Shown one piece after another: positions 1 to 64,000 of a stretch of DNA of 64,000 bases. The stretch comes from Devosia oryzisoli (GTDB lineage: Bacteria; Pseudomonadota; Alphaproteobacteria; Rhizobiales; Devosiaceae). Where the stretch lies: positions 682,001-746,000 of the forward strand of contig NZ_JACYFU010000002.1 of assembly GCF_014837245.1 (NCBI RefSeq). Direction: 5' to 3'. How positions within the stretch are numbered: the stretch's first letter is position 1; the number at the start of each line of letters is the position of its first letter. The position numbers and the translations under genes were made by a program. The notes under the pieces were generated by a model that ran no database searches, had not been told where the DNA came from, and saw nothing but the letters and a program-made list of their open reading frames with translations.

Positions 1-680
1 TTGTCGGCAAAGCTCAGTTCATAGGCTTCTACGCCAAGGCCCATCTTTTCAGTGATGTGCACCGCCATGCCCGCTTCGGCCGCGGGGCGGACGATGGCTT
101 CGACCGGGAAGAGATCGTCGACAAGCCCGGCAAAGGCGGCAGCGGCGCGATTGGCCGCCTCCCCCTGCGGCTGGAGGTCGAGGCCGAGCGGCGCGATGCG
201 ATTGCCGGCGGTCGCGACATGGCGCGGCCAGGGGATGATGGAATGGGCCACCGGCGCCTTGGCCGGAACCAGGAACCGCGCAGCCCCCTTGAGGAGCGGC
301 GCGTTGTGGCCCTTGCCTTGCGTGGGGGTGGTGGGGATGGCAATTACCTGCCCGTCCTCGAGCACGACATAGGCCGCATTGGCGCCATCGCTCCAGTGCC
401 GCAGCCCATAGGAGAGCCCGCGCGCCGTCGCCGTCCACGTCTCCCCCGGCCGCAGCACGAAGCCATCGGGCGGCGCGATCAGCGTGTGGTTCGAAAGGCG
501 CTTCAACAGCTTGCCGTTCTCCAGCGTCGCATGCGGATCGATGCGCGCGGGGCCGGAAAAGCCCAGCTGGAAATTGCTGACCGGCTCGTCCCCGATATTG
601 GTGAGGTTGAGGCCATAGCCGAGCGGCTCGCTGTCCGTGGCGGGGGACCAGGTGGTGGTTAGGGAGAATTTGGCAGTCAT
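1..680 (-). CDS. Beta-N-acetylhexosaminidase, GH20 family, N-terminal part (cut by window edge)
   Basis: The reading frame starts at ATG 680 and stays open to base 1, so only about 226 N-terminal residues are visible. They form a beta-rich domain (start MTAKFSLTTTW) that ends in a segment resembling the alpha/beta GH20b domain preceding the GH20 barrel (PAAEAGMAVHITEKMG). The catalytic Asp-Glu pair would lie outside the window. GH20 enzymes remove terminal GlcNAc or GalNAc. The gene is last in the operon that begins at 7118, after an RpiR regulator, which suggests the importer brings in an amino-sugar oligosaccharide. A weak GAG lies upstream of the start. Assignment is by recognition of the N-domain only. 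Confidence 0.72.
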   Translation of the reverse strand, partial: MTAKFSLTTTWSPATDSEPLGYGLNLTNIGDEPVSNFQLGFSGPARIDPHATLENGKLLKRLSNHTLIAPPDGFVLRPGETWTATARGLSYGLRHWSDGANAAYVVLEDGQVIAIPTTPTQGKGHNAPLLKGAARFLVPAKAPVAHSIIPWPRHVATAGNRIAPLGLDLQPQGEAANRAAAAFAGLVDDLFPVEAIVRPAAEAGMAVHITEKMGLGVEAYELSFAD

Positions 681-774
681 GATCAACTCGCTGCAGATGT
701 GATGCCACGCCCTCGTGGTTCGAGGCTCGTGAAGAACGCGCACCTCACCACGAGGGCGTTTGGTACGCTCTGAA

Positions 775-1641
775 CTAATCCCCCAGCGGCTGTCCGTCGT
801 CCCCATCACGGGTGACGACGAGCTGGTGCTTGATGCGGCGCATGCTGGCGACGGCGGAGGGGCCAAGCCGCGTGGCGATGGTCTGGGCCAACACGTCCAC
901 CGTGGCGAGGAAAGCGTAGCGCCCCGGGGTGGGACGGAGAATGTCGGTGTTCTCGTGCCAGTTGACCGGCAAGAGGATATCGGCCTGCGCCGACACCATG
1001 GAGGCCGAGCGCGTGGCGACGATGCGGGTGAGGCCATATTCGCCCGCGACCGTCAGCGTCTTGGCGAGCTGGGCATTGTTGCCCGACATGGAAAAAGCGA
1101 CGATCACTGTGCCGGCCGGGGCAGCCGCCACGCGCATCAGCTGGAGCTGGTGGTCCTCGGTGGACGCGACCTTGAGCCCGAGACGAAACAGGCGCGTCTC
1201 GATCTCCCCCGCCATCATCGAGGAGGCCCCGCCCGAGCCGAAGCTCAGCACGAAGCTCGATTGCGCGATGGCCTTGGCGGCCCGGTCGACAGCGGCAAAG
1301 TCGAGCTGATCGAAGGTCTCGTAGATGATGGACTGGATGCCGTTGATCACGCCCTGGGCGATTTCGGGCACGCCGGTCGGGCCGCTTGAGGGGGCGATGT
1401 AGCGCTGCCCGACGAAGCGGGACTGGGCGAGGCGCACCTTGAAATCGGCATAGGACTCGCAGCCCAGCCGCCGGCAGAAGCGCGTCACGGTGGGTGGGGA
1501 CACGTCGGCCTGCGCGGCGAGATCGACGATGCTCATCTTGAGGACGCTGTCGACATCGGCCAGCACGAGATCGGTCAGCGCGCGTTCCGAGCGGGTAAAG
1601 GCGTTCTTTTCGGTCTGCAGCAGGCCGACGATATCGAGCAT
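775..1641 (-). CDS. MurR/RpiR family transcriptional regulator
   Basis: This 288-residue protein has the two domains of the RpiR family. An N-terminal helix-turn-helix spans about residues 1-75 (SIVDLAAQADVSPPTVTRFC). A SIS phosphosugar-binding domain spans about 125-260 (FGSGGASSMMAGEIETRL). SIS regulators usually sense a sugar phosphate made from the transported sugar. The gene lies inside the operon, 24 bases after the ATPase gene and before the GH20 gene, so it probably controls its own cluster. The palindromes at 7168-7186 and 7201-7213 are candidate operators. The ligand is unknown, but an amino-sugar phosphate would fit the neighbouring hexosaminidase. Confidence 0.9.
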   Translation of the reverse strand: MLDIVGLLQTEKNAFTRSERALTDLVLADVDSVLKMSIVDLAAQADVSPPTVTRFCRRLGCESYADFKVRLAQSRFVGQRYIAPSSGPTGVPEIAQGVINGIQSIIYETFDQLDFAAVDRAAKAIAQSSFVLSFGSGGASSMMAGEIETRLFRLGLKVASTEDHQLQLMRVAAAPAGTVIVAFSMSGNNAQLAKTLTVAGEYGLTRIVATRSASMVSAQADILLPVNWHENTDILRPTPGRYAFLATVDVLAQTIATRLGPSAVASMRRIKHQLVVTRDGDDGQPLGD

Positions 1642-1665
1642 GACCTGACCCTGGCCCCTTGCCGC

Positions 1666-2742
<1,077 letters not shown>

Positions 2743-2777
2743 GGTTCGCGTCTCCGGCGAAGGCACAATGGTGGAGG

Positions 2778-2799
2778 GCCGCCGCCCGGAGGCGGCGGC
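2778..2799 (-). terminator. Intercistronic GC hairpin after the binding-protein gene
   Basis: Two 9-base arms, GCCGCCGCC and GGCGGCGGC, pair perfectly around a CGGA tetraloop. The hairpin lies just downstream of the binding-protein stop codon and upstream of the ATPase ribosome site. There is no U-tract, so it is more likely a 3'-end stabiliser or partial terminator than a full terminator. Confidence 0.6.
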
Positions 2800-2815
2800 G
2801 GAGTCTGGGAGGACC

Positions 2816-4036
2816 TTACTTGTACTGCTCGAGCTCGGAAGCGGCCTTTTCGAGCGCCGCCTTGGGCTCGGCCTGGCCGGTCACGACCGACTGGACCATT
2901 TCGATCATGGTGTTCTGCAGGCCGACATAGTCGGTCAGGAGCGGCTCGGGGCCACCGAACTCGATGCCGTCGAGGAACGGCTTCCAGTACGGCTTTTCGG
3001 CAACCAGTTCATCGGTCTGGGGCTGCAGCGGACGGAGCGGGGTCAGGCCCTGCGCCATTTCGGCATCCCACTGGCGTTCACCCGAGGTGATGTACTTGGC
3101 AAGGCTGATGGCCTGCTCCTCGACGCCGCTGCCCTTGAAGACGGCCAGCGAGTCGGTGATCAACAGCGTGCCGGGACCCTTGGCGTCGGGGCCAAGCGGC
3201 AGCGGAGCGACGCCCCAATTCATGCCGGCTTCGGTGGCCAGGTTGGCCGCACCGGGAGAGGCCTCGATCATGGCCACGCCGCCGTCCAGCCAGATGGCGC
3301 GCACTTCGTTCTGCTCGTAAGCAGTCGGACCTTCTTCGGAGTAAGGCGTGATGTCCTTGAGGGCCGTCAGCGCGGCCAGAACCTGCGGGCTGTCGAGGAC
3401 GATGTTGCCTTCGGCATCGATCACGAGGCCATCATTGGTGTAAACCCAATGGAGGAACTGGTGCATCGTGTTGTCGAAGGTCTTGGCGACCAGGCCATAG
3501 CCAGCAGCGTCGGTGTTTTCGGTGATCTGCTTGGCGAAGGCGATCTTTTCTTCCCAGGTCTTGGGCGGAGTTTCCGGATCGAGGCCCGCGGCTTCGAACA
3601 GGTCCTTGTTCCAGTAGAGAGCCTTGGTGGAGAAGGCCACCGGCACGCCCCACTGGGTGCCGTCGAAGGTCACGGTTTCGGGCACGAAATTGTAGTAGGA
3701 GGCCTTCTCCTCGTCCGTCATCGGAATGGGGACGATGAGGTCGTTGAGCGCGAACTGCTTGAGCGTGCGCGAACCGACATAGGCCAGGGCAACCGGGGTG
3801 CCGGCGGCGGCGAGCGTGGTCACCTTGTCCTGGCACTGGCCCCAACCCACGACTTCGGGCGCAACCTTGAAGCCCGGGTTCTCGGCTTCCCATTCCTTGA
3901 AATAATCGGCGTAGCCCGCGGTCAGTTCGTCGCCGCAGTTGATGAAGGTGATTTCCTTGTCCTGGGCATAGGCGCCCGGGGCAGCGCTGGCCAGGGCCAG
4001 CAGCGAAACCGCCGTCAATCCAAGTATCTTCTTCAT
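2816..4036 (-). CDS. Extracellular sugar-binding protein of CUT1 ABC importer
   Basis: This 406-residue periplasmic protein delivers a sugar to the permeases encoded next to it. A Sec signal peptide is clear (MKKILGLTAVSLLALASA, cleavage probably after AYA near residue 23). The mature part resembles family 1 binding proteins of the maltose/multiple-sugar type in length, early 'INCGDELTAGY' segment and aromatic-rich core. ATG 4036 is supported by AGGGAGA seven bases upstream. A longer frame continues upstream but would put the signal peptide internally. The gene follows the second permease by about 100 bases. The substrate is not readable from sequence; the linked GH20 points to an amino-sugar oligosaccharide. 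Confidence 0.92.
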   Translation of the reverse strand: MKKILGLTAVSLLALASAAPGAYAQDKEITFINCGDELTAGYADYFKEWEAENPGFKVAPEVVGWGQCQDKVTTLAAAGTPVALAYVGSRTLKQFALNDLIVPIPMTDEEKASYYNFVPETVTFDGTQWGVPVAFSTKALYWNKDLFEAAGLDPETPPKTWEEKIAFAKQITENTDAAGYGLVAKTFDNTMHQFLHWVYTNDGLVIDAEGNIVLDSPQVLAALTALKDITPYSEEGPTAYEQNEVRAIWLDGGVAMIEASPGAANLATEAGMNWGVAPLPLGPDAKGPGTLLITDSLAVFKGSGVEEQAISLAKYITSGERQWDAEMAQGLTPLRPLQPQTDELVAEKPYWKPFLDGIEFGGPEPLLTDYVGLQNTMIEMVQSVVTGQAEPKAALEKAASELEQYK

Positions 4037-4134
4037 TGCGTAGTCTCCCTTGTTGACGCCCCGGGGGGCGCATTCTCCCGGCCGGGCCTCCCAACGGGCT
4101 GCGGCCAAGTCCCTCGAGCTCCCCTGGGAGAGCC

Positions 4135-5067
4135 CTATTGCTTGATGGCACCGGCGGTGAGGCCGGCGACGAGATAGCGCTGCAGGATCACGATGACGAT
4201 CATGACCGGCAGGATGCCCACGAAAGAGGCTGCCATCAGCTCGTTCCAGATCACTTCCTGCTTACCGAAGAAGGCGAAGAGCCCGATCGGCAGCGGCATG
4301 AACTCGGTCTTGGAGTTGAAGGTCAGCGCGAAGATGAACTGCTGCGCATAGGCGCCGATGAAGGTCATGATGGCGACCACCACGATGCCGGGCATGGCCA
4401 GCGGCAGGATGACCCGGCGCAGCGTATAGAGCCGGCTGGCGCCATCGACCCATGCCGCCTCGTCGAGCTCGCGCGGAATGCGCATCATGTAGGTGCGCAA
4501 CAGCCAGATGGACGAGGGAATGAGGAAAGCCGCGCCCGGCACGATCATCGCCCAGTAGGTGTTGAGCAGGCCCAGCGAGCGCATCAGCCGAAACAGCGGG
4601 ATCAGCAGCACGGCGCCCGAGAACATGTTGACCGCGAGGAACCCGCCCAGCAGCAGGCCCGCGCCAGCGAAGCTGAACCGCGCGAAGGCGTAGGCGGCAG
4701 GGACCACCACCATCACCACGATCAGGGTGACCAGGGTGGAGATGAAGAACGAGTTGAAGATGTGCATGCCCAGCATGGGCACCGAGGTCCACATGTTGAC
4801 GTAGGAGTCGAAGGACCAGGTCTTGGGAATGAAGCTGTAGGGCGTCGAAAACAGCTGGCTCAACGGCTTCAGGGAAACGAGGAACCCTTCGATGAAGGGG
4901 GCCAGCACGAAGAACAGGAAGAGGGCGATGCCAGCGTAGAGCGCCACGACCTCGTACCACTTGTAGCGGTCGATCATCGCCTTGGTGGCTTTGACGCGGG
5001 CCTTCGGCTTGACGGTCGCCGGGCTATCGACGGCGGCAACTTCGGTGGTGTGGGCGACGTCGGTCAT
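4135..5067 (-). CDS. Sugar ABC transporter permease, MalG type
   Basis: This 310-residue inner-membrane protein has six predicted membrane segments and the EAA loop that docks the ATPase (ELDEAAWVDGASRLYTLRRV). A cytoplasmic N-terminal tail of about 45 residues, rich in Val, Ala and Lys, precedes the first helix. The ATG at 5067 overlaps the stop of the upstream permease in an ATGA arrangement and has AGGGAGAGG upstream, so translational coupling is likely. It forms the translocation pore as a heterodimer with the 5064-5951 product. Confidence 0.93.
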   Translation of the reverse strand: MTDVAHTTEVAAVDSPATVKPKARVKATKAMIDRYKWYEVVALYAGIALFLFFVLAPFIEGFLVSLKPLSQLFSTPYSFIPKTWSFDSYVNMWTSVPMLGMHIFNSFFISTLVTLIVVMVVVPAAYAFARFSFAGAGLLLGGFLAVNMFSGAVLLIPLFRLMRSLGLLNTYWAMIVPGAAFLIPSSIWLLRTYMMRIPRELDEAAWVDGASRLYTLRRVILPLAMPGIVVVAIMTFIGAYAQQFIFALTFNSKTEFMPLPIGLFAFFGKQEVIWNELMAASFVGILPVMIVIVILQRYLVAGLTAGAIKQ

Positions 5068-5951
5068 TTGGCCTCTCCCTGCTGGAGCTTGCGCACGGCC
5101 CGGAAGTACACCAGGCAGAACAGCGTCACGAAGATGCAGATGACCACGGCGCGCGCGGCGCCTTCGCCGTATTTCCGGCTGCCCATGGCCGTGTTGTAGG
5201 TGTCGATGATCATCGTCGTGGTGGAGCCGGAGGGCCCGCCACGGGTGAGGATGTAGATGATGTCGAACGAGTTGAACGTGGCGATGAGCGAGAGCAGGCT
5301 CATGGTGATGATGGCCGGCAGCATCATCGGCACGGTGATGCGGCGGAAGCGGTAGAAGCGCCCTGCCCCGTCGGTCCAGGCGGCTTCGTAGAGATCGCGC
5401 GGGATCGACTGCATGGCGGCCAGGAAATAGATCGTCACCATGGGCACGCCGATCCACACGTCGGTGACGATGGTGGCCCAGAAGGCGCTGTCTCCCGCGG
5501 CCAGGATCGGCCAGGGCTTGCTGATGATGCCGAAATTCTGCAGCAGCCCGGAGATCATGCCGAACTGGCCGTTATACATCCAGCCCCACATGAAGATGCC
5601 GATGGCCATGGGCACGATCCAGGGCGGCATGGTGAGGACGCGGAACAGCGTCTGGCCGGGGATGGCGGCATTGAGCAGCACCGCGCCGGCCATGCCGATG
5701 ATCATCTTGATGCTGACCGAAAAGAAGGTCCAGATCAGCGTGCGCAGGATGACTTCGGTGAAATTGCCGGCGCTGAAGATGCGCTGGTAGTTGGCCCAGC
5801 CGACGAAGTCGTAGGTCGGGCGCAGGGCGGCGTTGGTGAAGCTCAGCACCACCGTATCGAACAGGGGATAGGCGACGATCACCAGGATATAGAGGAGGGC
5901 CGGAGCCAGCAGGGCGAGGGCGAAGAGGGTTGCGCTTCTGGTGCTGGTCAT
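5064..5951 (-). CDS. Sugar ABC transporter permease, MalF/UgpA type
   Basis: This 295-residue protein has six predicted membrane helices and an EAA loop (DLYEAAWTDGAGRFYRFRRI). It lacks the long periplasmic loop of enteric MalF, as is usual in MsmF/UgpA-like permeases. It starts 12 bases after the oxidoreductase stop and overlaps the next permease by four bases. The oxidoreductase-permease-permease-binding protein-ATPase order indicates one transcript. Confidence 0.93.
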   Translation of the reverse strand: MTSTRSATLFALALLAPALLYILVIVAYPLFDTVVLSFTNAALRPTYDFVGWANYQRIFSAGNFTEVILRTLIWTFFSVSIKMIIGMAGAVLLNAAIPGQTLFRVLTMPPWIVPMAIGIFMWGWMYNGQFGMISGLLQNFGIISKPWPILAAGDSAFWATIVTDVWIGVPMVTIYFLAAMQSIPRDLYEAAWTDGAGRFYRFRRITVPMMLPAIITMSLLSLIATFNSFDIIYILTRGGPSGSTTTMIIDTYNTAMGSRKYGEGAARAVVICIFVTLFCLVYFRAVRKLQQGEAK

Positions 5952-5963
5952 CGCCGGTCTCCC

Positions 5964-7118
5964 TTAGCTGGTGCGCCCGAGCGCTTTATCGAAGCGCTGC
6001 CAGATCGGGGCCATGTCCACCACGGAGCGGGTTCGCATGGCCTCGTCCATGGAGAGGGCGAGGAGCCCCGCCTCCAGGGCATCGGTGACCGAAACCGGCA
6101 GCGGCGCCCCCTCCTTGAGGTGCTTGAGGATGTCCTCGGCCATCTGCTCGTCGGCGCCATAGTGCTGGCTGAGCTCGGAGGTCTGGTAGGTCTTGTCCTC
6201 CAGCCGCTCCTTGGTGCGGGCGTCGGTGACCTTGAAGTAGTTGCGGATGAAGTCGCCCTCGGCCATGCCCTTGGCGCCGATCACGGCAAAGCGCCGGAAA
6301 TCGTCGGGCACGTTGAGGTTGGTGTGGAAGGTCAGCGCCGCGCCGTTCTCGTACTGCACCAGCGCCATCTGGTAGTCGATGATGTCGCCGTCGCTGTCGA
6401 ACACCTTGTCCGTCCCCATCCAGCCCGAGGGCTTGCGGTGGTAGACCTCCATGTCGTTGATGCCGCTTTCGGCAGGCGCATTCTTGGGCACGAAGCTGCG
6501 CCGGCCGCCGAAGCTGGCGACGGAGACCGGGCGGCAGCCCATGACGCCATTATAGAGGTCGATGTCGTGGCAGCACTTTTCGAGCATGAAGCTGCCCGAA
6601 TATTTTTCATACCGCCGCCAGTCGCGCATGAAGAAAGCGCCATGATAGGGCGGGATGGTCTCGGACGCCTCGATGGAGACGATGTCCCCCAGCTGCCCTT
6701 CGGCCTGTGCCCGGCGCAGGTCGACATAGAGCGGCGCGTAGCGCAGCACGAGGCCGACCATGAGCTGGTCCGGGCCGTGCTTGCCGATCAGCTCGGCCAG
6801 CGTCATCGTGTCTTCGATGGTCGTGACGACCGGCTTTTCGGTAAAGATTTTCAGGCCGCGGTCGAGCCCGATGCGGATGTGCTCGAGATGAAGGTGATTG
6901 GGCGAGCCGACCATCAAAAGGTCGAGCTCCGCCTTGTCCAGCATATCCTCGAGGCTGTCATAGGCCTTACCGACGGACACGCCATGTTCCTGGGCGTAGG
7001 GAAGACCGGCAGGCTCGGGATCCACGTAGCCGACGACCTCGAAATCGTCGCTCGCCAGCGAAAACACCCGTGCCAGATAGCCCAGCCGAAAGCCGAGCCC
7101 GACGATCCCTACCCGCAT
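5964..7118 (-). CDS. Gfo/Idh/MocA family oxidoreductase
   Basis: This 384-residue enzyme should oxidise or reduce a sugar or sugar derivative with NAD(P). The N-terminal Rossmann fold starts MRVGIVGLGF, with an acidic residue after beta-2 (GYVDPE). The family EKP motif (FTEKPVVTT) lies near residue 95 and a catalytic-type HDIDLYN segment near 190. It is the first gene of the CUT1 operon; AGGG lies upstream of ATG 7118. Placed ahead of the transporter, it probably acts on the imported sugar or on a product of the GH20 hydrolase. The substrate cannot be told from the sequence. Confidence 0.9.
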   Translation of the reverse strand: MRVGIVGLGFRLGYLARVFSLASDDFEVVGYVDPEPAGLPYAQEHGVSVGKAYDSLEDMLDKAELDLLMVGSPNHLHLEHIRIGLDRGLKIFTEKPVVTTIEDTMTLAELIGKHGPDQLMVGLVLRYAPLYVDLRRAQAEGQLGDIVSIEASETIPPYHGAFFMRDWRRYEKYSGSFMLEKCCHDIDLYNGVMGCRPVSVASFGGRRSFVPKNAPAESGINDMEVYHRKPSGWMGTDKVFDSDGDIIDYQMALVQYENGAALTFHTNLNVPDDFRRFAVIGAKGMAEGDFIRNYFKVTDARTKERLEDKTYQTSELSQHYGADEQMAEDILKHLKEGAPLPVSVTDALEAGLLALSMDEAMRTRSVVDMAPIWQRFDKALGRTS

Positions 7119-7167
7119 ATGCGCACCCTGTTTATTCTTCCGCCGACCTCTGCGGGCCAGTGTCGTT

Positions 7168-7186
7168 CTTGTAAACGATTTTCAAG
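7168..7186. promoter_or_regulatory. 19-bp palindrome, candidate operator of the CUT1 operon
   Basis: The sequence CTTGTAAACGATTTTCAAG is an interrupted palindrome: CTTG, AAA, TTT and CAAG pair symmetrically around CGA. It covers the predicted -10 and start region of the minus-strand promoter, where a repressor would block transcription. The RpiR regulator in the operon is the obvious candidate binder. The AAACG core is also compatible with a LacI-type protein encoded elsewhere. Confidence 0.5.
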
Positions 7187-7214
7187 ACTAGGCGTGTTTC
7201 TGACATCATGTCAA
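7185..7214 (-). promoter_or_regulatory. Predicted sigma-70 promoter of the CUT1 operon
   Basis: On the minus strand a perfect -35 TTGACA (7209-7214) is separated by 18 bases from TAGTCT (7185-7190). The -35 box is embedded in the palindrome TGACATCATGTCA at 7201-7213, a second candidate operator. The promoter lies about 70 bases before the ATG at 7118. Confidence 0.5.
7201..7213. promoter_or_regulatory. 13-bp perfect palindrome overlapping the -35 box
   Basis: TGACATCATGTCA has two 6-base arms around one central base. It overlaps the TTGACA -35 element of the predicted minus-strand promoter. It differs from the 7168-7186 palindrome, so two different regulators could act here. Confidence 0.4.
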
Positions 7215-7459
7215 CACACATTGCCGCCCATTACAATACCAATTTAAGCCACCCAGCTTCCCTGCCCAAATCTGCGGCGACACGGCCGAAATCTGGGCAT
7301 TTTTCAACGTGACACCCCCGAGGAAGATGTGGACAAAGCCATCGGTTCGGGGCAGCATGGCGAAATTGGTATCCTTGTGGCCTCAAAGTGGACTTGTTTG
7401 TGCCCGGCTTTGCCTGAAAATATGAAACAGCGCGGGACCGGCCGTTCCCGCCCAACACG

Positions 7460-7957
7460 ATGGTAATGATGAGCTTTTCCACCAACCCCTTCCCCAACGA
7501 CCCCGATCGCAGCGCCATCTGGACCATGCTGGTGCCCCGCGACATCGCCGCCTACATCCAGGCCGACTGGAGCATGGTGGAAAACGACTTCGCCGCATCG
7601 GACTTCTTCGGCATCAACGGCAACGGCAAGGACAATCCGGACGGCTGGACGATCAGCTTTCCCACGCTCGAGGCGTATCGCGACGAGTGGCTGCGGCAGG
7701 CCCGCGAGGGGCAGGCGCAGAGCTATGCCGAGGACGTCGAGGCCGGCATCCGTCGCGCCACGAGCCTGACCGAAATCGAGATCAGCGGCGAGCGCGCCAT
7801 CGCGCACAAGAAGTTCGATGGCGAAATCCGCAAGAGCGACGGCGGGGTCGACCGGCTCAATTGGCAGACGCTCTATTTCTGCCGCAAGATCGATGGGCAA
7901 TGGAAGCTGACAGGCTTCGTCGGCTATCTGCCCTACCCGATGGGCAAGCAGGCCTAA
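7460..7957 (+). CDS. NTF2/SnoaL-like small protein of unknown function
   Basis: This 165-residue soluble protein has no signal peptide. The length, the early 'IAAYIQADWSMVENDF' helix and the C-terminal 'LYFCRKIDGQWKLTGFVGYLP' strand suggest a cone-shaped NTF2-like fold. Such proteins can be small enzymes or binding modules. Three in-frame starts exist (7460, 7466, 7469) and none has a strong ribosome site. It is followed by a dispersed palindromic repeat and then the MFS gene. Function is unknown; a role in the same pathway as the M81 protein is possible from position only. Confidence 0.7.
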   Translation: MVMMSFSTNPFPNDPDRSAIWTMLVPRDIAAYIQADWSMVENDFAASDFFGINGNGKDNPDGWTISFPTLEAYRDEWLRQAREGQAQSYAEDVEAGIRRATSLTEIEISGERAIAHKKFDGEIRKSDGGVDRLNWQTLYFCRKIDGQWKLTGFVGYLPYPMGKQA

Positions 7958-7968
7958 GCAAACCCGGT

Positions 7969-8045
7969 GTCATTCCCGCGACAGCGGGGACCCCTGTTTG
8001 CGCAGGCATCCCCAACAGAGGCCCCCGCCTTTCTCGGGGGATGAC
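7969..8045. repeat. Dispersed palindromic repeat, family A, copy 1
   Basis: The element begins GTCATTCCCGCGACAGCGGG and ends with a near inverse complement, CTCGGGGGATGAC. It can therefore fold into a long hairpin. Similar elements occur at 51956-52021 and 58249-58321. Its last bases supply an ATG in frame with the MFS gene. Confidence 0.75.
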
Positions 8046-8079
8046 CCTGCAGGACAGGCCACGGATTTCGGAGCTTTTC

Positions 8080-9267
8080 TTGCCCCTCCTCACGCCCCAG
8101 CGCCTCGTGATGCTGATCTTCTTTCTCCAGCCCATCGCCTATGGCTCCTGGCTGCCGCGCATTCCCGAAATCCAGGCGCGGCTGGAGCTGGGTCCGGCCA
8201 GCCTCGCGGTTGCCCTTCTCGGCATGCCGGTGGGTACGCTGCTCACCCTGCCCTTTGCCGGGCCGCTGGTGGGACGGATCGGGGCGCGACAGGCCATCGT
8301 TCTCGGCTTCGTCTTCTATTCGCTGGCTGCCTGCCTGCCGGTCTTGGCGCCCAACATGGCCTGGCTCTTCCTCGCCCTGATGCTCGCCGGATCCTCGATT
8401 TCCTTCGTGGAACTGGGATTGAATGTCGAGGCGGACCTTGTCGAAAAGTCCAGCGGCCGGCTCATCATGAACACCTCGCACGGATTCTGGTCGCTCGGCA
8501 TCATGGCCGGAAGCCTCATCGGCTCGGGCTTCGCCGCGCTGGCGGTGGCGCCCCAGATCGCCGTTCCCATCGCGGCAGCAATGGTGTTGCCGATCGCTCT
8601 CCTGGTGGGACAGGCGCTGCCGGCGCTGAGTGATGCAGCACCCGAAGGCCAGACGCACCGTTCGGCCTGGTCGCTACCCAGCCCAGCCCTGGTGGGCATC
8701 TGCCTTTTTGTCTTCGGCATCACCATGACGGAAGGCGCCATGGCCGATTGGTCGGCCATTTTCCTGCGGGACGCCCTCTCGGCCGATGGCGGCCTTGTCG
8801 GGATCGGCTACTCGATCTTTGCCCTCATGGTGGCGAGCGGCCGCTTCGGTGGCGATCTGCTCAAGCGGCGGTTCGGCGCCGTCGGCACGGCGCGGCTGTG
8901 CGGGACGCTGGGGGTCTTGGGCGGCATCACCCTGTTCCTGGCGCCCACCTTGCCGCTTGCGCTGGTGGGTTTCGGCATCATCGGCGTCGGCGTTTCGGTC
9001 GGATTCCCGTTGGCCGTCACGGCCGCGGCCGGGCTCGGCGACCGGGCCGCATCGGCCAATGTGGCGGTGCTGAGTTTCGTGGCCCTCTGCGGCTTCCTGA
9101 TCGGTCCGCCGCTGATCGGGTTCGTCGCCGAGCATGTCGACATCCGGGTGGGTGTGGCCTGCGTCGTGCCGGCGCTGCTGCTCAGCCTCTTTCTTGCAGG
9201 CCGGTTGGCGCCACGCCCTGTCCGAACCACCCGTAATCCCGAAGCCGAGATACCCGGAGTTCTCTGA
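8080..9267 (+). CDS. MFS transporter
   Basis: This protein of about 395 residues has roughly twelve hydrophobic segments of the major facilitator superfamily, with the loop 2-3 signature region near GRIGARQ and a cytoplasmic central loop near residue 190. The start is uncertain. TTG 8080 has GGAG six bases upstream. An in-frame ATG at 8041 exists but lies inside a dispersed repeat. The stop overlaps the start of the M81 gene by one base, so the two are translationally coupled. Uptake or export of the M81 substrate or product is a fair guess. The substrate class is not recognisable. Confidence 0.88.
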   Translation: MPLLTPQRLVMLIFFLQPIAYGSWLPRIPEIQARLELGPASLAVALLGMPVGTLLTLPFAGPLVGRIGARQAIVLGFVFYSLAACLPVLAPNMAWLFLALMLAGSSISFVELGLNVEADLVEKSSGRLIMNTSHGFWSLGIMAGSLIGSGFAALAVAPQIAVPIAAAMVLPIALLVGQALPALSDAAPEGQTHRSAWSLPSPALVGICLFVFGITMTEGAMADWSAIFLRDALSADGGLVGIGYSIFALMVASGRFGGDLLKRRFGAVGTARLCGTLGVLGGITLFLAPTLPLALVGFGIIGVGVSVGFPLAVTAAAGLGDRAASANVAVLSFVALCGFLIGPPLIGFVAEHVDIRVGVACVVPALLLSLFLAGRLAPRPVRTTRNPEAEIPGVL

Positions 9268-10700
9268 TGCGCATTGCCGTTGCCGGCCTCCACACCGAAT
9301 GCAGCACGTATAATCCCGTGCTCGCGCGCGAAGCCGATTTTCGCGTGCTGCGCGGCCCGGCCATGCTCAAGGACGATTACTTCAACTTCCTGACCCATTT
9401 CCCGGCCGAGTTCATCACGCTGCTGCACGCGCGCGCCATCGCCGGGGGACCGGTGGAGCGGGCCATCTACGACGCCTGGAAAGGCGAAATCCTCGACGGG
9501 CTGCGCGCGGCGATGCCGCTCGATGGCGTCTATCTCGCCATGCACGGCGCCATGTTCGTCGAGGGCATGTTCGACGCCGAGGGCGATTTCATCGCAGCCG
9601 TGCGGCAGGTCGTGGGACCCAACGTGCTGATCGCGGCCAGCTATGATCTGCACGGCAATATCAGCCAGCGCATCATCGACAATCTCGACATATTCTCCAC
9701 CTATCGCACCGCGCCACACATCGACGTGCCCGACACGATGCGCCGGGCCGTGACCATGCTCGTGCGGGCACTGCATACGGGCGTGCGGCCGATGCTGGCG
9801 TGGGCACCCGTGCCGGTATTGCTCCCGGGGGAACGGACCTCGACACAGGACGAGCCGGCCCGCAGCTTCTATGCGCAGATGCACGAGGTCGAGGAGCCGG
9901 GCGGGGTGTGGGATGCCTCGTTCCAGGTTGGCTATGTCTGGGCCGATGAGCCCCGCGCCACCGCCTGCGCCGTGATCACGGGCACGAACCGGGCGGCAAT
10001 GGCTGAGGCCGCCGGCCGGTTGGCGCAGAACTACTGGGACATTCGCCACCAGTTCGTCTTCGGCATGCAAACCGGTTCCATCGACGAGTGTGTCGACAAG
10101 GCCATCGCCAGCCCCACGCATCCCGTCGTGCTTGCCGAGTCCGGGGACAATCCGACAGGCGGGGGCGTGGGCGACCGGGCCGAGGTGCTGGCGGCGCTGA
10201 TGCACCGTGACGCCCGCGACGTGATCTTTGCCGGCATAGCCGATCGCGCGGCGACCGATGCCTGTTACAGTGCTGGGGTCGGCGCGACGGTGATGCTGCA
10301 TATCGGGGGCAGCCTCGATCCGTCCAGCACGCCGGTGGAGACGGGTTGTGAGGTCGTTTTCCTCCTCGAAACGTTCGAGCCGCGATTGCGCGAGGCGGTG
10401 GTGCGGATCGGCGGCATCGAGCTCGTGCTGACGGCCCGGCGGCGACCGTTCCACAACATCGCGGACTTCACCAAACTCGACCTTGATCCGCGCAAGGCCG
10501 GAATCGTGGTGGTGAAGTCGGGCTATCTGTCGCCGGAACTGGGACCGATCGCCAATCCGAGCCTGATGGCGCTGTCACCGGGCGTCGTCGACCAGTTCGT
10601 CGAGCGCACCGAACGCCTTCACACCCCGCGGCCGAGCTTTCCGTTCGACACCGATTTTGCCTTCACGCCGGAGGTAAAGTGGTCGGCGCGGGCAGGCTGA
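9267..10700 (+). CDS. M81 family metallopeptidase, MlrC (microcystinase C) type
   Basis: This 477-residue protein matches the MlrC family along its length. It has the N-terminal metal-site segment GLHTECSTYNP, the central YDLHGNIS motif (near residue 130) and the conserved ESGDNPTGGGVGD (near 292). MlrC was named for cleaving linear microcystin, but most homologues in soil and marine alphaproteobacteria act on unknown compounds. GGAG precedes the ATG by seven bases. Neighbours are an MFS carrier, a DeoR regulator and a hydratase-like enzyme, so it probably opens an amide or cyclic ester in a small-molecule pathway. The true substrate is unknown. Confidence 0.9.
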   Translation: MRIAVAGLHTECSTYNPVLAREADFRVLRGPAMLKDDYFNFLTHFPAEFITLLHARAIAGGPVERAIYDAWKGEILDGLRAAMPLDGVYLAMHGAMFVEGMFDAEGDFIAAVRQVVGPNVLIAASYDLHGNISQRIIDNLDIFSTYRTAPHIDVPDTMRRAVTMLVRALHTGVRPMLAWAPVPVLLPGERTSTQDEPARSFYAQMHEVEEPGGVWDASFQVGYVWADEPRATACAVITGTNRAAMAEAAGRLAQNYWDIRHQFVFGMQTGSIDECVDKAIASPTHPVVLAESGDNPTGGGVGDRAEVLAALMHRDARDVIFAGIADRAATDACYSAGVGATVMLHIGGSLDPSSTPVETGCEVVFLLETFEPRLREAVVRIGGIELVLTARRRPFHNIADFTKLDLDPRKAGIVVVKSGYLSPELGPIANPSLMALSPGVVDQFVERTERLHTPRPSFPFDTDFAFTPEVKWSARAG

Positions 10701-10711
10701 ATGCTTTTCCC

Positions 10712-10756
10712 GCATCCGTTCTTGGGATAAGCACCGGAAGGAACCGGTGCGGATGC
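10712..10756 (+). promoter_or_regulatory. Leader hairpin covering the ribosome site of the DeoR gene
   Basis: GCACCGG (10731-10737) pairs with CCGGTGC (10744-10750). GCATCC (10712-10717) pairs with GGATGC (10751-10756). The 3' arms are contiguous and end one base before the ATG at 10758, so the GGA that could serve as ribosome site is buried in the stem. It may reduce translation or serve as an intercistronic structure after the M81 gene. Confidence 0.45.
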
Positions 10757-10757
10757 C

Positions 10758-11528
10758 ATGACTCCCACGATGCGACAGGCCCAGATCGTCGAGATGGCGC
10801 GCCAGCGCGGCGAAGTCAGCGTCGAGGATCTCGTGGCCGCCTTTGCGGTGACACCGCAGACCATCCGCAGGGACCTCAACAGCCTTTGCGATGCCGGTAC
10901 CCTCAAGCGCACGCATGGCGGGGCCATGCACCCCTCGGGCGTCGAAAACCTCGAATACGAGGCCCGGCGGCGCATGGCGACGGCGGAGAAGCAGGCCATC
11001 GGGCAGGCTGCCGCGGCCATTGTTCCTGACAACGCCTCGCTCTTCATCAATATCGGCACCACCACCGAAGCCGTCAGCCAGGCCCTGAGCCAGCACCACG
11101 GATTGATGGTGATCACCAACAATATCAATGTCGCCAACCGCCTGCGCACCGTTCCCACGGTCGAGGTGGTGATTGCCGGGGGCGTGGTGCGCGCATCCGA
11201 TGGTGGCATCGTGGGCGAGGCGGCGGTGGATTTCATCCGCCAGTTCAAGGTGGATTTTGCCATTATCGGCGTGTCGGCCATCGACCCGGATGGGGCGCTG
11301 CTCGACTTCGATTTTCGGGAGGTGAAGGTGGCGCAGGCGATCATCGCCAATGCACGCCATGTCATCGTCGTATCGGACAGCACGAAATTTTCGCGCACCG
11401 CTCCGGTGCGCATCGGCCATCTGAGCCAGGCTCAGACCTTCATCACCGACACGTGCCCCCACGCCTCCATTCGCACGCTTTGTGCCGAGGCAGGGGTGCG
11501 GCTCATCGAAACGACCCCTTCTGCCTAA
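10758..11528 (+). CDS. DeoR/GlpR family transcriptional regulator
   Basis: This 256-residue regulator has a winged helix-turn-helix at about residues 5-57 (VSVEDLVAAFAVTPQTIRRD) and a DeoR sensor domain from about 75 (DNASLFINIGTTTEAVSQAL). The sensor domain binds phosphorylated sugars or related metabolites. The first segment of the DeoR recognition pattern (RxxxIxxxL-like) is present but modified. It lies between the M81 gene and the hydratase-like gene on the same strand and probably represses this cluster. The start is ATG 10758; its leader is strongly structured. Confidence 0.92.
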   Translation: MTPTMRQAQIVEMARQRGEVSVEDLVAAFAVTPQTIRRDLNSLCDAGTLKRTHGGAMHPSGVENLEYEARRRMATAEKQAIGQAAAAIVPDNASLFINIGTTTEAVSQALSQHHGLMVITNNINVANRLRTVPTVEVVIAGGVVRASDGGIVGEAAVDFIRQFKVDFAIIGVSAIDPDGALLDFDFREVKVAQAIIANARHVIVVSDSTKFSRTAPVRIGHLSQAQTFITDTCPHASIRTLCAEAGVRLIETTPSA

Positions 11529-11538
11529 GGACCAGCAC

Positions 11539-12279
11539 ATGATCGACAGCCTCTCCGCCCTCGCCCAAGCCCTGATCGCCGCCCACGATGGCGGACCGCT
11601 GGTGGCGGACGTCCCCGATCATCTGGTCCCCGCTGACCTCGATGCGGTCTACGCGCTCCAGGATGCCATCATCGAACGGACCGGCCCCGTCGGGGGCTGG
11701 AAAGTCGCTGCGGGCGTCGGCGACCCGCCGATCTGTTCGCCGATCCCCAAGAACCGCTATTTCGACAATCGGGCCAGCATCGACGGCAAGCGCCACCGGT
11801 TCGTCATTGCGGAACTCGAGATCGCGGTGATGCTGGGGGCCGACATCGCCGCGGGTTCCGACCGCGCCACCATCGCCGAGGCCATCGGATCGATCCATCC
11901 GGCTCTCGAACTGATCGGCAGCCCCTTCCCCGACCGGGACGCCATGGCGCGCAATCTGCAACTGGGGGACCTGCAGAGCAATGGGGCCGTCGTCGTCGGA
12001 CCGGCGGTTGCCGACACGATTACCGGCAAGCTGGAGACCCTCCCGGCGGCGCTCTGGCACGATGGCGCCGAGGCCAAGGCGGTCGCCAACGGAGCCAGCT
12101 GGACAACGACGCTCGACGCCCTCGCCTGGCTTGCCGGCCACGCAGCCAGCCGCGGCCTGCCGCTCAGGGCCGGCCAGATCATCATCACCGGGGCGCGGCC
12201 CGTCGCGCCGATCGGTGAGGCCACAACCATCGAGGGGCGGGTCGAGGGGTACGGCGTGGTGAGTGCCACGATCGGCTAG
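11539..12279 (+). CDS. 2-keto-4-pentenoate hydratase / fumarylacetoacetate hydrolase family protein
   Basis: This 246-residue enzyme resembles MhpD-type hydratases in length and in the segments GGWKVAAG, ELEIAVMLGAD and the late ITGARPVAPIGEA. The family usually binds Mg and hydrates or cleaves 2-keto acids in aromatic and sugar-acid degradation. I start it at ATG 11539; a longer frame begins inside the DeoR gene. The stop codon overlaps the stop of the convergent chemotaxis gene, TAG against TAG on opposite strands. It closes the plus-strand cluster, so the pathway probably makes an unsaturated or 2-keto acid. Confidence 0.87.
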   Translation: MIDSLSALAQALIAAHDGGPLVADVPDHLVPADLDAVYALQDAIIERTGPVGGWKVAAGVGDPPICSPIPKNRYFDNRASIDGKRHRFVIAELEIAVMLGADIAAGSDRATIAEAIGSIHPALELIGSPFPDRDAMARNLQLGDLQSNGAVVVGPAVADTITGKLETLPAALWHDGAEAKAVANGASWTTTLDALAWLAGHAASRGLPLRAGQIIITGARPVAPIGEATTIEGRVEGYGVVSATIG

Positions 12280-14033
12280 AGCATGAAGTCACCCAGATTG
12301 GCGTCGTCATTGGCCGGCTCGGGTTCTTCGAGCGCGGTCGTGGCAAGGTGCCCGAAGAGCCGCGCATGCACCTGTCGCTCCGCCTGCATCGTGTAGGTCT
12401 TGCGCAGACTTTCGAGCAGGGCGGCAAGACCTGCCGACAGGCTCTCTGGCGGTGGCTCGGGCGAAAGGCCGGCAATGCGCAGCGCAATGTCGTCAAGAGC
12501 TTCGGCCATGGCGGATTGGCCCGACAGGCCGCGCGCCGCGCGATCGAGCAGGGCAATGACCTTTGGCCCATCGGCGTTGAGACGCGCCAGTGCAGCCGCG
12601 AGGCGCTTGTCGAGGCTGGTCAGAAGCTCGAGCGCCTGGCTGGCCTGCTGCTCGAGCTGGCCGACCTGTCCGGCGCCGTCTGCCCTGGCTGCGGCGCCAA
12701 ACGACGCTGCAAGCGTAGAGGACTGATCGAGGCGCGCCATCGCCGCCTCGGCAGCCACCACGGTTTCACTGGTCAATTCGCGCAGTTGCGTCGCAATCAC
12801 CGTGAGGGAGGCGCCGCGCGGCCCGAGCTGGGCGCAACGCACTGCCGCATTGAGGCTGACGAGGCGCATGTTCGCCTCGATGTCCTGCACCGCCGCAACG
12901 TGCCCGAGCAGAACGCCCACCGTGTCGTGCACCGCGCCGGCGACAGCTTCGAGCTTGCCGCGCTCCAGCTCAAAATCGCCCAGGATGGCAATGGCGCTGC
13001 GCAACTGCGCACTCAGGCCCGCCATGATCGAGCTCTTGCCGTTCTTGTCGCCATAAAGATCGCGGCTGCGCGCCATGATGACGCTGGCATCGGCTGCAAG
13101 GGCCGAGAGGGCCTCCTCGGCCTCCGCGACCTCCATGCCGAAGCTCGATGCTGCGTCGCTCAGTTGCGCCTGTTGCAGGGCCGACAGCGCCGCCCGGGCG
13201 GGCGCACGCTCGTTCACGTCGAGGTCGACGCCCATCGCACTGGCGTGATCGAGCGTATCTGCCAGGGCAAGCAGGCCCGCTTCGACATGTTCAAGCCGCT
13301 GCCTTGTGGCGTCCCCCACCTGCAAGGCCATGACGGCGCTGCCGATACGGGCCACAATCTGGCGCGATACGCGACCGGTTTCGGCGCTGCCGTCGACAGC
13401 GGCAACCCGCTGGCGGTCCAAAGCCTCGAGGGTCTCCGAGAGGCTCGCGGCAAGGGTCGAAAGGGTGCTGGCGTGCTGGCTTTCAAAGCGGGCGCGCTGG
13501 CTGGCGGCCTTGCCCACCTCCACCGTCAGCTGGCGATAGACCTGCGCAAATTCCTGGATGGTGCGGTTGGCCGTATCGGAGAGGGTAGCAATGTCGGTCG
13601 TGAAGACGTCGAAGTCGTCGCTGTCTCCGACGATGCCGGCGGCCGTTACCCGGGCATTGACCGAGACGATGCCCATCATCTTCACGGTCCGCCGCAGTTC
13701 GCTGATCGGGGCATTGGCCGCTGCAACGACCTCCACGAGCTTGTCGAGGTCGGCCTTTTCCTGGCCAAAAGCGCGCGCGAGATCGGCGGCGCGCTCCGCC
13801 ACGTCGCGCAGGCGGGCGCTGGCGTCGAGTACGTCCTCGCCTTCCAGGGCCTCGGGCAGCGCTTCGAATTCGCGGGTCAGGCTGTTGAGCAGCGCCGCGC
13901 CTTCGGTGAGGCGCTCGCCGACGCCGACAAAAGCCGTCTCGATGCGGTCGCGCGGCGCGGCGATGGCGCGGGCCAGATCGCGGACAGGAGTGCCGGCCGT
14001 GGACGGTGACCGGGCGGAAGCGGTGGCGATCAT
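12276..14033 (-). CDS. Soluble chemotaxis coiled protein with CheZ-like DxxxQ motif and two MCP-tip-like segments
   Basis: This 585-residue protein has no membrane segment and is mostly long Ala-rich helices. Two segments resemble degenerate signalling tips of methyl-accepting proteins: about 117-153 (SVNARVTAAGIVGDSDDFDV) and about 386-422 (VSLNAAVRCAQLGPRGASLT). Between them the sequence LQVGDATRQRLEHV (about 237-250) holds a D-x-x-x-Q pattern with the spacing of the CheZ phosphatase site. No cheZ, cheC, cheX or cheD is visible in the cluster. The ATG overlaps the cheB stop (ATGA), so the gene belongs to the che operon. A CheY-P phosphatase or soluble signalling scaffold is possible; function is inferred. 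Confidence 0.75.
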   Translation of the reverse strand: MIATASARSPSTAGTPVRDLARAIAAPRDRIETAFVGVGERLTEGAALLNSLTREFEALPEALEGEDVLDASARLRDVAERAADLARAFGQEKADLDKLVEVVAAANAPISELRRTVKMMGIVSVNARVTAAGIVGDSDDFDVFTTDIATLSDTANRTIQEFAQVYRQLTVEVGKAASQRARFESQHASTLSTLAASLSETLEALDRQRVAAVDGSAETGRVSRQIVARIGSAVMALQVGDATRQRLEHVEAGLLALADTLDHASAMGVDLDVNERAPARAALSALQQAQLSDAASSFGMEVAEAEEALSALAADASVIMARSRDLYGDKNGKSSIMAGLSAQLRSAIAILGDFELERGKLEAVAGAVHDTVGVLLGHVAAVQDIEANMRLVSLNAAVRCAQLGPRGASLTVIATQLRELTSETVVAAEAAMARLDQSSTLAASFGAAARADGAGQVGQLEQQASQALELLTSLDKRLAAALARLNADGPKVIALLDRAARGLSGQSAMAEALDDIALRIAGLSPEPPPESLSAGLAALLESLRKTYTMQAERQVHARLFGHLATTALEEPEPANDDANLGDFML

Positions 14034-15148
14034 GTGCCGGCCCTCTTGGTGGTGGCAGCGTGGGCGAATAGCGCGATTTCCTGCGCCATGCGCGAGAGCG
14101 GCAGCACGCGGGCAGCGGCGCCGCGCGCAATGGCTTCCTTAGGCATGCCGAAAACGACCGAACTGTCTTCGTCCTGCGCGACGGTATGGGCGCCCATCTG
14201 CCGCATTTCGAGAAGCCCCCGGGCCCCATCGTCGCCCATGCCGGTCAAGAGCATGCCGAGCCCATTGCGGCCTGCGGCCTGGGCGACGGAGCGAAAGAGA
14301 ACGTCGACCGACGGGCGATGGCGCGAGACGTGCGGACCCTCGATGATCTTCACGCTGTAGCGCGTTCCGTTGCGCACCAGTTGCATGTGCAGATTGCCAG
14401 GGGCCAGGAGGACCTGACCGGGCAGCACAAGGTCGCCGTCCTCGGCTTCCTTGATGCGCAGGGCGCAGGTGCTGTCGAGGCGGCGGGCGAAGGCGGTGGT
14501 GAATTTTTCGGGCATGTGCTGGACGATGAGGATGCCCGGCGTGGCCGCGGGAAGCGCATCGAGCACTTCGCGCAGCGCCTCTGTGCCGCCGGTGGAGGCG
14601 CCGATGGCGATCAGGGGCTCGGTGGCCGGCATGCGTTCGGAGAGCGACTGGCGGCGCGTCTCCGACAGCGGCGGCAGGATGGCGTCCGCCGTCAGCTTGG
14701 CCTCGACGGTCATGGCGGGAGCAGCCTTGCGAATGCCTTTCAGTTTGGCATGGGCAGCCGCCTTGGCCGCGTCGCAGATGCGCATCCGCGATTCCTGGAG
14801 GAATTGGGCGGTGTCGACGCGCGGCTTGGCCACCACGTCCACCGCTCCGGCTTCGAGCGCCTCGATAAACGTGTCTGAGCCGGCCTGCGCGAAGCTCGAG
14901 CAGATGACGACGGGGATGGGCCGTTGCGACATGATCTTGCGCAGAAAGGTCAGCCCGTCCATGCGGGGCAGTTCGATATCGAGGAACATCACGTCCGGCA
15001 CCTCCTGGCGGATGCGCTCGACTGCCACATAGGGATCGGCGGCCGTGCCCATGACCTCGAGATCGGGATCGGCCGCGATGATGTCGGAAAGCGCCAGACG
15101 AACCGAGGCGCTGTCATCGACGATGAGGACGCGAATTTTCTCGCCCAT
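14030..15148 (-). CDS. cheB: Chemotaxis protein-glutamate methylesterase/deamidase CheB
   Basis: This 372-residue enzyme removes methyl groups from receptors to reset the chemotaxis array. The N-terminal receiver has acidic residues at 11-12 and the phosphoacceptor Asp57 (MFLDIELP). The C-terminal methylesterase has Ser185 in GASTGG, His211 in VQHMPEKF and Asp307 in TGMGDDGA. The linker between them (about 130-175) is long and Ala/Lys-rich. The gene starts nine bases after cheR and overlaps the following gene by four bases. All catalytic residues are present. Confidence 0.97.
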   Translation of the reverse strand: MGEKIRVLIVDDSASVRLALSDIIAADPDLEVMGTAADPYVAVERIRQEVPDVMFLDIELPRMDGLTFLRKIMSQRPIPVVICSSFAQAGSDTFIEALEAGAVDVVAKPRVDTAQFLQESRMRICDAAKAAAHAKLKGIRKAAPAMTVEAKLTADAILPPLSETRRQSLSERMPATEPLIAIGASTGGTEALREVLDALPAATPGILIVQHMPEKFTTAFARRLDSTCALRIKEAEDGDLVLPGQVLLAPGNLHMQLVRNGTRYSVKIIEGPHVSRHRPSVDVLFRSVAQAAGRNGLGMLLTGMGDDGARGLLEMRQMGAHTVAQDEDSSVVFGMPKEAIARGAAARVLPLSRMAQEIALFAHAATTKRAGT

Positions 15149-15157
15149 GGCGTGGCC

Positions 15158-16030
15158 TCAGAGTTTCTGGAACACGGCCGGAGCAACCTGCCGCACCGCC
15201 ACATCAGTGCCGATCATCGACTCCGAGTGGCCAAGTAGAAGATAGCCGCCGGGTCGTAAATGAGCGGTGAGCCGCGTGATGACTTTTGTCTGATCCGCCT
15301 TGTCGAAATAGATCAGCACGTTGCGCAGGAAGATGATGTCGACGTCCCGGTCATAAGGATAGCTCTGGTCCATGAGGTTGAGACGCTGGAACTGCACGTG
15401 CCGGCGCAATTCGGGAACGATGCGCACCTCGGGGCGTGTTCCGGGGCGGCGGGAGAACATCAGGTAGCGCGACTGGAGCGCGGGCGGAACGGGCGCGATC
15501 TGCTCGGCCGGATAGATGGCGCGGCGGCCCTGCTCCAGCACGTCGGTGGAAATGTCGGTGCCCAGCACGGCGAAGCGGAAGCTTCGGCCGCGGGTCACCA
15601 TGTCGGCCAGCAGCATGGCGATGGAATAGGCCTCGGCACCGGTGGAACTGGCGGCGCTCCACACCTTGAGCAGCGGCTGGCGATCGGTCCGGCCAGCCAG
15701 CAGCGTCGGCACGAGCGTTTTTTCCATGATCTCGAAATGCTCGGGCTCGCGGAAAAAGTCGGTCTTGTTGGTGGTGACGGCGTTGATGAGGTGGGGGCGC
15801 TCCTGTTCGAGCCCGTTCTGGCGGAAAAGGTAGTCGCCATAGGCTTCGAAGCCTGCCAGGCCCAGGGCGCGCAGGCGCCGGCGCAGGCGCCCCTCGACCA
15901 TGAGGCGCTTGCCCGGCGGCAAGCGGATACCGACCTCCTGCCCGATCAGCGCCGAGATGCGCTGGAAATCGGTCGGGGTGAGGTGATCGTCTTCGTCGAG
16001 GCGCTGCGGGGCGCGGGCAAGGGCGGGCAA
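15158..16030 (-). CDS. cheR: Chemotaxis protein methyltransferase CheR
   Basis: This 290-residue enzyme methylates receptor glutamates using S-adenosylmethionine. The N-terminal helical domain (about 15-80) is followed by the SAM-binding segment (WSAASSTGAEAYSIAM, near 135-150). The segment DIIFLRNVLIYFD near 230 is a family hallmark. The start is TTG 16030, supported by GGAG nine bases upstream; no ATG is in a better position. It lies between cheW and cheB in the operon, and with CheB it forms the adaptation pair for the encoded MCP. Confidence 0.95.
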   Translation of the reverse strand: MPALARAPQRLDEDDHLTPTDFQRISALIGQEVGIRLPPGKRLMVEGRLRRRLRALGLAGFEAYGDYLFRQNGLEQERPHLINAVTTNKTDFFREPEHFEIMEKTLVPTLLAGRTDRQPLLKVWSAASSTGAEAYSIAMLLADMVTRGRSFRFAVLGTDISTDVLEQGRRAIYPAEQIAPVPPALQSRYLMFSRRPGTRPEVRIVPELRRHVQFQRLNLMDQSYPYDRDVDIIFLRNVLIYFDKADQTKVITRLTAHLRPGGYLLLGHSESMIGTDVAVRQVAPAVFQKL

Positions 16031-16086
16031 GAAAGTGTTCTCCGAAACGCAGGACGCCGGCCAGCAGGACGCCGGCCGGCGAGTGA

Positions 16087-16551
16087 TCAGGCGGCGCGGC
16101 CTGCGGCAGGCACGGCGTTCCCGAGGAGCCGGTCGAGATCGAGAACCGTCACGAACTGGCCGTTGCGCCGTCCGATGCCCTCGATACAGTGACCGCTCCA
16201 GCCCGCGCTGATGGCCGGGGCCGGATCGAGCGCATCGCTATCGAGCACGGTCACTTCGAAGACGCGGTCGGCGCGCAGGCCGAGCACGACCGGTCCGTGT
16301 GCCGTCTCCACAGACAGCACCACGATCCGAGTGTTTTCCGTGTCGATGGCCGCGCCCATTCCCAGGGTCAGCCGCAGGTCCAGCACCGGTACGCCTTCGC
16401 CGCGCACGTCGATCATGCCCAGCAGGTTGTCCGGCGCGCGCGGCAGGCGGGCGATGGGACGCATGTCGAGGATTTCCTGCACCCGGGTGACGGGCACCGC
16501 GAAGATTTCCTCCGCGACGCCCAGGGTCACATATTGCTGGCGCTCGGCCAT
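16087..16551 (-). CDS. cheW: Chemotaxis coupling protein CheW (second copy)
   Basis: This 154-residue SH3-like adaptor links receptors to CheA. It shows the usual CheW pattern: YVTLGVAEEIFAVPVTRVQE at the start, the IARLPRAPDNLLGMIDVRG receptor/kinase contact, and VLDLRLTLGM. It lies 11 bases downstream of the MCP stop codon. Its sequence differs clearly from the other CheW at 18653-19150, so it is not a recent duplicate. The pair may load different receptors. Confidence 0.95.
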   Translation of the reverse strand: MAERQQYVTLGVAEEIFAVPVTRVQEILDMRPIARLPRAPDNLLGMIDVRGEGVPVLDLRLTLGMGAAIDTENTRIVVLSVETAHGPVVLGLRADRVFEVTVLDSDALDPAPAISAGWSGHCIEGIGRRNGQFVTVLDLDRLLGNAVPAAGRAA

Positions 16552-16562
16552 GAACGGGCCTC

Positions 16563-18656
16563 CTATGCGGCGCCGCGGCGGCTGAACTCGCCGTCGAGAT
16601 CGTCGTGGCCGTCATCGCCGAGGTCGAGGTCGAAGCCGCCACCAGTGCGTGACTTGCCGGCCGGAGCCGGCTTGCGCGGAGCCATGTGCGGCGCCTTGGC
16701 GAGAATGGCTTGCTTCAGATCATTGGCCGGACGGGCGACCGCGACAGAGGTTTCCATGCCGCTGCCGTCGACGCGGAAGTACCCTATCGCCGCCTGCAGC
16801 TGTTCGGCCTGGCTGGCCAGCTCCTCGGAGGTTGCCGACATCTCTTCGGCGGCCGAGGTGTTCTGCTGGGTCACCTTGTCGAGTTGCTGGATGGCCGTGT
16901 TGATCTGGGCGGCACCGGCATTCTGCTCACGCGAACCGGCCGAGATTTCTTCGACGAGTTCGGCCGTGCGCTGGATGTCGGGCACCAGCCTGGAGAGCAT
17001 CTCGCCGGCCGACTGGGCGGCCTTGACCGTTGTGCCGGAAAGGGTCGAGATTTCGGCGGCGGCCGCCTGGCTGCGCTCGGCGAGCTTGCGCACTTCCGAA
17101 GCCACGACGGCAAAGCCGCGGCCATGTTCGCCGGCCCGGGCCGCTTCCACAGCCGCGTTGAGAGCGAGCAGATCGGTCTGGCGGGCGATTTCCTGCACCA
17201 CCATGATCTTTTCGGCGATCGTCTGCATGGCGCTGACGGCATTGTTGACCGCTTCGCCCGAGGCGATGGCATCGGCCGCGGACTGGCGGGCGATCTTCTC
17301 AGTCTGGGAGGCGTTGTCGGCCGACTGCTTGATGGTGGCGGCCATCTCTTCCATGGAGGCAGATGCTTCTTCGGTCGAGGAGGCCTGTTCAGTGGCGCCC
17401 TGGCTCAGCTGTTCGGCGGTGGCCGACATTTCCTGCGAGCCAGCGGCAACGTTGCGGGCCGCCGCGGTCACTTCGCCGACCACGTTGCGCAGCTTGGTGG
17501 TCATGGCATTGAGCGACTTGATGAGATCGCCCACCTCGTCGTCGCCCTTGATCTGGGCGGAGGCATTGAGATCGCCGGCAGCCACTTCGTCGGCGAGGCG
17601 AACGGCGCTGGAGAGAGCCCGCGAAATCGAGAGTACGATCCAGGTGGCCGCGACCAGAGCGATCAGGGCGGAGCCGATCAAGAGGCCGATCAGCAGCGTC
17701 ATCGAGCTTTGGTAAACTTCTGCCGCGTGCTTCTGGGCCTCATCCATGACGGCTGTGTTCAGATCGATAATTGACTGCAGGATTTCATCCGCCTCAAGTC
17801 GCAGGTCGTTGACGCTGTTCATCTGCTGCAGCGCGAAGTAGTCGCCGTTGTCCATCGATACAGCAACCGCCTTATCCATCGCTGCAACCATGGCCTCGTA
17901 CGCGTCGCGAGCTGCATTGAACAAGGCCATTTCAGAGGGCGGCATGGTCCTTTGAAGGTCAGGCAGCCGTTCTGCATTGGACTGCACGCCCGACAGATAA
18001 TCTGCATGCCACTTTTCCTGCAGCTCTCGATCCTGCGAGGCCGCAAGCAATACGTTGCGCTGCTGACGGAACATATCCGAGCCAGTCAGCAACATCTCTG
18101 TAGCTGCTCGATATGCCGGGAAAGCAGACAGATCGCCGCCTTCGACCTTCCGCTGCAACGTGCTGCGTATATTGGCCATGGACTCCTCAAAGACGCCTAG
18201 GGAGTCGCTGCCATCACTGCGGCTGATGGCCAGGGCCGTGGCGTCGGAATTCTTGAGCGTCAACTCTTCGCCCTTCTGCACGGCAGCATAAAGTTCCTCC
18301 ACCTTCGCCTTGAAGGCGGGCAATTTCTCGCGCACAGCCGGATTGAGTGCATTGCCATCAAGGAAGGCATGCCCATCGACGAGCTCCTGATAATCCTCGT
18401 GGAGCTTCTCTGTGTAGCTTTCTTTTTCGATCTGATCCGTAGTCAGAATTTGGGCGCGCACCCTTGAGCCCAAGCTCTCAAGGCTCGTTTGCATCTGCGA
18501 TGAGCGAATTAGATTTGCCGACCGGACATCGACGATGGTTTGCAGCTCGGAGTTGAGCGCATCCAAATTCTGCACGGCGATGAACATACTGACGCCCGAG
18601 AGGGCAACGACGGTCGTAAACACCGCCGCCAGCTTGGTCTTGATGGTTAGTCTCAC
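16563..18656 (-). CDS. Methyl-accepting chemotaxis protein, transmembrane
   Basis: This 697-residue receptor begins with a membrane segment at about 8-28 ([20 protein letters not shown]). A periplasmic helical domain of about 310 residues follows, then a second membrane segment near 345-368, a HAMP domain ([20 protein letters not shown]) and a long signalling coiled coil. The hairpin tip is intact ([20 protein letters not shown]). The C-terminus is short and acidic ([15 protein letters not shown]). The start is GTG 18656, overlapping the upstream cheW stop (GTGA) with AAAGGT upstream. No known ligand-binding motif is recognised in the sensor. Confidence 0.94.
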
Positions 18657-19150
18657 AGCGATGACCTTTCTTCTGTCGTTGCTGCGGCCGGCGTCCTGCC
18701 GTCCGTTGTGTCGAAAATCCGTTCCATGTCCGGAATGATGATGAAGCCGCCGTTGCGCTTGCCGATCCCCTTGACGAAGTCGGGGCGCCAACGCATGCCC
18801 ACTCGCGGGGCTTCCTCGATCGAGGCGGCCTCGATGTCGGTGACGTCATGAACCTTGTCGGCCAGGATACCGGCAATGGTTGGCTCACCGTCGATGATGA
18901 CTTCCATGACGACGATGCGGGTATCTTGGTCTGGCTCCGGGCGCTGCATGCCGAACATGACGCGCAAGTCTGCCAGCGGCACGACGCGCCCCCGCACGTT
19001 GATCAAGCCGCCGACGAAGGGGAGCGCGTTGGGGACCTCGGTAATGGGCACGAGATCAAGGATCTCGCGCACCTGAGAGGCCTCGACGGCGAACAGCTCG
19101 TCCTGGAGGCGGATGGTCAGCGCCTTCATCGGCGCTTCAGAGGCGCTCAT
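18653..19150 (-). CDS. cheW: Chemotaxis coupling protein CheW (first copy)
   Basis: This 165-residue adaptor has the CheW core ([40 protein letters not shown]). Its stop and start overlap the neighbouring mcp and cheA genes by four bases on each side, so cheA, cheW and mcp are probably made in a fixed ratio. It should bridge the CheA P5 domain and the receptor tips. Confidence 0.95.
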
Positions 19151-21165
19151 GCCGCCCTCCCGTTGAGGTTGCGGTCCACGTAGGACTGGCCGGAAGCGAC
19201 CAGATGCGCGGTGTCGAGGATTAGCGCCACGCTGCCATCGCCCAGGATGGTCGCCCCGGAGAACGACTTGATGTCCGAGTGGAGCTTGGAGAGCTGCTTG
19301 ATGACGGTCTGGTTGTTGCCGATGATCTGGTCGACCACGAGCCCCACCCGCCCTTCGCCGGAGGAGACGATCACGACCTTCTGGTGCAGTTCACGCGGCG
19401 CGGTGATGCCGAAGACCTCCCGCAGCCGCAGGTAGGGCACGAGACTGCCGCGGATGTCGAGGAAGTTGCGGCCCTTCGCCTGCCCTTCAAGGCCCTCGGG
19501 CAGCTCGACACATTCTTCGACTGCGGCAAGGGGAATGGTGTAGCGGCCGGTGCCCACGCGCACGAGCATGCCATCGATGATCGCGAGCGTCAGCGGCAGG
19601 CGCAGGGTCATGGTCGTCCCCTCGCCCGGCCGGGTCGACACCTCGATGGTGCCGCGCAACCCATCGATGGTGCGCTTGACGACATCCATTCCGACACCGC
19701 GACCGGAGAGCGAGGTCACTTCCTTGGCGGTCGAAAAGCCCGGGGCGAAGATCAGCTGATGCAACTCGCCATCAGTCAGCTTGGTTTCGGGGGTGATGAG
19801 CCTGTTCTCCTCGGCCTTGGCGCGGATGCGGGCGGCGTCGAGCCCAGCGCCATCGTCACTGACCGAGATGGCGACTTCGGCGCCGGAATAGACCGCGGAC
19901 AGCCGCACCTGCCCCTTGGCCGGCTTGCCGGCGGCGGCACGGCGCTCGGCCGTCTCAAGGCCATGGTCCACCGAATTGCGGATCAGGTGCACCAGCGGGT
20001 CGGCGAGACGCTCGATCATGGTCTTGTCGAGCTCGGTTTCCTCGCCGGTGGTGATGAAGTCGATGGGCTTGCCTAACTCGCCCGAAAGATCGTGGACCAG
20101 CCGCCTGAAGCGGCCGAACAGGCTGCCGATGGGCACCATGCGGATGCCCATGGTGGTGTCGCGCAGGCCCGAGGACAGGCGCTCGAGTTCTTCGGCGATG
20201 GTCTTCAATGCCGTGTCCGAACTGAGCGCGGCAATCTGGCTGAGGCGCGCCTGGGCGATGACCAGCTCCCCAACGCGGTCCATCAACTCGTCCAGTCTTT
20301 CCGCGGGAACCCGCAAGGAGCTGGCGGCTGGCTTGTCCGTTTCCGCCTTCTCCTGCGCCTTTGCACGCGGTGGAACCGGCACTGCGGCAGGTTCCTGGGC
20401 TCTTGGCGCCGCGGCCAGCTGGGTATGCTCTTCGAGGTCGATCGCGGCTGCGGGAGCTCTTTCCAGCGGCACTAGACTGAGTTCCATGCTGTCGCGCAGG
20501 AACAGGAAGACGTCGTCGATCGCGCTCGTCGGGTCGTCGGCCTCGATGTCCACCTGCCAGCCGATCTGCGGCACCTCGGGGTCGAGGATATCGAGATCGG
20601 GAATTCGGTCCGTCAGTGCAGTAACAGTGATCGGGCCGATTTGCGCGAGTTCATCGAGCAGCAGCAGCGGGTTGGTGCCGTAGACGAGGGCGTCCGATGG
20701 CAGGAAGAATGTCAGCCGCCAGAGGCGCGTGGTGTCGACTTTCTGCGCGGGCGTGCGCTCGGCGACTGGCGACGGCGCCACGGGTTCAACAGGCGTTCCT
20801 TCGACCACTTGTCGCAACTGGGACAGGATGACGTCGCCCCCCGTGATCCGTCTGTCCGGGTTTTCAATCAGGCGGTGGATGTGATCCTTGGCGTCAAGCG
20901 CCACGCCGATCAGGGCCTTGGTCGCCTCGCTCTGGCCCTTGCGCACCCGGTCAAAGGCCGTTTCGAACTCGTGCACGAATTCGGCGACGGCGGTAAACCC
21001 GAACATCGCGCCCGAGCCCTTTATAGTATGGAGGGCCCGAAAGGCGGAGTTGATGAGGTCGCCATTGCCGGGATCCTGCTCAAGGTCGAGCAGCCCCGCT
21101 TCGAGCAGATCGAGCAGCTCGCGCGCCTCCTGGCGGAATGTCTCGGTGGGGTCGGAGATGTTCAT
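19147..21165 (-). CDS. cheA: Chemotaxis histidine kinase CheA
   Basis: This 672-residue kinase phosphorylates CheY and CheB in response to receptor state. Domains in order: HPt with the phospho-His at residue 46 (ALHTIKGSGAMFGF); a variable P2-like region to about 290; a dimerisation domain; an HATPase domain with N box HLIRNSVDHGLE, G1 DDGAGLD and G2 GRGVGMDVV; and a C-terminal CheW-like domain (IPLAAVEECVELP). All catalytic boxes are intact. The gene overlaps cheY upstream and cheW downstream by four bases each. Confidence 0.97.
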   Translation of the reverse strand: MNISDPTETFRQEARELLDLLEAGLLDLEQDPGNGDLINSAFRALHTIKGSGAMFGFTAVAEFVHEFETAFDRVRKGQSEATKALIGVALDAKDHIHRLIENPDRRITGGDVILSQLRQVVEGTPVEPVAPSPVAERTPAQKVDTTRLWRLTFFLPSDALVYGTNPLLLLDELAQIGPITVTALTDRIPDLDILDPEVPQIGWQVDIEADDPTSAIDDVFLFLRDSMELSLVPLERAPAAAIDLEEHTQLAAAPRAQEPAAVPVPPRAKAQEKAETDKPAASSLRVPAERLDELMDRVGELVIAQARLSQIAALSSDTALKTIAEELERLSSGLRDTTMGIRMVPIGSLFGRFRRLVHDLSGELGKPIDFITTGEETELDKTMIERLADPLVHLIRNSVDHGLETAERRAAAGKPAKGQVRLSAVYSGAEVAISVSDDGAGLDAARIRAKAEENRLITPETKLTDGELHQLIFAPGFSTAKEVTSLSGRGVGMDVVKRTIDGLRGTIEVSTRPGEGTTMTLRLPLTLAIIDGMLVRVGTGRYTIPLAAVEECVELPEGLEGQAKGRNFLDIRGSLVPYLRLREVFGITAPRELHQKVVIVSSGEGRVGLVVDQIIGNNQTVIKQLSKLHSDIKSFSGATILGDGSVALILDTAHLVASGQSYVDRNLNGRAA

Positions 21166-21530
21166 GCCCCGGTGACCTTCTTGATGACGGCCAGAAGCTG
21201 GTCCTGCTTGAAGGGCTTCACGATCCAGCCGGTGGCGCCCGCTTCCTTGGCCTGACGCTTGAGGTCCTCATCGGACTCCGTGGTCAGGAGGATGATCGGG
21301 ATGCCCTTGCTGGAGGGGTGCTGGCGGTATTTGCGGATGAATTCGATGCCGTTGAGGACCGGCATGTTGAGGTCGGTCAGCACGGCGTGGACGGTATTGG
21401 TGGTGGCCTTGTCGTAGCCCTCGGCGCCGTTGGCGGCCTCGATGACGTCGAGCCCGGCACCCGTAAGGGTCATGGCCACCATCTGGCGGATGGACGCGGA
21501 GTCGTCGATGGTGAGGATGGTCTTGCTCAT
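21162..21530 (-). CDS. cheY: Chemotaxis response regulator CheY
   Basis: This 122-residue single-domain receiver has Asp9-Asp10, phosphoacceptor Asp53 (VLTDLNMPVLNG), the switch Thr (LLTTES) and Lys105 (WIVKPFK). It should carry the signal from CheA to the flagellar motor or act as a phosphate sink. It is the second gene of the operon, three bases after the STAS gene. No second cheY is in the cluster. Confidence 0.96.
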   Translation of the reverse strand: MSKTILTIDDSASIRQMVAMTLTGAGLDVIEAANGAEGYDKATTNTVHAVLTDLNMPVLNGIEFIRKYRQHPSSKGIPIILLTTESDEDLKRQAKEAGATGWIVKPFKQDQLLAVIKKVTGA

Positions 21531-21533
21531 GGC

Positions 21534-21863
21534 TCAGGCCCTTGGCAGCGGTTCGGAAACGGGTGACCAGAAGGATGCCTGCGCCTGGCCCTCGGCCAGA
21601 AAGCCGGCCGCCTGGAGCACATCGGCCAGCGCTGCCCCAAGGGGAGCCAGCATCACCACGGACTTGTCCAGTTCGGCCGCCTTGTTGCGTGCCGAAAGAA
21701 GCGACTGAACGGTCGTCAGGTCCGCCGCCGTCACCGTCTGCGTGTCGATGCCGATCCGATCGTGATGTGAAATTGTCTCCCGCAGACTTGCCAGCACGTT
21801 CTGTGCCGATCTGATGCCTGCGTCAGCGCTCAAGACGAGCGTGTGGTATCGTTCATCGGCCAT
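21534..21863 (-). CDS. STAS-domain protein at the head of the che operon
   Basis: This 109-residue protein has the STAS (anti-sigma antagonist-like) pattern: a strand 'DRIGIDTQTVTAADLTTVQ' followed by a helix and 'SVVMLAPLGAALADVLQAAG'. STAS proteins are small protein-interaction modules. The residue where SpoIIAA is phosphorylated (Asp-Ser) is Ala-Ala-Asp-Leu here, so regulation by Ser phosphorylation is unlikely. It directly precedes cheY, the place occupied in other rhizobial che operons by a small accessory protein that helps CheA bind CheY. A similar accessory role is inferred from position only. Confidence 0.82.
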   Translation of the reverse strand: MADERYHTLVLSADAGIRSAQNVLASLRETISHHDRIGIDTQTVTAADLTTVQSLLSARNKAAELDKSVVMLAPLGAALADVLQAAGFLAEGQAQASFWSPVSEPLPRA

Positions 21864-22311
21864 GTGCGTGGCCGGCCTGAAGGGTGATCTGGTCTGACAT
21901 TCTGTCTTTCTACCGTTGAAAGTGGGGTGGGAACCGGTAGGCGTTTATGCGTGTCCGTACGCTTGCTACGTTTGACTCTATTGCTGTTTCTGCGGCATCG
22001 TATTCCCATCCGACGCAACACTATAGTTTCATCTCCAGCTTAAACATTAGTTACAGCATGGAACCCGTGATGATTTTTGTTGAAGAGATTTCAAAACAGT
22101 ATTCAGCAGTAAAAGTAACATACGGCGACGCAAGCATTCGGTTGATTCCAGCCTGACGGGCTGGGCGGCAGAATCCGGCCATCAAGACTCAGAATCCAAT
22201 GCGCAAGACTCTCCAGTAGAACACGCTGGATTCACTATGCGCATTACGGTGGCCCGCATCTGGTCGCGGCCGAGGTCCGGAATAGTGATGACGAGAGAAA
22301 GTCGCTTCGGT
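21864..22311. other. AT-richer intergenic region upstream of the che operon (448 bp)
   Basis: Composition changes sharply between about 21940 and 22150, which is much richer in A and T than the flanks. It must carry the promoter of the minus-strand che operon, but I cannot assign a convincing -35/-10 pair. A plus-strand frame of 69 codons (21947-22156) exists but has no ribosome site and no family resemblance, so I do not call it a gene. No RNA gene is recognised. Confidence 0.5.
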
Positions 22312-23361
22312 TCAGAAGTCAGCAGCGTCCGCAACGGGGGCCGACTGCATCAGCGCCATTATTTCCGGCCATTTGGCGCGGAAGGCCGTCACGCATTTGG
22401 GATCGAAGTGACTGCCGCTGGAGCGAACGATCTCGGCGTAGGCTTTTTCGATCGGCCAGGCGGCCTTGTATGACCGTTCAGAGCACAGCGCGTCGAAGAC
22501 ATCCGCGATAGCGACGATGCGCGCTTCAATGGGAATGTCGGTCTGTGACAATTGATCAGGGTAGCCGCCGCCGTCCCAGCGTTCGTGATGGCTCTGGGCG
22601 ATCAGTTCGGCGGTCCGGATCAACTCGCTGTCACCGTTGCCGAGGATACGAGCACCAATGGTCACGTGCTCGCGCATCTTGGCCATTTCGTCGGGCGACA
22701 GTTTGCCCGGCTTGGTCAGGATAGCATCCGCAATTCCGATCTTGCCGATGTCGTGCAGGGGCGCAGCCAGATAGATCATGCGGCAGCGCTCGGCAGAGAG
22801 GCCTACGCCTTCGGCAATCATCCGGCTGATCAGCGCGACGCGCGACACATGTTCACCCGTGTCCCCGTCGCGATACTCGATGGCACGGCCGAGCCGGGAG
22901 ATGATCTCCTCCTCCCGGGCGAGCAGGTGTGCTGTGGCGCGCTCGACTTCGCGTGCCAACCAGTTGGCGCGATCCGCCAATTCCACCTGCGCCTGGCGCA
23001 GCGCCAGAAGATTGGCCGCGCGCGCCTGGAGCTCAGTCGGATCGAACGGCTTGTGGAGGAAATCGGTAGCACCCGCCTTGATGGCCTCGATCCGAACGCT
23101 CGCGTCGAGGTCGGACGTGACCATGACGATGGGCACGATGTGATAGGCCGGGCGAGCGCGGAGCGCGGCCGTAAAGGCCACGCCGTCCATCTCGGGCATG
23201 ATGTTGTCAACCACAACCAGGTCGAACTGTGTCTGGGCGCATTTTTCGAGCGCCTCCACGGGATTGAGGCAGAGCTCAACCTCGCCGATGACGGCCTCAC
23301 GCAGGATGGCAGCGATCAATGCCAGGCTCGACCGGCTGTCATCGACAATGAGCAGACGCAT
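22312..23361 (-). CDS. Response regulator with HD-GYP cyclic-di-GMP phosphodiesterase domain
   Basis: This 349-residue protein has an N-terminal receiver with Asp7-Asp8, phosphoacceptor Asp52 and Lys104. A short helical linker follows, then an HD-GYP domain from about 150. The HD pair is His203-Asp204 (LHDIGKIG), and the GYP signature lies at 266-268 (HHERWDGGGYP). HD-GYP enzymes hydrolyse cyclic-di-GMP and so favour swimming over attachment. No partner kinase gene is adjacent. It shares orientation with the che operon but is separated from it by 448 bases, so it is probably a separate transcript. Confidence 0.93.
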   Translation of the reverse strand: MRLLIVDDSRSSLALIAAILREAVIGEVELCLNPVEALEKCAQTQFDLVVVDNIMPEMDGVAFTAALRARPAYHIVPIVMVTSDLDASVRIEAIKAGATDFLHKPFDPTELQARAANLLALRQAQVELADRANWLAREVERATAHLLAREEEIISRLGRAIEYRDGDTGEHVSRVALISRMIAEGVGLSAERCRMIYLAAPLHDIGKIGIADAILTKPGKLSPDEMAKMREHVTIGARILGNGDSELIRTAELIAQSHHERWDGGGYPDQLSQTDIPIEARIVAIADVFDALCSERSYKAAWPIEKAYAEIVRSSGSHFDPKCVTAFRAKWPEIMALMQSAPVADAADF

Positions 23362-23486
23362 GCGTTTGGTCCCTGGTCCTGGGGCGATACTAGCCAGCGC
23401 TGCTTATGCCAAGCTTAACGGCGGAGGACGAAGCGCGTCGGTTTGCGCAACGAAGGGAAAAGCAAAGGAGCGATCCGACGCGCTGC

Positions 23487-24218
23487 CTAGGCCGTCCAGC
23501 CGCCGTCGATGATATGCACCTGTCCGGTCGTGTAGGTGGCGCCGGCGAGATAGACCGCAAGATCGGCCACCTCATCGGGCCGGGCGATGCGGCCGATGGG
23601 CTGGCGAGCGATGAAGGCCTTGCGCGCTGCCTCGACATCCCCCGTCGCGGCCCAGCGCTGGTGCAGGCTGGGCGAATCCACCGTGCCCGGGCAGATGGCA
23701 TTGACGCGGATATTGCTCGTGGTGAAATCGGCGGCGATCGACTTGGTCAGACCGACGACGGCTGCCTTGGAGATGGAGTACGCAGCGCGGTTGGGGACAC
23801 CCTTCACCGATGAAGCGACCGTGGCCATGTTGATGATCGCCCCGTCCTTGCGCTCCAGCATCTGCGGCAACACGGCCTGGATCGTCCGGATCTGCGCCTT
23901 GACGTTGAGGTTCAGCGCAAAATCGAGATCGGCATCGCTCATCTCCAGCACCGTGCCCGAATGGACGACACCGGCGCAGTTGAACAGGACGTCGATCCGG
24001 CCGATCTCGGTCACCGCAGCCTTGACGGCTTGATCTGACAAGACGTCGAGAACACGAGTGGAAATGTTCTGGGCGCCCTCGAGCTGGGCAAGAAGCTCGG
24101 CATTGATGTCAGTGGCGACCACTCGCGCACCGGCGCGGGCGAAGGCTTCTGCGGAGGCGCGACCGATGCCTTGCGCAGCGGCGGTGATGAGAACGACTTT
24201 GCCGGCGAGGTCAGCCAT
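23487..24218 (-). CDS. SDR family NAD-dependent oxidoreductase
   Basis: This 243-residue classical short-chain dehydrogenase has a cofactor loop ITAAAQGIGRA (the usual first Gly is Ala), Asp37 after beta-2 favouring NAD, the NNAG-like FNCAGVV, and catalytic Tyr147-x3-Lys151. Length and the ending TGQVHIIDGGWTA resemble 3-hydroxybutyrate and 2-keto-3-deoxy-fuconate dehydrogenases. It follows the Rbs-type binding-protein gene across a spacer with strong hairpins, so it probably oxidises the imported sugar or its acid. The substrate is not certain. Confidence 0.9.
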   Translation of the reverse strand: MADLAGKVVLITAAAQGIGRASAEAFARAGARVVATDINAELLAQLEGAQNISTRVLDVLSDQAVKAAVTEIGRIDVLFNCAGVVHSGTVLEMSDADLDFALNLNVKAQIRTIQAVLPQMLERKDGAIINMATVASSVKGVPNRAAYSISKAAVVGLTKSIAADFTTSNIRVNAICPGTVDSPSLHQRWAATGDVEAARKAFIARQPIGRIARPDEVADLAVYLAGATYTTGQVHIIDGGWTA

Positions 24219-24240
24219 GTTTGTCCTTGAGGTGTTCGTG

Positions 24241-24290
24241 GCCGCTTCCGGCCGGAAGCGGCTCCCTCCCCCTTAGGGGAAGGAGCCGCT
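24241..24290 (-). terminator. Two overlapping, mutually exclusive hairpins between binding-protein and SDR genes
   Basis: GCCGCTTCCGG and CCGGAAGCGGC form a perfect 22-base palindrome at 24241-24262. A second stem uses AGCGGCTCC (24257-24265) with GGAGCCGCT (24282-24290) around an inner CCCC/GGGG stem. The two share 24257-24262, so only one can form at a time. The position, directly after the binding-protein stop, fits an intercistronic attenuator or 3'-end stabiliser. Confidence 0.6.
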
Positions 24291-24294
24291 GTCT

Positions 24295-25242
24295 TCAGTC
24301 GTACAGGACGGCCGCGATCTCGGGGTCGTCCATATTGGTGGCGTCGTACCAGTTGAAACCGGAGTCGATGACTTTGGGAAGGGTTTCGCCCTTGAGCGCG
24401 CCCACGGCAGCCTTGACGGTTTCGTAGCCGATCCCGACCGGGTTCTGCGTGATAGCGCCGGCCATGACGCCCGACTTGATCATGCCCTTCTGGGCGGCAC
24501 CGCTATCGAAGCCGATCACGACGATGTCGCTGCCCAGTTCGGTCTTGCCGTTGGCCACACCGATGGCCGAGCCTTCATTGGCGCCGAAGATGCCCTTGAG
24601 GTCAGGATTGGCCAGCAGGATGGACTTGGTGATCTCGGTCGACTGCAGCTGATCGCCGCCGCCATACTGGACGCTCACCACTTCGATATTGGGGTGCGCC
24701 TCTTTCATGCGATTGACGAAGCCGTCCACTCGGTCGATGCCAGTGCGGCTGGTCTGGTCATGGGCGACGACCGCAACCTTGCCCTCATCGCCGATGAGTT
24801 CTGCCATCTTGTCGGCAGCCAGCGCGGCCGCCGCAACGTTGTCCGTGGTGACGGTGGTCAGCGGAATGTCGCTGTCCACGCCACTGTCGAAAGCGATGAC
24901 GGGGATATTGGCGGCCTTAGCCTGTTCGAGGAGCGGAGTCGCCGCCTGCGAGTCGAGCGCTGCAAAGCCGATGGCGCTGGGATTGCGCGACAATGCCGCG
25001 GCCAGCATGTCCATCTGCCGGTCGACCTGGGATTCGGTGTCGGGTCCTTCGAAGGTGACCTTGACGCCCAGTTCTTCGCCGGCCTTGTCGGCCCCGGCCT
25101 TCACGGCCTGCCAGAACTGATGCTGGAAGCCCTTGGAGATGAGCGCAATATCGTAATTGTCCTGCGCGATAGACGGCACGCCGGCGGTGGCCAGCATGGC
25201 CAGGGCGCTGAAGGCGCCGAGGACGGTGCGACGGGTGAGCAT
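24295..25242 (-). CDS. Sugar-binding protein of CUT2 (Rbs-type) ABC importer
   Basis: This 315-residue periplasmic protein belongs to the ribose-binding-like family (peripla_BP_4). A signal peptide with an Arg pair (MLTRRTVLGAFSALAMLATA) is cleaved near PSIAQ. Family features include IALISKGFQHQFWQAVKAGA at the mature start and GIFGANEGSAIGVANG in the second lobe. ATG 25242 is supported by GGGAGGAT upstream; a longer frame upstream has no signal peptide at its start. It is followed by a hairpin spacer and the SDR gene. The substrate is probably a monosaccharide or polyol. Confidence 0.93.
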   Translation of the reverse strand: MLTRRTVLGAFSALAMLATAGVPSIAQDNYDIALISKGFQHQFWQAVKAGADKAGEELGVKVTFEGPDTESQVDRQMDMLAAALSRNPSAIGFAALDSQAATPLLEQAKAANIPVIAFDSGVDSDIPLTTVTTDNVAAAALAADKMAELIGDEGKVAVVAHDQTSRTGIDRVDGFVNRMKEAHPNIEVVSVQYGGGDQLQSTEITKSILLANPDLKGIFGANEGSAIGVANGKTELGSDIVVIGFDSGAAQKGMIKSGVMAGAITQNPVGIGYETVKAAVGALKGETLPKVIDSGFNWYDATNMDDPEIAAVLYD

Positions 25243-25324
25243 GGTGATCCTCCCAAACTGCTCGTTCTTATGGGGTCGTGAAGCGACCTCTTGATGTTGG
25301 CGCGGATGCGCGGATGGTCGGTGC

Positions 25325-26320
25325 CTAAAGAGAGCGGCGCCGCAGTATGTCGGCATAGACCGCCAAGATGATGATGGTGCCGGTGACGACCGTCTGCCAT
25401 TCCTGGGGTACGGAGAGAATGCGCAGGCCATTGGCCAGCACAGAAATGATGAGGGCACCGATCAGCGTGCCCAGTACGGTGCCGCGACCGCCCGAGAGCG
25501 AGGTCCCGCCAATGACCACCGCAGCAATGGCGTCAAGCTCGTAGCCCTGCCCCAGCGCCGGCTGTGCCGAATTGAGGCGGCTGGCGATCAGGAGACCGGC
25601 GATGCCGCAGATGGAGCTCGAGGTGGCATAGACGGCGATCTTCCAGCGATCGACATTGACGCCCGAAAGCCGCACGGCCTCTTCGTTGGAGCCGAGGGCG
25701 AAGGTGTAGCGACCCAGTGCGGTCCGCGAGAGCACAAAGGCAGCGATCAGCGCGACGGCAAAGAGAATGACGACGCCGTTGGGGATGGGCAGCGCCGGCA
25801 GGATCGCGCCGATGAACGAGCCCTGCGCGATCTGCGTGAAACCGGGCGTGTCGTTGAAATAGATGGGCTTGGTACCGGAAATGACCAGCGACAGGCCCTT
25901 GAGGATCAGCATCATGCCGAGCGTGGCGATGAAGGGCGGGACCTTGAGCTTGGCGATGACCGTGCCGGAAACCAGGCCGGAGACAGTGCCCGCAAGAATG
26001 GCGGCGACGATGCCGACCGGCAGCGGCAGGCCCCAGAACGTCAGCACGACGCCTGCCACGACCGCGCAAAAGGTCATCAGCGTGCCGACCGACAGATCTA
26101 TGCCGCCAGTGATAATGACCAGCGTCGCCGCGATGGCCAGCACGCCGTTGACCGACGTGGCCTGCAGGATAGCGAGAATGTTCTGAGTCTGCATGAAATT
26201 GGGCGAGGCGAGCGAAAACACGATCACCAGCGCAATCAGCCCGGAGAACGCCAGGAGGCGGTGAAAAGCGCCTGAAACGCGCGGGCTGGAGCGGACGGCG
26301 GGAGCAGTGGCGTCGGTCAT
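25325..26320 (-). CDS. Sugar ABC transporter permease, RbsC type
   Basis: This 331-residue protein has about nine to ten membrane helices and the family markers GGIDLSVGTLM and IGGTSLSGGRGTVLGT. It should form a homodimeric pore, as CUT2 importers use one permease gene. It sits between the ATPase gene (33-base gap) and the binding-protein gene. Confidence 0.94.
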   Translation of the reverse strand: MTDATAPAVRSSPRVSGAFHRLLAFSGLIALVIVFSLASPNFMQTQNILAILQATSVNGVLAIAATLVIITGGIDLSVGTLMTFCAVVAGVVLTFWGLPLPVGIVAAILAGTVSGLVSGTVIAKLKVPPFIATLGMMLILKGLSLVISGTKPIYFNDTPGFTQIAQGSFIGAILPALPIPNGVVILFAVALIAAFVLSRTALGRYTFALGSNEEAVRLSGVNVDRWKIAVYATSSSICGIAGLLIASRLNSAQPALGQGYELDAIAAVVIGGTSLSGGRGTVLGTLIGALIISVLANGLRILSVPQEWQTVVTGTIIILAVYADILRRRSL

Positions 26321-26353
26321 GGCTTTCCCTCGATTTTCCGCTGTTGCGTGAGG

Positions 26354-27895
26354 CTATCCCGCATGGCGCACCTGCATGGACGGTTCGCGCTGGGTGGCAA
26401 GGCGCATGATCTCTTCCTGACTGGTGCCGCCAGGCAGAAAGCCGGTCAGGCGACCCTCGCACATCACCGCGATGCGGTGGCTGAGGCGGAGCACCTCGGG
26501 CAATTCCGAGGAGATGACGATGATCGCCTTGCCCTGTGCGGCGAGCGTATTGAGCAGCTTGTAGATTTCGGTCTTTGCGCCCACGTCGATGCCACGCGTC
26601 GGTTCATCGAAGATGAGAATGTCGCAGTCGCGCAGCAGCCACTTGGCAATGACCACCTTTTGCTGATTGCCACCCGAGAGCAGCCGCGCTTCCTGGGTCT
26701 CGCTTGGCGTCTTGATCGACAGTTGGCGGATGTAGCCCCTGGCCGCATCGCGCATGGCCGCATCGTTGAGGATGCCGCCCGGGCCGGTGAACCGTTCGAG
26801 GCTCGGCAGCGCGATGTTGTTGCGCACGTCGAGCCCGGTCGCGAGACCGAAAAGTTTTCGATCCTCGGAGAGATACCCGATGCCGCTGGCGACCGCATCC
26901 CTGGGGGTCGAAATGCCGACACGCTTGCCATGCACCCAGATTTCTCCGCTCTCGCGGCGGTCGGCGCCGAATATGGCCCGGGCGACCTCCGTCCGTCCGG
27001 CCCCCATGAGACCGGCGAACCCGAGAATTTCGCCTTGGCGAACCGAGAAGCTGACGTCGCGGATTTCCCGCCCGCGATTGAGGTTGCGCACTTCGAGCGC
27101 AACCGGCGCATCGGCAGTGTTGGGTACGACGAAGGTCTCGCTGCCAAGCGTGCGCCCGACCATCATGGAGATGATCGTCTCGATGGGTGTTTCGGCGGCG
27201 GGGACGGTGCCGACATATTCGCCGTCCCGCATGACGGTGACGCGGTCGGATATGCGCTTGATCTCGTCCATCTTGTGCGAAATGTAGACGATACCGACGC
27301 CCTCAGCCTTAAGCCGGTTGATGATGGCAAAGAGCTCGGCGATTTCTGCGTCATTCAGCGCCGCCGTCGGCTCGTCCATGATGAGAACGCGCGACCGGTA
27401 GCTCAGGGCCTTGGCAATCTCGACCATCTGCTGCTTGGCGATGGTCAGGCTCTCCACCACGACAGTGGGGTCGAGCCGCAGGTTCATCGAGTCGAAGATG
27501 GCCTGCGCGTCGCGATTGAGGGCGCGCTCGTCGAGAATGCCGAAGCGACGGGGCTCGCGACCGATGAATATGTTCTGCGCCGCGGTCAGGTCCCGCATTA
27601 GCGCCAGTTCCTGGTGGATAATGCCGATGCCGCGATCCTGCGCTTCGCGCGGGGAGGCAATTTCGCTGGGCCGACCATCGAGCAGGATTGTACCAGCATC
27701 CCGCTGGTAGACGCCGGAAAGGATCTTCATCAGCGTCGACTTGCCGGCGCCGTTCTCTCCCATGAGGGCGTGCACTTCTCCGGGCAGGAGTTGGAAGCGC
27801 GCCTGAGACAGGGCGCGCACGCCAGGGAACGACTTGTCGATGCCGGTCATCTCGACCAACGGCACGACAGGCGCGCTCTCCCGTGGCTCCACCAT
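26354..27895 (-). CDS. Sugar ABC transporter ATP-binding protein, RbsA type (tandem ATPase)
   Basis: This 513-residue protein has two ATPase halves as in RbsA/XylG/MglA. The first has [14 protein letters not shown] and [16 protein letters not shown]. The second has a degenerate Walker A ([11 protein letters not shown]), normal for the family, and [15 protein letters not shown] with [14 protein letters not shown] start it at ATG 27895, with GGGAGG eight bases upstream, rather than at 27919. It is first in the transporter operon and divergent from the GntR gene at 28036. Confidence 0.94.
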
Positions 27896-27979
27896 TATGG
27901 CATCCTCCCGCGGTCGCACCGCTCCAGGGGCGGTTGCAACCGGGGACGAGCTAAGGGCAACACGGCCAGGCTGTCAAGC

Positions 27980-27988
27980 GGTCAGACC
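27980..27988. promoter_or_regulatory. Candidate GntR operator between rbsA-like and GntR genes
   Basis: GGTCAGACC is a perfect palindrome with one central base, lying in the 140-base divergent spacer about 48 bases before the GntR start. FadR-type GntR proteins often bind GGTC/GACC-like or TGGT-ACCA half-sites. It is short, so chance occurrence cannot be excluded. Confidence 0.35.
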
Positions 27989-28035
27989 AGTGGACACGGG
28001 CTGCCGGTGTCAGTAGAACTTCATCAGGGGGCAGG

Positions 28036-28728
28036 ATGAAGCTACAGGCCGTTTCGAACCGCAAACTCTACATCCAGATCGCCGACCAGATCCGGGACCA
28101 GATCCTGGCGGGAGCGGTCGAGGCCGGTCGGCAGTTGCCTTCGGAACGAGACCTCGCATCGTCCCTCGGAGTATCCCGCCCAACTGTGCGCGAAGCGCTG
28201 ATCGCCCTCGAGGTGGCTGGACTGGTCGAGGTCAGGGTTGGGGTGGGAGCCTTCGTTCGCGGACCGGGAAGTCCCGCCGCTGCGCTGCCCGAAAGCAGCG
28301 CCTCGCCGCTCGAAACAATGGCGGTACGGCGGCTGCTTGAGCCGGAGGCGGCGGCGCTGGCCAGCCGGTTCCTGTCGCCAGCTGCGGCGGCGCGCCTGCG
28401 TGAGACGCTGCAGAACATGCGAGCCGCGACGGAAGCGGGGTATTGGTCCACGGATGACGACCGCGCGCTTCATATGATCTTGGCCGAGGCCAGCGGCAAC
28501 GCCGTGCTGCGCGGAATTCTGGACGACCTCTGGACCGAGAGGCGGTGTGCGGTGGACACGCGGTTTCATCAGCACCTGGCTGATATCGGTTCGGTACGGG
28601 CGCAGATCCTGGCCGACCACGACGCGATCGTTGCGGCCGTGGTCACCGGCAACGAAAGCGCTGCGCGCGTGGCCATGGCGCGGCATCTGCAGTTCGTCAG
28701 CGATGCAATGCTGGAGGCCTGGGAGTAG
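28036..28728 (+). CDS. GntR family regulator, FadR/FCD subfamily
   Basis: This 230-residue regulator has an N-terminal winged helix at about 8-75 (LPSERDLASSLGVSRPTVRE) and an FCD ligand domain from about 95 to 225. Candidate metal and ligand His residues are in DRALHMILAEA, ILADHDAIVAAV and MARHLQFVSDA. FCD proteins commonly sense sugar acids such as gluconate. That suits the neighbours: an Rbs-type importer, an SDR and a 6-phosphogluconate dehydrogenase. It is divergent from the importer operon and probably represses it. Confidence 0.92.
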   Translation: MKLQAVSNRKLYIQIADQIRDQILAGAVEAGRQLPSERDLASSLGVSRPTVREALIALEVAGLVEVRVGVGAFVRGPGSPAAALPESSASPLETMAVRRLLEPEAAALASRFLSPAAAARLRETLQNMRAATEAGYWSTDDDRALHMILAEASGNAVLRGILDDLWTERRCAVDTRFHQHLADIGSVRAQILADHDAIVAAVVTGNESAARVAMARHLQFVSDAMLEAWE

Positions 28729-29023
28729 CGGGCGCTAGACCGGCTGCCCCATTGTGGTATGGCGCTAGGGCGCAGTGACAGACGGCAGGCTGGCCCTTTG
28801 GTCGCGCCTCACCGCCTCTTCTTCAACCAGGGTCATCTGTAAGCGGCCGCCGAACCCATCGGTGATGGTGCCTCCAGAGGTTGGTTCGTGGTGCGGTGGT
28901 GGTATCAATCGGGCACAGCACGGACGGGTGGTGCCGCAAGTGTGACCGCCAAGGGCGTTTGCGCCTGCGCCACAGAGGTTGCACACTGCCCAGCAAAATT
29001 GCCAACAACACAGGGAAAACAAG
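28729..29023. other. Intergenic region between GntR and 6PGDH genes (295 bp)
   Basis: No full gene is visible. On the minus strand the last 35 or so codons of a frame ending at 28765 (TSGGTITDGFGGRLQMTLVE and on) look protein-like, while the upstream part of that frame does not. This could be the tail of a decayed gene, but I cannot name it. A promoter for the plus-strand dehydrogenase is not obvious. Confidence 0.35.
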
Positions 29024-30025
29024 ATGCAGATCGGAATGGTGGGCCTTGGTCGCATGGGCGGCAACATGGTTCGGCGGCTGATGCGATCCGGACACGATTG
29101 CGTCGCCTACGACGTCAGCCCCGACAACGTAGCCGCACTCGTCTCCGAAGGCGCTACGGGCAGCGCATCGTTGGCCGATCTGGTGGGCAAACTCGATGCC
29201 CCACGTACCGTCTGGCTCATGGTTCCAGCTGCACTCACGAGCCAGCTCGCCCGCGAGATTGCCGCGCTTCTTTCGGCAGGCGACACGATTGTTGACGGCG
29301 GCAACTCCTATTATCGCGAGGCGGTGGACCTGTCGCGCGAGTTCGCCGGGCTCGGCATCGACTTCATCGACGTCGGCACGAGCGGCGGCGTGTGGGGGCT
29401 GGAGCGCGGTTTCTGCCTCATGATCGGCGGTGCCGAGGCCGCCGTCAAACGCCTCGATCCCATCTTCGCGTCTCTAGCGCCAGGCGCTGCCGGCCCTCTG
29501 GACGGTGCTGTGGGCACGGCGCCTGCGGGGTATCTCCATTGCGGGCCATCGGGTGCCGGCCACTTCGTCAAGATGGTGCACAACGGCATAGAATACGGCG
29601 TTATGGCCGCGTTTGCCGAAGGGTTCAATGTGCTCGACAAGGCCGACGCCGGCACCGAAACGCGCACCACGGATGCCGAAACGGCGCCGCTGTCCGAGCC
29701 GGAATATTATCAGTACGATTTCGATATTGCCGCCGTCGCTGAAGTCTGGCGGCACTCGAGCGTAATCAGTTCGTGGCTACTGGACCTGACCGCAGAGACC
29801 CTGCTGCGCGACCCCAAGCTCGACAATTTTGCGGGCAACGTCTCCGATTCCGGTGAAGGCCGCTGGACGCTCAAGGCCGCCATCGAGACCGGCGTGCCGG
29901 TACCGGTGCTTTCGTCAGCACTCTTCCAGCGTTTCTCCTCGCGTGGCAATGACGAGTTCGCCAACAAGATGATCTCGGCCATGCGCTACGCCTTTGGCGG
30001 GCATCACGAAAAGCCGGGCGGCTAG
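29024..30025 (+). CDS. gnd: 6-phosphogluconate dehydrogenase, decarboxylating, short bacterial (GndA/YqeC-like) form
   Basis: This 333-residue enzyme converts 6-phosphogluconate to ribulose 5-phosphate and CO2. The Rossmann start is MQIGMVGLGRMGGNMVRRL. The substrate-binding segment GNSYYR, the DVGTSGGVWGLERG loop and the catalytic Lys in SGAGHFVKMVHNGIEYG are present. The length matches the short tetrameric forms rather than the 470-residue E. coli enzyme. Asp after beta-2 (AYDVSPDN) is compatible with NAD preference. ATG 29024 has AGGGA upstream. It probably serves the sugar module at 23487-28728. The stop lies one base from the convergent cyoD stop. Confidence 0.92.
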   Translation: MQIGMVGLGRMGGNMVRRLMRSGHDCVAYDVSPDNVAALVSEGATGSASLADLVGKLDAPRTVWLMVPAALTSQLAREIAALLSAGDTIVDGGNSYYREAVDLSREFAGLGIDFIDVGTSGGVWGLERGFCLMIGGAEAAVKRLDPIFASLAPGAAGPLDGAVGTAPAGYLHCGPSGAGHFVKMVHNGIEYGVMAAFAEGFNVLDKADAGTETRTTDAETAPLSEPEYYQYDFDIAAVAEVWRHSSVISSWLLDLTAETLLRDPKLDNFAGNVSDSGEGRWTLKAAIETGVPVPVLSSALFQRFSSRGNDEFANKMISAMRYAFGGHHEKPGG

Positions 30026-30026
30026 A

Positions 30027-30326
30027 CTACATCATCCGCTTGTCCAGGTCGGCGAGAATCCACACCGTCCCGCCGACCATGATCGCCAGGAGCAGCGCGG
30101 AGAAGAGGATCAGTTGCAGATCCTCCCGCTTTTGGCGGCTGAAGTCGATGTGGAGGAAGTAGCGGAACTGCAGCACCACCTGGGCCAGTGCTGAAACGCC
30201 GATGATCCAGAGGGCGGTTATCTGATCGAGGCGGAGGATCACTGCTCCAAAGGCCAGAGCCGTCCAGGCTGCGCAGGCGGCGAAGCCGATGAAGTAGCTG
30301 CGACGCTCGCGCTGTTCGTGGGTCAT
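30027..30326 (-). CDS. cyoD: Cytochrome bo3 quinol oxidase subunit IV (CyoD)
   Basis: This 99-residue protein has three membrane helices and the family segment QVVLQFRYFLHIDFSRQ. It stabilises the copper site of subunit I during assembly. ATG 30326 overlaps the cyoC stop (ATGA) and has GGGAGG upstream. It is the last gene of the oxidase operon. No cyoE (haem O synthase) follows; the convergent 6PGDH gene begins at once. Confidence 0.93.
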   Translation of the reverse strand: MTHEQRERRSYFIGFAACAAWTALAFGAVILRLDQITALWIIGVSALAQVVLQFRYFLHIDFSRQKREDLQLILFSALLLAIMVGGTVWILADLDKRMM

Positions 30327-30946
30327 GCGAGGCCTCCCAGGAACACGACGGAAAAAATGCCGATCCAGATCAGATCGAGGAAGTGCCAGTAGAGCCCGAA
30401 CATGAGCATGAGGCGCTTCGTGTGGTGGTTCTCGCCACGCCGGAGGATGAGCGCCATCATCACACTTGCCCAGAGGATGCCGACGGTGATGTGGAGGCCA
30501 TGCAGCCCCACCAGCGCCCATAGACTTGATAGCCAGCCCGACCGGGTGGGTGCGCCGCCCTTTGCAGCCATGTCGGCAAAGTCCTTGATTTCCAGGGCGA
30601 GGAAGGCGAGGCCCAAGAGGGCCGTCACGGCGAGCCAGAAGGTGACCTTGGCCACGCCTTCCTTGTATTTGACCGCGAGTGCTGAAAAGCCACAGGTGAG
30701 GGAACTGATGAGGAGAATGGCCGTCTGGAGGCCCACACTCGTCAGGTTGAACAACTCAAGCGGCCCTGGCCCCCCCGCCCGCCCCACGACGTCGCTGGCT
30801 GCCGCGTATGTGGCAAAGAACACGCCGAAGGTGATGAGATCGCTCATCAGGAAGACCCAGAAGCCGAATACAGTGGCCTCGGCGCCTGCATGATCGCTGC
30901 CATGATCGGCACCGAGGTTGATCCCGGGGTGGAGATTGTCGCTCAT
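30323..30946 (-). CDS. cyoC: Cytochrome bo3 quinol oxidase subunit III (CyoC)
   Basis: This 207-residue protein has five membrane helices typical of CyoC (FGFWVFLMSDLITFGVFFAT near the start; GLHGLHITVGILWA near 155). Subunit III supports the catalytic subunit and has no redox centre. It overlaps cyoB upstream and cyoD downstream by four bases each. Confidence 0.95.
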   Translation of the reverse strand: MSDNLHPGINLGADHGSDHAGAEATVFGFWVFLMSDLITFGVFFATYAAASDVVGRAGGPGPLELFNLTSVGLQTAILLISSLTCGFSALAVKYKEGVAKVTFWLAVTALLGLAFLALEIKDFADMAAKGGAPTRSGWLSSLWALVGLHGLHITVGILWASVMMALILRRGENHHTKRLMLMFGLYWHFLDLIWIGIFSVVFLGGLA

Positions 30947-33018
30947 GCCGGGTTACCCTCGAACACCGCGCGACCGCGGTTGGCAGGCGTATCTTCCTCA
31001 TCGCGCGTAACGGGCGTAGCCGCATGCACGGCCGCGAGCCAGGCCTCCGTCTTTTCCCGCACTTCGGCTGCGGGAATCGTGCGCTCGGTGTCGGTGCGGA
31101 AGACGCGGAAGATCATGGCGGCAGGGATCGCGACGAACCCCAGCGCCGCGAACCACCAGATGTGCCAGATGATGCCGAAGCCCATGCAAAAGCTGGCGAC
31201 AGCTATTACGAGACCGAAGGCGGTGGAGCGCGGCATCACGATATCTTCGTATTCTTCGATGGGCGCATAGGCGCGACCATCCTGCTTGGCCCGCCAAAAA
31301 TCGTCGACCTGCCGAACCTGAGGAAGGCGAGCGAAGTTCCATTCCGGCGCGGGGGCCGCCACGCTCCATTCCAGCGTCCGCCCATCCCACGGATCGCCCA
31401 GCGGCACGGCAAAACGGTCGCGATGCCTGATCGAGTACCAGAAGGTGAAAAAGATCATCGCCAGCGCCGCCAGGACAACAAGGGCCCCGATGCCGGCCAC
31501 GGTTACCCATGGCCCGTAGGCGCTGTCATCGAAGTCCGGCAGACGGCGGGGCATGCCCATCAGGCCCAGCACGTACAGGGGGAAAAAGGTGAGACTGAAT
31601 CCAACGACCCAGAGCCCCGCTGTAACGCGTCCGAGGCGCTCGTCGAGCCGGAAACCGAAGACTTTGGGAAACCAGTAGTGAATGCCCGCGAGCACTCCAT
31701 AGAGGACACCGGGGATCAGGACGTTATGGAAGTGCGCGACGAGAAAGGTCGAGTTGTGCACCTGATAGTCGATGCTGGGGTTGGCGAGGATCATGCCGGT
31801 CATGCCGCCAATGACAAAGAGCATGAAGAAGCCGAGGAGATAAATCATCGGCACGGTGAGGCGGATCCGGCCGCGCCAGAGCGTTGCCATCCAGTCGTAG
31901 ACCTTCACCCCCGTCGGCACGGCGATGACCATGGTGGCGATGCCGAACGCGATGTTGACGGAAGATGACTGCCCCATCGTGAAGAAGTGGTGCAGCCAAA
32001 CCGTGAAGGAAATGACGGCGATCGCCATGGTGGCCAGCACCAGCGACGTATAGCCATAAAGCGTCTTGCCCGAGAAGGTGGAGGCGACTTCAGACCACAC
32101 GCCATAGGCGGGAAGCACCAGGACGTAGACCTCCGGATGGCCAAACATCCAGAAGATGTTGGCGTAGTTCATCATGTTGCCGCCCAGATCATTGGTGAAG
32201 AAATGAAATCCGAGGAGACGGTCAAGCGCCAGCATGGCCGATGAGACAGTCAGCGGCGGCATGGCGTAGATCAGCATGATGGCGGTGCAGAGTGAGGTCC
32301 AGGTGAAGAGCGTCATGCGCATGTAGTGCATGCCGGGCGCGCGCTTCTTGTAGATCGTCACGGCAAAATTGATGCCCGAAAGCATGGACCCGACGCCGGA
32401 TATAAGGATGGCCCAGAGCCAGTAATCGGGACCGACGCCGGGGTTGAAGGCGAGGCCCGTATAGGGCGGGTAATTGGTCCATCCCCCGGTGGCGAACTGG
32501 CCGATGACCAGCGAGATCATCATCAGGGCAGCGCCTGAGGCGGTGAGGCCGAGACTGACTTGGTTCATCACCGGAAAGGCCATGTCGCGTGCACCGATCT
32601 GCAGCGGCACGGCGATATTGATCAGCCCGACGATCATCGGCACGGCAACGAAGAAGATCATGATCGTGCCATGGGTACTGAAAAGCTGCGCGAAATGATC
32701 GGCGGACAGAAAGCCACCGGCCAGTGCGGTGCCCTGCTGGGCGCGCATGACCGCGCCTTCCGCAACGCCGCGGGACATCATCACCAGCGCCAGAACGATG
32801 TACATGACGCCAATCTTCTTATGGTCGACGCTGGTCAGCCAATCCCGAAATAACGGCACCCAAAGCCGATAGCGCGTCAGCAGGACCGTGGTTACGAGGG
32901 CGCCCAGGATTACGAGACCGGCTGCTCCAGAAGCCACGGCGGTGTTGACACTGGGGTGAGCAATGAGCTCGGCAAAGGGTGTGTCCGTCCACCCGAGGCG
33001 GCCGAAGAGCAGGTTCAT
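30943..33018 (-). CDS. cyoB: Cytochrome bo3 quinol oxidase subunit I (CyoB)
   Basis: This 691-residue catalytic subunit reduces oxygen and pumps protons. Haem and copper ligands align with E. coli at a constant +10 offset: His116, His294, His343-His344, His429 and His431. Tyr298, cross-linked in HPEVY, and Lys372 of the K channel are also present. The length is close to the 663-residue E. coli protein. It lies between cyoA and cyoC with four-base overlaps. All key residues are intact, so an active terminal oxidase is expected. Confidence 0.97.
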   Translation of the reverse strand: MNLLFGRLGWTDTPFAELIAHPSVNTAVASGAAGLVILGALVTTVLLTRYRLWVPLFRDWLTSVDHKKIGVMYIVLALVMMSRGVAEGAVMRAQQGTALAGGFLSADHFAQLFSTHGTIMIFFVAVPMIVGLINIAVPLQIGARDMAFPVMNQVSLGLTASGAALMMISLVIGQFATGGWTNYPPYTGLAFNPGVGPDYWLWAILISGVGSMLSGINFAVTIYKKRAPGMHYMRMTLFTWTSLCTAIMLIYAMPPLTVSSAMLALDRLLGFHFFTNDLGGNMMNYANIFWMFGHPEVYVLVLPAYGVWSEVASTFSGKTLYGYTSLVLATMAIAVISFTVWLHHFFTMGQSSSVNIAFGIATMVIAVPTGVKVYDWMATLWRGRIRLTVPMIYLLGFFMLFVIGGMTGMILANPSIDYQVHNSTFLVAHFHNVLIPGVLYGVLAGIHYWFPKVFGFRLDERLGRVTAGLWVVGFSLTFFPLYVLGLMGMPRRLPDFDDSAYGPWVTVAGIGALVVLAALAMIFFTFWYSIRHRDRFAVPLGDPWDGRTLEWSVAAPAPEWNFARLPQVRQVDDFWRAKQDGRAYAPIEEYEDIVMPRSTAFGLVIAVASFCMGFGIIWHIWWFAALGFVAIPAAMIFRVFRTDTERTIPAAEVREKTEAWLAAVHAATPVTRDEEDTPANRGRAVFEGNPA

Positions 33019-33932
33019 GGCTGGTTTCCGGGGAGGTAGGCAGCTGCGCCGGGCTGGGAAGCCGGCTCAACCGGGCGGCCGTCATGATAACGGCCAACGA
33101 TGGACTGAAAGAGACTCTCATCCACGAGGTTGAGCACAAGGCTGCCCTCTTGCAGGCCGAACTGCTCGCGTGCATCGTCGAGGGTGCCGGCCCTCGCCAA
33201 CTGGGCATAGGCGTCTGCGTCGAGAGCGGGCGCGTCGGCATGACCGGCGGTCCAAGCCTGCCATTGTGCATCGGGCAGGAGGTTCACCGGGAAGTCCTGC
33301 CGCGCGAAGCCGGCGCCATTGAACTGGACGTTGCGCCCCTTGGTGATCCCCGCAGTGTCCGCGACGAGGTTCTGCTCGCTGATCATGCCGGGCATGGCGT
33401 AGACTTGCCCGGCCAGCGAGGGGATCATGAAGCTCTGCATGACCGTGTCGGTCGTGAGGCGCAGCTGAACCGGCCGGTCCACCGGCAGAACAAGAGTGCC
33501 CACACTGGCCAGATGCTGCTCGGGGTAAAGAAAGAGCCACTTCCAGTCGAGGCCCACCACATCGATCTCAAGCGGGTCAGGGCCGAGCGGTTTGTATGGA
33601 TCGAGCCGGACGGTAGACTGCCACAGCCAGAACCCGAGGATTGCCACCAGCACTACCGGCACACCCCACATCACCGCCTCGAGATGGCCGGAAAAACCGA
33701 AGTCGGGCCGATACGTGCCGTGCCGCTGCCGACGATAGCGCCAGACAATGATAGGCACCCCGACCAGGACCGGGACAACGGCGATGGCAGTAATTCCTAT
33801 GACCCGCCAGAGGTGCAACTGCTGCTGTGCGGCGACGGGACCCATTGGCGTAAGCAGGCCATCGGCCAGTGCAGAGCCCGCCAGTAGCGCAAGGAAGAAC
33901 GGTATTGCGGCGAGGCGCAGGAAACGGTCCAT
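33015..33932 (-). CDS. cyoA: Cytochrome bo3 quinol oxidase subunit II (CyoA)
   Basis: This 305-residue subunit binds to subunit I and has a periplasmic cupredoxin domain without a CuA site, as in quinol oxidases. An N-terminal signal (MDRFLRLAAIPFFLALLAGS) is followed by two membrane helices and the segment GLDWKWLFLYPEQHLASVGT. The E. coli protein is a lipoprotein. Here the equivalent place reads LLAGSALADG with no Cys, so the N-terminus is not lipidated in that way. ATG 33932 is chosen because the signal peptide starts there. It opens the cyoABCD operon. Confidence 0.94.
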   Translation of the reverse strand: MDRFLRLAAIPFFLALLAGSALADGLLTPMGPVAAQQQLHLWRVIGITAIAVVPVLVGVPIIVWRYRRQRHGTYRPDFGFSGHLEAVMWGVPVVLVAILGFWLWQSTVRLDPYKPLGPDPLEIDVVGLDWKWLFLYPEQHLASVGTLVLPVDRPVQLRLTTDTVMQSFMIPSLAGQVYAMPGMISEQNLVADTAGITKGRNVQFNGAGFARQDFPVNLLPDAQWQAWTAGHADAPALDADAYAQLARAGTLDDAREQFGLQEGSLVLNLVDESLFQSIVGRYHDGRPVEPASQPGAAAYLPGNQP

Positions 33933-33963
33933 GCCCAAGCCAACTCCCAAGATTTGCCCTATC

Positions 33964-33984
33964 TGGTCCGTCTCGAGCGGACCA
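33964..33984. promoter_or_regulatory. Inverted repeat upstream of cyoA
   Basis: TGGTCCG (33964-33970) and CGGACCA (33978-33984) form a perfect 7-base inverted repeat around TCTCGAG, about 30 bases before the cyoA start. It could be an operator for an oxygen or redox regulator or a leader hairpin. It resembles no consensus I can name. Confidence 0.4.
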
Positions 33985-34085
33985 GCGTAAGAGCCTAACA
34001 CACAATATGCGGTGGTGTTCCGCCCGAGGCCGCAAGATTTTCACAAGCCGCATGCTAGGGTGCCGCATTTCCCGAGGGGATCGCC

Positions 34086-34802
34086 GTGACCGATCTTTAT
34101 CCCGCCAACTTCTACACCGACCGCCGCCGACACACGGCGCATGCTGCAGAGCGCATTTTTGCGGCGTTGCCTCTCGGCCTAGTCCGCGACAGTGTTGCTG
34201 ATATTGGCTGCGGCACCGGCACATTTCTCGCCCAAGCCCTCAGAACCGGCGCAAGCCATGCCTTCGGCGTGGAGGGCGACTGGCTGGACGCGAGCTTGCT
34301 GGACGACAAGCGCATCGTTTTCGAGCATCGAAACCTCGAACAACGCCTCGGCTGTCACGCGGTGGATCTGGTGGTGTCGCTAGAGGTGGCCGAACATCTC
34401 TCACCAGAGCGAGCGGCCACCTTCGTTGGCGATCTCTGCGCCATGGCGCCTGCCGTTCTGTTCAGCGCAGCGATCCCCGGCCAGGGCGGGGTCGGACACC
34501 TCAACGAACAATGGCCTAGCTTTTGGGCTGCGCTGTTCCGGCAGCAAGGCTATTCGGCGCATGACATCATCCGGCCCAAAATCTGGGCCGACGACGCTAT
34601 CCCCGCCTGGTACCGGCAGAACACGCTGCTGTTCCTTGATCAGGTGACTGCCGAGCGGCTCGATCTTCGTCCCGATGACCCAGCGCTGCTCGACCGGGTG
34701 CATCCAGCCTTCTGGGCACGAGCCAACCGGGAGCTGGCATACGCCAATGCCCTACCAGAGTCCGAAGTGTTGCGGCGGCAGGCGGAGGCGGCCCAGCAAT
34801 AA
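34086..34802 (+). CDS. Class I SAM-dependent methyltransferase
   Basis: This 238-residue protein has motif I VADIGCGTGTFLAQAL (about residues 37-52), an acidic loop after beta-2 (FGVEGDWLDASLL) and a motif IV-like VDLVVSLEVAEHL. The start is GTG 34086 with AGGGGA upstream. A C-terminal tail of about 60 residues beyond the fold (WYRQNTLLFLDQ and on) is seen in methyltransferases attached to sugar or surface-polymer pathways. It stands alone between the cyo operon and the polysaccharide locus. The acceptor is unknown. Confidence 0.85.
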   Translation: MTDLYPANFYTDRRRHTAHAAERIFAALPLGLVRDSVADIGCGTGTFLAQALRTGASHAFGVEGDWLDASLLDDKRIVFEHRNLEQRLGCHAVDLVVSLEVAEHLSPERAATFVGDLCAMAPAVLFSAAIPGQGGVGHLNEQWPSFWAALFRQQGYSAHDIIRPKIWADDAIPAWYRQNTLLFLDQVTAERLDLRPDDPALLDRVHPAFWARANRELAYANALPESEVLRRQAEAAQQ

Positions 34803-35447
34803 TCAGCGCGCGGCCCAGAGCAGGCCGCGCTTGAGGATGGTGCGGACATGCGGGATGTCCAGTTCCTCCGCGGTATGGCCGAGCGAGGAATAGAACACCC
34901 GGCCTTTGTCGTGCGTGGTGGTGAACACCACGGGCATCACGACATTCTTGCGCCAGGGGTGGATGTCGCCCGAAAAGGTGGTTGTCGCGAGCACTTCGAC
35001 GGCCGGATCGTAGTTGAGATAGTACTGCTCGGACGTGTGCTCGAAGCTTTCGATACCGGCCATGATCGGATGGTCGGGGCGGGTGACGTCCACGCGGTAG
35101 GCCATGATGTTGCCTGGGTGCTGTACCCAGTAGACGCTTGCGGCATAGCGGAAGGGCACGCTGGCGCGGAAGGTCGTCGCGAGGCCCATGTGGTAGCCGG
35201 CAAGACCCGTCCCGGCGCGGATCGCCGTGATCAATTTGTCCATCTTGTCGGGCGCGAGCGTTCCGTCGGTGATGACGGGCACGACGAGGTCGTTGCTGCC
35301 GACATCTTCCGCGCCCAGCGCGTCGTAGTCCGGCGTGACGGTGACGGCGAAGCCTTCTTCTTCGAGAAGCTCCCGCACGACGTGCGCGCCGCGCTCGGGA
35401 GTGTGTAGTTCCATGCCGCCCCAGACGACGAGGGCCTTCTTGGTCAT
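34803..35447 (-). CDS. ThuA-like (trehalose utilisation/GATase1-like) protein
   Basis: This 214-residue protein has a ThuA-type class I amidotransferase-like fold: KALVVWGGMELHTPERG at the start, GTGLAGYHMGLATTF in the middle and GRVFYSSLGHTAEELD near the end. ThuA proteins take part in disaccharide utilisation in rhizobia, with an unclear reaction. ATG 35447 has AGGAG nine bases upstream. It is the last gene of the operon that starts at 48376, 14 bases after the acyltransferase fusion. A role in processing 3-keto or other oxidised sugars is possible but unproved. Confidence 0.88.
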   Translation of the reverse strand: MTKKALVVWGGMELHTPERGAHVVRELLEEEGFAVTVTPDYDALGAEDVGSNDLVVPVITDGTLAPDKMDKLITAIRAGTGLAGYHMGLATTFRASVPFRYAASVYWVQHPGNIMAYRVDVTRPDHPIMAGIESFEHTSEQYYLNYDPAVEVLATTTFSGDIHPWRKNVVMPVVFTTTHDKGRVFYSSLGHTAEELDIPHVRTILKRGLLWAAR

Positions 35448-35461
35448 TCCCGGTGCTCCTT

Positions 35462-37120
35462 TCACAGCCCCAACCCGACAGCTTCGGTGCGATGCACACC
35501 CCTGGGCACGAAGGGGAACCCGTCGTCCATGCCCAGCAGTTTTGCAGAAAGATGAACCACCGAGAGCCACATCTCGGTCCCCTGCAGGCCTGGCTCCTGG
35601 CCATCTGCAAAGGCGAACCCTTCGCCGTCGATCCACCGCTCTCCCGCCCGGGCGATGATGTGCCGCGCGATGTCTTCGGCTTCCGGCCGGCGATGATCGG
35701 TCTGATTGAGGCAGAGCCAGAGCGGGTGGATGGTGTCGAGCAGGTTGCAGGCGGTATAGGTCCGGTCGGAAAACCCGCCGTACTGGCGATAATTGAGCAG
35801 CACCGCATCGATGGCGGCCTCGGGCCGCGGCACGGCAATACCGAACTGGGCATAGGTGCCGCGAGTCAGGCGATAAAAGCCGTTGACCGGCTGCAGCAAG
35901 CCCTCCTCCGGTGTGGGCGATCCCCAAAGGCCTGAGGCGCGATCCTGCTTGAGCGCCAGCCAGCCGAAAAGCGTTTCCCGCGCGGTGGTGCTCGAATGAT
36001 AGCGCGCGTTGAAATAGAGCGCCGTGCCGATAGCGTCGACCGCCGCGCCAGCGCCCCAGGCTCGCTCGCGCCAGGGCAGTTCCTGGAGCCACTGGCAAAG
36101 ATCGGCGGCGGCCAGTTCCACGGCATTGATCCGATGCCGGGGGCGACTGCCCAGGGCTTCCAGCGCATAACCGGCCGAAAGGATGTTGTAGAGGGCGAGC
36201 CCGTCGTCGCGCATCGGCCGGTCGGGGTGCGGCGAAATGAACGGATCGGGAAACAGGCCAGTCTCGGGATCCTGGACCGCCTGCAGGCGCTCTATGGTCG
36301 CGGCCACATCGAGCCCGGGTTGGAGGGCATCAAAACTCGTCGCGATTTCGATGGCATCGCAGAGGTGCCGGTTGGAGCGGCGGTTCTGGCCGTCGGCCTC
36401 GCGCGATAGATATTCGCCCTCGCTTTGATTGGCAGCAAGCACGTCCCGCCATTGGGCCGCGGCGCGATCGCCAAGGGCACTGAGCTGCGCCCTGGTGGTG
36501 TCGGTGCGGCCACGGCCGCGAAAGCGCAGCACTTTGGCGGGCACGCCGCCCACGATCGCCTTTTCCGGCACGTCCTTGCTGACCACGGCGCCGGCCGCGA
36601 TCACCGCGCCGCGCCCGATGGTGACGCCATCGACCACCACCGCGTTGGCGCCGATCCAGACATCGTCGCCGATGGTAATGCCACGGCTGAAGTGGGTCTG
36701 CTGCCAGATGGGAATGTCGGGATCGTCATAGCCGTGGTTGAAGCCCACCAGCGTCACGTGGCTGGCGATGCGCACGCCATCGCCGCAGCGCACCTTGCCC
36801 GAAATCATAGCATAGGAGTTGACCGTGCAGTGAGCGCCGAACTCCACATCGCCGCGGACCAACGCATGGCCGCCGATCCAGCTCTGGGCACCCAGAACGA
36901 GGCGGGTGGTGAAGATGGCTGCTGCCGAGGCCACATAGGCCGTCGGATGAAACTCGCCCCCGGCCTTTTCGCGCAGCAGGCTCAAGCGCGCCTGATGCTG
37001 GGGGCTCGCGATATCCTCAGGCGTACGATCCCAAGTCAGGAACTGGAGGCGCCTTTGCGCAAACTCGTCCCCGACGGGCGCAGTCGCCGGCTCGCGCGGG
37101 CGGCTCGCTGTCTCGTCCAT
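35462..37120 (-). CDS. Fusion: hexapeptide acyltransferase plus C-terminal alpha-helical (toroid-like) domain
   Basis: This 552-residue protein has two unlike parts. Residues about 58-205 form a left-handed beta-helix acetyltransferase of the LacA/NodL type, with repeats such as [20 protein letters not shown] and the ending [20 protein letters not shown]; the likely catalytic His lies in GFNHGY. Residues about 230-552 are helical, rich in Trp, Asp and Gly ([35 protein letters not shown]), resembling (alpha/alpha) toroids of glycosidases and lyases. TAATG overlap couples it to the dehydrogenase gene. It may acetylate and bind or process an oligosaccharide. The domain split is my reading; the function is unknown. 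Confidence 0.78.
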
Positions 37121-38127
37121 TATGCCAGCCGCTCCAGCAGCGTCGGCTCGATTTCGTAGAGCATAGGCTCTCCGCGCACGAAGCGCTCGACCTCCTCCAC
37201 CGCCATCAGGCCGAGGCGGAGCCGTTCGGTGCCGGCGGCGCCCGCGACATGGGGCGTGAGGAAGACGTTGGGCAGGGAAAACAGCGGCGACTCCTGCGGC
37301 GGGATTTCGGGGTCGGTGACGTCGATCACCGCCTGGATCCGGCCGGTTCGAAGCTCGTCGATCAGGGCGGCCTCATCGACCAGCGCGCCGCGCGCCGTGT
37401 TGATGAAGGCGCTGCCGTCGCGCATCAGCTTGAAGTGGCGGGCGCCGAGCATGCCACGCGTCGACGGCAGCGAGGGGGCGTGGAGCGAGACCACGTCCGA
37501 AGTGCTCATCAGCGTGTCGAGATCAACGAGGCGCGCGTGCGCGGTGACAGGATCGCCAGGCTGCACGAAGGGGTCGTACAGCAGCACGGTGAAGTCGAAG
37601 CCGGCCAGCATGGCGGCCACACGACGCCCGATGCGCGACGCGCCAATGAGCCCCACGGTGCGGCAGAAATTGCCGATGGGGCCATCCATCAGTTCATAAC
37701 TGGAGCGGCGGCTGGGGTCCGCGCGGTAGAGATCGCGGAGGGCAAAGACCTGCTTGTTGGCGAACAGGATGGCGGCCAGGGTGTATTCTGCCACCGGGAC
37801 CGCGTTGGCCTCGGCGGCATGGGAAACGCGGATGCCGGCGGCGTATGCGCCGGGATCGACGGTGTACTTAACCGTACCGGCCGCATGCGCGATCAGCCGC
37901 AGGCGCGGCGCGGCGCGCAGCACCTCGGGCGTGATGACAGGGCAACCCCAGCCGGTCACCAGCACCTCTGTTTCCGCCAGAAGGGTTTGCGCGCGGCTTT
38001 CAGAAAACGAGGTCACCGGCTCATCCGAGAGCACCTCGCAGCAGGCGTGCAGCCGCGCCAGGGCCTCGTCGTCGAAGACATGTCGCGTTCGTCGCGGATC
38101 GAGGGCGAAGGCGAGTTTGGGTCGCAT
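37120..38127 (-). CDS. D-2-hydroxyacid dehydrogenase family protein
   Basis: This 335-residue NAD-dependent enzyme has the bipartite fold of the phosphoglycerate/D-lactate dehydrogenase family. The cofactor loop is [14 protein letters not shown], and the catalytic Arg ([11 protein letters not shown]), Glu (DVTDPEIPP) and His (LTPHVAGA) are present. An unusually Cys/Trp-containing segment lies near 60 ([11 protein letters not shown]). It lies between the DUF2264 gene and the acyltransferase fusion in the polysaccharide operon, overlapping the latter by one base. It probably reduces or oxidises a 2-keto acid made from lyase products. Confidence 0.92.
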
Positions 38128-39980
38128 CAGAAGCGCTCCGGCACGAGGATGGCGCTGACGTCGATGCCCTCGCGGGCGAATAGCGCGTCCAATTCGGCAA
38201 TGTCCGGGGCCCGGGGCGGGTTGCGCAGGGCAGCATCGGCTGCAGCGCCGGCCGGCAGGGCCATGGCCGCGGTGACGAGCACCGTGGTTCCCGCTGCGAT
38301 GTCACCCCGCACCTGCGGCACCAGTGTTTTCGAGACGATGAGATTGGTGTTGGGCAGCGCCCGCAGCACCCGTCCGTCGCGACCACCGACAAGACAGACG
38401 ATGGCACTGAGATCGGTGGCGCTGCTGGCAACGCCCCTGCCCTTTTCTTCAGTCAGCGTATCCGCGTTGAGATCGGCCCGACCTATGGCAAAGCCGCCTT
38501 CGGTGGCGTGGAGTGGACGGGGCGTGGTGATGCGGTGGACGCGGATGTGCCAGGGATTGGCCGGCAACAGCCAGGTCTCCACCGTCACGTCGTTCCAGGG
38601 CTTCCACACGGCATGGAGCGTGGTGCCGGCGATCTGGGCCTTTTCGTTGGTTTCGCGGGTCCGGTAGTGGCGGCCATCGTCGGAGAAGGCCAGCGCACCG
38701 TCAAAGACGCCCTGCGGGTAGGCCCGCTCGTCCACTTCGACGGAAAACCCGTAGCGGGAGGAATAGACGAGCTTGGAGTATTTCTCGGCGCCGGCGCGCA
38801 TCTGCCAGTTCTGCTGGCCGCTCGAGAGCACGACGACATTGCCGGGCGTATGGAAGCTCACCATGCCCGGATGCTTGAGGGGCACCGGCTTGTCGTCGAA
38901 GCCGGCCTCCTCCTCCTCGGCCGCCCAGAAGGGATGGTCGGCCGGCAGCGCCAGCGGCAGGAAGGCTTTGAGCGCCCAATAGGGCGAGCCCGCAGAATTG
39001 TAACTTTCGGACATGAAGAGGTTGGGGTAGCCGAAGCCGATGGAGAGAATCCCGTCGCGGTTCGCGATGGGCAGCTTGCTCCACCAGCGCAGGTGGCGCA
39101 GGAAGTGCCCCTTGATGACGCCCCAGGGCAGTCCTTCGACATCGGCAAAGGCCAGCGCGCCCCAGATGCCGCCGCAGGCGAAGCGATAGGTCAGCGAACG
39201 CCCGAAGGCGAGCGTACCGCCATCCTCGTCGAACCAGTGCTGGATGTCCCTGGCAAAGAGCGCTGCCCGCTCCTTGTAGCGCTGGACCCGCGCGTCGTCG
39301 CCCTTGGCCAACTTGGCATAGATCAGGCCATAAAAGTGCATGGCGAAAGGAATGTAATGGTCGATGCGACGCACATTGCCGTCGCGATACCAGCCGTCGT
39401 CGATGTAAAAGCCATCCAGCTCTTCGAGATATTTCTCCGTCAGGCTGCTATCGAAATCGACGCCGCATTCCTCAAGGCCGAGATCGACCAGGACGCGGAA
39501 GAATTTCCAGTTGTTGTCTGCATAGTTGAACTGGCGCGCGTGCTTGAGATAGGCGGCCAGATTGTCCTTGGCCTTTTGCGGCAGCGGTTCCCAGACGAGG
39601 TGCGGCAGGAGGCGCAGGGTGAAGCCTATCGCGGCCAGTTCCACCATGCGCTGGTCGGTGGAATTCACTTCTCCCCAATATTCGGGGTGCTCCGGGTCGG
39701 TGCCGTTTGCGAGACCCTGACGATAGTAGTCCCAATAATCGAAATCGGCGCCGCCGGCTGCCAGCGGGGTCAACCCCCAAAGCGGTCGGGCGAACCCCTC
39801 GAGGTCGGCAGCGGCGCGATCGAAATGGGCGCCCGCGCCATCGAGCCGCACGCGCGCCCGACCCTCGGAAAAATAGGGCAGCAGCGGCTGGAACAGGTCA
39901 CGCAGGCCCTTTTCGACGTCGGCACGGGTCTTGAGCGGATTGCCGAAAAGCGGATTGGCGGTGGCTGGGTCGTACGTCAT
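38127..39980 (-). CDS. DUF2264 domain protein (putative polysaccharide-degradation enzyme)
   Basis: This protein of about 617 residues matches the DUF2264 family over its length. An N-terminal all-helical half is rich in Trp and Tyr (ADFDYWDYYRQGLANGTDPE; YADNNWKFFRVLVDLGLEEC), followed by a beta-sandwich half. This layout is that of (alpha/alpha) toroid polysaccharide lyases and hydrolases. No signal peptide is seen, so it acts in the cytoplasm, presumably on oligosaccharides brought in by the adjacent importer. I start it at ATG 39980, two bases from the upstream stop. The enzymatic activity of the family is not established to my knowledge. Confidence 0.86.
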   Translation of the reverse strand: MTYDPATANPLFGNPLKTRADVEKGLRDLFQPLLPYFSEGRARVRLDGAGAHFDRAAADLEGFARPLWGLTPLAAGGADFDYWDYYRQGLANGTDPEHPEYWGEVNSTDQRMVELAAIGFTLRLLPHLVWEPLPQKAKDNLAAYLKHARQFNYADNNWKFFRVLVDLGLEECGVDFDSSLTEKYLEELDGFYIDDGWYRDGNVRRIDHYIPFAMHFYGLIYAKLAKGDDARVQRYKERAALFARDIQHWFDEDGGTLAFGRSLTYRFACGGIWGALAFADVEGLPWGVIKGHFLRHLRWWSKLPIANRDGILSIGFGYPNLFMSESYNSAGSPYWALKAFLPLALPADHPFWAAEEEEAGFDDKPVPLKHPGMVSFHTPGNVVVLSSGQQNWQMRAGAEKYSKLVYSSRYGFSVEVDERAYPQGVFDGALAFSDDGRHYRTRETNEKAQIAGTTLHAVWKPWNDVTVETWLLPANPWHIRVHRITTPRPLHATEGGFAIGRADLNADTLTEEKGRGVASSATDLSAIVCLVGGRDGRVLRALPNTNLIVSKTLVPQVRGDIAAGTTVLVTAAMALPAGAAADAALRNPPRAPDIAELDALFAREGIDVSAILVPERF

Positions 39981-39981
39981 G

Positions 39982-41016
39982 TCAGGCAAATGTCCTTTGC
40001 GGCGCGTCGTCGTAGGCGCCCTTGAGATCGAGTGTTTCGGCAAAATGGCAGGCGGCAGACTGCGCCGTGCCGTGAATGGGTCGGAGCACCGGCTTGTCGC
40101 TGCGGCAGCGGTCTTGGGCGTATTTGCAGCGTGTGTGAAAGGGACACCCCTGGGGGCGGTTGCCGAGATAGGGGATTTCGCCCTTGAGTTCGGGGCGTCG
40201 ACCCTTGCGCCGCGTCGGATCGGCGATGGGGAGCGCCTCGAGCAGCATTTCGGTATAGGGATGGCGTGGGCGCTCGAACAGCATCTCGGTGGGCGCGGTT
40301 TCCACCACGTGGCCCAGATACATCACCACCACCCGATCGGCGATGTAGTTCACCACCCCCAGATCGTGGCTGATGAAGATGTAGGTGAGGCCGAATTCCT
40401 CCTTGAGATCGTCAAGAAGGTTCAGGACCTGCGCCTGGATCGACACGTCGAGCGCCGACACCGCCTCGTCGGCGATCACCAGTTTCGGATCGAGCACGAG
40501 CGCGCGGGCGATGCCGATGCGCTGACGCTGGCCACCGGAAAAGGCATGGGGGTAGCGCCCCAGGGCGTCGGCGGGGATGCCGACCCGCGCAAGCGTATCC
40601 ACCACCTTGTTTTCCAACTCCTGTCCCCTGGCGATCCTGTGGATGCGCAGAGGCTCTGCCACCAGATCGAAGACGCGCATGTTCGGGTTGAGCGAACTCA
40701 TCGGATCCTGGAAGATCATCCGAATGTCCTGTCGGTAGGGCTTGATCTGGCGCTTGTTGAGCGAGGTCAATTCCACCTCACCGCCGGACTTGGGGTGATA
40801 CACCACCCGGCCTGCCGTCGAGGGTTGCGCCTTGATGATGCAGCGCCCCAGCGTGGTCTTGCCGCAGCCGCTTTCGCCCACGACGGCCAGCGTTTCGCCC
40901 GCCTCGACCGTCAGGTCGATATCGTTGAGCGCCACCAGTTCACGCGACTTGCCGAAGAGGCCGCCGCCCAGCGTATAGACCTTGGAGAGGTTTTCGACCG
41001 TCAGAAGGCGGGTCAT
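39982..41016 (-). CDS. Opp/Dpp-type ABC transporter ATP-binding protein (OppF-like)
   Basis: This 344-residue ATPase has Walker A GESGCGKTTLG, signature FSGGQRQRIGIARAL, Walker B LVIADEAVSALDV, and the C-terminal oligopeptide/dipeptide transporter extension with Cys residues (CPFHTRCKYAQDRC) that in relatives bind an iron-sulfur cluster. The Walker B Glu-Ala (DEA instead of DEP) is a frequent variant. ATG 41016 overlaps the upstream ATPase stop (ATGA) and has GGAGGAG upstream. It pairs with the 41013-42032 product. Confidence 0.94.
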   Translation of the reverse strand: MTRLLTVENLSKVYTLGGGLFGKSRELVALNDIDLTVEAGETLAVVGESGCGKTTLGRCIIKAQPSTAGRVVYHPKSGGEVELTSLNKRQIKPYRQDIRMIFQDPMSSLNPNMRVFDLVAEPLRIHRIARGQELENKVVDTLARVGIPADALGRYPHAFSGGQRQRIGIARALVLDPKLVIADEAVSALDVSIQAQVLNLLDDLKEEFGLTYIFISHDLGVVNYIADRVVVMYLGHVVETAPTEMLFERPRHPYTEMLLEALPIADPTRRKGRRPELKGEIPYLGNRPQGCPFHTRCKYAQDRCRSDKPVLRPIHGTAQSAACHFAETLDLKGAYDDAPQRTFA

Positions 41017-42032
41017 GCCGGCTCCTCCACATTTGCCTGGGTAAGAAGGTGGCAGCGGGCGATATGGCCTGCCCCCACCTCGGTTCGTTCGGGGCGAATG
41101 TTGGGGCATGGCGCGAAGGCATGCGGGCAGCGGCTGGTGAAGGCGCAGCCTTCCGGCCGGTCCTTGGGAGAGGGCACCGTGCCCTTGATGGGCGAGAGTC
41201 GCTGCCGCTCCGCCTTGCGCTGCAGCCGCGGAACCGAATTCATCAGCGCCTGCGTATACGGATGCTGTGGGGCGCGGAATACTTCGTAGACATCGCCCTG
41301 CTCCACCACGTCGCCCAGATACATGACGGCCACTTCGTCGGCGACCTCGGCCACCACGCCCAGATCATGGGTGATGAAAAGGATCGCCATGCCGAAATCG
41401 TCCTGCAACTGGCGCAGGAGATCGAGGATCTGCGCCTGCGTCGTGACGTCGAGCGCGGTGGTCGGCTCGTCCGCGATCAGCAGCTTAGGGGTACAGGCCA
41501 GGGCCATGGCAATCATGGCGCGCTGCCGCAGGCCGCCGGACAATTCGAACGGATAGGCGTTGGCGCGGTCGCGAGCGCCGGGCACCCCGACCTGATCGAG
41601 CAGGGCAATGGTGCGCTCGCGCGCCTGTTTCTGGCTCATGCGCTCGTGCAGCATGATCACCTCGTCGATCTGGTTGCCGATGGTGTGCACCGGCGAGAGC
41701 GAGGTCATCGGCTCCTGGAAGATCATCGATATCTGCGCGCCACGGATCGAGCGCATGGCGAGACCATCGGGATCAAGCCGGGCGATGTCGACCGGCCCGT
41801 CCTGTGCGGCGTCGTAAAGGATTTCGCCGCGGCTGATATCGGCGTTCTTGTCGAGCAGGCGCAGCACGGCCCGGGCCGTCACCGACTTGCCGCAGCCGCT
41901 TTCACCCACCAACGCCAGGGTCTTGCCGGGAGTGAGGGTGAGATCCACCTGCCGCACGGCCTCGATGTCGGGCTCGTCGGGCGAGGTGAAGACAATGGCC
42001 ATGTCGTTGACCGAGAGAAGGGGTTTGGTCAT
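41013..42032 (-). CDS. Opp/Dpp-type ABC transporter ATP-binding protein (OppD-like)
   Basis: This 339-residue ATPase has [15 protein letters not shown], the signature [28 protein letters not shown] and the Cys-bearing C-terminal extension ([14 protein letters not shown]). I start it at ATG 42032 with GAGG upstream; a longer frame begins within the repeat-containing spacer. It forms the nucleotide-binding heterodimer with the OppF-like subunit for oligosaccharide or peptide uptake. A 174-base spacer with dispersed repeats separates it from the permease gene. Confidence 0.94.
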
Positions 42033-42056
42033 GCCGCGCCTCGTGAGTGTGTGGAA

Positions 42057-42190
42057 GCTTTCCCCCTCACCCGTCTCGACCTTCGGTCGATCCACCCTCT
42101 CCCCGAGTGGGAGAGGAATAAGAGGCGTGACGGCCTATTCTTCTCCCTCTCGGGGAGAAGGTGGCGCGCAGCGCCGGATGAGGGGGGAGC
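42057..42190. repeat. Dispersed intergenic repeat, family B, copy 1
   Basis: This stretch between permease and ATPase genes combines CCACCCTCTCCCCGAGTGGG and a longer piece ending CGCCGGATGAGGGG. The 28 bases at 42158-42185 recur perfectly, inverted, at 59595-59622, and imperfectly at 63252-63278. The CTCTCCC/GGGAGAG and CTCTCGGGGAGAA parts form hairpins. No coding capacity is apparent. Confidence 0.7.
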
Positions 42191-42206
42191 GGAAACGGTC
42201 ATCGAG

Positions 42207-43340
42207 CTACCGGCCATGTGGATCAGCGGCGTCGCGGAGGCCGTCCCCGAAGAAATTGAGGGACAGGATGACCACCACCACGCAGATGCCGGGGGCCAGC
42301 AGCCAGGGAGCCGTGGCGAGGGTGCGGATGTTCTGCGCTTCCTGCAGCAGCGTGCCCCAGGAGACGATGGGCGCCTGCAGCCCGAGACCAAGAAAACTCA
42401 ACGCGGTTTCGGCCAGGATCATGCCGGGGATGGCCAGCGTCGCGGCCGCGATGATGTGGCTCGAAAAGCTCGGCACCATGTGGCGCGTGATGATGCGCCA
42501 GTCGCTGGCGCCGTCGAGTTGCGCGGCGGTGACGAAATCCTCCGTCCTGAGGCTGAGGAACCGTCCGCGCACGACGCGGGCCAGTTCAGTCCAACCGATG
42601 AGCGAGAGGATGATGGTGATGGCGAAATAGGTCTGGAGCGCACTCCAATCCTTGGGCATGGCCGCCGCCAGGCCCATCCAGAGCGGAATGGTGGGCATGG
42701 AGCGGATGAATTCGACGACGCGCATCACCGCTCCATCGAACCAGCCACCGTAGAAGCCGGCAAAGCCGCCGATGATGATGCCGAAAAAGAGGCTGAGCGT
42801 CACGCCGGCAAGGCCCACGGACAGCGAGATGCGGGTGCCGTGGATGAGGCGGCTCAGCATGTCACGGCCGAGCCGGTCGGCACCCAGGATATAGAAGGGA
42901 TCGCGCGGGTTCTCGACGCCGATGAACTTGATGGACATCGGAATGAAGCCGGCCAGCAGGTAGGGCTCCGATGGCGCAAAGAACCGCACCGGGATGACGA
43001 CTTCGGAGTCCACCACGAAGGTGCGGCGCATCGCCTTGCGGTCGATCTCGGTGGTGTAGCCATTGACGTGCGGCTGGAAGTGCCATCCGTTTTCGTCCGA
43101 GACAAAGAAATGGATGCCCTGCGGCGGCGCATAGGTGTAGCGGGCGCTGTAGGCGCCGGGGTCAGTGGGCGCCAGGAACTCGGCAAACACTGCCACGAGA
43201 TAGAACGCGACGACGATCCAGAGGCTGACAAAGGCCAGTTGATGACGCCGGAACCGCCGCCACATCAGGTGCAATTGCGATTCCCGCACGCGGGTGGGGC
43301 GCGTTTCCTCCGCGAGGGGGGCTATGGTGTCGAGCGCCAT
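42207..43340 (-). CDS. Opp/Dpp-type ABC permease (DppC/OppC-like) with large periplasmic insertion
   Basis: This 377-residue permease has a first membrane helix at about 35-57, then about 95 residues outside the membrane before the second helix, where ordinary DppC proteins have about 40. The insertion (AYSARYTYAPPQGIHFFVSD to FIPMSIKFIGVENPRDPFYI) is rich in aromatic residues. The usual GADRLGRDMLSRLIHG motif and five further helices follow. ATG 43340 has GGAGG eight bases upstream and is preferred to 43355. The inserted domain may contact the large binding protein encoded upstream. Confidence 0.93.
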   Translation of the reverse strand: MALDTIAPLAEETRPTRVRESQLHLMWRRFRRHQLAFVSLWIVVAFYLVAVFAEFLAPTDPGAYSARYTYAPPQGIHFFVSDENGWHFQPHVNGYTTEIDRKAMRRTFVVDSEVVIPVRFFAPSEPYLLAGFIPMSIKFIGVENPRDPFYILGADRLGRDMLSRLIHGTRISLSVGLAGVTLSLFFGIIIGGFAGFYGGWFDGAVMRVVEFIRSMPTIPLWMGLAAAMPKDWSALQTYFAITIILSLIGWTELARVVRGRFLSLRTEDFVTAAQLDGASDWRIITRHMVPSFSSHIIAAATLAIPGMILAETALSFLGLGLQAPIVSWGTLLQEAQNIRTLATAPWLLAPGICVVVVILSLNFFGDGLRDAADPHGR

Positions 43341-43341
43341 G

Positions 43342-44334
43342 TCATTTGCCTCCATAGCGAATGCGCGGATCGAGCCAGGCGAGCAGCAGGTCCGAGACCA
43401 GCGTGCCGATGACGGTGAGGACGCCGAGCAGGAGGATGATCGCGCCGGCCAGATACATGTCCTGGCTGGTGAGTGAGCGCAGCAGCATCGGGCCGGCGGT
43501 GGGCAGGTTGAGCACGACCGAGACGATCACCGAGCTCGACACCAGCGCCGGCAGCAGCCAGCCCAAGGTTGACACCAGCGGGTTGAGCGCCACGCGCACC
43601 GGATATTTGATGATGGTCCGGAATTCGCTGAGGCCCTTGGCCCGCGCCGTCGTCACGTAGGGCTTTTTAAGCTCATCGAGAAGGTTGGCGCGCAGAATGC
43701 GGATCAGTTCGGCGGTGCCCGAGAGCGAGAGCACGAGAATGGGCGCCCAGGCGTGGCTGACGAAATCCCAGATGCGCGGCAGGCTCCAGCGGGCGTTCTC
43801 GAACTCGGGAGAAAACAACCCGCCAATGTTGGCGCCGAACCAGACAAAGCTAAGATACATCAGGATCAGCGCAAAGAAGAAGTTGGGGATCGCAAGGCCG
43901 ATAAAGCCGCCTACGGTCGCCAGATAATCGCCGAGGGAATATTTGCGCACCGCCGAATAGATGCCGATGGGCAGCGCAACGAGCCACGTCAGGATCACCG
44001 CCAGCCCTTCCACGAGAATGGAGTTACCCAGCCGTCCCCAGATGAGGTCGGTGACCTGCGCCTTCCACTCAAAACTCTGGCCGAAGTCGCCGCGCAGCAG
44101 AATGCCGGTGATCCACTTCCAGTACTGCACGATATAGGGCTCGCCGAAACCGTATTGCCGGCGCAACGCATCGATGGCGGCCGGATCGACCCGATCCCCA
44201 TTGGCCGAGAGCGTTGCCACATAGGTGGTGAGATAGTCGCCGGGCGGCAGCTGGATGATGGCAAAGGCGACGAAGGACACGGCCCACAGGATGAGCACCA
44301 TGGCGATCAATCGATTGATGGCGAAACGCAGCAT
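43342..44334 (-). CDS. Opp/Dpp-type ABC permease (DppB/OppB-like)
   Basis: This 330-residue permease has six helices with the family segments LPPGDYLTTYVATLSANGD near the N-terminus and a C-terminal EAA-type loop region (TTARAKGLSEFRTIIKY). It lies directly upstream of the DppC-like gene and follows the binding-protein gene across a 213-base structured spacer. The LPPGD-x2-T motif is typical of Opp-type importers specific for oligosaccharides as well as peptides. Confidence 0.93.
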   Translation of the reverse strand: MLRFAINRLIAMVLILWAVSFVAFAIIQLPPGDYLTTYVATLSANGDRVDPAAIDALRRQYGFGEPYIVQYWKWITGILLRGDFGQSFEWKAQVTDLIWGRLGNSILVEGLAVILTWLVALPIGIYSAVRKYSLGDYLATVGGFIGLAIPNFFFALILMYLSFVWFGANIGGLFSPEFENARWSLPRIWDFVSHAWAPILVLSLSGTAELIRILRANLLDELKKPYVTTARAKGLSEFRTIIKYPVRVALNPLVSTLGWLLPALVSSSVIVSVVLNLPTAGPMLLRSLTSQDMYLAGAIILLLGVLTVIGTLVSDLLLAWLDPRIRYGGK

Positions 44335-44547
44335 GGGCGTCTCCTGTCGTGAAAAGCGGGAGCCGGGTTCCCCCTCTTTCTGAGGAGAGGGGGACAGGGG
44401 TGGGGCCAGTCAGTGGGTCGACCAACTTCCCCCACCCCGGTCCCTCCCCACCCGGGGGAAGGAGGCGGTGGGACCACCGCCGCCGGCCAAAAGTCTCAGC
44501 CATCCCGCGGCGTCTGAGGGGAGCCGCCGCGGGAGGCCGGGAGGGAC
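44335..44547 (-). terminator. Structured spacer between binding-protein and permease genes
   Basis: Directly after the binding-protein stop, TCCCGCGG (44503-44510) pairs with CCGCGGGA (44527-44534). Further on, CCCCCTCTTT/GGAGAGGGGG and CCCCACCCCGG/CCCGGGGG-type runs give more stems between about 44369 and 44460. The spacer carries no gene. It probably terminates part of the transcripts so that more binding protein than permease is made. Confidence 0.5.
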
Positions 44548-46461
44548 CTATTCCTGGGCGAAGTACCACTGGAACGGGTCATAGGGTGCAGGCGTGGGGA
44601 AGAGGTACGCCTGGAACATGGTGTCGGGGACGTTCTTGAGGTTGTTCCTGGCGATATAGTAGGTGTCGCCAGGCAGGCTCACGCCGATGACCGGGAAGTT
44701 TTCCTGGCCGATCGTGAGGATCTGCGTCATCAGCTCGGCCCGCTTGTCCGGATCGCCCTCGCCGCGTAGCTGGGTATAGAGATCCATCTGCTGTTTGGCC
44801 CAGTCGGCCGGCTCTTCGGCGATTTCGGGGGTCGAGCCGTTGTACCAGGCCTGCCAGCGGAAGGCCCAGACGGACTCGGCATTGGCTGCCATGTAGTAGC
44901 GCGGCTCCTGCACCACATCGAGGCCGCCGTCGCCACCCCACACCTGCGCATCGTAGTCGCCCAGCGGACGCTTGTCGTAGTAGAGGGTGCGGTCGATGTT
45001 GTTGATTTCCATCTTGATGCCGGCAGCCTCGAGCTGGAGCTGGATCAGCTCGAGCATGTCCGGCCATTCCGGGCGGAGCGAAGCGATGGTGTCGATGGTG
45101 ATGGTCAGCGGGCTGCCATCGGCGAAGGTGTACATGCCGTCGCCGCCCTTGGTGAGACCAGCCTTCTCGAACGCTTCGGCAGCCTTGTCCGGATCGTACT
45201 CGGTATACTGCTTGGCGTAGGTCTCGTTGTAGAACGGCGACTCCGGACGCGGCGCGACCTGGTAGGGTTCGCCCTGGCCAGTGAAGACCGCGTCGATGAT
45301 TTCCTGCCGGTCGATGGCGTAGGAAATGCCGATCCGGAAGTCCTTGTTGGCAAAGAGCTCGCGGCGCTTTTCGTCCACATGGTTCATGTTGAACTGGATG
45401 ACCATGGTGTTGGACGAGGACTGGATTTCCTGGCCCATGCGATAGTCGCCTTCTTCCTGTCCGTCATAGAACAGGGGCTGGTTGGCAACGGTCGAGATGT
45501 GCCGGTCCTGAAAATCGATCTGGCCATTGAGCGCCAGAAGCGTGATCTCTTCCACCGAGTCCGAAACCCGCATTTCGAGGCCGTCTATATAGGGCAACTG
45601 GTTCCCCTCGGTGTCGACCTTCCAGTAATAGGGATTGCGCTTGAAGGTGACGCGGGTGGCGTCGCCGGTCAGGGGCTGGTCGATCATCCAGGCGTTCATG
45701 AAGGGGAGGTCGGGGTTGGCCCAACGGATGGTTTCGGTTGCCCAACCACAACGGTCGGTCATCCAGAGTTCCCAGGTCTCGAACCCGGCCGCCTTGGCCT
45801 CCTCGGCCGCGTTCTCGTTGTACTTGGGGTAGAACTGGCTGCAGTAGTCCTTGCTGAGCGACACCAGCGTGAGGCCGTTGACGCTGGCCAGTTCGTCCAT
45901 GATGGTGCCGTTGGGATTTTCGAAGTTCAGCGTGAACGTCGTCTCGTCCACCACCTCGATCGTGACCGGGTTCTGCGGGTTCTTGATGAAGGTGCCGGCG
46001 CCATAGCTCGGCTCTTTGAACAGTTCCACGGCGAAGGCGATGTCATCGGCGGTGAACGGCTTGCCGTTGTTCCACTTGAGGCCTTTGCGCAGGTGGAAGG
46101 TGTAGCTGCGGGAATCCTCGCTCACTTCCCAGCTTTCGGCCAGGTTGGGGATGATTTCCTTCCACTCGCGGTCGTAGCGGACCAGGCCGTCATACGCCAC
46201 GGTGCGGGCGATCCAGGCGTTGTCGAGGCCGCCGCGCAGGGCCGAGTGCCAGATGCCGCCATAGGTGCCGACGCTCTCGACCGGGTCCACCACCAGCGGG
46301 TTTTCCGGCAGGCGCTCGTCTACCGGCGGCAGCGCGCCACTCGAGACCATTTCATCGAGGCTGGGCGCCTGCTGCGCGGCCAGAACCGGATTGGCCAGCA
46401 TGAGCGCGCCGATGGCGATCCCCGCCAAGGCACCTGCCGTACCCAAAACACTGAACTTCAT
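44548..46461 (-). CDS. Large family 5 substrate-binding protein of Opp-type importer
   Basis: This 637-residue periplasmic protein is larger than typical DppA (about 535). A signal peptide (MKFSVLGTAGALAGIAIGAL, cleavage near VLAA) is followed by VGTYGGIWHSALRGG and the family core GLVRYDREWKEIIPNLAESW and LRKGLKWNNGKPFTADDIAF. Large family 5 proteins with 'GGTWR/GGIWH' openings are common in oligosaccharide importers. The gene lies 97 bases downstream of the lyase gene and is followed by a hairpin. It presumably binds oligosaccharides released from the polysaccharide. Confidence 0.92.
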   Translation of the reverse strand: MKFSVLGTAGALAGIAIGALMLANPVLAAQQAPSLDEMVSSGALPPVDERLPENPLVVDPVESVGTYGGIWHSALRGGLDNAWIARTVAYDGLVRYDREWKEIIPNLAESWEVSEDSRSYTFHLRKGLKWNNGKPFTADDIAFAVELFKEPSYGAGTFIKNPQNPVTIEVVDETTFTLNFENPNGTIMDELASVNGLTLVSLSKDYCSQFYPKYNENAAEEAKAAGFETWELWMTDRCGWATETIRWANPDLPFMNAWMIDQPLTGDATRVTFKRNPYYWKVDTEGNQLPYIDGLEMRVSDSVEEITLLALNGQIDFQDRHISTVANQPLFYDGQEEGDYRMGQEIQSSSNTMVIQFNMNHVDEKRRELFANKDFRIGISYAIDRQEIIDAVFTGQGEPYQVAPRPESPFYNETYAKQYTEYDPDKAAEAFEKAGLTKGGDGMYTFADGSPLTITIDTIASLRPEWPDMLELIQLQLEAAGIKMEINNIDRTLYYDKRPLGDYDAQVWGGDGGLDVVQEPRYYMAANAESVWAFRWQAWYNGSTPEIAEEPADWAKQQMDLYTQLRGEGDPDKRAELMTQILTIGQENFPVIGVSLPGDTYYIARNNLKNVPDTMFQAYLFPTPAPYDPFQWYFAQE

Positions 46462-46558
46462 TATCCTCCTCCTTCCCCGAGCGTGATGCCCGGTTTGCTT
46501 CCTCCAGGGTGGCAGCTTGGCTGCCAGCGGCCGATTGTCCGGTCCGCATTCTCGGCCG

Positions 46559-48376
46559 CTAGAGCGGCGTTATGCGCAGCTTCACCGAGCCCGATGCCGC
46601 TGCAGATTTTGGGGTGAACAGCACCCGTGTGAGGTCGACCGCGGGCGCATATTGCTTTTCTACGCCGCGATGGATTTCGGTGCTGGCTTGCAATGCATCC
46701 GTATCGAACCGGACCGCGACTCCCGCGCCCTCTTTCCCGATGCGGACCTCGCCAGGCGCCAGGGAAGCGTCGAGCGGCGTCACGAGCACAGACTGGAAAC
46801 TACCTCCGTGGGAGAGAGCGAAATCATCGTGCACCTCGATGGCCCCGCCCGCGGCGCGGCGATCGAAGGTGACGCTGCGGCGCAGCGACTGCAGCCCCGC
46901 GTCATCGGGATAGGCGTCGGCGAAATCGAAGACCAGGCGATCGGCATTCTCGCCGTGAACGTGCTCCACCACCGTTGCCGCCCGATCCCGCCCCTCGGCC
47001 TGCTCCTGGCCATTGACCACGGGCACCGAATGGCCGCGTGAGGAGGCCATGAGATTGTCGTAGCGTTGCGGGCTGAAATAGGCCTTGGAATAGCGCCCGC
47101 GGCCGGGATCGGTGAGGACCACGGTGCCGCCGGAGACGACGATCAGCGAGCCGACGTCGTTCTGGTTATGCATCTCGTCGTTGTGTCCGGCCTTGACCGC
47201 GAGGCGCAGCGAGGTCGGATCGGCGGCATCGAGCCGGCTCAGCATCCAGCCCATGTCCTCGAACCAGTCATGGGCAACGCCGCCATAGACCGTCGTCTCC
47301 TTCGGCAATGGCCAGGCGTACTGGCGCAGGGGCCAGACGAACTGGTTGAAGATGTCGACGGAAAAATCGTTGTGCGTGCCCAGTTGGGTAAGCATGGGCA
47401 GGTCGAGACGGCTCGCCAGGTGGCTGAGGAGACCCGGATGAAACTGCGGGTTGCTGTCGCTGTCGGAAAAGCTCGCCCAGATGCCGGTTGTCATGACGGT
47501 ACGCACGGGGAACTGCGCGATCTCGCGCATCATCGGGTCTTCGAAGAGATCGAGCGCGCCGCCGGTGCGTTCGGACAGCAATTGGGCCAGGACGACGTAG
47601 TTGCCAAAGCCGTACGACCAGTAATCCGGCCCTTCGGACGAGCCGCCCTGGCTATCGAAGGTTTCGAGGTAGTCGGCGAGCGAATGCAGGCCCCGGGTGA
47701 TGATCTCGGCCAACCGGTCGAGGTTGGTCTCGAGATAGCACGCGGCCCCAACCACGCCGGCGACGCAGACCGCCGTCCAGTTGTTGACCTGCTTCTGCGG
47801 CGTCGTATGAAGCCACCAATGGTCGTTGCGCGAAAGGAACGGGGTGATGGTGCGGCGGTCGACTTCGCTGCGGATCCAGGCCCGTACCTGGGGCGAGAGA
47901 CGATCGCCGAGAAGATAATCGATCTCGGCGAGATCGAGCCCGGTCATTGCGGCCGCGAGGTCGACCGTTGGCCGGTCCGGCATGTCGAGCGTGCGGGCAT
48001 GGGCAGGCCAGGCCCAGTTGGTTTCCTCGAGCCGCGCCCAGAGGATGTTCTCGGCGGCGGCGGCAAACTCGTTGTCGCCCCCGAGCCATTCTGCCAGCGA
48101 CAGGCGATAGAGCATGTTGCGCCGTTCGCGCTGGGCGTCCTCATACCCCTCGCGGCGCCCGGTACGCAGGAAGTCGAGGTAGAGTTCGGCCGGAAGCGCG
48201 GGAATTGGCTGGCCTATGTCCGCCTTCGCTGCCGTCGTCAGGGCCGCGAGCGGCTCCGAACCCAGCGCGGCCCGAATGTGGTCGAACCCGGCGCCGGCCT
48301 TGGGAAACGGTGCGAAATCCGGCGCGGCCTCGAGCAGCATCCGTATGTGCTTGACGTTCCAGCGTCGCAGATCCAC
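46559..48376 (-). CDS. Heparinase II/III family protein (putative polysaccharide lyase)
   Basis: This 605-residue protein has the fold of heparinase II/III-like lyases: a helical toroid with QKQVNNWTAVC and EGPDYWSYGFGNYV (about 200-265), then a beta-sandwich with HNDEMHNQNDVGSLIVVSGG (about 400-420), the conserved His/Asn/Asp segment of the family. These enzymes cleave uronic-acid polymers such as heparin or alginate by beta-elimination. No signal peptide is visible, so it should act on oligosaccharides in the cytoplasm. It is the first gene of the operon, behind the LacI-type operator array. The exact substrate is unknown. Confidence 0.88.
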   Translation of the reverse strand: MDLRRWNVKHIRMLLEAAPDFAPFPKAGAGFDHIRAALGSEPLAALTTAAKADIGQPIPALPAELYLDFLRTGRREGYEDAQRERRNMLYRLSLAEWLGGDNEFAAAAENILWARLEETNWAWPAHARTLDMPDRPTVDLAAAMTGLDLAEIDYLLGDRLSPQVRAWIRSEVDRRTITPFLSRNDHWWLHTTPQKQVNNWTAVCVAGVVGAACYLETNLDRLAEIITRGLHSLADYLETFDSQGGSSEGPDYWSYGFGNYVVLAQLLSERTGGALDLFEDPMMREIAQFPVRTVMTTGIWASFSDSDSNPQFHPGLLSHLASRLDLPMLTQLGTHNDFSVDIFNQFVWPLRQYAWPLPKETTVYGGVAHDWFEDMGWMLSRLDAADPTSLRLAVKAGHNDEMHNQNDVGSLIVVSGGTVVLTDPGRGRYSKAYFSPQRYDNLMASSRGHSVPVVNGQEQAEGRDRAATVVEHVHGENADRLVFDFADAYPDDAGLQSLRRSVTFDRRAAGGAIEVHDDFALSHGGSFQSVLVTPLDASLAPGEVRIGKEGAGVAVRFDTDALQASTEIHRGVEKQYAPAVDLTRVLFTPKSAAASGSVKLRITPL

Positions 48377-48444
48377 TTGCCCGGTTCCTCCCTGCCACCG
48401 CCCGTCGTCTGGTGACGATCTGTGGAGGCGACTGCATGAGAGAA

Positions 48445-48473
48445 AGCCTATGCGTGAATTTGCGTGATTTCAA
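48445..48473 (-). promoter_or_regulatory. Predicted promoter of the polysaccharide operon
   Basis: On the minus strand TTGAAA (48468-48473) and TAGGCT (48445-48450) are separated by 17 bases, about 70 bases before the lyase ATG at 48376. The spacer is exactly the 10-base direct repeat TGCGTGAATT/TGCGTGATTT (plus-strand reading), part of the operator array, so a bound repressor would occlude the promoter. Confidence 0.5.
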
Positions 48474-48520
48474 GCATTTTGCGCAATTCACGCAATTAAC
48501 GCAATTTTGCGAACTTTGCG
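48451..48520. promoter_or_regulatory. Operator array of CGCAATT / TTGCG half-sites (LacI candidate)
   Basis: Three 9-base units run in tandem: CGCAATTCA (48482), CGCAATTAA (48491), CGCAATTTT (48500). They are followed by GCG at 48509 and TTTGCG at 48515-48520. Opposing sites TGCGTGAATT (48451) and TGCGTGATTT (48461) lie upstream on the same strand. CGCAATTTTGCG is itself an interrupted palindrome. The same CGCAA-TTGCG pattern sits in front of the LacI gene at 49616-49628, which links the array to that regulator. Confidence 0.65.
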
Positions 48521-48580
48521 TCGTCAAGTCAGCCATCTAGGCGGCGCGGAAGTGTCTCTTGGGCAGGGGAAAATCTGGCG

Positions 48581-49594
48581 TCAGCGCGCCGGAAGCGAAA
48601 AAACTGTCTCGCCCGGAACGAGCTTGAGCCCGATTTCGAGATGCTGCACGGTCAGGTCGCCATCGAGCCGGCGTGCCAAGAGGTGAATGACCCCCCGGCC
48701 GATCGCCTCGCGGTCCACCCCGACCGTGCTGAGGCGTGGGTTGGCCATCCCGGCAATGGGCAGATCGTCGAAGCCCATGATCGAAAAGTACGGCGGCAGA
48801 GGCGTGTCGGGGCCCATGAGCGTTTCCACCATGGACACGGCAACGCTGTCGTTCCAGCAGAACACGGCTGTCACGTCGTGGCGCCCAGCCAGGAGATCGT
48901 CCAGCAATTGCCGGGTCTTCACGTCGTTGGAGCAGATCACGGTGCCGACAGCGTCCGAATGATCCGCCATCGCCGCCTCGAAGCCGCGCTGCCGCTGCAG
49001 AATGGTGGGACGGTTGCGGAAGGTATAGTGCAGGATGCGCCGGTGCCCGGCGTCGAGCAGGTGCTGCGCGGCCATGTAGGCGCCAAAGAAATTGGCGGGT
49101 GACACTGAACTGAGCCGCATGCGCGGATCGAGCCCGTTCGCCAGCACGACCCCGATGTCGTGTTCCGCAGCCCAGGCCACAATGTCATCACTGGGGTCGA
49201 GGCCCGCCAAGACGACGCCTGCGGCATCGGACTTGGCGACCTGCTTGGCGATGAAGTCCAGCGTCACCTGGTCTTCGCTGACCAGCCGTACGTCCAGCGC
49301 GATGCCATCTTCGGCGGCCTGGGCCCGCATGCCCTCGACAATGCCGTGATAGAAACTGGCCAAGCTACCCATTGCCCCGCTCAGCGGCACCAGCGCGACC
49401 GCCCGCTTGTCCGGATTGCCCGTGACCGGAGCGTGCTTTGACTTGTAACCCAGCGAGCGGGCGACCTTCTGTACCTCGCGGCGCACGGTGTCGCTGATGC
49501 CGGCTTCATTGGCCAGCGCCCGGGAAACCGTCGACACCGAGACACCCAGTTTTTCGGCTATGTCGGCTTGGTTGGCTCGCTTGGTGGTCGCCAT
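48581..49594 (-). CDS. LacI family transcriptional regulator
   Basis: This 337-residue regulator has the LacI headpiece (ANQADIAEKLGVSVSTVSRA, about 7-26, then the hinge SLGYKSK) and a periplasmic-binding-like effector domain (VSPANFFGAYMAAQHLLDAG; GFDDLPIAGMANPRLSTVGV). ATG 49594 is used, with AAGGAA upstream; an in-frame start at 49711 would precede the headpiece by 39 unlikely residues. It precedes the lyase operon on the same strand and has a CGCAA-TTGCG palindrome at its own promoter. Autoregulation and repression of the operon are inferred. Confidence 0.94.
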   Translation of the reverse strand: MATTKRANQADIAEKLGVSVSTVSRALANEAGISDTVRREVQKVARSLGYKSKHAPVTGNPDKRAVALVPLSGAMGSLASFYHGIVEGMRAQAAEDGIALDVRLVSEDQVTLDFIAKQVAKSDAAGVVLAGLDPSDDIVAWAAEHDIGVVLANGLDPRMRLSSVSPANFFGAYMAAQHLLDAGHRRILHYTFRNRPTILQRQRGFEAAMADHSDAVGTVICSNDVKTRQLLDDLLAGRHDVTAVFCWNDSVAVSMVETLMGPDTPLPPYFSIMGFDDLPIAGMANPRLSTVGVDREAIGRGVIHLLARRLDGDLTVQHLEIGLKLVPGETVFSLPAR

Positions 49595-49615
49595 GGAAGT
49601 TCCTTGCTGAAACTT

Positions 49616-49628
49616 CGCAATATTTGCG
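49616..49628. promoter_or_regulatory. CGCAA-TTGCG palindrome in front of the LacI gene
   Basis: CGCAATATTTGCG has 5-base arms around TAT and lies 22 bases before the LacI start. It shares its half-sites with the array at 48451-48520. A further GCGCAA is at about 49640. It is a probable autoregulatory operator and might also affect the divergent dehydrogenase gene. Confidence 0.6.
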
Positions 49629-49795
49629 TTTATTGAGTAGCGCAAGGAAAAACGCCTTCGGTGAACCTTTTTATACGCCTCGCGCCACTCCTTCTTAGGA
49701 GCAAAGTGCAAAATTTTCCGGCAGGGCTGGTCTCTGAAACATCATCGCATTAGGTTGCCAATCCTTATTCCGAATACGTTCTCCGAGAGTACTGA

Positions 49796-51097
49796 ATGCC
49801 TGCCAGCGCCCTTTTTGCTCGTTTCGTCGCCGCGGTCGGTGCAGCCGCGGTGGCCATCCGTCACTCCGGAGATGGCCCCCGCCAGCCGGTCTATGGAACG
49901 ACGCCGGCCATTCCCGACGCCAAGCCGCAGGGGAAGATTCCGACCCTCAAGATGCCCACGGCCAAGGGTTGGGAGGGAGACCACAAGCCGACCGTTGCCG
50001 CCGGCCTCAAGGTCAATGCCTTTGCCAAGGGGCTCGATCATCCGCGCAACATGCTGGTGCTGCCCAATGGGGACGTGCTGGTCGCCGAATCCATGGGCGA
50101 GTCGGGTAAGCCCCGGACCCTGTTCGATCTCGCCATGAGCTCGACCATGGAGCGCGCCAAGGCCACGGGCACCAGCCCCAACCGCTTAACCCTCTTGCGC
50201 GACGCCGATGGCGACGGCACGGCCGAACTTCGCCACGCCTTCATAGAGAACGTGCGCCAGCCCTTCGGCATGGTGCTGCGGGGCGACACGCTCTATGTCG
50301 GCGCGAGCGACGCCGTGCTCGCCTACCCCTACGAAGCGGGCGTCACCCGCATCACCACGCCGGGCCGCAAGATCATGGACCTGATCCCGGGCGGGCACTG
50401 GACGCGCAACCTCATCGCCAGCAAGGACGGGACCAAGCTCTACGTCGCCGTGGGATCGTTGAGCAATATCGGCGATGCCGGCATGGCGGCAGAGGAAAAT
50501 CGCGCCTGCATCCACGAACTCGATCTCGCCACCGGCCGGTCGCGCATCTATGGCAGCGGCCTGCGCAACCCCGTCGGCATGGCATGGGAACCGGAGGGCG
50601 GGCTGCTCTGGACGGTGGTCAACGAGCGCGACGGCCTCGGCGACGAAACGCCGCCCGATTACCTGACCTCGGTGGTCGACGGCGGCTTTTATGGCTGGCC
50701 CTATTGCTACTGGAACCGCGTCGTCGACGATCGGGTGCCCCAGGACGCAGCCAAGGTGGCCTCGGCCAGGCAGCCTGACTACGCGCTGGGCGGTCACACC
50801 GCGTCGCTAGGCCTCTGCTGGCTGCCGGAAGGCACACTGCCCGGATTCCCGGCTGGCATGGCGATCGGCCAGCACGGCTCGTGGAACCGCTCCAAGCTGT
50901 CCGGCTACAAGCTGGCCTTCGTTGAATTCCAGGGCGGCAAGCCGGTCGGCATGCCACGGGAAATCCTTGGCGGCTTCCTCTCGCCGGACGAGAAATATTC
51001 CTATGGCCGCCCAGTCGGCGTCGCCATCGCCGCCGATGGTGCCGTGCTGATGGCGGACGATGTGGGCGACGTCATCTGGCGCGTCACCGGCGCCTGA
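49796..51097 (+). CDS. Sorbosone dehydrogenase-like PQQ-type beta-propeller protein
   Basis: This 433-residue protein has a hydrophobic N-terminus (ALFARFVAAVGAAAVAI) that is a signal or anchor, then a six-bladed propeller with GLDHPRNMLVLPNGDVLVAE, LRNPVGMAWEPEGGLLWTVV, GGFYGWPYCYWNRVVD and HGSWNRSKLSGYKLAFV, typical of L-sorbosone/glucose dehydrogenase-like proteins. It probably oxidises an aldose or its derivative in the periplasm using PQQ. No pqq synthesis gene is in the window. It is divergent from the LacI gene by about 200 bases. A GAGAG is the only ribosome-site candidate. Confidence 0.9.
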   Translation: MPASALFARFVAAVGAAAVAIRHSGDGPRQPVYGTTPAIPDAKPQGKIPTLKMPTAKGWEGDHKPTVAAGLKVNAFAKGLDHPRNMLVLPNGDVLVAESMGESGKPRTLFDLAMSSTMERAKATGTSPNRLTLLRDADGDGTAELRHAFIENVRQPFGMVLRGDTLYVGASDAVLAYPYEAGVTRITTPGRKIMDLIPGGHWTRNLIASKDGTKLYVAVGSLSNIGDAGMAAEENRACIHELDLATGRSRIYGSGLRNPVGMAWEPEGGLLWTVVNERDGLGDETPPDYLTSVVDGGFYGWPYCYWNRVVDDRVPQDAAKVASARQPDYALGGHTASLGLCWLPEGTLPGFPAGMAIGQHGSWNRSKLSGYKLAFVEFQGGKPVGMPREILGGFLSPDEKYSYGRPVGVAIAADGAVLMADDVGDVIWRVTGA

Positions 51098-51136
51098 GCG
51101 GACGGCGCCGGTCGCAGGTCCCGCTAGCCCGGTCGA

Positions 51137-51952
51137 TCAGCTAGATCGACGCTTTCGCTTGCGCACCGGCGCCTCGGCTTCCACGAGGAACCGGTCCTGC
51201 AGCGTGGCCTGGAGGCCCAGCATGTGCCGTTCCGCCTCGGCCATGTGTTCGGCAAGGATGGCAGCGGCAGCGTCGACATCCCGTCGGCGCATGGCCGCGA
51301 TGAGGTCGCGCTGGTGCTCGATGCCGCTCTCGCGCTCGACCGGTTCGGGCCGCAGGTAGATGTCCTGCGCCACGGCCAGATCCTTGAGGAGGCGTTGCAG
51401 GAAGCGGCAGGTGAACGCGAGGATCGGGTTGTCGGCATATTCGGCCACGACGCCGTGGAAATCGAGTTCGGCCATGCGCTGGGTCCAGCGTTCCTCGGCA
51501 TCGGCCGGCTCATGGTCATAGACGGCGATGATGGCCTCGAGGCGTTTTAGGCCCGACTCGTCGATCTGCGGGGTCGCGCTGGCGGCCACGAGCGGCTCAA
51601 GCGCCTTGCGCATCTCGTAGATGTGGGCGATCGACAGGTTCTTGGCGAAGAGGAAGTTGGAGAGGAGGCTCATCGCCCGTCCCTCCGACATGCGCTCGAT
51701 AAAGGCGCCGCCGCCGGGGCCGGTGCGCACGGAGATCAGCCCCTGCACCTCGAGCGCTTTCAAGGCTTCGCGCACGGTCCCCTTGCTGGCCGCATATTGT
51801 GCAATCAGGTCGCGCTCCTGCGGCAGCCGATCGCCCGGGGCCAGCCCGTGCTCGACGATCATGCGCTTGATGGCGTCGACGATCTCGTCCGTCCGCTTGC
51901 GGCGGGGGGCAGTTGACGCTGGTTTGTCGGATTCGGCGTTTGAAGTATCCAC
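51137..51952 (-). CDS. GntR family regulator, FadR/FCD subfamily
   Basis: This 271-residue regulator has a winged helix at about 22-88 (LPQERDLIAQYAASKGTVRE) and an FCD domain. Candidate metal ligands lie in ELDFHGVVAEY, GIEHQRDLIAAM and ILAEHMAEAERHM. The C-terminus is strongly basic (RKRKRRSS). The start is GTG 51952; its GGGGA ribosome-site candidate lies in a dispersed repeat. The likely targets are the paired palindromes at 57454-57471 and 57485-57500 in front of the peptide-importer operon, which runs toward this gene. Confidence 0.92.
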   Translation of the reverse strand: MDTSNAESDKPASTAPRRKRTDEIVDAIKRMIVEHGLAPGDRLPQERDLIAQYAASKGTVREALKALEVQGLISVRTGPGGGAFIERMSEGRAMSLLSNFLFAKNLSIAHIYEMRKALEPLVAASATPQIDESGLKRLEAIIAVYDHEPADAEERWTQRMAELDFHGVVAEYADNPILAFTCRFLQRLLKDLAVAQDIYLRPEPVERESGIEHQRDLIAAMRRRDVDAAAAILAEHMAEAERHMLGLQATLQDRFLVEAEAPVRKRKRRSS

Positions 51953-51955
51953 TCT

Positions 51956-52021
51956 GTCATCCCCGCGCTAGCAGGGACCTCCGTTTGGTCAAACAGGAGT
52001 TCCCGCTTTCGCGGGAATGAC
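51956..52021. repeat. Dispersed palindromic repeat, family A, copy 2
   Basis: The element opens GTCATCCCCGCG and closes GCTTTCGCGGGAATGAC, with a central TTTGGTCAAA palindrome, so it folds into a branched hairpin. It lies three bases upstream of the GntR start codon and 21 bases downstream of the OppF-like gene stop. Confidence 0.75.
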
Positions 52022-52042
52022 ACTGTGAAAAAGTAGATGGCA

Positions 52043-52852
52043 TCATGCGGGACTTTCCGCTGTTTCCAGACGCGGCGCGCTGGCGATCAACGTCCGGGTA
52101 TACTCATGCTGCGGCGCGGCAAAAAGCTGGGCCGCCGGGGCAACCTCCACCACCTCCCCCAGATACATCACGGCAACCCGATCGGAAATGGATTCCACCA
52201 CCGCCAGGTCATGGCTGATGAAGAGGTAGGAAAGACCGAGGCTGTTCCGCAGGTCCTGGAGCAGCAGCAGCACCTGCGCCTGTACGGACACATCGAGCGC
52301 GCTCACCGGCTCGTCGAGCACGAGGATGCTGGCTTCCGCCGCCAGGGCCCGCGCGATGGCGATACGCTGCGCCTGGCCGCCGGAAAATTCGTGCGGATAC
52401 CGTTCCAGCGTATCGAGCGGCATCTGCACGGCGTCGACCAGTTCTCTTTTTCGCGCCCTGCGCTTGGTGTTCTCGTAGCCGCAGAGCAATTTGAGCGGCA
52501 CGTCGAGGATTTCGCCGATGGTCTTGCGCGGATTGAGCGAGGCCACAGGATCCTGGAAAACATACTGAATGGTACGTCCGAAGGCGCGTGTGCCGGACCG
52601 GGCCAAATCTTCCCAGGGGCGTCCATCGATCAGCATCGTCCCTGAGCTGGGTTTTTCGAGGCCGACCAGCATCCGCGCCAGCGTCGATTTGCCCGACCCG
52701 CTTTCGCCCACGACGCCGAGGGTTTCGCCGCGCTTGAGATCGAGAGAAATGCCGCGCACGGCCTGAACCGTGCTGGCCTCGCGGCCAAAAAGACCGCGGC
52801 CACCGCCGAAGGTCTTGACCAGGTCGCGCATCTGCACTGCCGGACCGGTCAT
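52043..52852 (-). CDS. Opp/Dpp-type ABC transporter ATP-binding protein (OppF-like)
   Basis: This 269-residue ATPase has GESGSGKSTLARMLV, FSGGQAQRIAIARAL and ILVLDEPVSALDVSVQAQVL. It is shorter than most OppF proteins and lacks the C-terminal Cys-bearing extension, ending soon after the EYTRTLIASAP segment. ATG 52852 overlaps the stop of the fused permease-ATPase gene. It should dimerise with the ATPase half of that fusion. Confidence 0.93.
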   Translation of the reverse strand: MTGPAVQMRDLVKTFGGGRGLFGREASTVQAVRGISLDLKRGETLGVVGESGSGKSTLARMLVGLEKPSSGTMLIDGRPWEDLARSGTRAFGRTIQYVFQDPVASLNPRKTIGEILDVPLKLLCGYENTKRRARKRELVDAVQMPLDTLERYPHEFSGGQAQRIAIARALAAEASILVLDEPVSALDVSVQAQVLLLLQDLRNSLGLSYLFISHDLAVVESISDRVAVMYLGEVVEVAPAAQLFAAPQHEYTRTLIASAPRLETAESPA

Positions 52853-54633
52853 GCGCCCGCCTCCTCGAACAGCGGCCGCACGCGCGCGAGAAAGCGCTGC
52901 CCCTCTCCCAATTCGGGAACGCAGGCAATGAGGCGCTTGGTATAGTCGTGCTGAGGGTCGCGCAGGATGGTGTCGGTCACGCCCTGCTCGACGATCTCGC
53001 CGTTCTTCATCACCGCCACCCGGTCACACACCTGCGCCACCACGCCGAAATCATGCGTGATCAGCAGCAGCGCCAGCCCGCGCTCGCGCCGCAAATTCTG
53101 CAGCAGATCCAGAATGCGGGCCTGCACGGTCACGTCGAGCGCAGTGGTGGGCTCGTCGGCAATGATAATGTCGGGGTCGTTGGCGAGCGCCATGGCAATG
53201 CCGATGCGCTGGCGTTGCCCGCCCGAAAGCTCATGCGGATAGGCCCTGCTGCGCTCGGCGGCATCGCGAATTCCCACCGTTTCCATGAGCGCGATGGCGC
53301 GCGTTTTTGCAGCGGACTTGCCGACCGCCTGGTGTGCCAGGATGGCTTCGGCGACCTGTTCGCCCACGCGATAGAGCGGATGGAGCGTCGTCAGCGGATC
53401 CTGAAACACATAGGACACGCGCGCGCCCCGCAGGGCAATCAATTCCTGCTCACGCAGCCCGAGCACGTCGCGGCCGTCGATATAGACCGCTCCATCGGTG
53501 ATGAGGCCGGGCGGCGAGGCCACAAGCCCCATCAGCGACAGGGCCGTCACCGATTTTCCCGATCCGCTTTCCCCGATCAGCCCCAGGCATTCGCCCTTGT
53601 CGAGCCGGAAGGAAATGCCTTTGACGGCAGGCGTCAAATGGCCGCCGTCGTCAAAGCCTGTCGTGAGATGCTCCACCACAAGGGAGGGCGCGTTCTCGAT
53701 GGTGGGCGCGGGCTTGGCCTTGCGGCGGATCTTCGTCACCGCCATGGGGCGGTCGAGCGCGCCCGAGCGCAGGCGCGGGTCAAGCACGTCGCGAACACCG
53801 TCGCCGAGCAGGTTGATGCTCATCACCAGCGCGAAAATCATGACGCCCGGAATGATTGAGGCGTGCGGCGCGGTGAAAAGCTGCGCCCGCGCCTGCCCTA
53901 GCATCGAGCCAAGATCGGCCGTCGGCGGCTGCGCGCCGAGCCCGAGAAAGCTCAGGCCCGCGGTTTCGAGGATCATCCAACCCACTGTGGTCGACATGGT
54001 GATCACGATCACCGGCAACACATTGGGCAGGACTTCGGTAAAGAGGATCGCCGGATGGCTCTTGCCCGACAGCCGTGCCGCTTCGACGAATTCGCGGTTG
54101 CGCACCGAGACCGTCACGCCCCGGATGTTGCGGGCAAAGAACGGGATGTTGACGATGGCGATGGCATAGAGCGCGTTGAGCAGCCCCGGCCCCAGCGCCG
54201 CCACGATGGCAATGGCGAGAAGGATGTATGGGAATGCCATCAGCATATCGACAAAGCGCATCAGCACCGTGTCAGTCGCGCCGCGCATGTAGCCGGCGAC
54301 AAGGCCGATCAACGACCCGAAGATGGCCGCTAAAGCGGTGGCGCTGATGCCCACGATCAGCGAGATCTGCGTACCCCAGATCAGGCGCGCGAGAATGTCC
54401 CGCCCGAGGTGATCGGTGCCGAGGAGATGCCCGTCGCTCAGGGGCGGCAGCAGCCGGTTCGGCTGATCGGTGATATCGGGATTGGGCAGCGGCAGTACCG
54501 GCGCAAGGATCGCGAGGAGGGCAATGAAGCCGAAGAGGAACAATCCGGCGGCGGCCAGCCGGTTGGCCATCAGCAATTGCCAGTTGCTGCGGCGCTTGCG
54601 CGGCACGGAGGGGGAAACGGTCAGGCCGGTCAT
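52849..54633 (-). CDS. Fused DppC-like permease and DppD-like ATPase
   Basis: This 594-residue protein joins two transporter subunits. Residues about 1-290 form a DppC permease (first helix near 25-47; GTDHLGRDILARLIWGTQIS; EAARLSGKSHPAILF loop). Residues about 320-594 form an ATPase ([44 protein letters not shown]). The linker is basic and Pro-rich (KIRRKAKPAPT). Such fusions occur in rhizobial peptide importers. It overlaps dppB upstream and oppF downstream by four bases, so stoichiometry is fixed. Confidence 0.95.
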   Translation of the reverse strand: MTGLTVSPSVPRKRRSNWQLLMANRLAAAGLFLFGFIALLAILAPVLPLPNPDITDQPNRLLPPLSDGHLLGTDHLGRDILARLIWGTQISLIVGISATALAAIFGSLIGLVAGYMRGATDTVLMRFVDMLMAFPYILLAIAIVAALGPGLLNALYAIAIVNIPFFARNIRGVTVSVRNREFVEAARLSGKSHPAILFTEVLPNVLPVIVITMSTTVGWMILETAGLSFLGLGAQPPTADLGSMLGQARAQLFTAPHASIIPGVMIFALVMSINLLGDGVRDVLDPRLRSGALDRPMAVTKIRRKAKPAPTIENAPSLVVEHLTTGFDDGGHLTPAVKGISFRLDKGECLGLIGESGSGKSVTALSLMGLVASPPGLITDGAVYIDGRDVLGLREQELIALRGARVSYVFQDPLTTLHPLYRVGEQVAEAILAHQAVGKSAAKTRAIALMETVGIRDAAERSRAYPHELSGGQRQRIGIAMALANDPDIIIADEPTTALDVTVQARILDLLQNLRRERGLALLLITHDFGVVAQVCDRVAVMKNGEIVEQGVTDTILRDPQHDYTKRLIACVPELGEGQRFLARVRPLFEEAGA

Positions 54634-55577
54634 GCCTTGAGCCTCGGGTCGAGCATGGCCTGGGCGACATCGGCCAGGAGATTGACGAGGACATAGACGG
54701 TCGCCGCCACCAGCACGCCGCCCTGCACCAGCAACAGATCACGCGTCGAAACGGCTTTGACCAGCATCTGCCCCAGCCCGGGCCACTGGAAAACGGTTTC
54801 GATATAGACGGCGCCGCCCAGGACGAAGCCAGCCTGGATGCCGATCACCGGGATCACCGAAACCAGTGCGGCGCGAAACGCATGGCGATAGATCACCACG
54901 CCTTCCTTGAGGCCCTTTGCACGGGCGGTGCGGATGAAATCCTGCCGCAGCACTTCGAGCATGGCTGCGCGGGTGAGGCGCGCCACGACGCCCGTGGCGA
55001 CGATGGCGAGGGTCCCGGCCGGCAGGATCAGGTGGTTGACGAGATCGGGCAGGTCGCCCCCGCCATAGACGGCGTACATGCCCGAGGCCGGCAACAACCG
55101 CCAGCGCACGGCAAAGAAGAGGATGAACACCAGCCCCAGGAAAAAGGCCGGCATCGAAATGCCGATCAGAACGAAAAACGTGACGATGCGGTCGGTCCAG
55201 CCGAACTGGCGGACGGCCGAGACGATGCCGGCCAGAATGCCCAGCACCGAACAGATGAGCAACGCCGCGCCCGCCAGGATCAGCGTCGCGCTGAAGCGCT
55301 CCAGCACCTCATCGAGCACAGGCCGGTTGAGGATATAGGAGCGCCCGAAATCGCCGTGCAGCAGATTGCCGACCCAGATAACATATTGCTCGGGCCAGGA
55401 GCGGTCGAGCCCGAGTGCGCGGTTGATGCGCTCGACGTTCTCGGGCGTCGCATAAGAGCCGAGCAGCGCCTGCGCCGGATCGCCGGGGATCAGCTTCATG
55501 ACGAGGAAGACGATGATGGAGAGCCCGATGATCACCGGGATGGCGGCGAGCAAGCGCTTGCCGATATAGGCGGTCAT
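54630..55577 (-). CDS. Opp/Dpp-type ABC permease (DppB-like)
   Basis: This 315-residue permease has six helices, the N-terminal FLVMKLIPGDPAQALLG segment, and the EAA-type loop TARAKGLKEGVVIYRHAFR. It lies between the binding-protein gene (235-base spacer with hairpins) and the fused permease-ATPase gene. Confidence 0.94.
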   Translation of the reverse strand: MTAYIGKRLLAAIPVIIGLSIIVFLVMKLIPGDPAQALLGSYATPENVERINRALGLDRSWPEQYVIWVGNLLHGDFGRSYILNRPVLDEVLERFSATLILAGAALLICSVLGILAGIVSAVRQFGWTDRIVTFFVLIGISMPAFFLGLVFILFFAVRWRLLPASGMYAVYGGGDLPDLVNHLILPAGTLAIVATGVVARLTRAAMLEVLRQDFIRTARAKGLKEGVVIYRHAFRAALVSVIPVIGIQAGFVLGGAVYIETVFQWPGLGQMLVKAVSTRDLLLVQGGVLVAATVYVLVNLLADVAQAMLDPRLKA

Positions 55578-55812
55578 GAGATGGGCCTCCGTCGATCAGC
55601 CGTCGCGCCTTAAGGTAAATCGCACCGCCGCCCTTGATCCCCCCCCACAAGGGGGAAGGAAACGATGGAGCTGCGGCAACTGTGCTTTCGTACACCTCCC
55701 ATACTGGAGGAAGACGATTGAGCCGAGGCGACTGTGCTTGTGCATCCCTCCCCTCGATGGAGAGGGACCGAGGGTGGGGTGGAGCTGCAAGCGCACCACC
55801 CCGAAATTCCCT
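55578..55812 (-). repeat. Spacer with imperfect direct repeat and hairpins after the binding-protein gene
   Basis: Two related copies, at about 55664-55700 and 55716-55752, share GGC-ACTGTGCTT and CTCCC blocks with a period of 52 bases. CCCCC-ACAA-GGGGG (near 55633-55645), CTCC-CATACT-GGAG and a CCTC/GAGG stem flank them. There is no coding sequence. The spacer lies between the binding-protein stop and the dppB start and may lower permease expression. Confidence 0.5.
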
Positions 55813-57387
55813 CTACTGCTTCGTCACGTCCCTCAGGTTGAGCGAGAAGTCAGGCTGCAGTTCGAACGCGCCGACCTGGGCAGTGACGACAGCATTCTGC
55901 TTCCAGTTGGCAACGAAGAGCCAGGGCGCGTCGTCGTGGACGATCTTTTGCACCTGCTTATAGAGGTCTGCACGTTCATCGTGGTCGGTGGAGACCCGGG
56001 CCTTGTCGAGCAGCTCATCGACTTCCGGGTTGGAATAATAGCTCGAGTTGAAGCCACCCTCGTCGGGGAAGGCCGCGGTGCGCAGCGTCAGGAACGGCAA
56101 GGTGTCGGGGTCGGAGGTCATCCAGGCCATTTCGGCCATGTCGCCTTTGCCCTCTAGCCCCGGGTTCACTTCCGAAAGGAAGGTGTTCCACTCATAGGTC
56201 TTGATCTCGACATCGAGCCCGACGGCCGCCAGATCGGCCTGGATGGCCGTGCCCATCGGCACAGGATCGAGCATGCCCGAGCCGCCTTCGGTCACGAGGA
56301 AAGTGAGCTTCGCCCCCTCGGCCCCAGCTTCGGCGAGCAGTTCCTTGGCCTTTTCCGGATCATAGGGATAGGGCTGGACGTCTTCGTTGTAGGCCCAGTT
56401 GAACGCCGGCGGGATCGGACCGGCGGACACATCGGCCGTGCCCTGCAGTACGTCGTTGACGAGGCTTTCCTTGTTGAGCGCATAGTTGACCGCCTGGCGC
56501 ACCTTCTTGTCGGCGAAGGGGCCGTCCTTGGCGTTGAGCATGACGTACCAGACGTGCGGACCCACGGCTTCCATGACCTGGTAGTTAGCGTCATCGCGGA
56601 ACTGTGCCAGATTGTCGGGCGGCGTTTCGAGCAGCACGTCGATGCCGCCCGACAGCATTTCGGCGACACGGGTATTGGCGTCGGTGATGGGCCGGAAGAT
56701 CACCGCTTCGAGCGGAGCCGGGCCATCCCAGTAATCCTCGTTGCGCGAAACGACGACGCGGGAATTGGATTGCCATTCCTCGAACTTGAACGGACCCGTG
56801 CCGACCGGGTTGCGGCCGAAATCCTTGCCAAACTTTTCGACGGCCGCCGGCGAGACGATGAGGCCGGTGGGCGAGGCCAGGTTCGACATGAAGGGCGCGA
56901 AGGGCTCGTTGAGCGTGAACTTGACCGTCAGGTCGTCCACCACGTCCACGTTCTCAACCGAAGAGAAGAAGAAGGCCAGCGGGAACGGGCCGGTGTCGGC
57001 GTAGGGGCTGTCTTCCTTGAGCATGCGGTCGAAATTGAACTTGACCGCATCGGCATTGAACGGCGTGCCGTCCTGGAATTTGACGCCCTCGCGCAGGTTG
57101 AAGGTGTATTCGAGGCCGTCGTCGGAAATGGCCCAGTCGGTGGCCAGCGCCGGCTCGATCTCGAGCGTGCCGGGCTTGTTGCGCACGAGGCCGTCATACA
57201 TGTTGACCGCGATGCGGAAATCGTTGGCGGCGGTCGAGACAGCCGGGTCGAGCGAAGCGGGTTCGGCGATTTGGCCGACAACCAGCACATTGGGCGGCGT
57301 CTGCGCCTGGGCGGGGGCCATTGGCGCCACAAGCGCCAGGGCGGTGGCCATCAGCAGCGGGGCCAGGCCCTTGAAGTTTCGGGTCAT
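55813..57387 (-). CDS. Family 5 substrate-binding protein of peptide-type ABC importer (DppA-like)
   Basis: This 524-residue periplasmic protein has a signal peptide (FKGLAPLLMATALALVAPMA, cleavage at AQA-QTPP), the opening LVVGQIAEPASLDPAVSTAA and the core YTFNLREGVKFQDGTPFNAD. The start, ATG 57387, has a near-perfect ribosome site AAGGAGG. It begins the operon that continues through dppB and the fused gene to oppF. Two ATTTAT-N4-ATAAAT palindromes lie upstream. The substrate is probably a peptide or modified amino acid, given the nearby peptidase. Confidence 0.93.
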   Translation of the reverse strand: MTRNFKGLAPLLMATALALVAPMAPAQAQTPPNVLVVGQIAEPASLDPAVSTAANDFRIAVNMYDGLVRNKPGTLEIEPALATDWAISDDGLEYTFNLREGVKFQDGTPFNADAVKFNFDRMLKEDSPYADTGPFPLAFFFSSVENVDVVDDLTVKFTLNEPFAPFMSNLASPTGLIVSPAAVEKFGKDFGRNPVGTGPFKFEEWQSNSRVVVSRNEDYWDGPAPLEAVIFRPITDANTRVAEMLSGGIDVLLETPPDNLAQFRDDANYQVMEAVGPHVWYVMLNAKDGPFADKKVRQAVNYALNKESLVNDVLQGTADVSAGPIPPAFNWAYNEDVQPYPYDPEKAKELLAEAGAEGAKLTFLVTEGGSGMLDPVPMGTAIQADLAAVGLDVEIKTYEWNTFLSEVNPGLEGKGDMAEMAWMTSDPDTLPFLTLRTAAFPDEGGFNSSYYSNPEVDELLDKARVSTDHDERADLYKQVQKIVHDDAPWLFVANWKQNAVVTAQVGAFELQPDFSLNLRDVTKQ

Positions 57388-57453
57388 AGATACCTCCTTG
57401 CGTTCCCGACTCGTTTTGCCGCCGTGGGCTTCACGAGGCTGGGTCTTCATGTC

Positions 57454-57471
57454 AATTTATCAGCATAAATT
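57454..57471. promoter_or_regulatory. Palindrome AATTTAT-N4-ATAAATT, probable GntR operator 1
   Basis: Two perfect 7-base arms flank CAGC. The site lies 67 bases before the DppA-like start, in the divergent spacer with the DUF1028 gene. The centre is 30 bases, about three helical turns, from that of the second site at 57485-57500, so two dimers could bind on the same face of the DNA. Confidence 0.65.
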
Positions 57472-57484
57472 TGTGGTGCAATCC

Positions 57485-57500
57485 ATTTATGATGATAAAT
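57485..57500. promoter_or_regulatory. Palindrome ATTTAT-N4-ATAAAT, probable GntR operator 2
   Basis: Perfect 6-base arms flank GATG, matching the core of operator 1. It lies 22 bases before the DUF1028 start codon and overlaps a possible -10 (TGATAA or TATGAT) for that gene. The 8-base symmetrical AT half-sites with short spacing are in keeping with FadR-type regulators such as the one at 51137-51952. Confidence 0.65.
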
Positions 57501-57522
57501 TCAGCGGCATGAGGAGCCTGTC

Positions 57523-58170
57523 ATGACCTTTTCCATCGTGGGCCGCGATGCGCGCACCGGCAGTATCGGCGTGGCGACGGCCACCGCCGGCGTCGCCGTC
57601 GGCGCGCTCGTACCCTATGCACAGGCCGGCGTCGGTGCCGTGGCGACACAGGCGATGACCAATCCTTATCTCGGTATCGATGGCGTCACCCATCTTGCGA
57701 CCATGAGTGCCGAAGACGCCCTCGCGGCGGCCCTCGACACCGATCCCGAACCGCAACGTCGGCAGGTGGTGATGCTCGACCGGCAGGGAAACACCGCCGG
57801 ATGGACCGGCTCAGCGTGCCAGTCCTATGCGGGGCATCTCCTGGGACAGGACGTGGCGGTGGCGGGCAATATCCTCACCGGAGAGGCCGTGCTCGACGCG
57901 ATGATGAACGCCTTTGCCGCGGCGCCCGACCTGCCGCTCGGCGTGCGCCTTCTCCATGCGCTCACGGCGGGAGCCGCCGTCGGAGGCGATGCGCGTGGCG
58001 TCGGCTCGGCAGCGCTCAAGGTTGTAGAGCGGGAAGCCTATCCCAGCATCGACATCCGCATCGACCGCTCGGACCGGACCATGCGCGATCTGGCGGAGTT
58101 GTTCGAGGCCACGACCAAGGGCGGCTATGAAGAGTTTTTTTCGCAAGTGGTGCGGCGCGAGGGGCAGTAG
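57523..58170 (+). CDS. DUF1028 family protein (Ntn-hydrolase-like)
   Basis: This 215-residue protein matches DUF1028: MTFSIVGRDARTGSIGVATA at the start, VGALVPYAQAGVGAVATQAM, and GWTGSACQSYAGHLLGQDVAV in the middle. The family has an Ntn-hydrolase-like fold and often accompanies peptide importers and peptidases; its reaction is not settled to my knowledge. It is divergent from the DppA-like gene and shares the paired GntR palindromes. It may hydrolyse an imported gamma-glutamyl or cyclic peptide-like compound, which is inference. Confidence 0.9.
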   Translation: MTFSIVGRDARTGSIGVATATAGVAVGALVPYAQAGVGAVATQAMTNPYLGIDGVTHLATMSAEDALAAALDTDPEPQRRQVVMLDRQGNTAGWTGSACQSYAGHLLGQDVAVAGNILTGEAVLDAMMNAFAAAPDLPLGVRLLHALTAGAAVGGDARGVGSAALKVVEREAYPSIDIRIDRSDRTMRDLAELFEATTKGGYEEFFSQVVRREGQ

Positions 58171-58248
58171 GAGCACGACCATCCGGATGAGCCTGATGCG
58201 CCGGGTAATCGCACCGTCCCCTACCCCATTGACGTTTACCGCGCCAGC

Positions 58249-58321
58249 GTCATCCCCGCGAAAGCGGGGACCTCTGTTGGCTAAGGGGTGTAACGGAGGT
58301 TCACGCTTTCGCGGGAATGAC
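58249..58321. repeat. Dispersed palindromic repeat, family A, copy 3
   Basis: It opens GTCATCCCCGCGAAAGCGGG and closes GCTTTCGCGGGAATGAC. The outer arms are almost perfectly complementary, with an inner loop near 58280-58295. It lies between the convergent ends of the DUF1028 gene and the M24 peptidase gene, where it could terminate transcription from both sides. Confidence 0.78.
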
Positions 58322-58365
58322 ATCGTGATGGGGCGGATGAACCTGTCTCCGAGGCGGCCCCGAAT

Positions 58366-59466
58366 TTACCCCCGAGCTACCGCCTCACGCGGCATGTCCG
58401 ACAGCACTTCCGCCTCGCCATTGCGGATGATCACGATTTCCTCGAGCCGGAGGCCGAACCGGCCCTGGAGATAAATCCCCGGTTCGATGGAGAACACCAT
58501 GCCGTCGTCAAGCACCGTGTCGCTCGTGGCGGTGATGTAGGGGGTCTCGTGGATGTCGATGCCGAGCCCGTGCCCGGTGCGGTGGAGAAAATTGTCGCCA
58601 TAGCCGGCGGCCGCGATGACGTCACGGGCGGCCTTGTCCACGGCACTGGCGGGCACTCCGGGTTTGGCCGCCGCGATGGCAGCGTCCACCGCGCGATCGA
58701 GGATGGAGTGGATCTGCCCATATCCTTCGGGTGCGGCGCCGAAATAGCCCACGCGCGTCATGTCCGAGGGGTAGCCGTCGATCCGGCCGCCGGTATCGAT
58801 CAACACCGCGTCGCCTGCCTTGAGGGTGGTGCTGCCGGTATGGTGATGCGGAAAGGCGCCGTTGGGGCCGAAGCAGACCGAGCAGAACTCGGTGGTGGCC
58901 CCGTTGGCCTTGTAGAAGTCCCGGATCACCTGCGCCACTTCGAGTTCGGTTATGCCGGGCCGCAGCGCGTCGAAGCCGGCCGCCATGGCACGGTCATTGA
59001 GCAGCGCCGAGGCCTTGAGCCGGCGATATTCGTCATCATCCTTGCGGGCGCGCAGGTAGCCCACCGTGTCGCCAGTAAAGCGCCGCTTGGCGCCCGGCAG
59101 CGCGTCGAGAACCAGCAGCGCAAAGTCGGCGCGCATGGTTTCGTCGAGCACGATGGAGGGACTGATCCGGCTCACGCCGGTCGCATTGATCAGTTGATCG
59201 AGGGCAGCATCCGGGCCATCGGCATCACCCCAGGGAAAAAACGGCAGGTCGGTGTGCTGGCGCGAGCTGTCAACATTGAGCGCCGGCATCAGGAACCCGG
59301 CATAATCCTTCGAGACCATCAACAGCACTGGCCGCTCATCGCCGTGCGGCGACAGCTCCGCCAGCCAGCGCATATGGCTCGACGGACCGATGACCACGAG
59401 GTCGGTGCCGGTCTCGGCCATGCGGGCGCGCAGGTTTTTCATGCGGGTGGTGAGTGTGGCGGTCAT
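58366..59466 (-). CDS. M24 family metallopeptidase (Xaa-Pro aminopeptidase/dipeptidase type)
   Basis: This 366-residue enzyme has a creatinase-like N-domain to about 140 and a pita-bread catalytic domain with all five metal ligands: Asp224, Asp235, His299, Glu328 and Glu342 (DTGGRIDGYPSDMTR, HRTGHGLGIDIHE, SIEPGIY, RLEEIVI). Activity on Xaa-Pro or related imido bonds is expected. It follows the XRE and DppA-like genes on the same strand across a spacer with strong hairpins, so it may degrade the imported peptide in the cytoplasm. Confidence 0.93.
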   Translation of the reverse strand: MTATLTTRMKNLRARMAETGTDLVVIGPSSHMRWLAELSPHGDERPVLLMVSKDYAGFLMPALNVDSSRQHTDLPFFPWGDADGPDAALDQLINATGVSRISPSIVLDETMRADFALLVLDALPGAKRRFTGDTVGYLRARKDDDEYRRLKASALLNDRAMAAGFDALRPGITELEVAQVIRDFYKANGATTEFCSVCFGPNGAFPHHHTGSTTLKAGDAVLIDTGGRIDGYPSDMTRVGYFGAAPEGYGQIHSILDRAVDAAIAAAKPGVPASAVDKAARDVIAAAGYGDNFLHRTGHGLGIDIHETPYITATSDTVLDDGMVFSIEPGIYLQGRFGLRLEEIVIIRNGEAEVLSDMPREAVARG

Positions 59467-59522
59467 GTTGAGATCTCGATTGTTTGCAGGCGTTTTCGCG
59501 CAGCCGGGCGCGATGGCGTCAA

Positions 59523-59640
59523 CTCACCCCTCGGGGGGAGAGGGTTAGGGGTGGGGTGGGAGTGGCCGCCTCGAGCGAACCACCGAAGGCCACACCCCTC
59601 ATCCGGCGCTGCGCGCCACCTTGTCACCTGAGGGGCGAAG
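59523..59640. repeat. Dispersed intergenic repeat, family B, copy 2
   Basis: The region carries CACCCCTCGGGGGGAGAGGG and the block at 59595-59622, a perfect inverted copy of 42158-42185. It ends CACCTGAGGGGCGAAGGG. The order of blocks differs from copy 1, so the family is a mosaic of modules. It lies between the M24 and DppA-like genes. Confidence 0.7.
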
Positions 59641-59660
59641 GGAAAGCAGCGGCGCTAAGA

Positions 59661-59721
59661 GCGAAGCCGGGCGGGAGGAGGAAAGCCCGGCTTCGCGATG
59701 CGGCGGCCGGAGAAACCGGCC
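59661..59721 (-). terminator. Two strong hairpins downstream of the DppA-like gene
   Basis: GCGAAGCCGGGC (59661-59672) pairs perfectly with GCCCGGCTTCGC (59685-59696). GGCCGG (59705-59710) pairs with CCGGCC (59716-59721) around AGAAA. They begin 18 bases after the binding-protein stop on the minus strand. No U-tract follows, so they may stabilise the upstream message while reducing read-through to the peptidase gene. Confidence 0.6.
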
Positions 59722-59738
59722 CCCGCAGGTCGTCGGCC

Positions 59739-61325
59739 TCAGTTCTTGGTGACGAGGCGATAATAGACGAAGTCGGAGTTCGAGCCGTTGACGTAACCCT
59801 CGACATTCTGTGCCATGGCGATCTGCAGCGTCGCCTGGAACATGATGACAATCGGGCTCTCGGCCTGCACCTTTTTCTGCAAGTCGACATACATCTCGTT
59901 GCGCTTGTCCTGGTCGGGTTCAGCCAGCGCGGCAAGCACTTCCTTGTTCATCTCGTCCGGCACGGCCCAGGCGTTGCGCCATGTCGTCGTGGCCTGGTAG
60001 TTGCCGTCCGAATTGTCGGCGTTATAGGCAAAGGCCTTGGCGTTGGAGTGCGGATCCATGAAGTCCGGACCCCAATAGAGCAGCATGGCTTCGTGCGTGC
60101 GGTCGCGGTACTTGGTGATGACCTGGGCGCCGGTGCCGGGCATGATGTCGAAGGTGATGCCGGCTTCGGCAAAGCTGGCCTGCAGCGACTGCGCCATGTC
60201 AGTGAACGGCGCCGAGTTGATGACGTCCAGCGTCACGTTGATCGGCGTTTCGACACCCGCATCGGCCAGGATCTGCTTGGCCTTCTCGACGTCATAGGTG
60301 AACGGCGTTTCGTCATAGGAGCCGGGGAAGCCCTTGGGCCAGAAGGCCTGGTGCTTTTCCATCTGCCCCTTGAGGAAGCTCTCGGTCATGCCGTCGTAGT
60401 TGACGAGATAGCGCGCCGCTTCCCAGATCGCGGGATTGGTGAGGCTCTCGGTCTTCTGGTTGAACGAGAGGAAGTGGACCGCCGCCTGCGGGTAGGTTTC
60501 GACCTTGACCGTGTCGGGCAGGCCCGAAATCTGGTCGGGGGTCAGGTTCTTGGCCATGTCGACGTCGCCTGAGGTCAGCAGCAGCTGCTGGGTCGCCGCC
60601 TCCGCCACGTGCCGGATGATGATCTGCTTCATCGCCGGAGCGCCGCCGAAGTAGTTTTCGTTGGCCTGCATGCGGACCATTTCGGCCGGGCGATAGTCGG
60701 TCAGGACATAGGGGCCGGATCCGGCAGAATTGGTGTTGAGCCAGGCATTGCCCCAGTCCTCGCCTTCGACGTGCTGGCTAACCAGCACTTCGTCGACGAT
60801 GGAGGCGGGGCGGGACGCGAGCACGTTGAGCACGAAGGCCGAAGCGAAGTCGCCGTCCCACTTCACCGTTACGGTGTTGCCGTCCACGGTCACCATCTGG
60901 TCGATGTTTTCCGGGGTCCAGCCGAGCTGGGTGAGGATGAAGGCCGGCGTCAGGTTGAGGGTCACGACGCGCTTGAAGGTGTAAAGCACGTCCTCGGCCC
61001 GCACCGGATTGCCCGAGGCGAAGTTGACGCCATCGCGCATGGTGAAGGTGATGGACTTGTTGGCATCGTCCACGGTCCACTCGGCGGCCAGGCCCGGCGA
61101 GAGCGCGGTGGTGTCCTCGGCGTCGTACTGCACGAGGTGATCGTAGAGATTGGCGTTGATCTCGCCGGCCGAGAATTCATAGGCCTGGGCCGGATCGAGC
61201 GCGACGATGTCGTCGATGTTCTGGGCGATCACCAGCGCATCGGCCGGGGTCGCCGCATAGGTGGCGCCGGCGGCCAGTGGCAAGGTCAGTGCCGTTGCCA
61301 GAAGGGCAGAGCGAAAGAGCTTCAT
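59739..61325 (-). CDS. Family 5 substrate-binding protein (DppA-like)
   Basis: This 528-residue periplasmic protein has a signal peptide (MKLFRSALLATALTLPLAAG, cleavage near TYAA), the opening IAQNIDDIVALDPAQAYEFS and the core ITFTMRDGVNFASGNPVRAE. ATG 61325 overlaps the stop of the XRE regulator gene, an unusual regulator-then-binding-protein order. The partner permeases are encoded divergently at 62126 and 63474. It likely binds peptides or related amines. Confidence 0.93.
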   Translation of the reverse strand: MKLFRSALLATALTLPLAAGATYAATPADALVIAQNIDDIVALDPAQAYEFSAGEINANLYDHLVQYDAEDTTALSPGLAAEWTVDDANKSITFTMRDGVNFASGNPVRAEDVLYTFKRVVTLNLTPAFILTQLGWTPENIDQMVTVDGNTVTVKWDGDFASAFVLNVLASRPASIVDEVLVSQHVEGEDWGNAWLNTNSAGSGPYVLTDYRPAEMVRMQANENYFGGAPAMKQIIIRHVAEAATQQLLLTSGDVDMAKNLTPDQISGLPDTVKVETYPQAAVHFLSFNQKTESLTNPAIWEAARYLVNYDGMTESFLKGQMEKHQAFWPKGFPGSYDETPFTYDVEKAKQILADAGVETPINVTLDVINSAPFTDMAQSLQASFAEAGITFDIMPGTGAQVITKYRDRTHEAMLLYWGPDFMDPHSNAKAFAYNADNSDGNYQATTTWRNAWAVPDEMNKEVLAALAEPDQDKRNEMYVDLQKKVQAESPIVIMFQATLQIAMAQNVEGYVNGSNSDFVYYRLVTKN

Positions 61326-61996
61326 GTGCGTTTCTCCTTGAGTGTCGGTTTCTTGCGGACCGGCTTGTCTGCGCCGGTTTTGAGTTTTGCAGCCACCGCG
61401 GGCCGGGGCCGCGCATTGGAGCGGAAAAGAGCGAGCGTACCGGTCCAGAGCAGGCGCGCCGGCCTGTCCGTCGGATTGGACCAGGAATGGGGCCGGTTAC
61501 CCCGAAAATGAAGGCTGTCGCCGGCCTCCATCACCATCTCCTCGCCATCGAGGCGCTGGGTGATCGAGCCGTCCAGCACGTAGAGGATTTCCTCGCCCTC
61601 GTGCGCCACCACTTCCGAGCGATAGCCCGGCGGCACGATCATCAGGAAGCTCGAGAGCTGGCTGCCGGGAAAGTCCGTGCCCAGCCGCTCATAGACGATG
61701 GACGAGCCGTCGATGGAAAAGCGATTGCGCCCCTCGGCCCGGCTGAGCGCGGTGTGCGGCGCCGGGGCGGACACGAAATACTCGATCGAAACCCCGAGCG
61801 CCCTGGCAATCTGCGCCAGCGTGCCGAGCGATGGGGTGGCGTGGTCGCGCTCGACCTGGCTCAGATACCCCACCGAGACCGCGGCGGCTTCGCCCAGGGC
61901 CATCAGCGTCATGTGCTGCTGGCGGCGGCGCGCACGGATCAGCGACCCCACCTTGGGGTGCCCCTGCTCCTCCTTCGCCAGCGCTCCGGCCACCAT
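61322..61996 (-). CDS. XRE family regulator with C-terminal cupin domain
   Basis: This protein of about 224 residues has an HTH_3 domain near 15-70 (LGEAAAVSVGYLSQVERDHA) and a cupin from about 110 to 185 (YRSEVVAHEGEEILYVLDGS; GDSLHFRGNRPHSWSN). Regulators of this PuuR-like type sense amines, amino acids or their aldehydes. I use ATG 61996; a TTG at 62008 in frame has no ribosome site. The gene is co-transcribed with the DppA-like gene and divergent from the permease genes. The palindrome at 62019-62040 is its probable operator. Confidence 0.9.
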   Translation of the reverse strand: MVAGALAKEEQGHPKVGSLIRARRRQQHMTLMALGEAAAVSVGYLSQVERDHATPSLGTLAQIARALGVSIEYFVSAPAPHTALSRAEGRNRFSIDGSSIVYERLGTDFPGSQLSSFLMIVPPGYRSEVVAHEGEEILYVLDGSITQRLDGEEMVMEAGDSLHFRGNRPHSWSNPTDRPARLLWTGTLALFRSNARPRPAVAAKLKTGADKPVRKKPTLKEKRT

Positions 61997-62015
61997 CCGC
62001 CCCACCAAAATTTTT

Positions 62016-62043
62016 TTGATATAAGCAAAGTTTCTTGTATGGT
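62016..62043 (+). promoter_or_regulatory. Predicted promoter for the permease genes
   Basis: TTGATA (62016-62021) and TATGGT (62038-62043) are 16 bases apart in the divergent spacer. The start of transcription would be near 62050, about 75 bases before the permease start. The 62019-62040 palindrome fills the interval between the boxes. Confidence 0.45.
62019..62040. promoter_or_regulatory. Interrupted palindrome, probable XRE operator
   Basis: The arms ATA-x-AAG-x-AA and TT-x-CTT-x-TAT pair at 8 of 11 positions around the centre at 62029-62030. The site lies 23 bases before the XRE start and inside the predicted plus-strand promoter, so one protein could control both transcripts. Confidence 0.5.
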
Positions 62044-62125
62044 GGAAGCGAAATGTGAAGGTTTCTTGCCACCCGAAAATTCCCGGCGGGGCGGCTAAGC
62101 CGCTGTTTGCAAAAAAGGATTGCTT

Positions 62126-63199
62126 GTGAGCTTCGAGCCCTCCACGGTTGCTCCTGCCCCCTCACCCGGCCTTGCCGGGCGCAAGGCGCGGCGGCGCGCC
62201 GGAACCGTCCTGGGCTTCCTCATCACCCTCGCGCTCACTTTCCTCGGCCTTCTCGCCATCACCTTCTTCATCGGCCGCGTCGTGCCCATCGATCCGGTTC
62301 TGTCCGTCGTTGGCGATCGCGCGACGCAGGCGCAGTACGACGCCGCCAAGGTCGCCATGGGGCTCGACCAACCCCTGATCATGCAGTTCGTCACCTATGT
62401 GGGCAATGTGCTCACGGGTGACCTAGGGCAGTCCGTTTCCACCGGCCGTCCCGTCATCGAGGATCTGAGCCGGTTCTTCCCCGCCACTCTTGAAATGGCG
62501 ACGCTCGGCATCCTGATCGGCGTGCTGCTGGGCGTGCCGCTCGGGGTCACGGCCGCCGCGCGTCAGGGGTCCTGGGTGGACCAGATCATTCGCGTCGTCG
62601 GGTTGATGGGCTATTCCGTCCCGGCATTCTGGCTTGGGCTGGTGGGTCTGGCGATCTTCTACGCCCGGCTGCGCTGGGTGGGGGGACCGGGGCGGCTCGA
62701 CATCTTCTACGACGGTCTCGTTTCTCCCGTGACCGGAATGATCCTGATCGATAGCCTACTTGCAGGCGAGATCGACATCTTCTGGAACGCCGTCACCCAT
62801 CTCATCCTGCCGGCATCGGTGCTTGGCTTTTTCTCGCTCGCCTATATCGCGCGCATGACGCGTTCTTTCATGCTCGACCAGTTGGGCCAGGAATTCGTCA
62901 CCACCGCCCGCGTCAAGGGCGTGCCCGAGCGCGTCGTCATCTGGCGCCACGCCTTCAATCCCATCCGCGTGCCGCTCATCACCGTCATCGGCCTCTCCTA
63001 TGCCGGGCTGCTCGAGGGGTCGGTGATGATCGAGACCGTCTTTTCCTGGCCCGGCATCGGCAATTATCTCACGACCGCCCTCCTCAACGCCGACATGAAC
63101 GCGGTGCTCGGCTCGACGCTGGTCATCGGCGCAGTGTTCATCTTCATCAACAAGATTTCCGACGTTCTCTACCGCGTCCTTGACCCGAGGGCGAAGTGA
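62126..63199 (+). CDS. Opp/Dpp-type ABC permease (DppB-like)
   Basis: This 357-residue permease has a basic cytoplasmic N-tail (GRKARRRAG), six helices, an IDPVLSVVGDRATQAQYDAA segment and a C-terminal EAA-like loop (TTARVKGVPERVVIWRHAF). GTG 62126 is used because AAAGGA lies at the right distance; a TTG at 62120 would overlap that site. It is longer than most DppB proteins owing to a loop near 190-225 (GGPGRLDIFYDGLVSPVTGM). It works with the downstream DppC-like subunit; no ATPase gene for this system is in the window. Confidence 0.93.
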   Translation: MSFEPSTVAPAPSPGLAGRKARRRAGTVLGFLITLALTFLGLLAITFFIGRVVPIDPVLSVVGDRATQAQYDAAKVAMGLDQPLIMQFVTYVGNVLTGDLGQSVSTGRPVIEDLSRFFPATLEMATLGILIGVLLGVPLGVTAAARQGSWVDQIIRVVGLMGYSVPAFWLGLVGLAIFYARLRWVGGPGRLDIFYDGLVSPVTGMILIDSLLAGEIDIFWNAVTHLILPASVLGFFSLAYIARMTRSFMLDQLGQEFVTTARVKGVPERVVIWRHAFNPIRVPLITVIGLSYAGLLEGSVMIETVFSWPGIGNYLTTALLNADMNAVLGSTLVIGAVFIFINKISDVLYRVLDPRAK

Positions 63200-63473
63200 T
63201 GAACCCCAAGACAGCGACATGGTCACCCCTTTCCTTCTCCTCTGAGGGGACAAGGTGGCCTGCAAGGCCGGATAAGGAGTTCAGCATCTCGGCTAAAGCT
63301 GCTGGCTGTTCACCGCTCACCCCACCCTCTCCCCTGAAGGGGCGAGGGGGCGCAAGAGCCGATACATGCGCGTCGGTTCGAGCGCAGTCGGTGACCTCAT
63401 CGTCCCCTCGCCCCTTAGGGGAGAAGGCCAGGGTGAGGGGTTCTTCACGACCGGAAATCGCAGGTGCCTCCTC
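63200..63473. repeat. Dispersed intergenic repeats, family B, copy 3, between two permease genes
   Basis: A degenerate copy of the 28-base block lies at 63252-63278. Then CTCACCC-TCTCCCC-GGGGCGAGG (63316-63352) and its inverse complement (63401-63440) form a long inverted repeat around a 48-base loop. The element separates the dppB-like and dppC-like genes of one transporter by 274 bases, whereas such pairs normally overlap or nearly touch. Confidence 0.68.
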
Positions 63474-64000
63474 ATGACAACCCGCGCCTGGCTCCTGGCC
63501 GATAGTCCCACCTCGCGCTGGCAGGCCAGTGCCGGCCGGACCTATCGCGTGTTCACCCAACTCCTGCGCAATCCGCTCTCGGTGCTGGGCGGCGTCATTA
63601 TCCTCGTCCTGCTGCTGACGGCGGCCCTAGCTCCCTGGATCGCGCCCTATTCGGCCACGGGGCAGGATCTCGCCAACCGGCTGATGCCGCCGTCGGCCGC
63701 CCATTGGATGGGGACGGACGAGCTTGGGCGCGACATCTTCAGCCGCGTCATCTGGGGCTCGCAGATCACCCTGACCATCGTGCTGCTGGTGGCGCTGATC
63801 TCGGCACCGCTGGGGCTCATCATCGGCGCGGTGGCCGGCTATTTCGGCGGCTGGGTCGACAAGATCCTGATGGGCATCACCGACATCTTCCTCTCGCTGC
63901 CCAAGCTAATCCTGGCGCTGGCCTTCGTCGCTGCCCTCGGCCCCGGCATCAACAACGCCGTCATCGCCATCGCCATCACCTCGTGGCCGGCCTATGCCCG
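63474..64000 (+). CDS. Opp/Dpp-type ABC permease (DppC-like), partial at window edge
   Basis: From ATG 63474 the frame stays open to the end, giving about 175 residues. They show a cytoplasmic tail with Trp residues (TTRAWLLADSPTSRWQ), a first helix near 40-60, the DppC motif MGTDELGRDIFSRVIWGSQI and the start of the transmembrane core (GAVAGYFGGWVDKILMGITD). No clear ribosome site precedes the ATG, perhaps because of the repeat inserted upstream. The EAA loop and the rest lie beyond the window. Confidence 0.9.
   Translation, partial: MTTRAWLLADSPTSRWQASAGRTYRVFTQLLRNPLSVLGGVIILVLLLTAALAPWIAPYSATGQDLANRLMPPSAAHWMGTDELGRDIFSRVIWGSQITLTIVLLVALISAPLGLIIGAVAGYFGGWVDKILMGITDIFLSLPKLILALAFVAALGPGINNAVIAIAITSWPAYA

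Follow-up and report, generated by a model that had tools for sequence, protein, structure and literature searches.

How is phosphorylated CheY (CheY-P) removed in chemotaxis systems without CheZ, CheC or CheX? To our knowledge this is in many cases unexplained, and a probable che operon in the 64,000-nucleotide stretch of Devosia oryzisoli DNA analysed here (the window) raises the question. Its genes are ordered STAS-cheY-cheA-cheW-mcp-cheW-cheR-cheB-X, the final one being an open reading frame, here called gene X, whose ATG overlaps the cheB stop codon as ATGA (14030-14033). A first-pass annotation had reported that this last gene encodes DATRQ, with the D-x3-Q spacing of the CheZ active site, that two degenerate MCP tips flank it and that the cluster has no cheZ, cheC, cheX, cheD or sink cheY, all of which was borne out: by Pfam none of the nine cluster proteins is a CheZ, CheC, CheX or CheD, only one is a stand-alone CheY, and X has no CheC/CheX domain; CheZ, CheC and CheX were not found genome-wide either. 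The further claim that CheY-P removal is otherwise unexplained is not supported as stated, since there is another che cluster (L138) in the genome, in which two CheY-like frames lie. The mcp frame overlaps the upstream cheW, so that its true start is probably later, and an Rfam scan of 11000-22500 gave no match.

Table 1 Features of the gene X locus, in window coordinates.
Feature	Position	Strand	Basis
Gene X, two-hairpin protein, 585 aa	12276..14033	-	No Pfam/NCBIfam match above cut-off
Low-confidence linker and acidic-hydrophobic tail (...NLGDFML), residues 557-585	12279..12365	-	Tail pattern
YTMQAERQVH segment preceding linker, residues 547-556	12366..12395	-	R553 81/81, E552 80/81
Degenerate MCP tip 2, residues 378-425, N395	12759..12902	-	Alignment, hhalign, sub-threshold MCPsignal match 380-431
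LQVGDATRQRLEH, residues 237-249 with D241 and Q245, putative CheZ-like site	13287..13325	-	Family alignment
Degenerate MCP tip 1, residues 109-150, N126	13584..13709	-	Family alignment, hhalign
cheB, stop codon overlapping X start	14030..15148	-	Pfam
cheR	15158..16030	-	Pfam
cheW (between mcp and cheR)	16087..16551	-	Pfam
mcp, open frame	16563..18791	-	Pfam 4HB, HAMP, MCPsignal
cheW (between cheA and mcp)	18653..19150	-	Pfam
cheA	19147..21165	-	Pfam
cheY, sole stand-alone CheY of cluster, proposed X substrate	21162..21530	-	Pfam
STAS-domain protein	21534..21863	-	Pfam

DATRQ lies at residues 241-245, between the two degenerate tips. A D-x3-Q spacing alone is at chance level, because 1.7 occurrences are expected in X from its composition and a second copy is present (DGAGQ at 452); what exceeds chance is its conservation. 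The first-pass annotation had proposed checking homologues for invariance of Asp241 and Gln245, and both residues proved identical in all 50 aligned family sequences, which were found by homology, reach down to 40% identity and leave out L001, a sequence identical to the window. The conserved block reads QVGDxTRQRxEH, its D, T, R, Q, R, E and H being invariant in 50/50. In a wider alignment (n=81), 8 of 13 invariant columns fall within residues 238-248, in a set which is not an unbiased test since 78 of the 81 X sequences came from loci fetched with peptide patterns (78/78 carry QVGD[AS]TRQR, 33 only that pattern). From the alignment of relatives a broken copy (L103) and the window again (L134) were dropped, and L137, which misaligned there, was left out of the 81; alignment A2 comprises 69 of 79 sequences and A3 51 of those 69. 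Three relatives found by profile rather than by motif, in a search which scored at most 4 candidates per genome, keep D-x-T-x-Q-R-L-E-H though adjacent residues vary (GDITRQRLEH in L135, GDLTRQRLEH in L136 and QDRTKQRLEH in L137).

Towards the C-terminus, past a segment to which L137 has a similar one (YTMKEERVVHD), X appears to end in a variable linker and then a CheZ-like tail with putative CheY-P binding, a region in which residues 568-571 and 583-585 are modelled with pLDDT under 50. An acidic-hydrophobic C-terminus was found in 77/81 X, in 17/19 receptors of a class named MCP-Z here and described below, in 7/15 CheZ (the other 8 lie outside the tail pattern) and in 0/18 other MCPs from the same loci, and a stricter version of the pattern was matched by 55/81 X versus 91/2796 open frames of at least 250 aa. 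The possibility that this tail is a CheR pentapeptide was rejected, as the pentapeptide occurs in 0/81 X, 0/19 MCP-Z and 0/15 CheZ versus 11/18 of these ordinary MCPs.

We therefore favour, at a probability of roughly 0.6 and judging from sequence, a reading in which X is a CheY-P phosphatase acting in a CheZ-like manner on a chemoreceptor scaffold. The C-terminal tail would catch CheY-P, and Asp241 and Gln245, placed on a long helix, would enter the CheY active site and position a water molecule for hydrolysis of the aspartyl phosphate. Hairpin 1 would hold the catalytic pair and hairpin 2, devoid of such a pair, would lead into the tail, the hairpins perhaps packing as four helices. The observations behind this reading are the conservation and the tail, together with the two related hairpins, the relation of hairpin 1 to MCP-Z and the operon context, which are taken in turn below.

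Long helical hairpins are predicted for X in both the full-length and the half-1 models, with a helix break at residue 237 in the former which is absent from the latter. The half-1 model is a chemoreceptor hairpin and not specifically CheZ (Foldseek best E 3.5e-6), and chemoreceptors make up all 11 of its fold matches at E 0.001 or below. The full-length fold search returned no match at E up to 0.001, no CheZ chain was present among the 50 matches listed in each structure search, and the X sequence found nothing in the PDB under E 0.07; rows with a high Z are not counted as evidence, toxin pores, TTYH, PI3K and SMC, all unrelated helical bundles, being among them. X thus has the fold of a chemoreceptor cytoplasmic hairpin as modelled for half 1, and homology to it as judged by profiles of both hairpins, while the PF00015 MCPsignal score of X is below cut-off (12.4 bits vs 34.6). 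No N-terminal membrane segment was seen in the X of the window, where the maximum hydropathy over 19 residues is 1.48; 21/81 X attain 1.6-1.81, mostly at the tips.

The two halves of X match each other with their tips in register (hhalign probability 92%, E 5e-7). An internal duplication of the signalling tip had been suggested, and the similarity of the halves agrees with it; hairpin 2, however, fits ordinary MCPs (E 1.7e-10) about as well as MCP-Z (E 5.5e-12), so that X may instead have arisen by fusion of two receptor hairpins, and a tandem duplication of MCP-Z as the origin of X is weakened. Hairpin 1 matches MCP-Z at 97% (E 1.6e-11), and ordinary MCPs, trimmed in the same way, at 42% (E 2.7e-4).

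A receptor-derived chain could also serve as a non-catalytic scaffold, whose tail binds CheY-P and whose tips bind CheA/CheW, making X a sink or localiser in which D241 and Q245 have a structural or binding role. We regard this as improbable, at something like one chance in five, even though half 1 is modelled as an MCP hairpin and tip 2 (381-421) comes close to the motif in conservation across the family and aligns with the tips of ordinary MCPs at E 1e-11. The normal tip pair of E (N+4) and R (N+7), which are trimer contacts in Tsr, was found in 0/81 X at tip 1 and 0/81 at tip 2 (R alone occurs at N+7 of tip 2 in 29/81), and a purely structural role gives no reason for D, T, Q and R all matching CheZ.

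The phosphatase reading is extended by MCP-Z, of which 18 distinct receptors emerged when 299 Pseudomonadota genomes were searched by pattern, with the profile-found L137 in addition. The count of 19 is of distinct receptors, near-identical copies having been removed and the spacing limited to 100-125; L204 was discarded as a chance pattern match, being a peptide deformylase. These receptors have 360-441 aa, an N-terminal hydrophobic segment in 17/19, a normal tip (E and R in 19/19, partly by construction, since the tip expression favours E and R), LQFQDxxxQ 111 residues further on and a tail similar to that of X. Without any spacing filter the tip-to-motif distance was 111 in 13/14 MCPs and 113 in 1/14, and in X it is likewise 111 residues from N126 to L237. 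The match of X half 1 to the C-terminal part of MCP-Z persisted at 82% (E 1e-5) when the search letters were masked. No MCP with a DxxxQ phosphatase site was found in titles or abstract openings among the matches listed from the open-licence PMC literature, and a plasmid search gave no match for one MCP-Z and two weak ones for X.

Some receptors of other bacteria seem to carry the same off-switch, the DxxxQ being placed, as we propose, on the return helix of the signalling hairpin and accompanied by a CheZ-like tail. Tentatively, and at somewhat less than even odds, MCP-Z would carry their own CheY-P phosphatase site and CheY-catching tail, X would be a soluble descendant with a second hairpin gained by duplication or fusion and the labour divided between the two, and CheZ may share this origin. 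In such a descent X, with two MCP-like hairpins in one chain, would have lost the membrane segments and normal tip residues, its scaffold being that of a chemoreceptor related through hairpin 1 to MCP-Z, and not that of CheZ.

Gene neighbourhoods bear on the substrate. Che neighbours were present at every X locus among the 103 loci listed, the nearest upstream che-like frame being cheB in 97/103 and the other 6 also having che neighbours. This proximity, the overlap of the X start with the cheB stop and one MCP-Z (L192) which also comes after cheB would suit a CheZ-like phosphatase acting mainly on the CheB receiver domain, which would set adaptation and not output. Such a substrate seems to us rather unlikely, as the MCP-Z gene adjoins cheY-cheA in 13/20 fetched surroundings, a small LQFQD protein adjoins cheY in 2 more, and the X tail is similar to the end by which CheZ binds CheY.

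Near full-length X was found in 65/136 family genomes, and X occurs also in other alphaproteobacterial groups. Among the family genomes with at least 2 CheA (n=84), 62 had X, 14 CheZ, none both and 8 neither, so that 76/84 had X or CheZ, a complementarity which represents nine genera and not 76 independent cases. Mutual exclusion is true within the family and fails beyond it, as CheZ is also present in 10 of the 26 distant genomes (X is carried by 25 of the 26, L137 by the other); this distant set comprises 26 of 33 genomes, namely 23 of 30 loci L104-L133 plus G178, G186 and G193, and the near loci overlap genomes of the family survey. X belongs to a second che system, whose CheY-P it would dephosphorylate as a soluble enzyme. 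The idea that X is a degenerate soluble MCP, decaying or with an unrelated function, would make its DxxxQ the coincidence that a chance expectation of 1.7 and a sub-threshold MCPsignal match allow, and is very improbable given this distribution and a D241/Q245 motif more invariant than any other block of the unbiased family alignment.

Is X itself a CheZ? Pfam CheZ (PF04344) is not among the X matches at E up to 1, hhalign of X against CheZ gives a probability of 0.3-0.8% (E 0.07-0.22), and a CheZ HMM recovers 0/69 X at E 0.01 (Z=1000; best 0.017), while at E up to 10 it reaches 35/69 X vs 0/18 ordinary MCPs. A direct X-CheZ homology is thus unproven by profile, with hhalign under 1%. MCP-Z matched the CheZ profile at 73% (E 3e-5) and ordinary MCPs, represented by their C-terminal parts, at 0.2%; masking the MCP-Z search letters reduced this to 1.5% (E 0.035) with the register unchanged, and implanting the same letters into ordinary MCPs gave 0.2% in a different register. 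The match therefore rests mostly on the motif used for finding MCP-Z, and any similarity beyond it may be no more than weak. With the Pfam CheZ model, 3/6 MCP-Z scanned gave sub-threshold matches (E 0.0008, 0.0097 and 0.045) and six MCP-Z places gave E 2e-5 to 0.007, both results sharing the same selection bias. What the first-pass suggestion of a CheZ-like phosphatase retains is the conservation, the tail, the che neighbours and a related receptor class; what is not supported is CheZ membership, for which there was no Pfam or profile match.

At the level of residues, a D-x-T-x-Q-R core is common to X and alphaproteobacterial CheZ (FQD[IL]TGQR in 13/15 rows, those of L054 and L145 being displayed at another place and the L054 block seen separately), and D-x-T-x-Q is also found in E. 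coli CheZ, as FQDLTGQ. The AXXFQ motif of CheZ comes directly ahead of DXXXQ (PMC7750401). X has A236-x-x-V239-G240 at this place, with A in 37/50 and V-G in 50/50 instead of the missing F-Q.

X and MCP-Z are together a candidate answer to the question of CheY-P removal, with named residues and a tail. If true, chemoreceptors would be kinase regulators and possible phosphatase holders; sensing, control of the kinase and ending of the signal would be united in one molecule, whose gene mostly lies beside cheY-cheA. The origin of CheZ from, or alongside, receptor hairpins would also become addressable by sequence.

One of the closest known systems is CheT of Sinorhizobium meliloti (Agbekudzi 2024), a DXXXQ protein with a CheZ-like predicted structure which dephosphorylates one of two CheYs (PMC12654446). 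It resembles X as an alphaproteobacterial DXXXQ protein from a che gene cluster, and differs in belonging to the rhizobial system, which includes CheS, CheD and a pair of CheYs; the passages on it make no mention of MCP tips (PMC12654446). The MCP hairpin (PF00015) shares with X the predicted fold of half 1, the tip asparagine and the profile match of hairpin 2; X, unlike an MCP, has no E/R tip pair, no N-terminal membrane segment seen, no CheR pentapeptide and a score below the Pfam cut-off. CheZ (PF04344; E. coli b1881; alphaproteobacterial) has D-x-T-x-Q, a linker, an acidic-hydrophobic tail and a che-system partner in common with X, but is a protein of 210-237 aa, whereas X has 585 aa and two MCP-like hairpins, with one conserved catalytic pair per chain despite these two hairpins. 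MCP-Z differ from X in having one hairpin, a canonical tip, a hydrophobic segment at the N-terminus and F-Q ahead of the D as in CheZ, and share with X the 111-residue spacing from tip to DxxxQ, the tail, the che neighbours and the match to hairpin 1.

Asp241 and Gln245 of X, the product of the last gene of the che operon, had been read in the first-pass annotation as a possible CheZ-like DxxxQ active site, and both residues were invariant in all 50 aligned X proteins (that of the window and 49 others, with identity down to 40%). The surrounding block reads V-M-x-L-Q-V-G-D-x-T-R-Q-R-x-E-H, with Leu237 kept in 49 of the 50. Near full-length X was found in 65 of 136 Devosiaceae genomes, and a further 20 gave weak matches only. 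A scan of named genomes with the peptides QVGD[AS]TRQR and NAAV[KR]CAQ returned 79 loci, from Devosia, Pelagibacterium, Rhodoplanes, Roseomonas, Falsiroseomonas, Rhodobacteraceae, Sphingomonas, Novosphingobium, Rhodoblastus and others; the motif in these loci is given by the search, because QVGD[AS]TRQR was itself used in the scan and is carried by all 78 usable loci. The core of the motif was also kept in three matches (LQIGDITRQRLEH, LQAGDLTRQRLEH and LQFQDRTKQRLEH) from a class-wide profile search that did not require it. This search scored at most four candidates per genome and gave a match at E ≤ 1e-8 in 4 of 337 genomes of the class, that of D. oryzisoli (3.68 Mb, 12 contigs) among them, and therefore X seems to be uncommon in the class.

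In a Devosia ginsengisoli MAG (L103), X is present a second time as a broken gene that is interrupted by in-frame stops and adjoined by pieces of cheB and cheR; we read this as an extra che cluster in decay. The X of a record titled Arthrobacter sp. TPD3018 (L131) has exactly the motif and tips of that of Sphingomonas aquatilis (L128) and an almost identical tail; the title of that record is probably wrong.

Positions of X, its operon and related features
Feature	Position	Strand	Description
che operon		minus	STAS-cheY-cheA-cheW-mcp-cheW-cheR-cheB-X
STAS-domain gene	window 21534-21863		first gene of the operon
X	window 12276-14033	minus	585 aa
Long X	L040:3134-5131		666 aa
Broken X copy	G023:C4:2955-4627		apparently the same copy as in L103
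YkuD and VIT1 genes	L138:4107-8977		opposite strand, between cheW and mcp
MCP-Z loci	L187-L192, L194-L199, L202, L203, L139		short MCPs, LQFQDxxxQ 111 residues past tip; mostly beside cheY-cheA
Small LQFQDxxxQ proteins	L200:8339-8869, L201:10274-10783, L205:3-536		170-178 aa

The start of X overlaps the cheB stop codon (ATGA). X had no match above cut-off in Pfam or NCBIfam, residues 380-431 giving a sub-threshold Pfam match to MCPsignal, and no N-terminal membrane segment was seen in the X of the window, where the 19-residue hydropathy maximum was 1.48, at 364. The two halves of X align to each other with their degenerate tips, around N126 and N395, in register (hhalign, E 5e-7). Across a wider alignment of 81 X proteins, 78 of them from pattern-fetched loci, the E/R pair of a normal tip (N+4/N+7) was present in neither tip of any X, and the half 2 counterpart of the catalytic pair was not kept as Asp and Gln (column 507 Asp in 4/81, column 511 Gln in 1/81). 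AlphaFold2 predicted long helices for full-length X (mean pLDDT 90.6, pTM 0.72), the values for half 1 alone being 91.9 and 0.63; predicted half 1 matched chemoreceptor hairpins (Foldseek, best E 3.5e-6), and all 11 matches with E ≤ 0.001 were chemoreceptors.

A second protein class, which we call MCP-Z, comprises MCPs with a normal tip, LQFQDxxxQ about 111 residues later and a CheZ-like tail. The member found by profile (L137, 393 aa) has a hydrophobic N-terminal region and a canonical tip, carries LQFQDRTKQRLEHV and ends in the tail NIELF; its gene is followed by cheY and cheA and preceded by a frame that we read as STAS-like. The pattern [LF]QFQDxxxQ matched in 39 of 299 Pseudomonadota genomes, and among the matches listed, as counted from the table, it occurred at 44 places versus 4 for the reversed pattern. 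MCPs made up 14 of 30 fetched pattern loci, with a tip-to-motif spacing of 111 residues in 13 and 113 in one. Together with L137 and the surroundings of the pattern loci, 19 distinct MCP-Z were obtained, of which 18 have [LIMF]F at the C-terminal end and 17 an acidic-hydrophobic tail. The gene adjoins cheY-cheA in 13 of 20 fetched surroundings and in L192 lies 3' of cheB, like X; no che gene was seen in the surroundings of L186 and L193, and L204 was rejected as a chance match.

Hairpin 1 of X matched MCP-Z at E 1.6e-11 versus 2.7e-4 for ordinary MCPs cut alike (hhalign), and half 1 still matched the C-terminal part of MCP-Z when the search letters were masked (E 1e-5); at the sequence level, hairpin 1 is therefore specifically related to MCP-Z. 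Hairpin 2 may be a duplicate of the hairpin 1 type or an ordinary receptor hairpin, because it is matched by both MCP-Z (E 5.5e-12) and ordinary MCPs (1.7e-10).

The small LQFQDxxxQ proteins of L200, L201 and L205, with tails SIDLF, SIELF and DITLF, showed no MCP tip and no Pfam match above cut-off. Those of L200 and L201 (2 of 20 surroundings) measure 170-177 aa and lie directly beside cheY, whereas that of L205 lies inside the che cluster, about 3 kb from cheY; all three are possible stand-alone phosphatases. Since genomes with MCP-Z or a small protein have CheZ elsewhere in 16 of 18 cases and at least two CheA in all 18, the putative built-in site would serve a separate che system.

The D. 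oryzisoli genome has two CheA genes. Its other che cluster (L138) contains cheY, cheA, cheW, mcp, cheR and cheB as well as another CheY-like frame, with no X or CheZ match. Among 84 Devosiaceae genomes with at least two CheA, 62 had X, 14 CheZ, none both and 8 neither; X and CheZ occurred in 3 and 1 of the 43 genomes with one CheA, and CheZ in 2 of the 9 with none. These counts, which rest on nine genera, suggest that X and CheZ are alternatives within a second che system. As a rule beyond the family this exclusion fails, with CheZ in 10 of 26 distant genomes; all 27 genomes checked, including that of D. oryzisoli, have at least two CheA.

An acidic-hydrophobic tail ends 77 of the 81 X (for example LDDIFF, LDDVLF or DDDGLF; NLGDFML in the window), after a linker of 13 to 74 residues, counted by script match from the ER of the YTMxxER segment. 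The long X of L040 has a much longer acidic linker and a tail of the same kind, DLDDIFF. In contrast, of the 18 ordinary MCPs encoded at these loci, 11 terminate in the CheR pentapeptide and none in an acidic-hydrophobic tail. The C-terminal residues of CheZ are IDELF or IDAMF in sister genera and DDLLDSLGF in E. coli, while 8 of 15 CheZ lack the tail pattern; one report assigns the CheZ C-terminal helix a role in CheY binding (PMC7750401). Between MCP-Z and CheZ the apparent link is the motif itself, evidence outside it being weak; of the MCP-Z, L137, whose detection did not depend on the pattern, matched a CheZ HMM best (E 7e-4 with Z=1000). Judged by its sequence, X is not a member of the CheZ family, because it has no model match, no significant profile similarity and, unlike CheZ, no F-Q directly before DxxxQ. 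It likely works in a CheZ-like manner, as a predicted phosphatase, since the same catalytic letters lie in a helix, the tail is similar and the pathway is the same.
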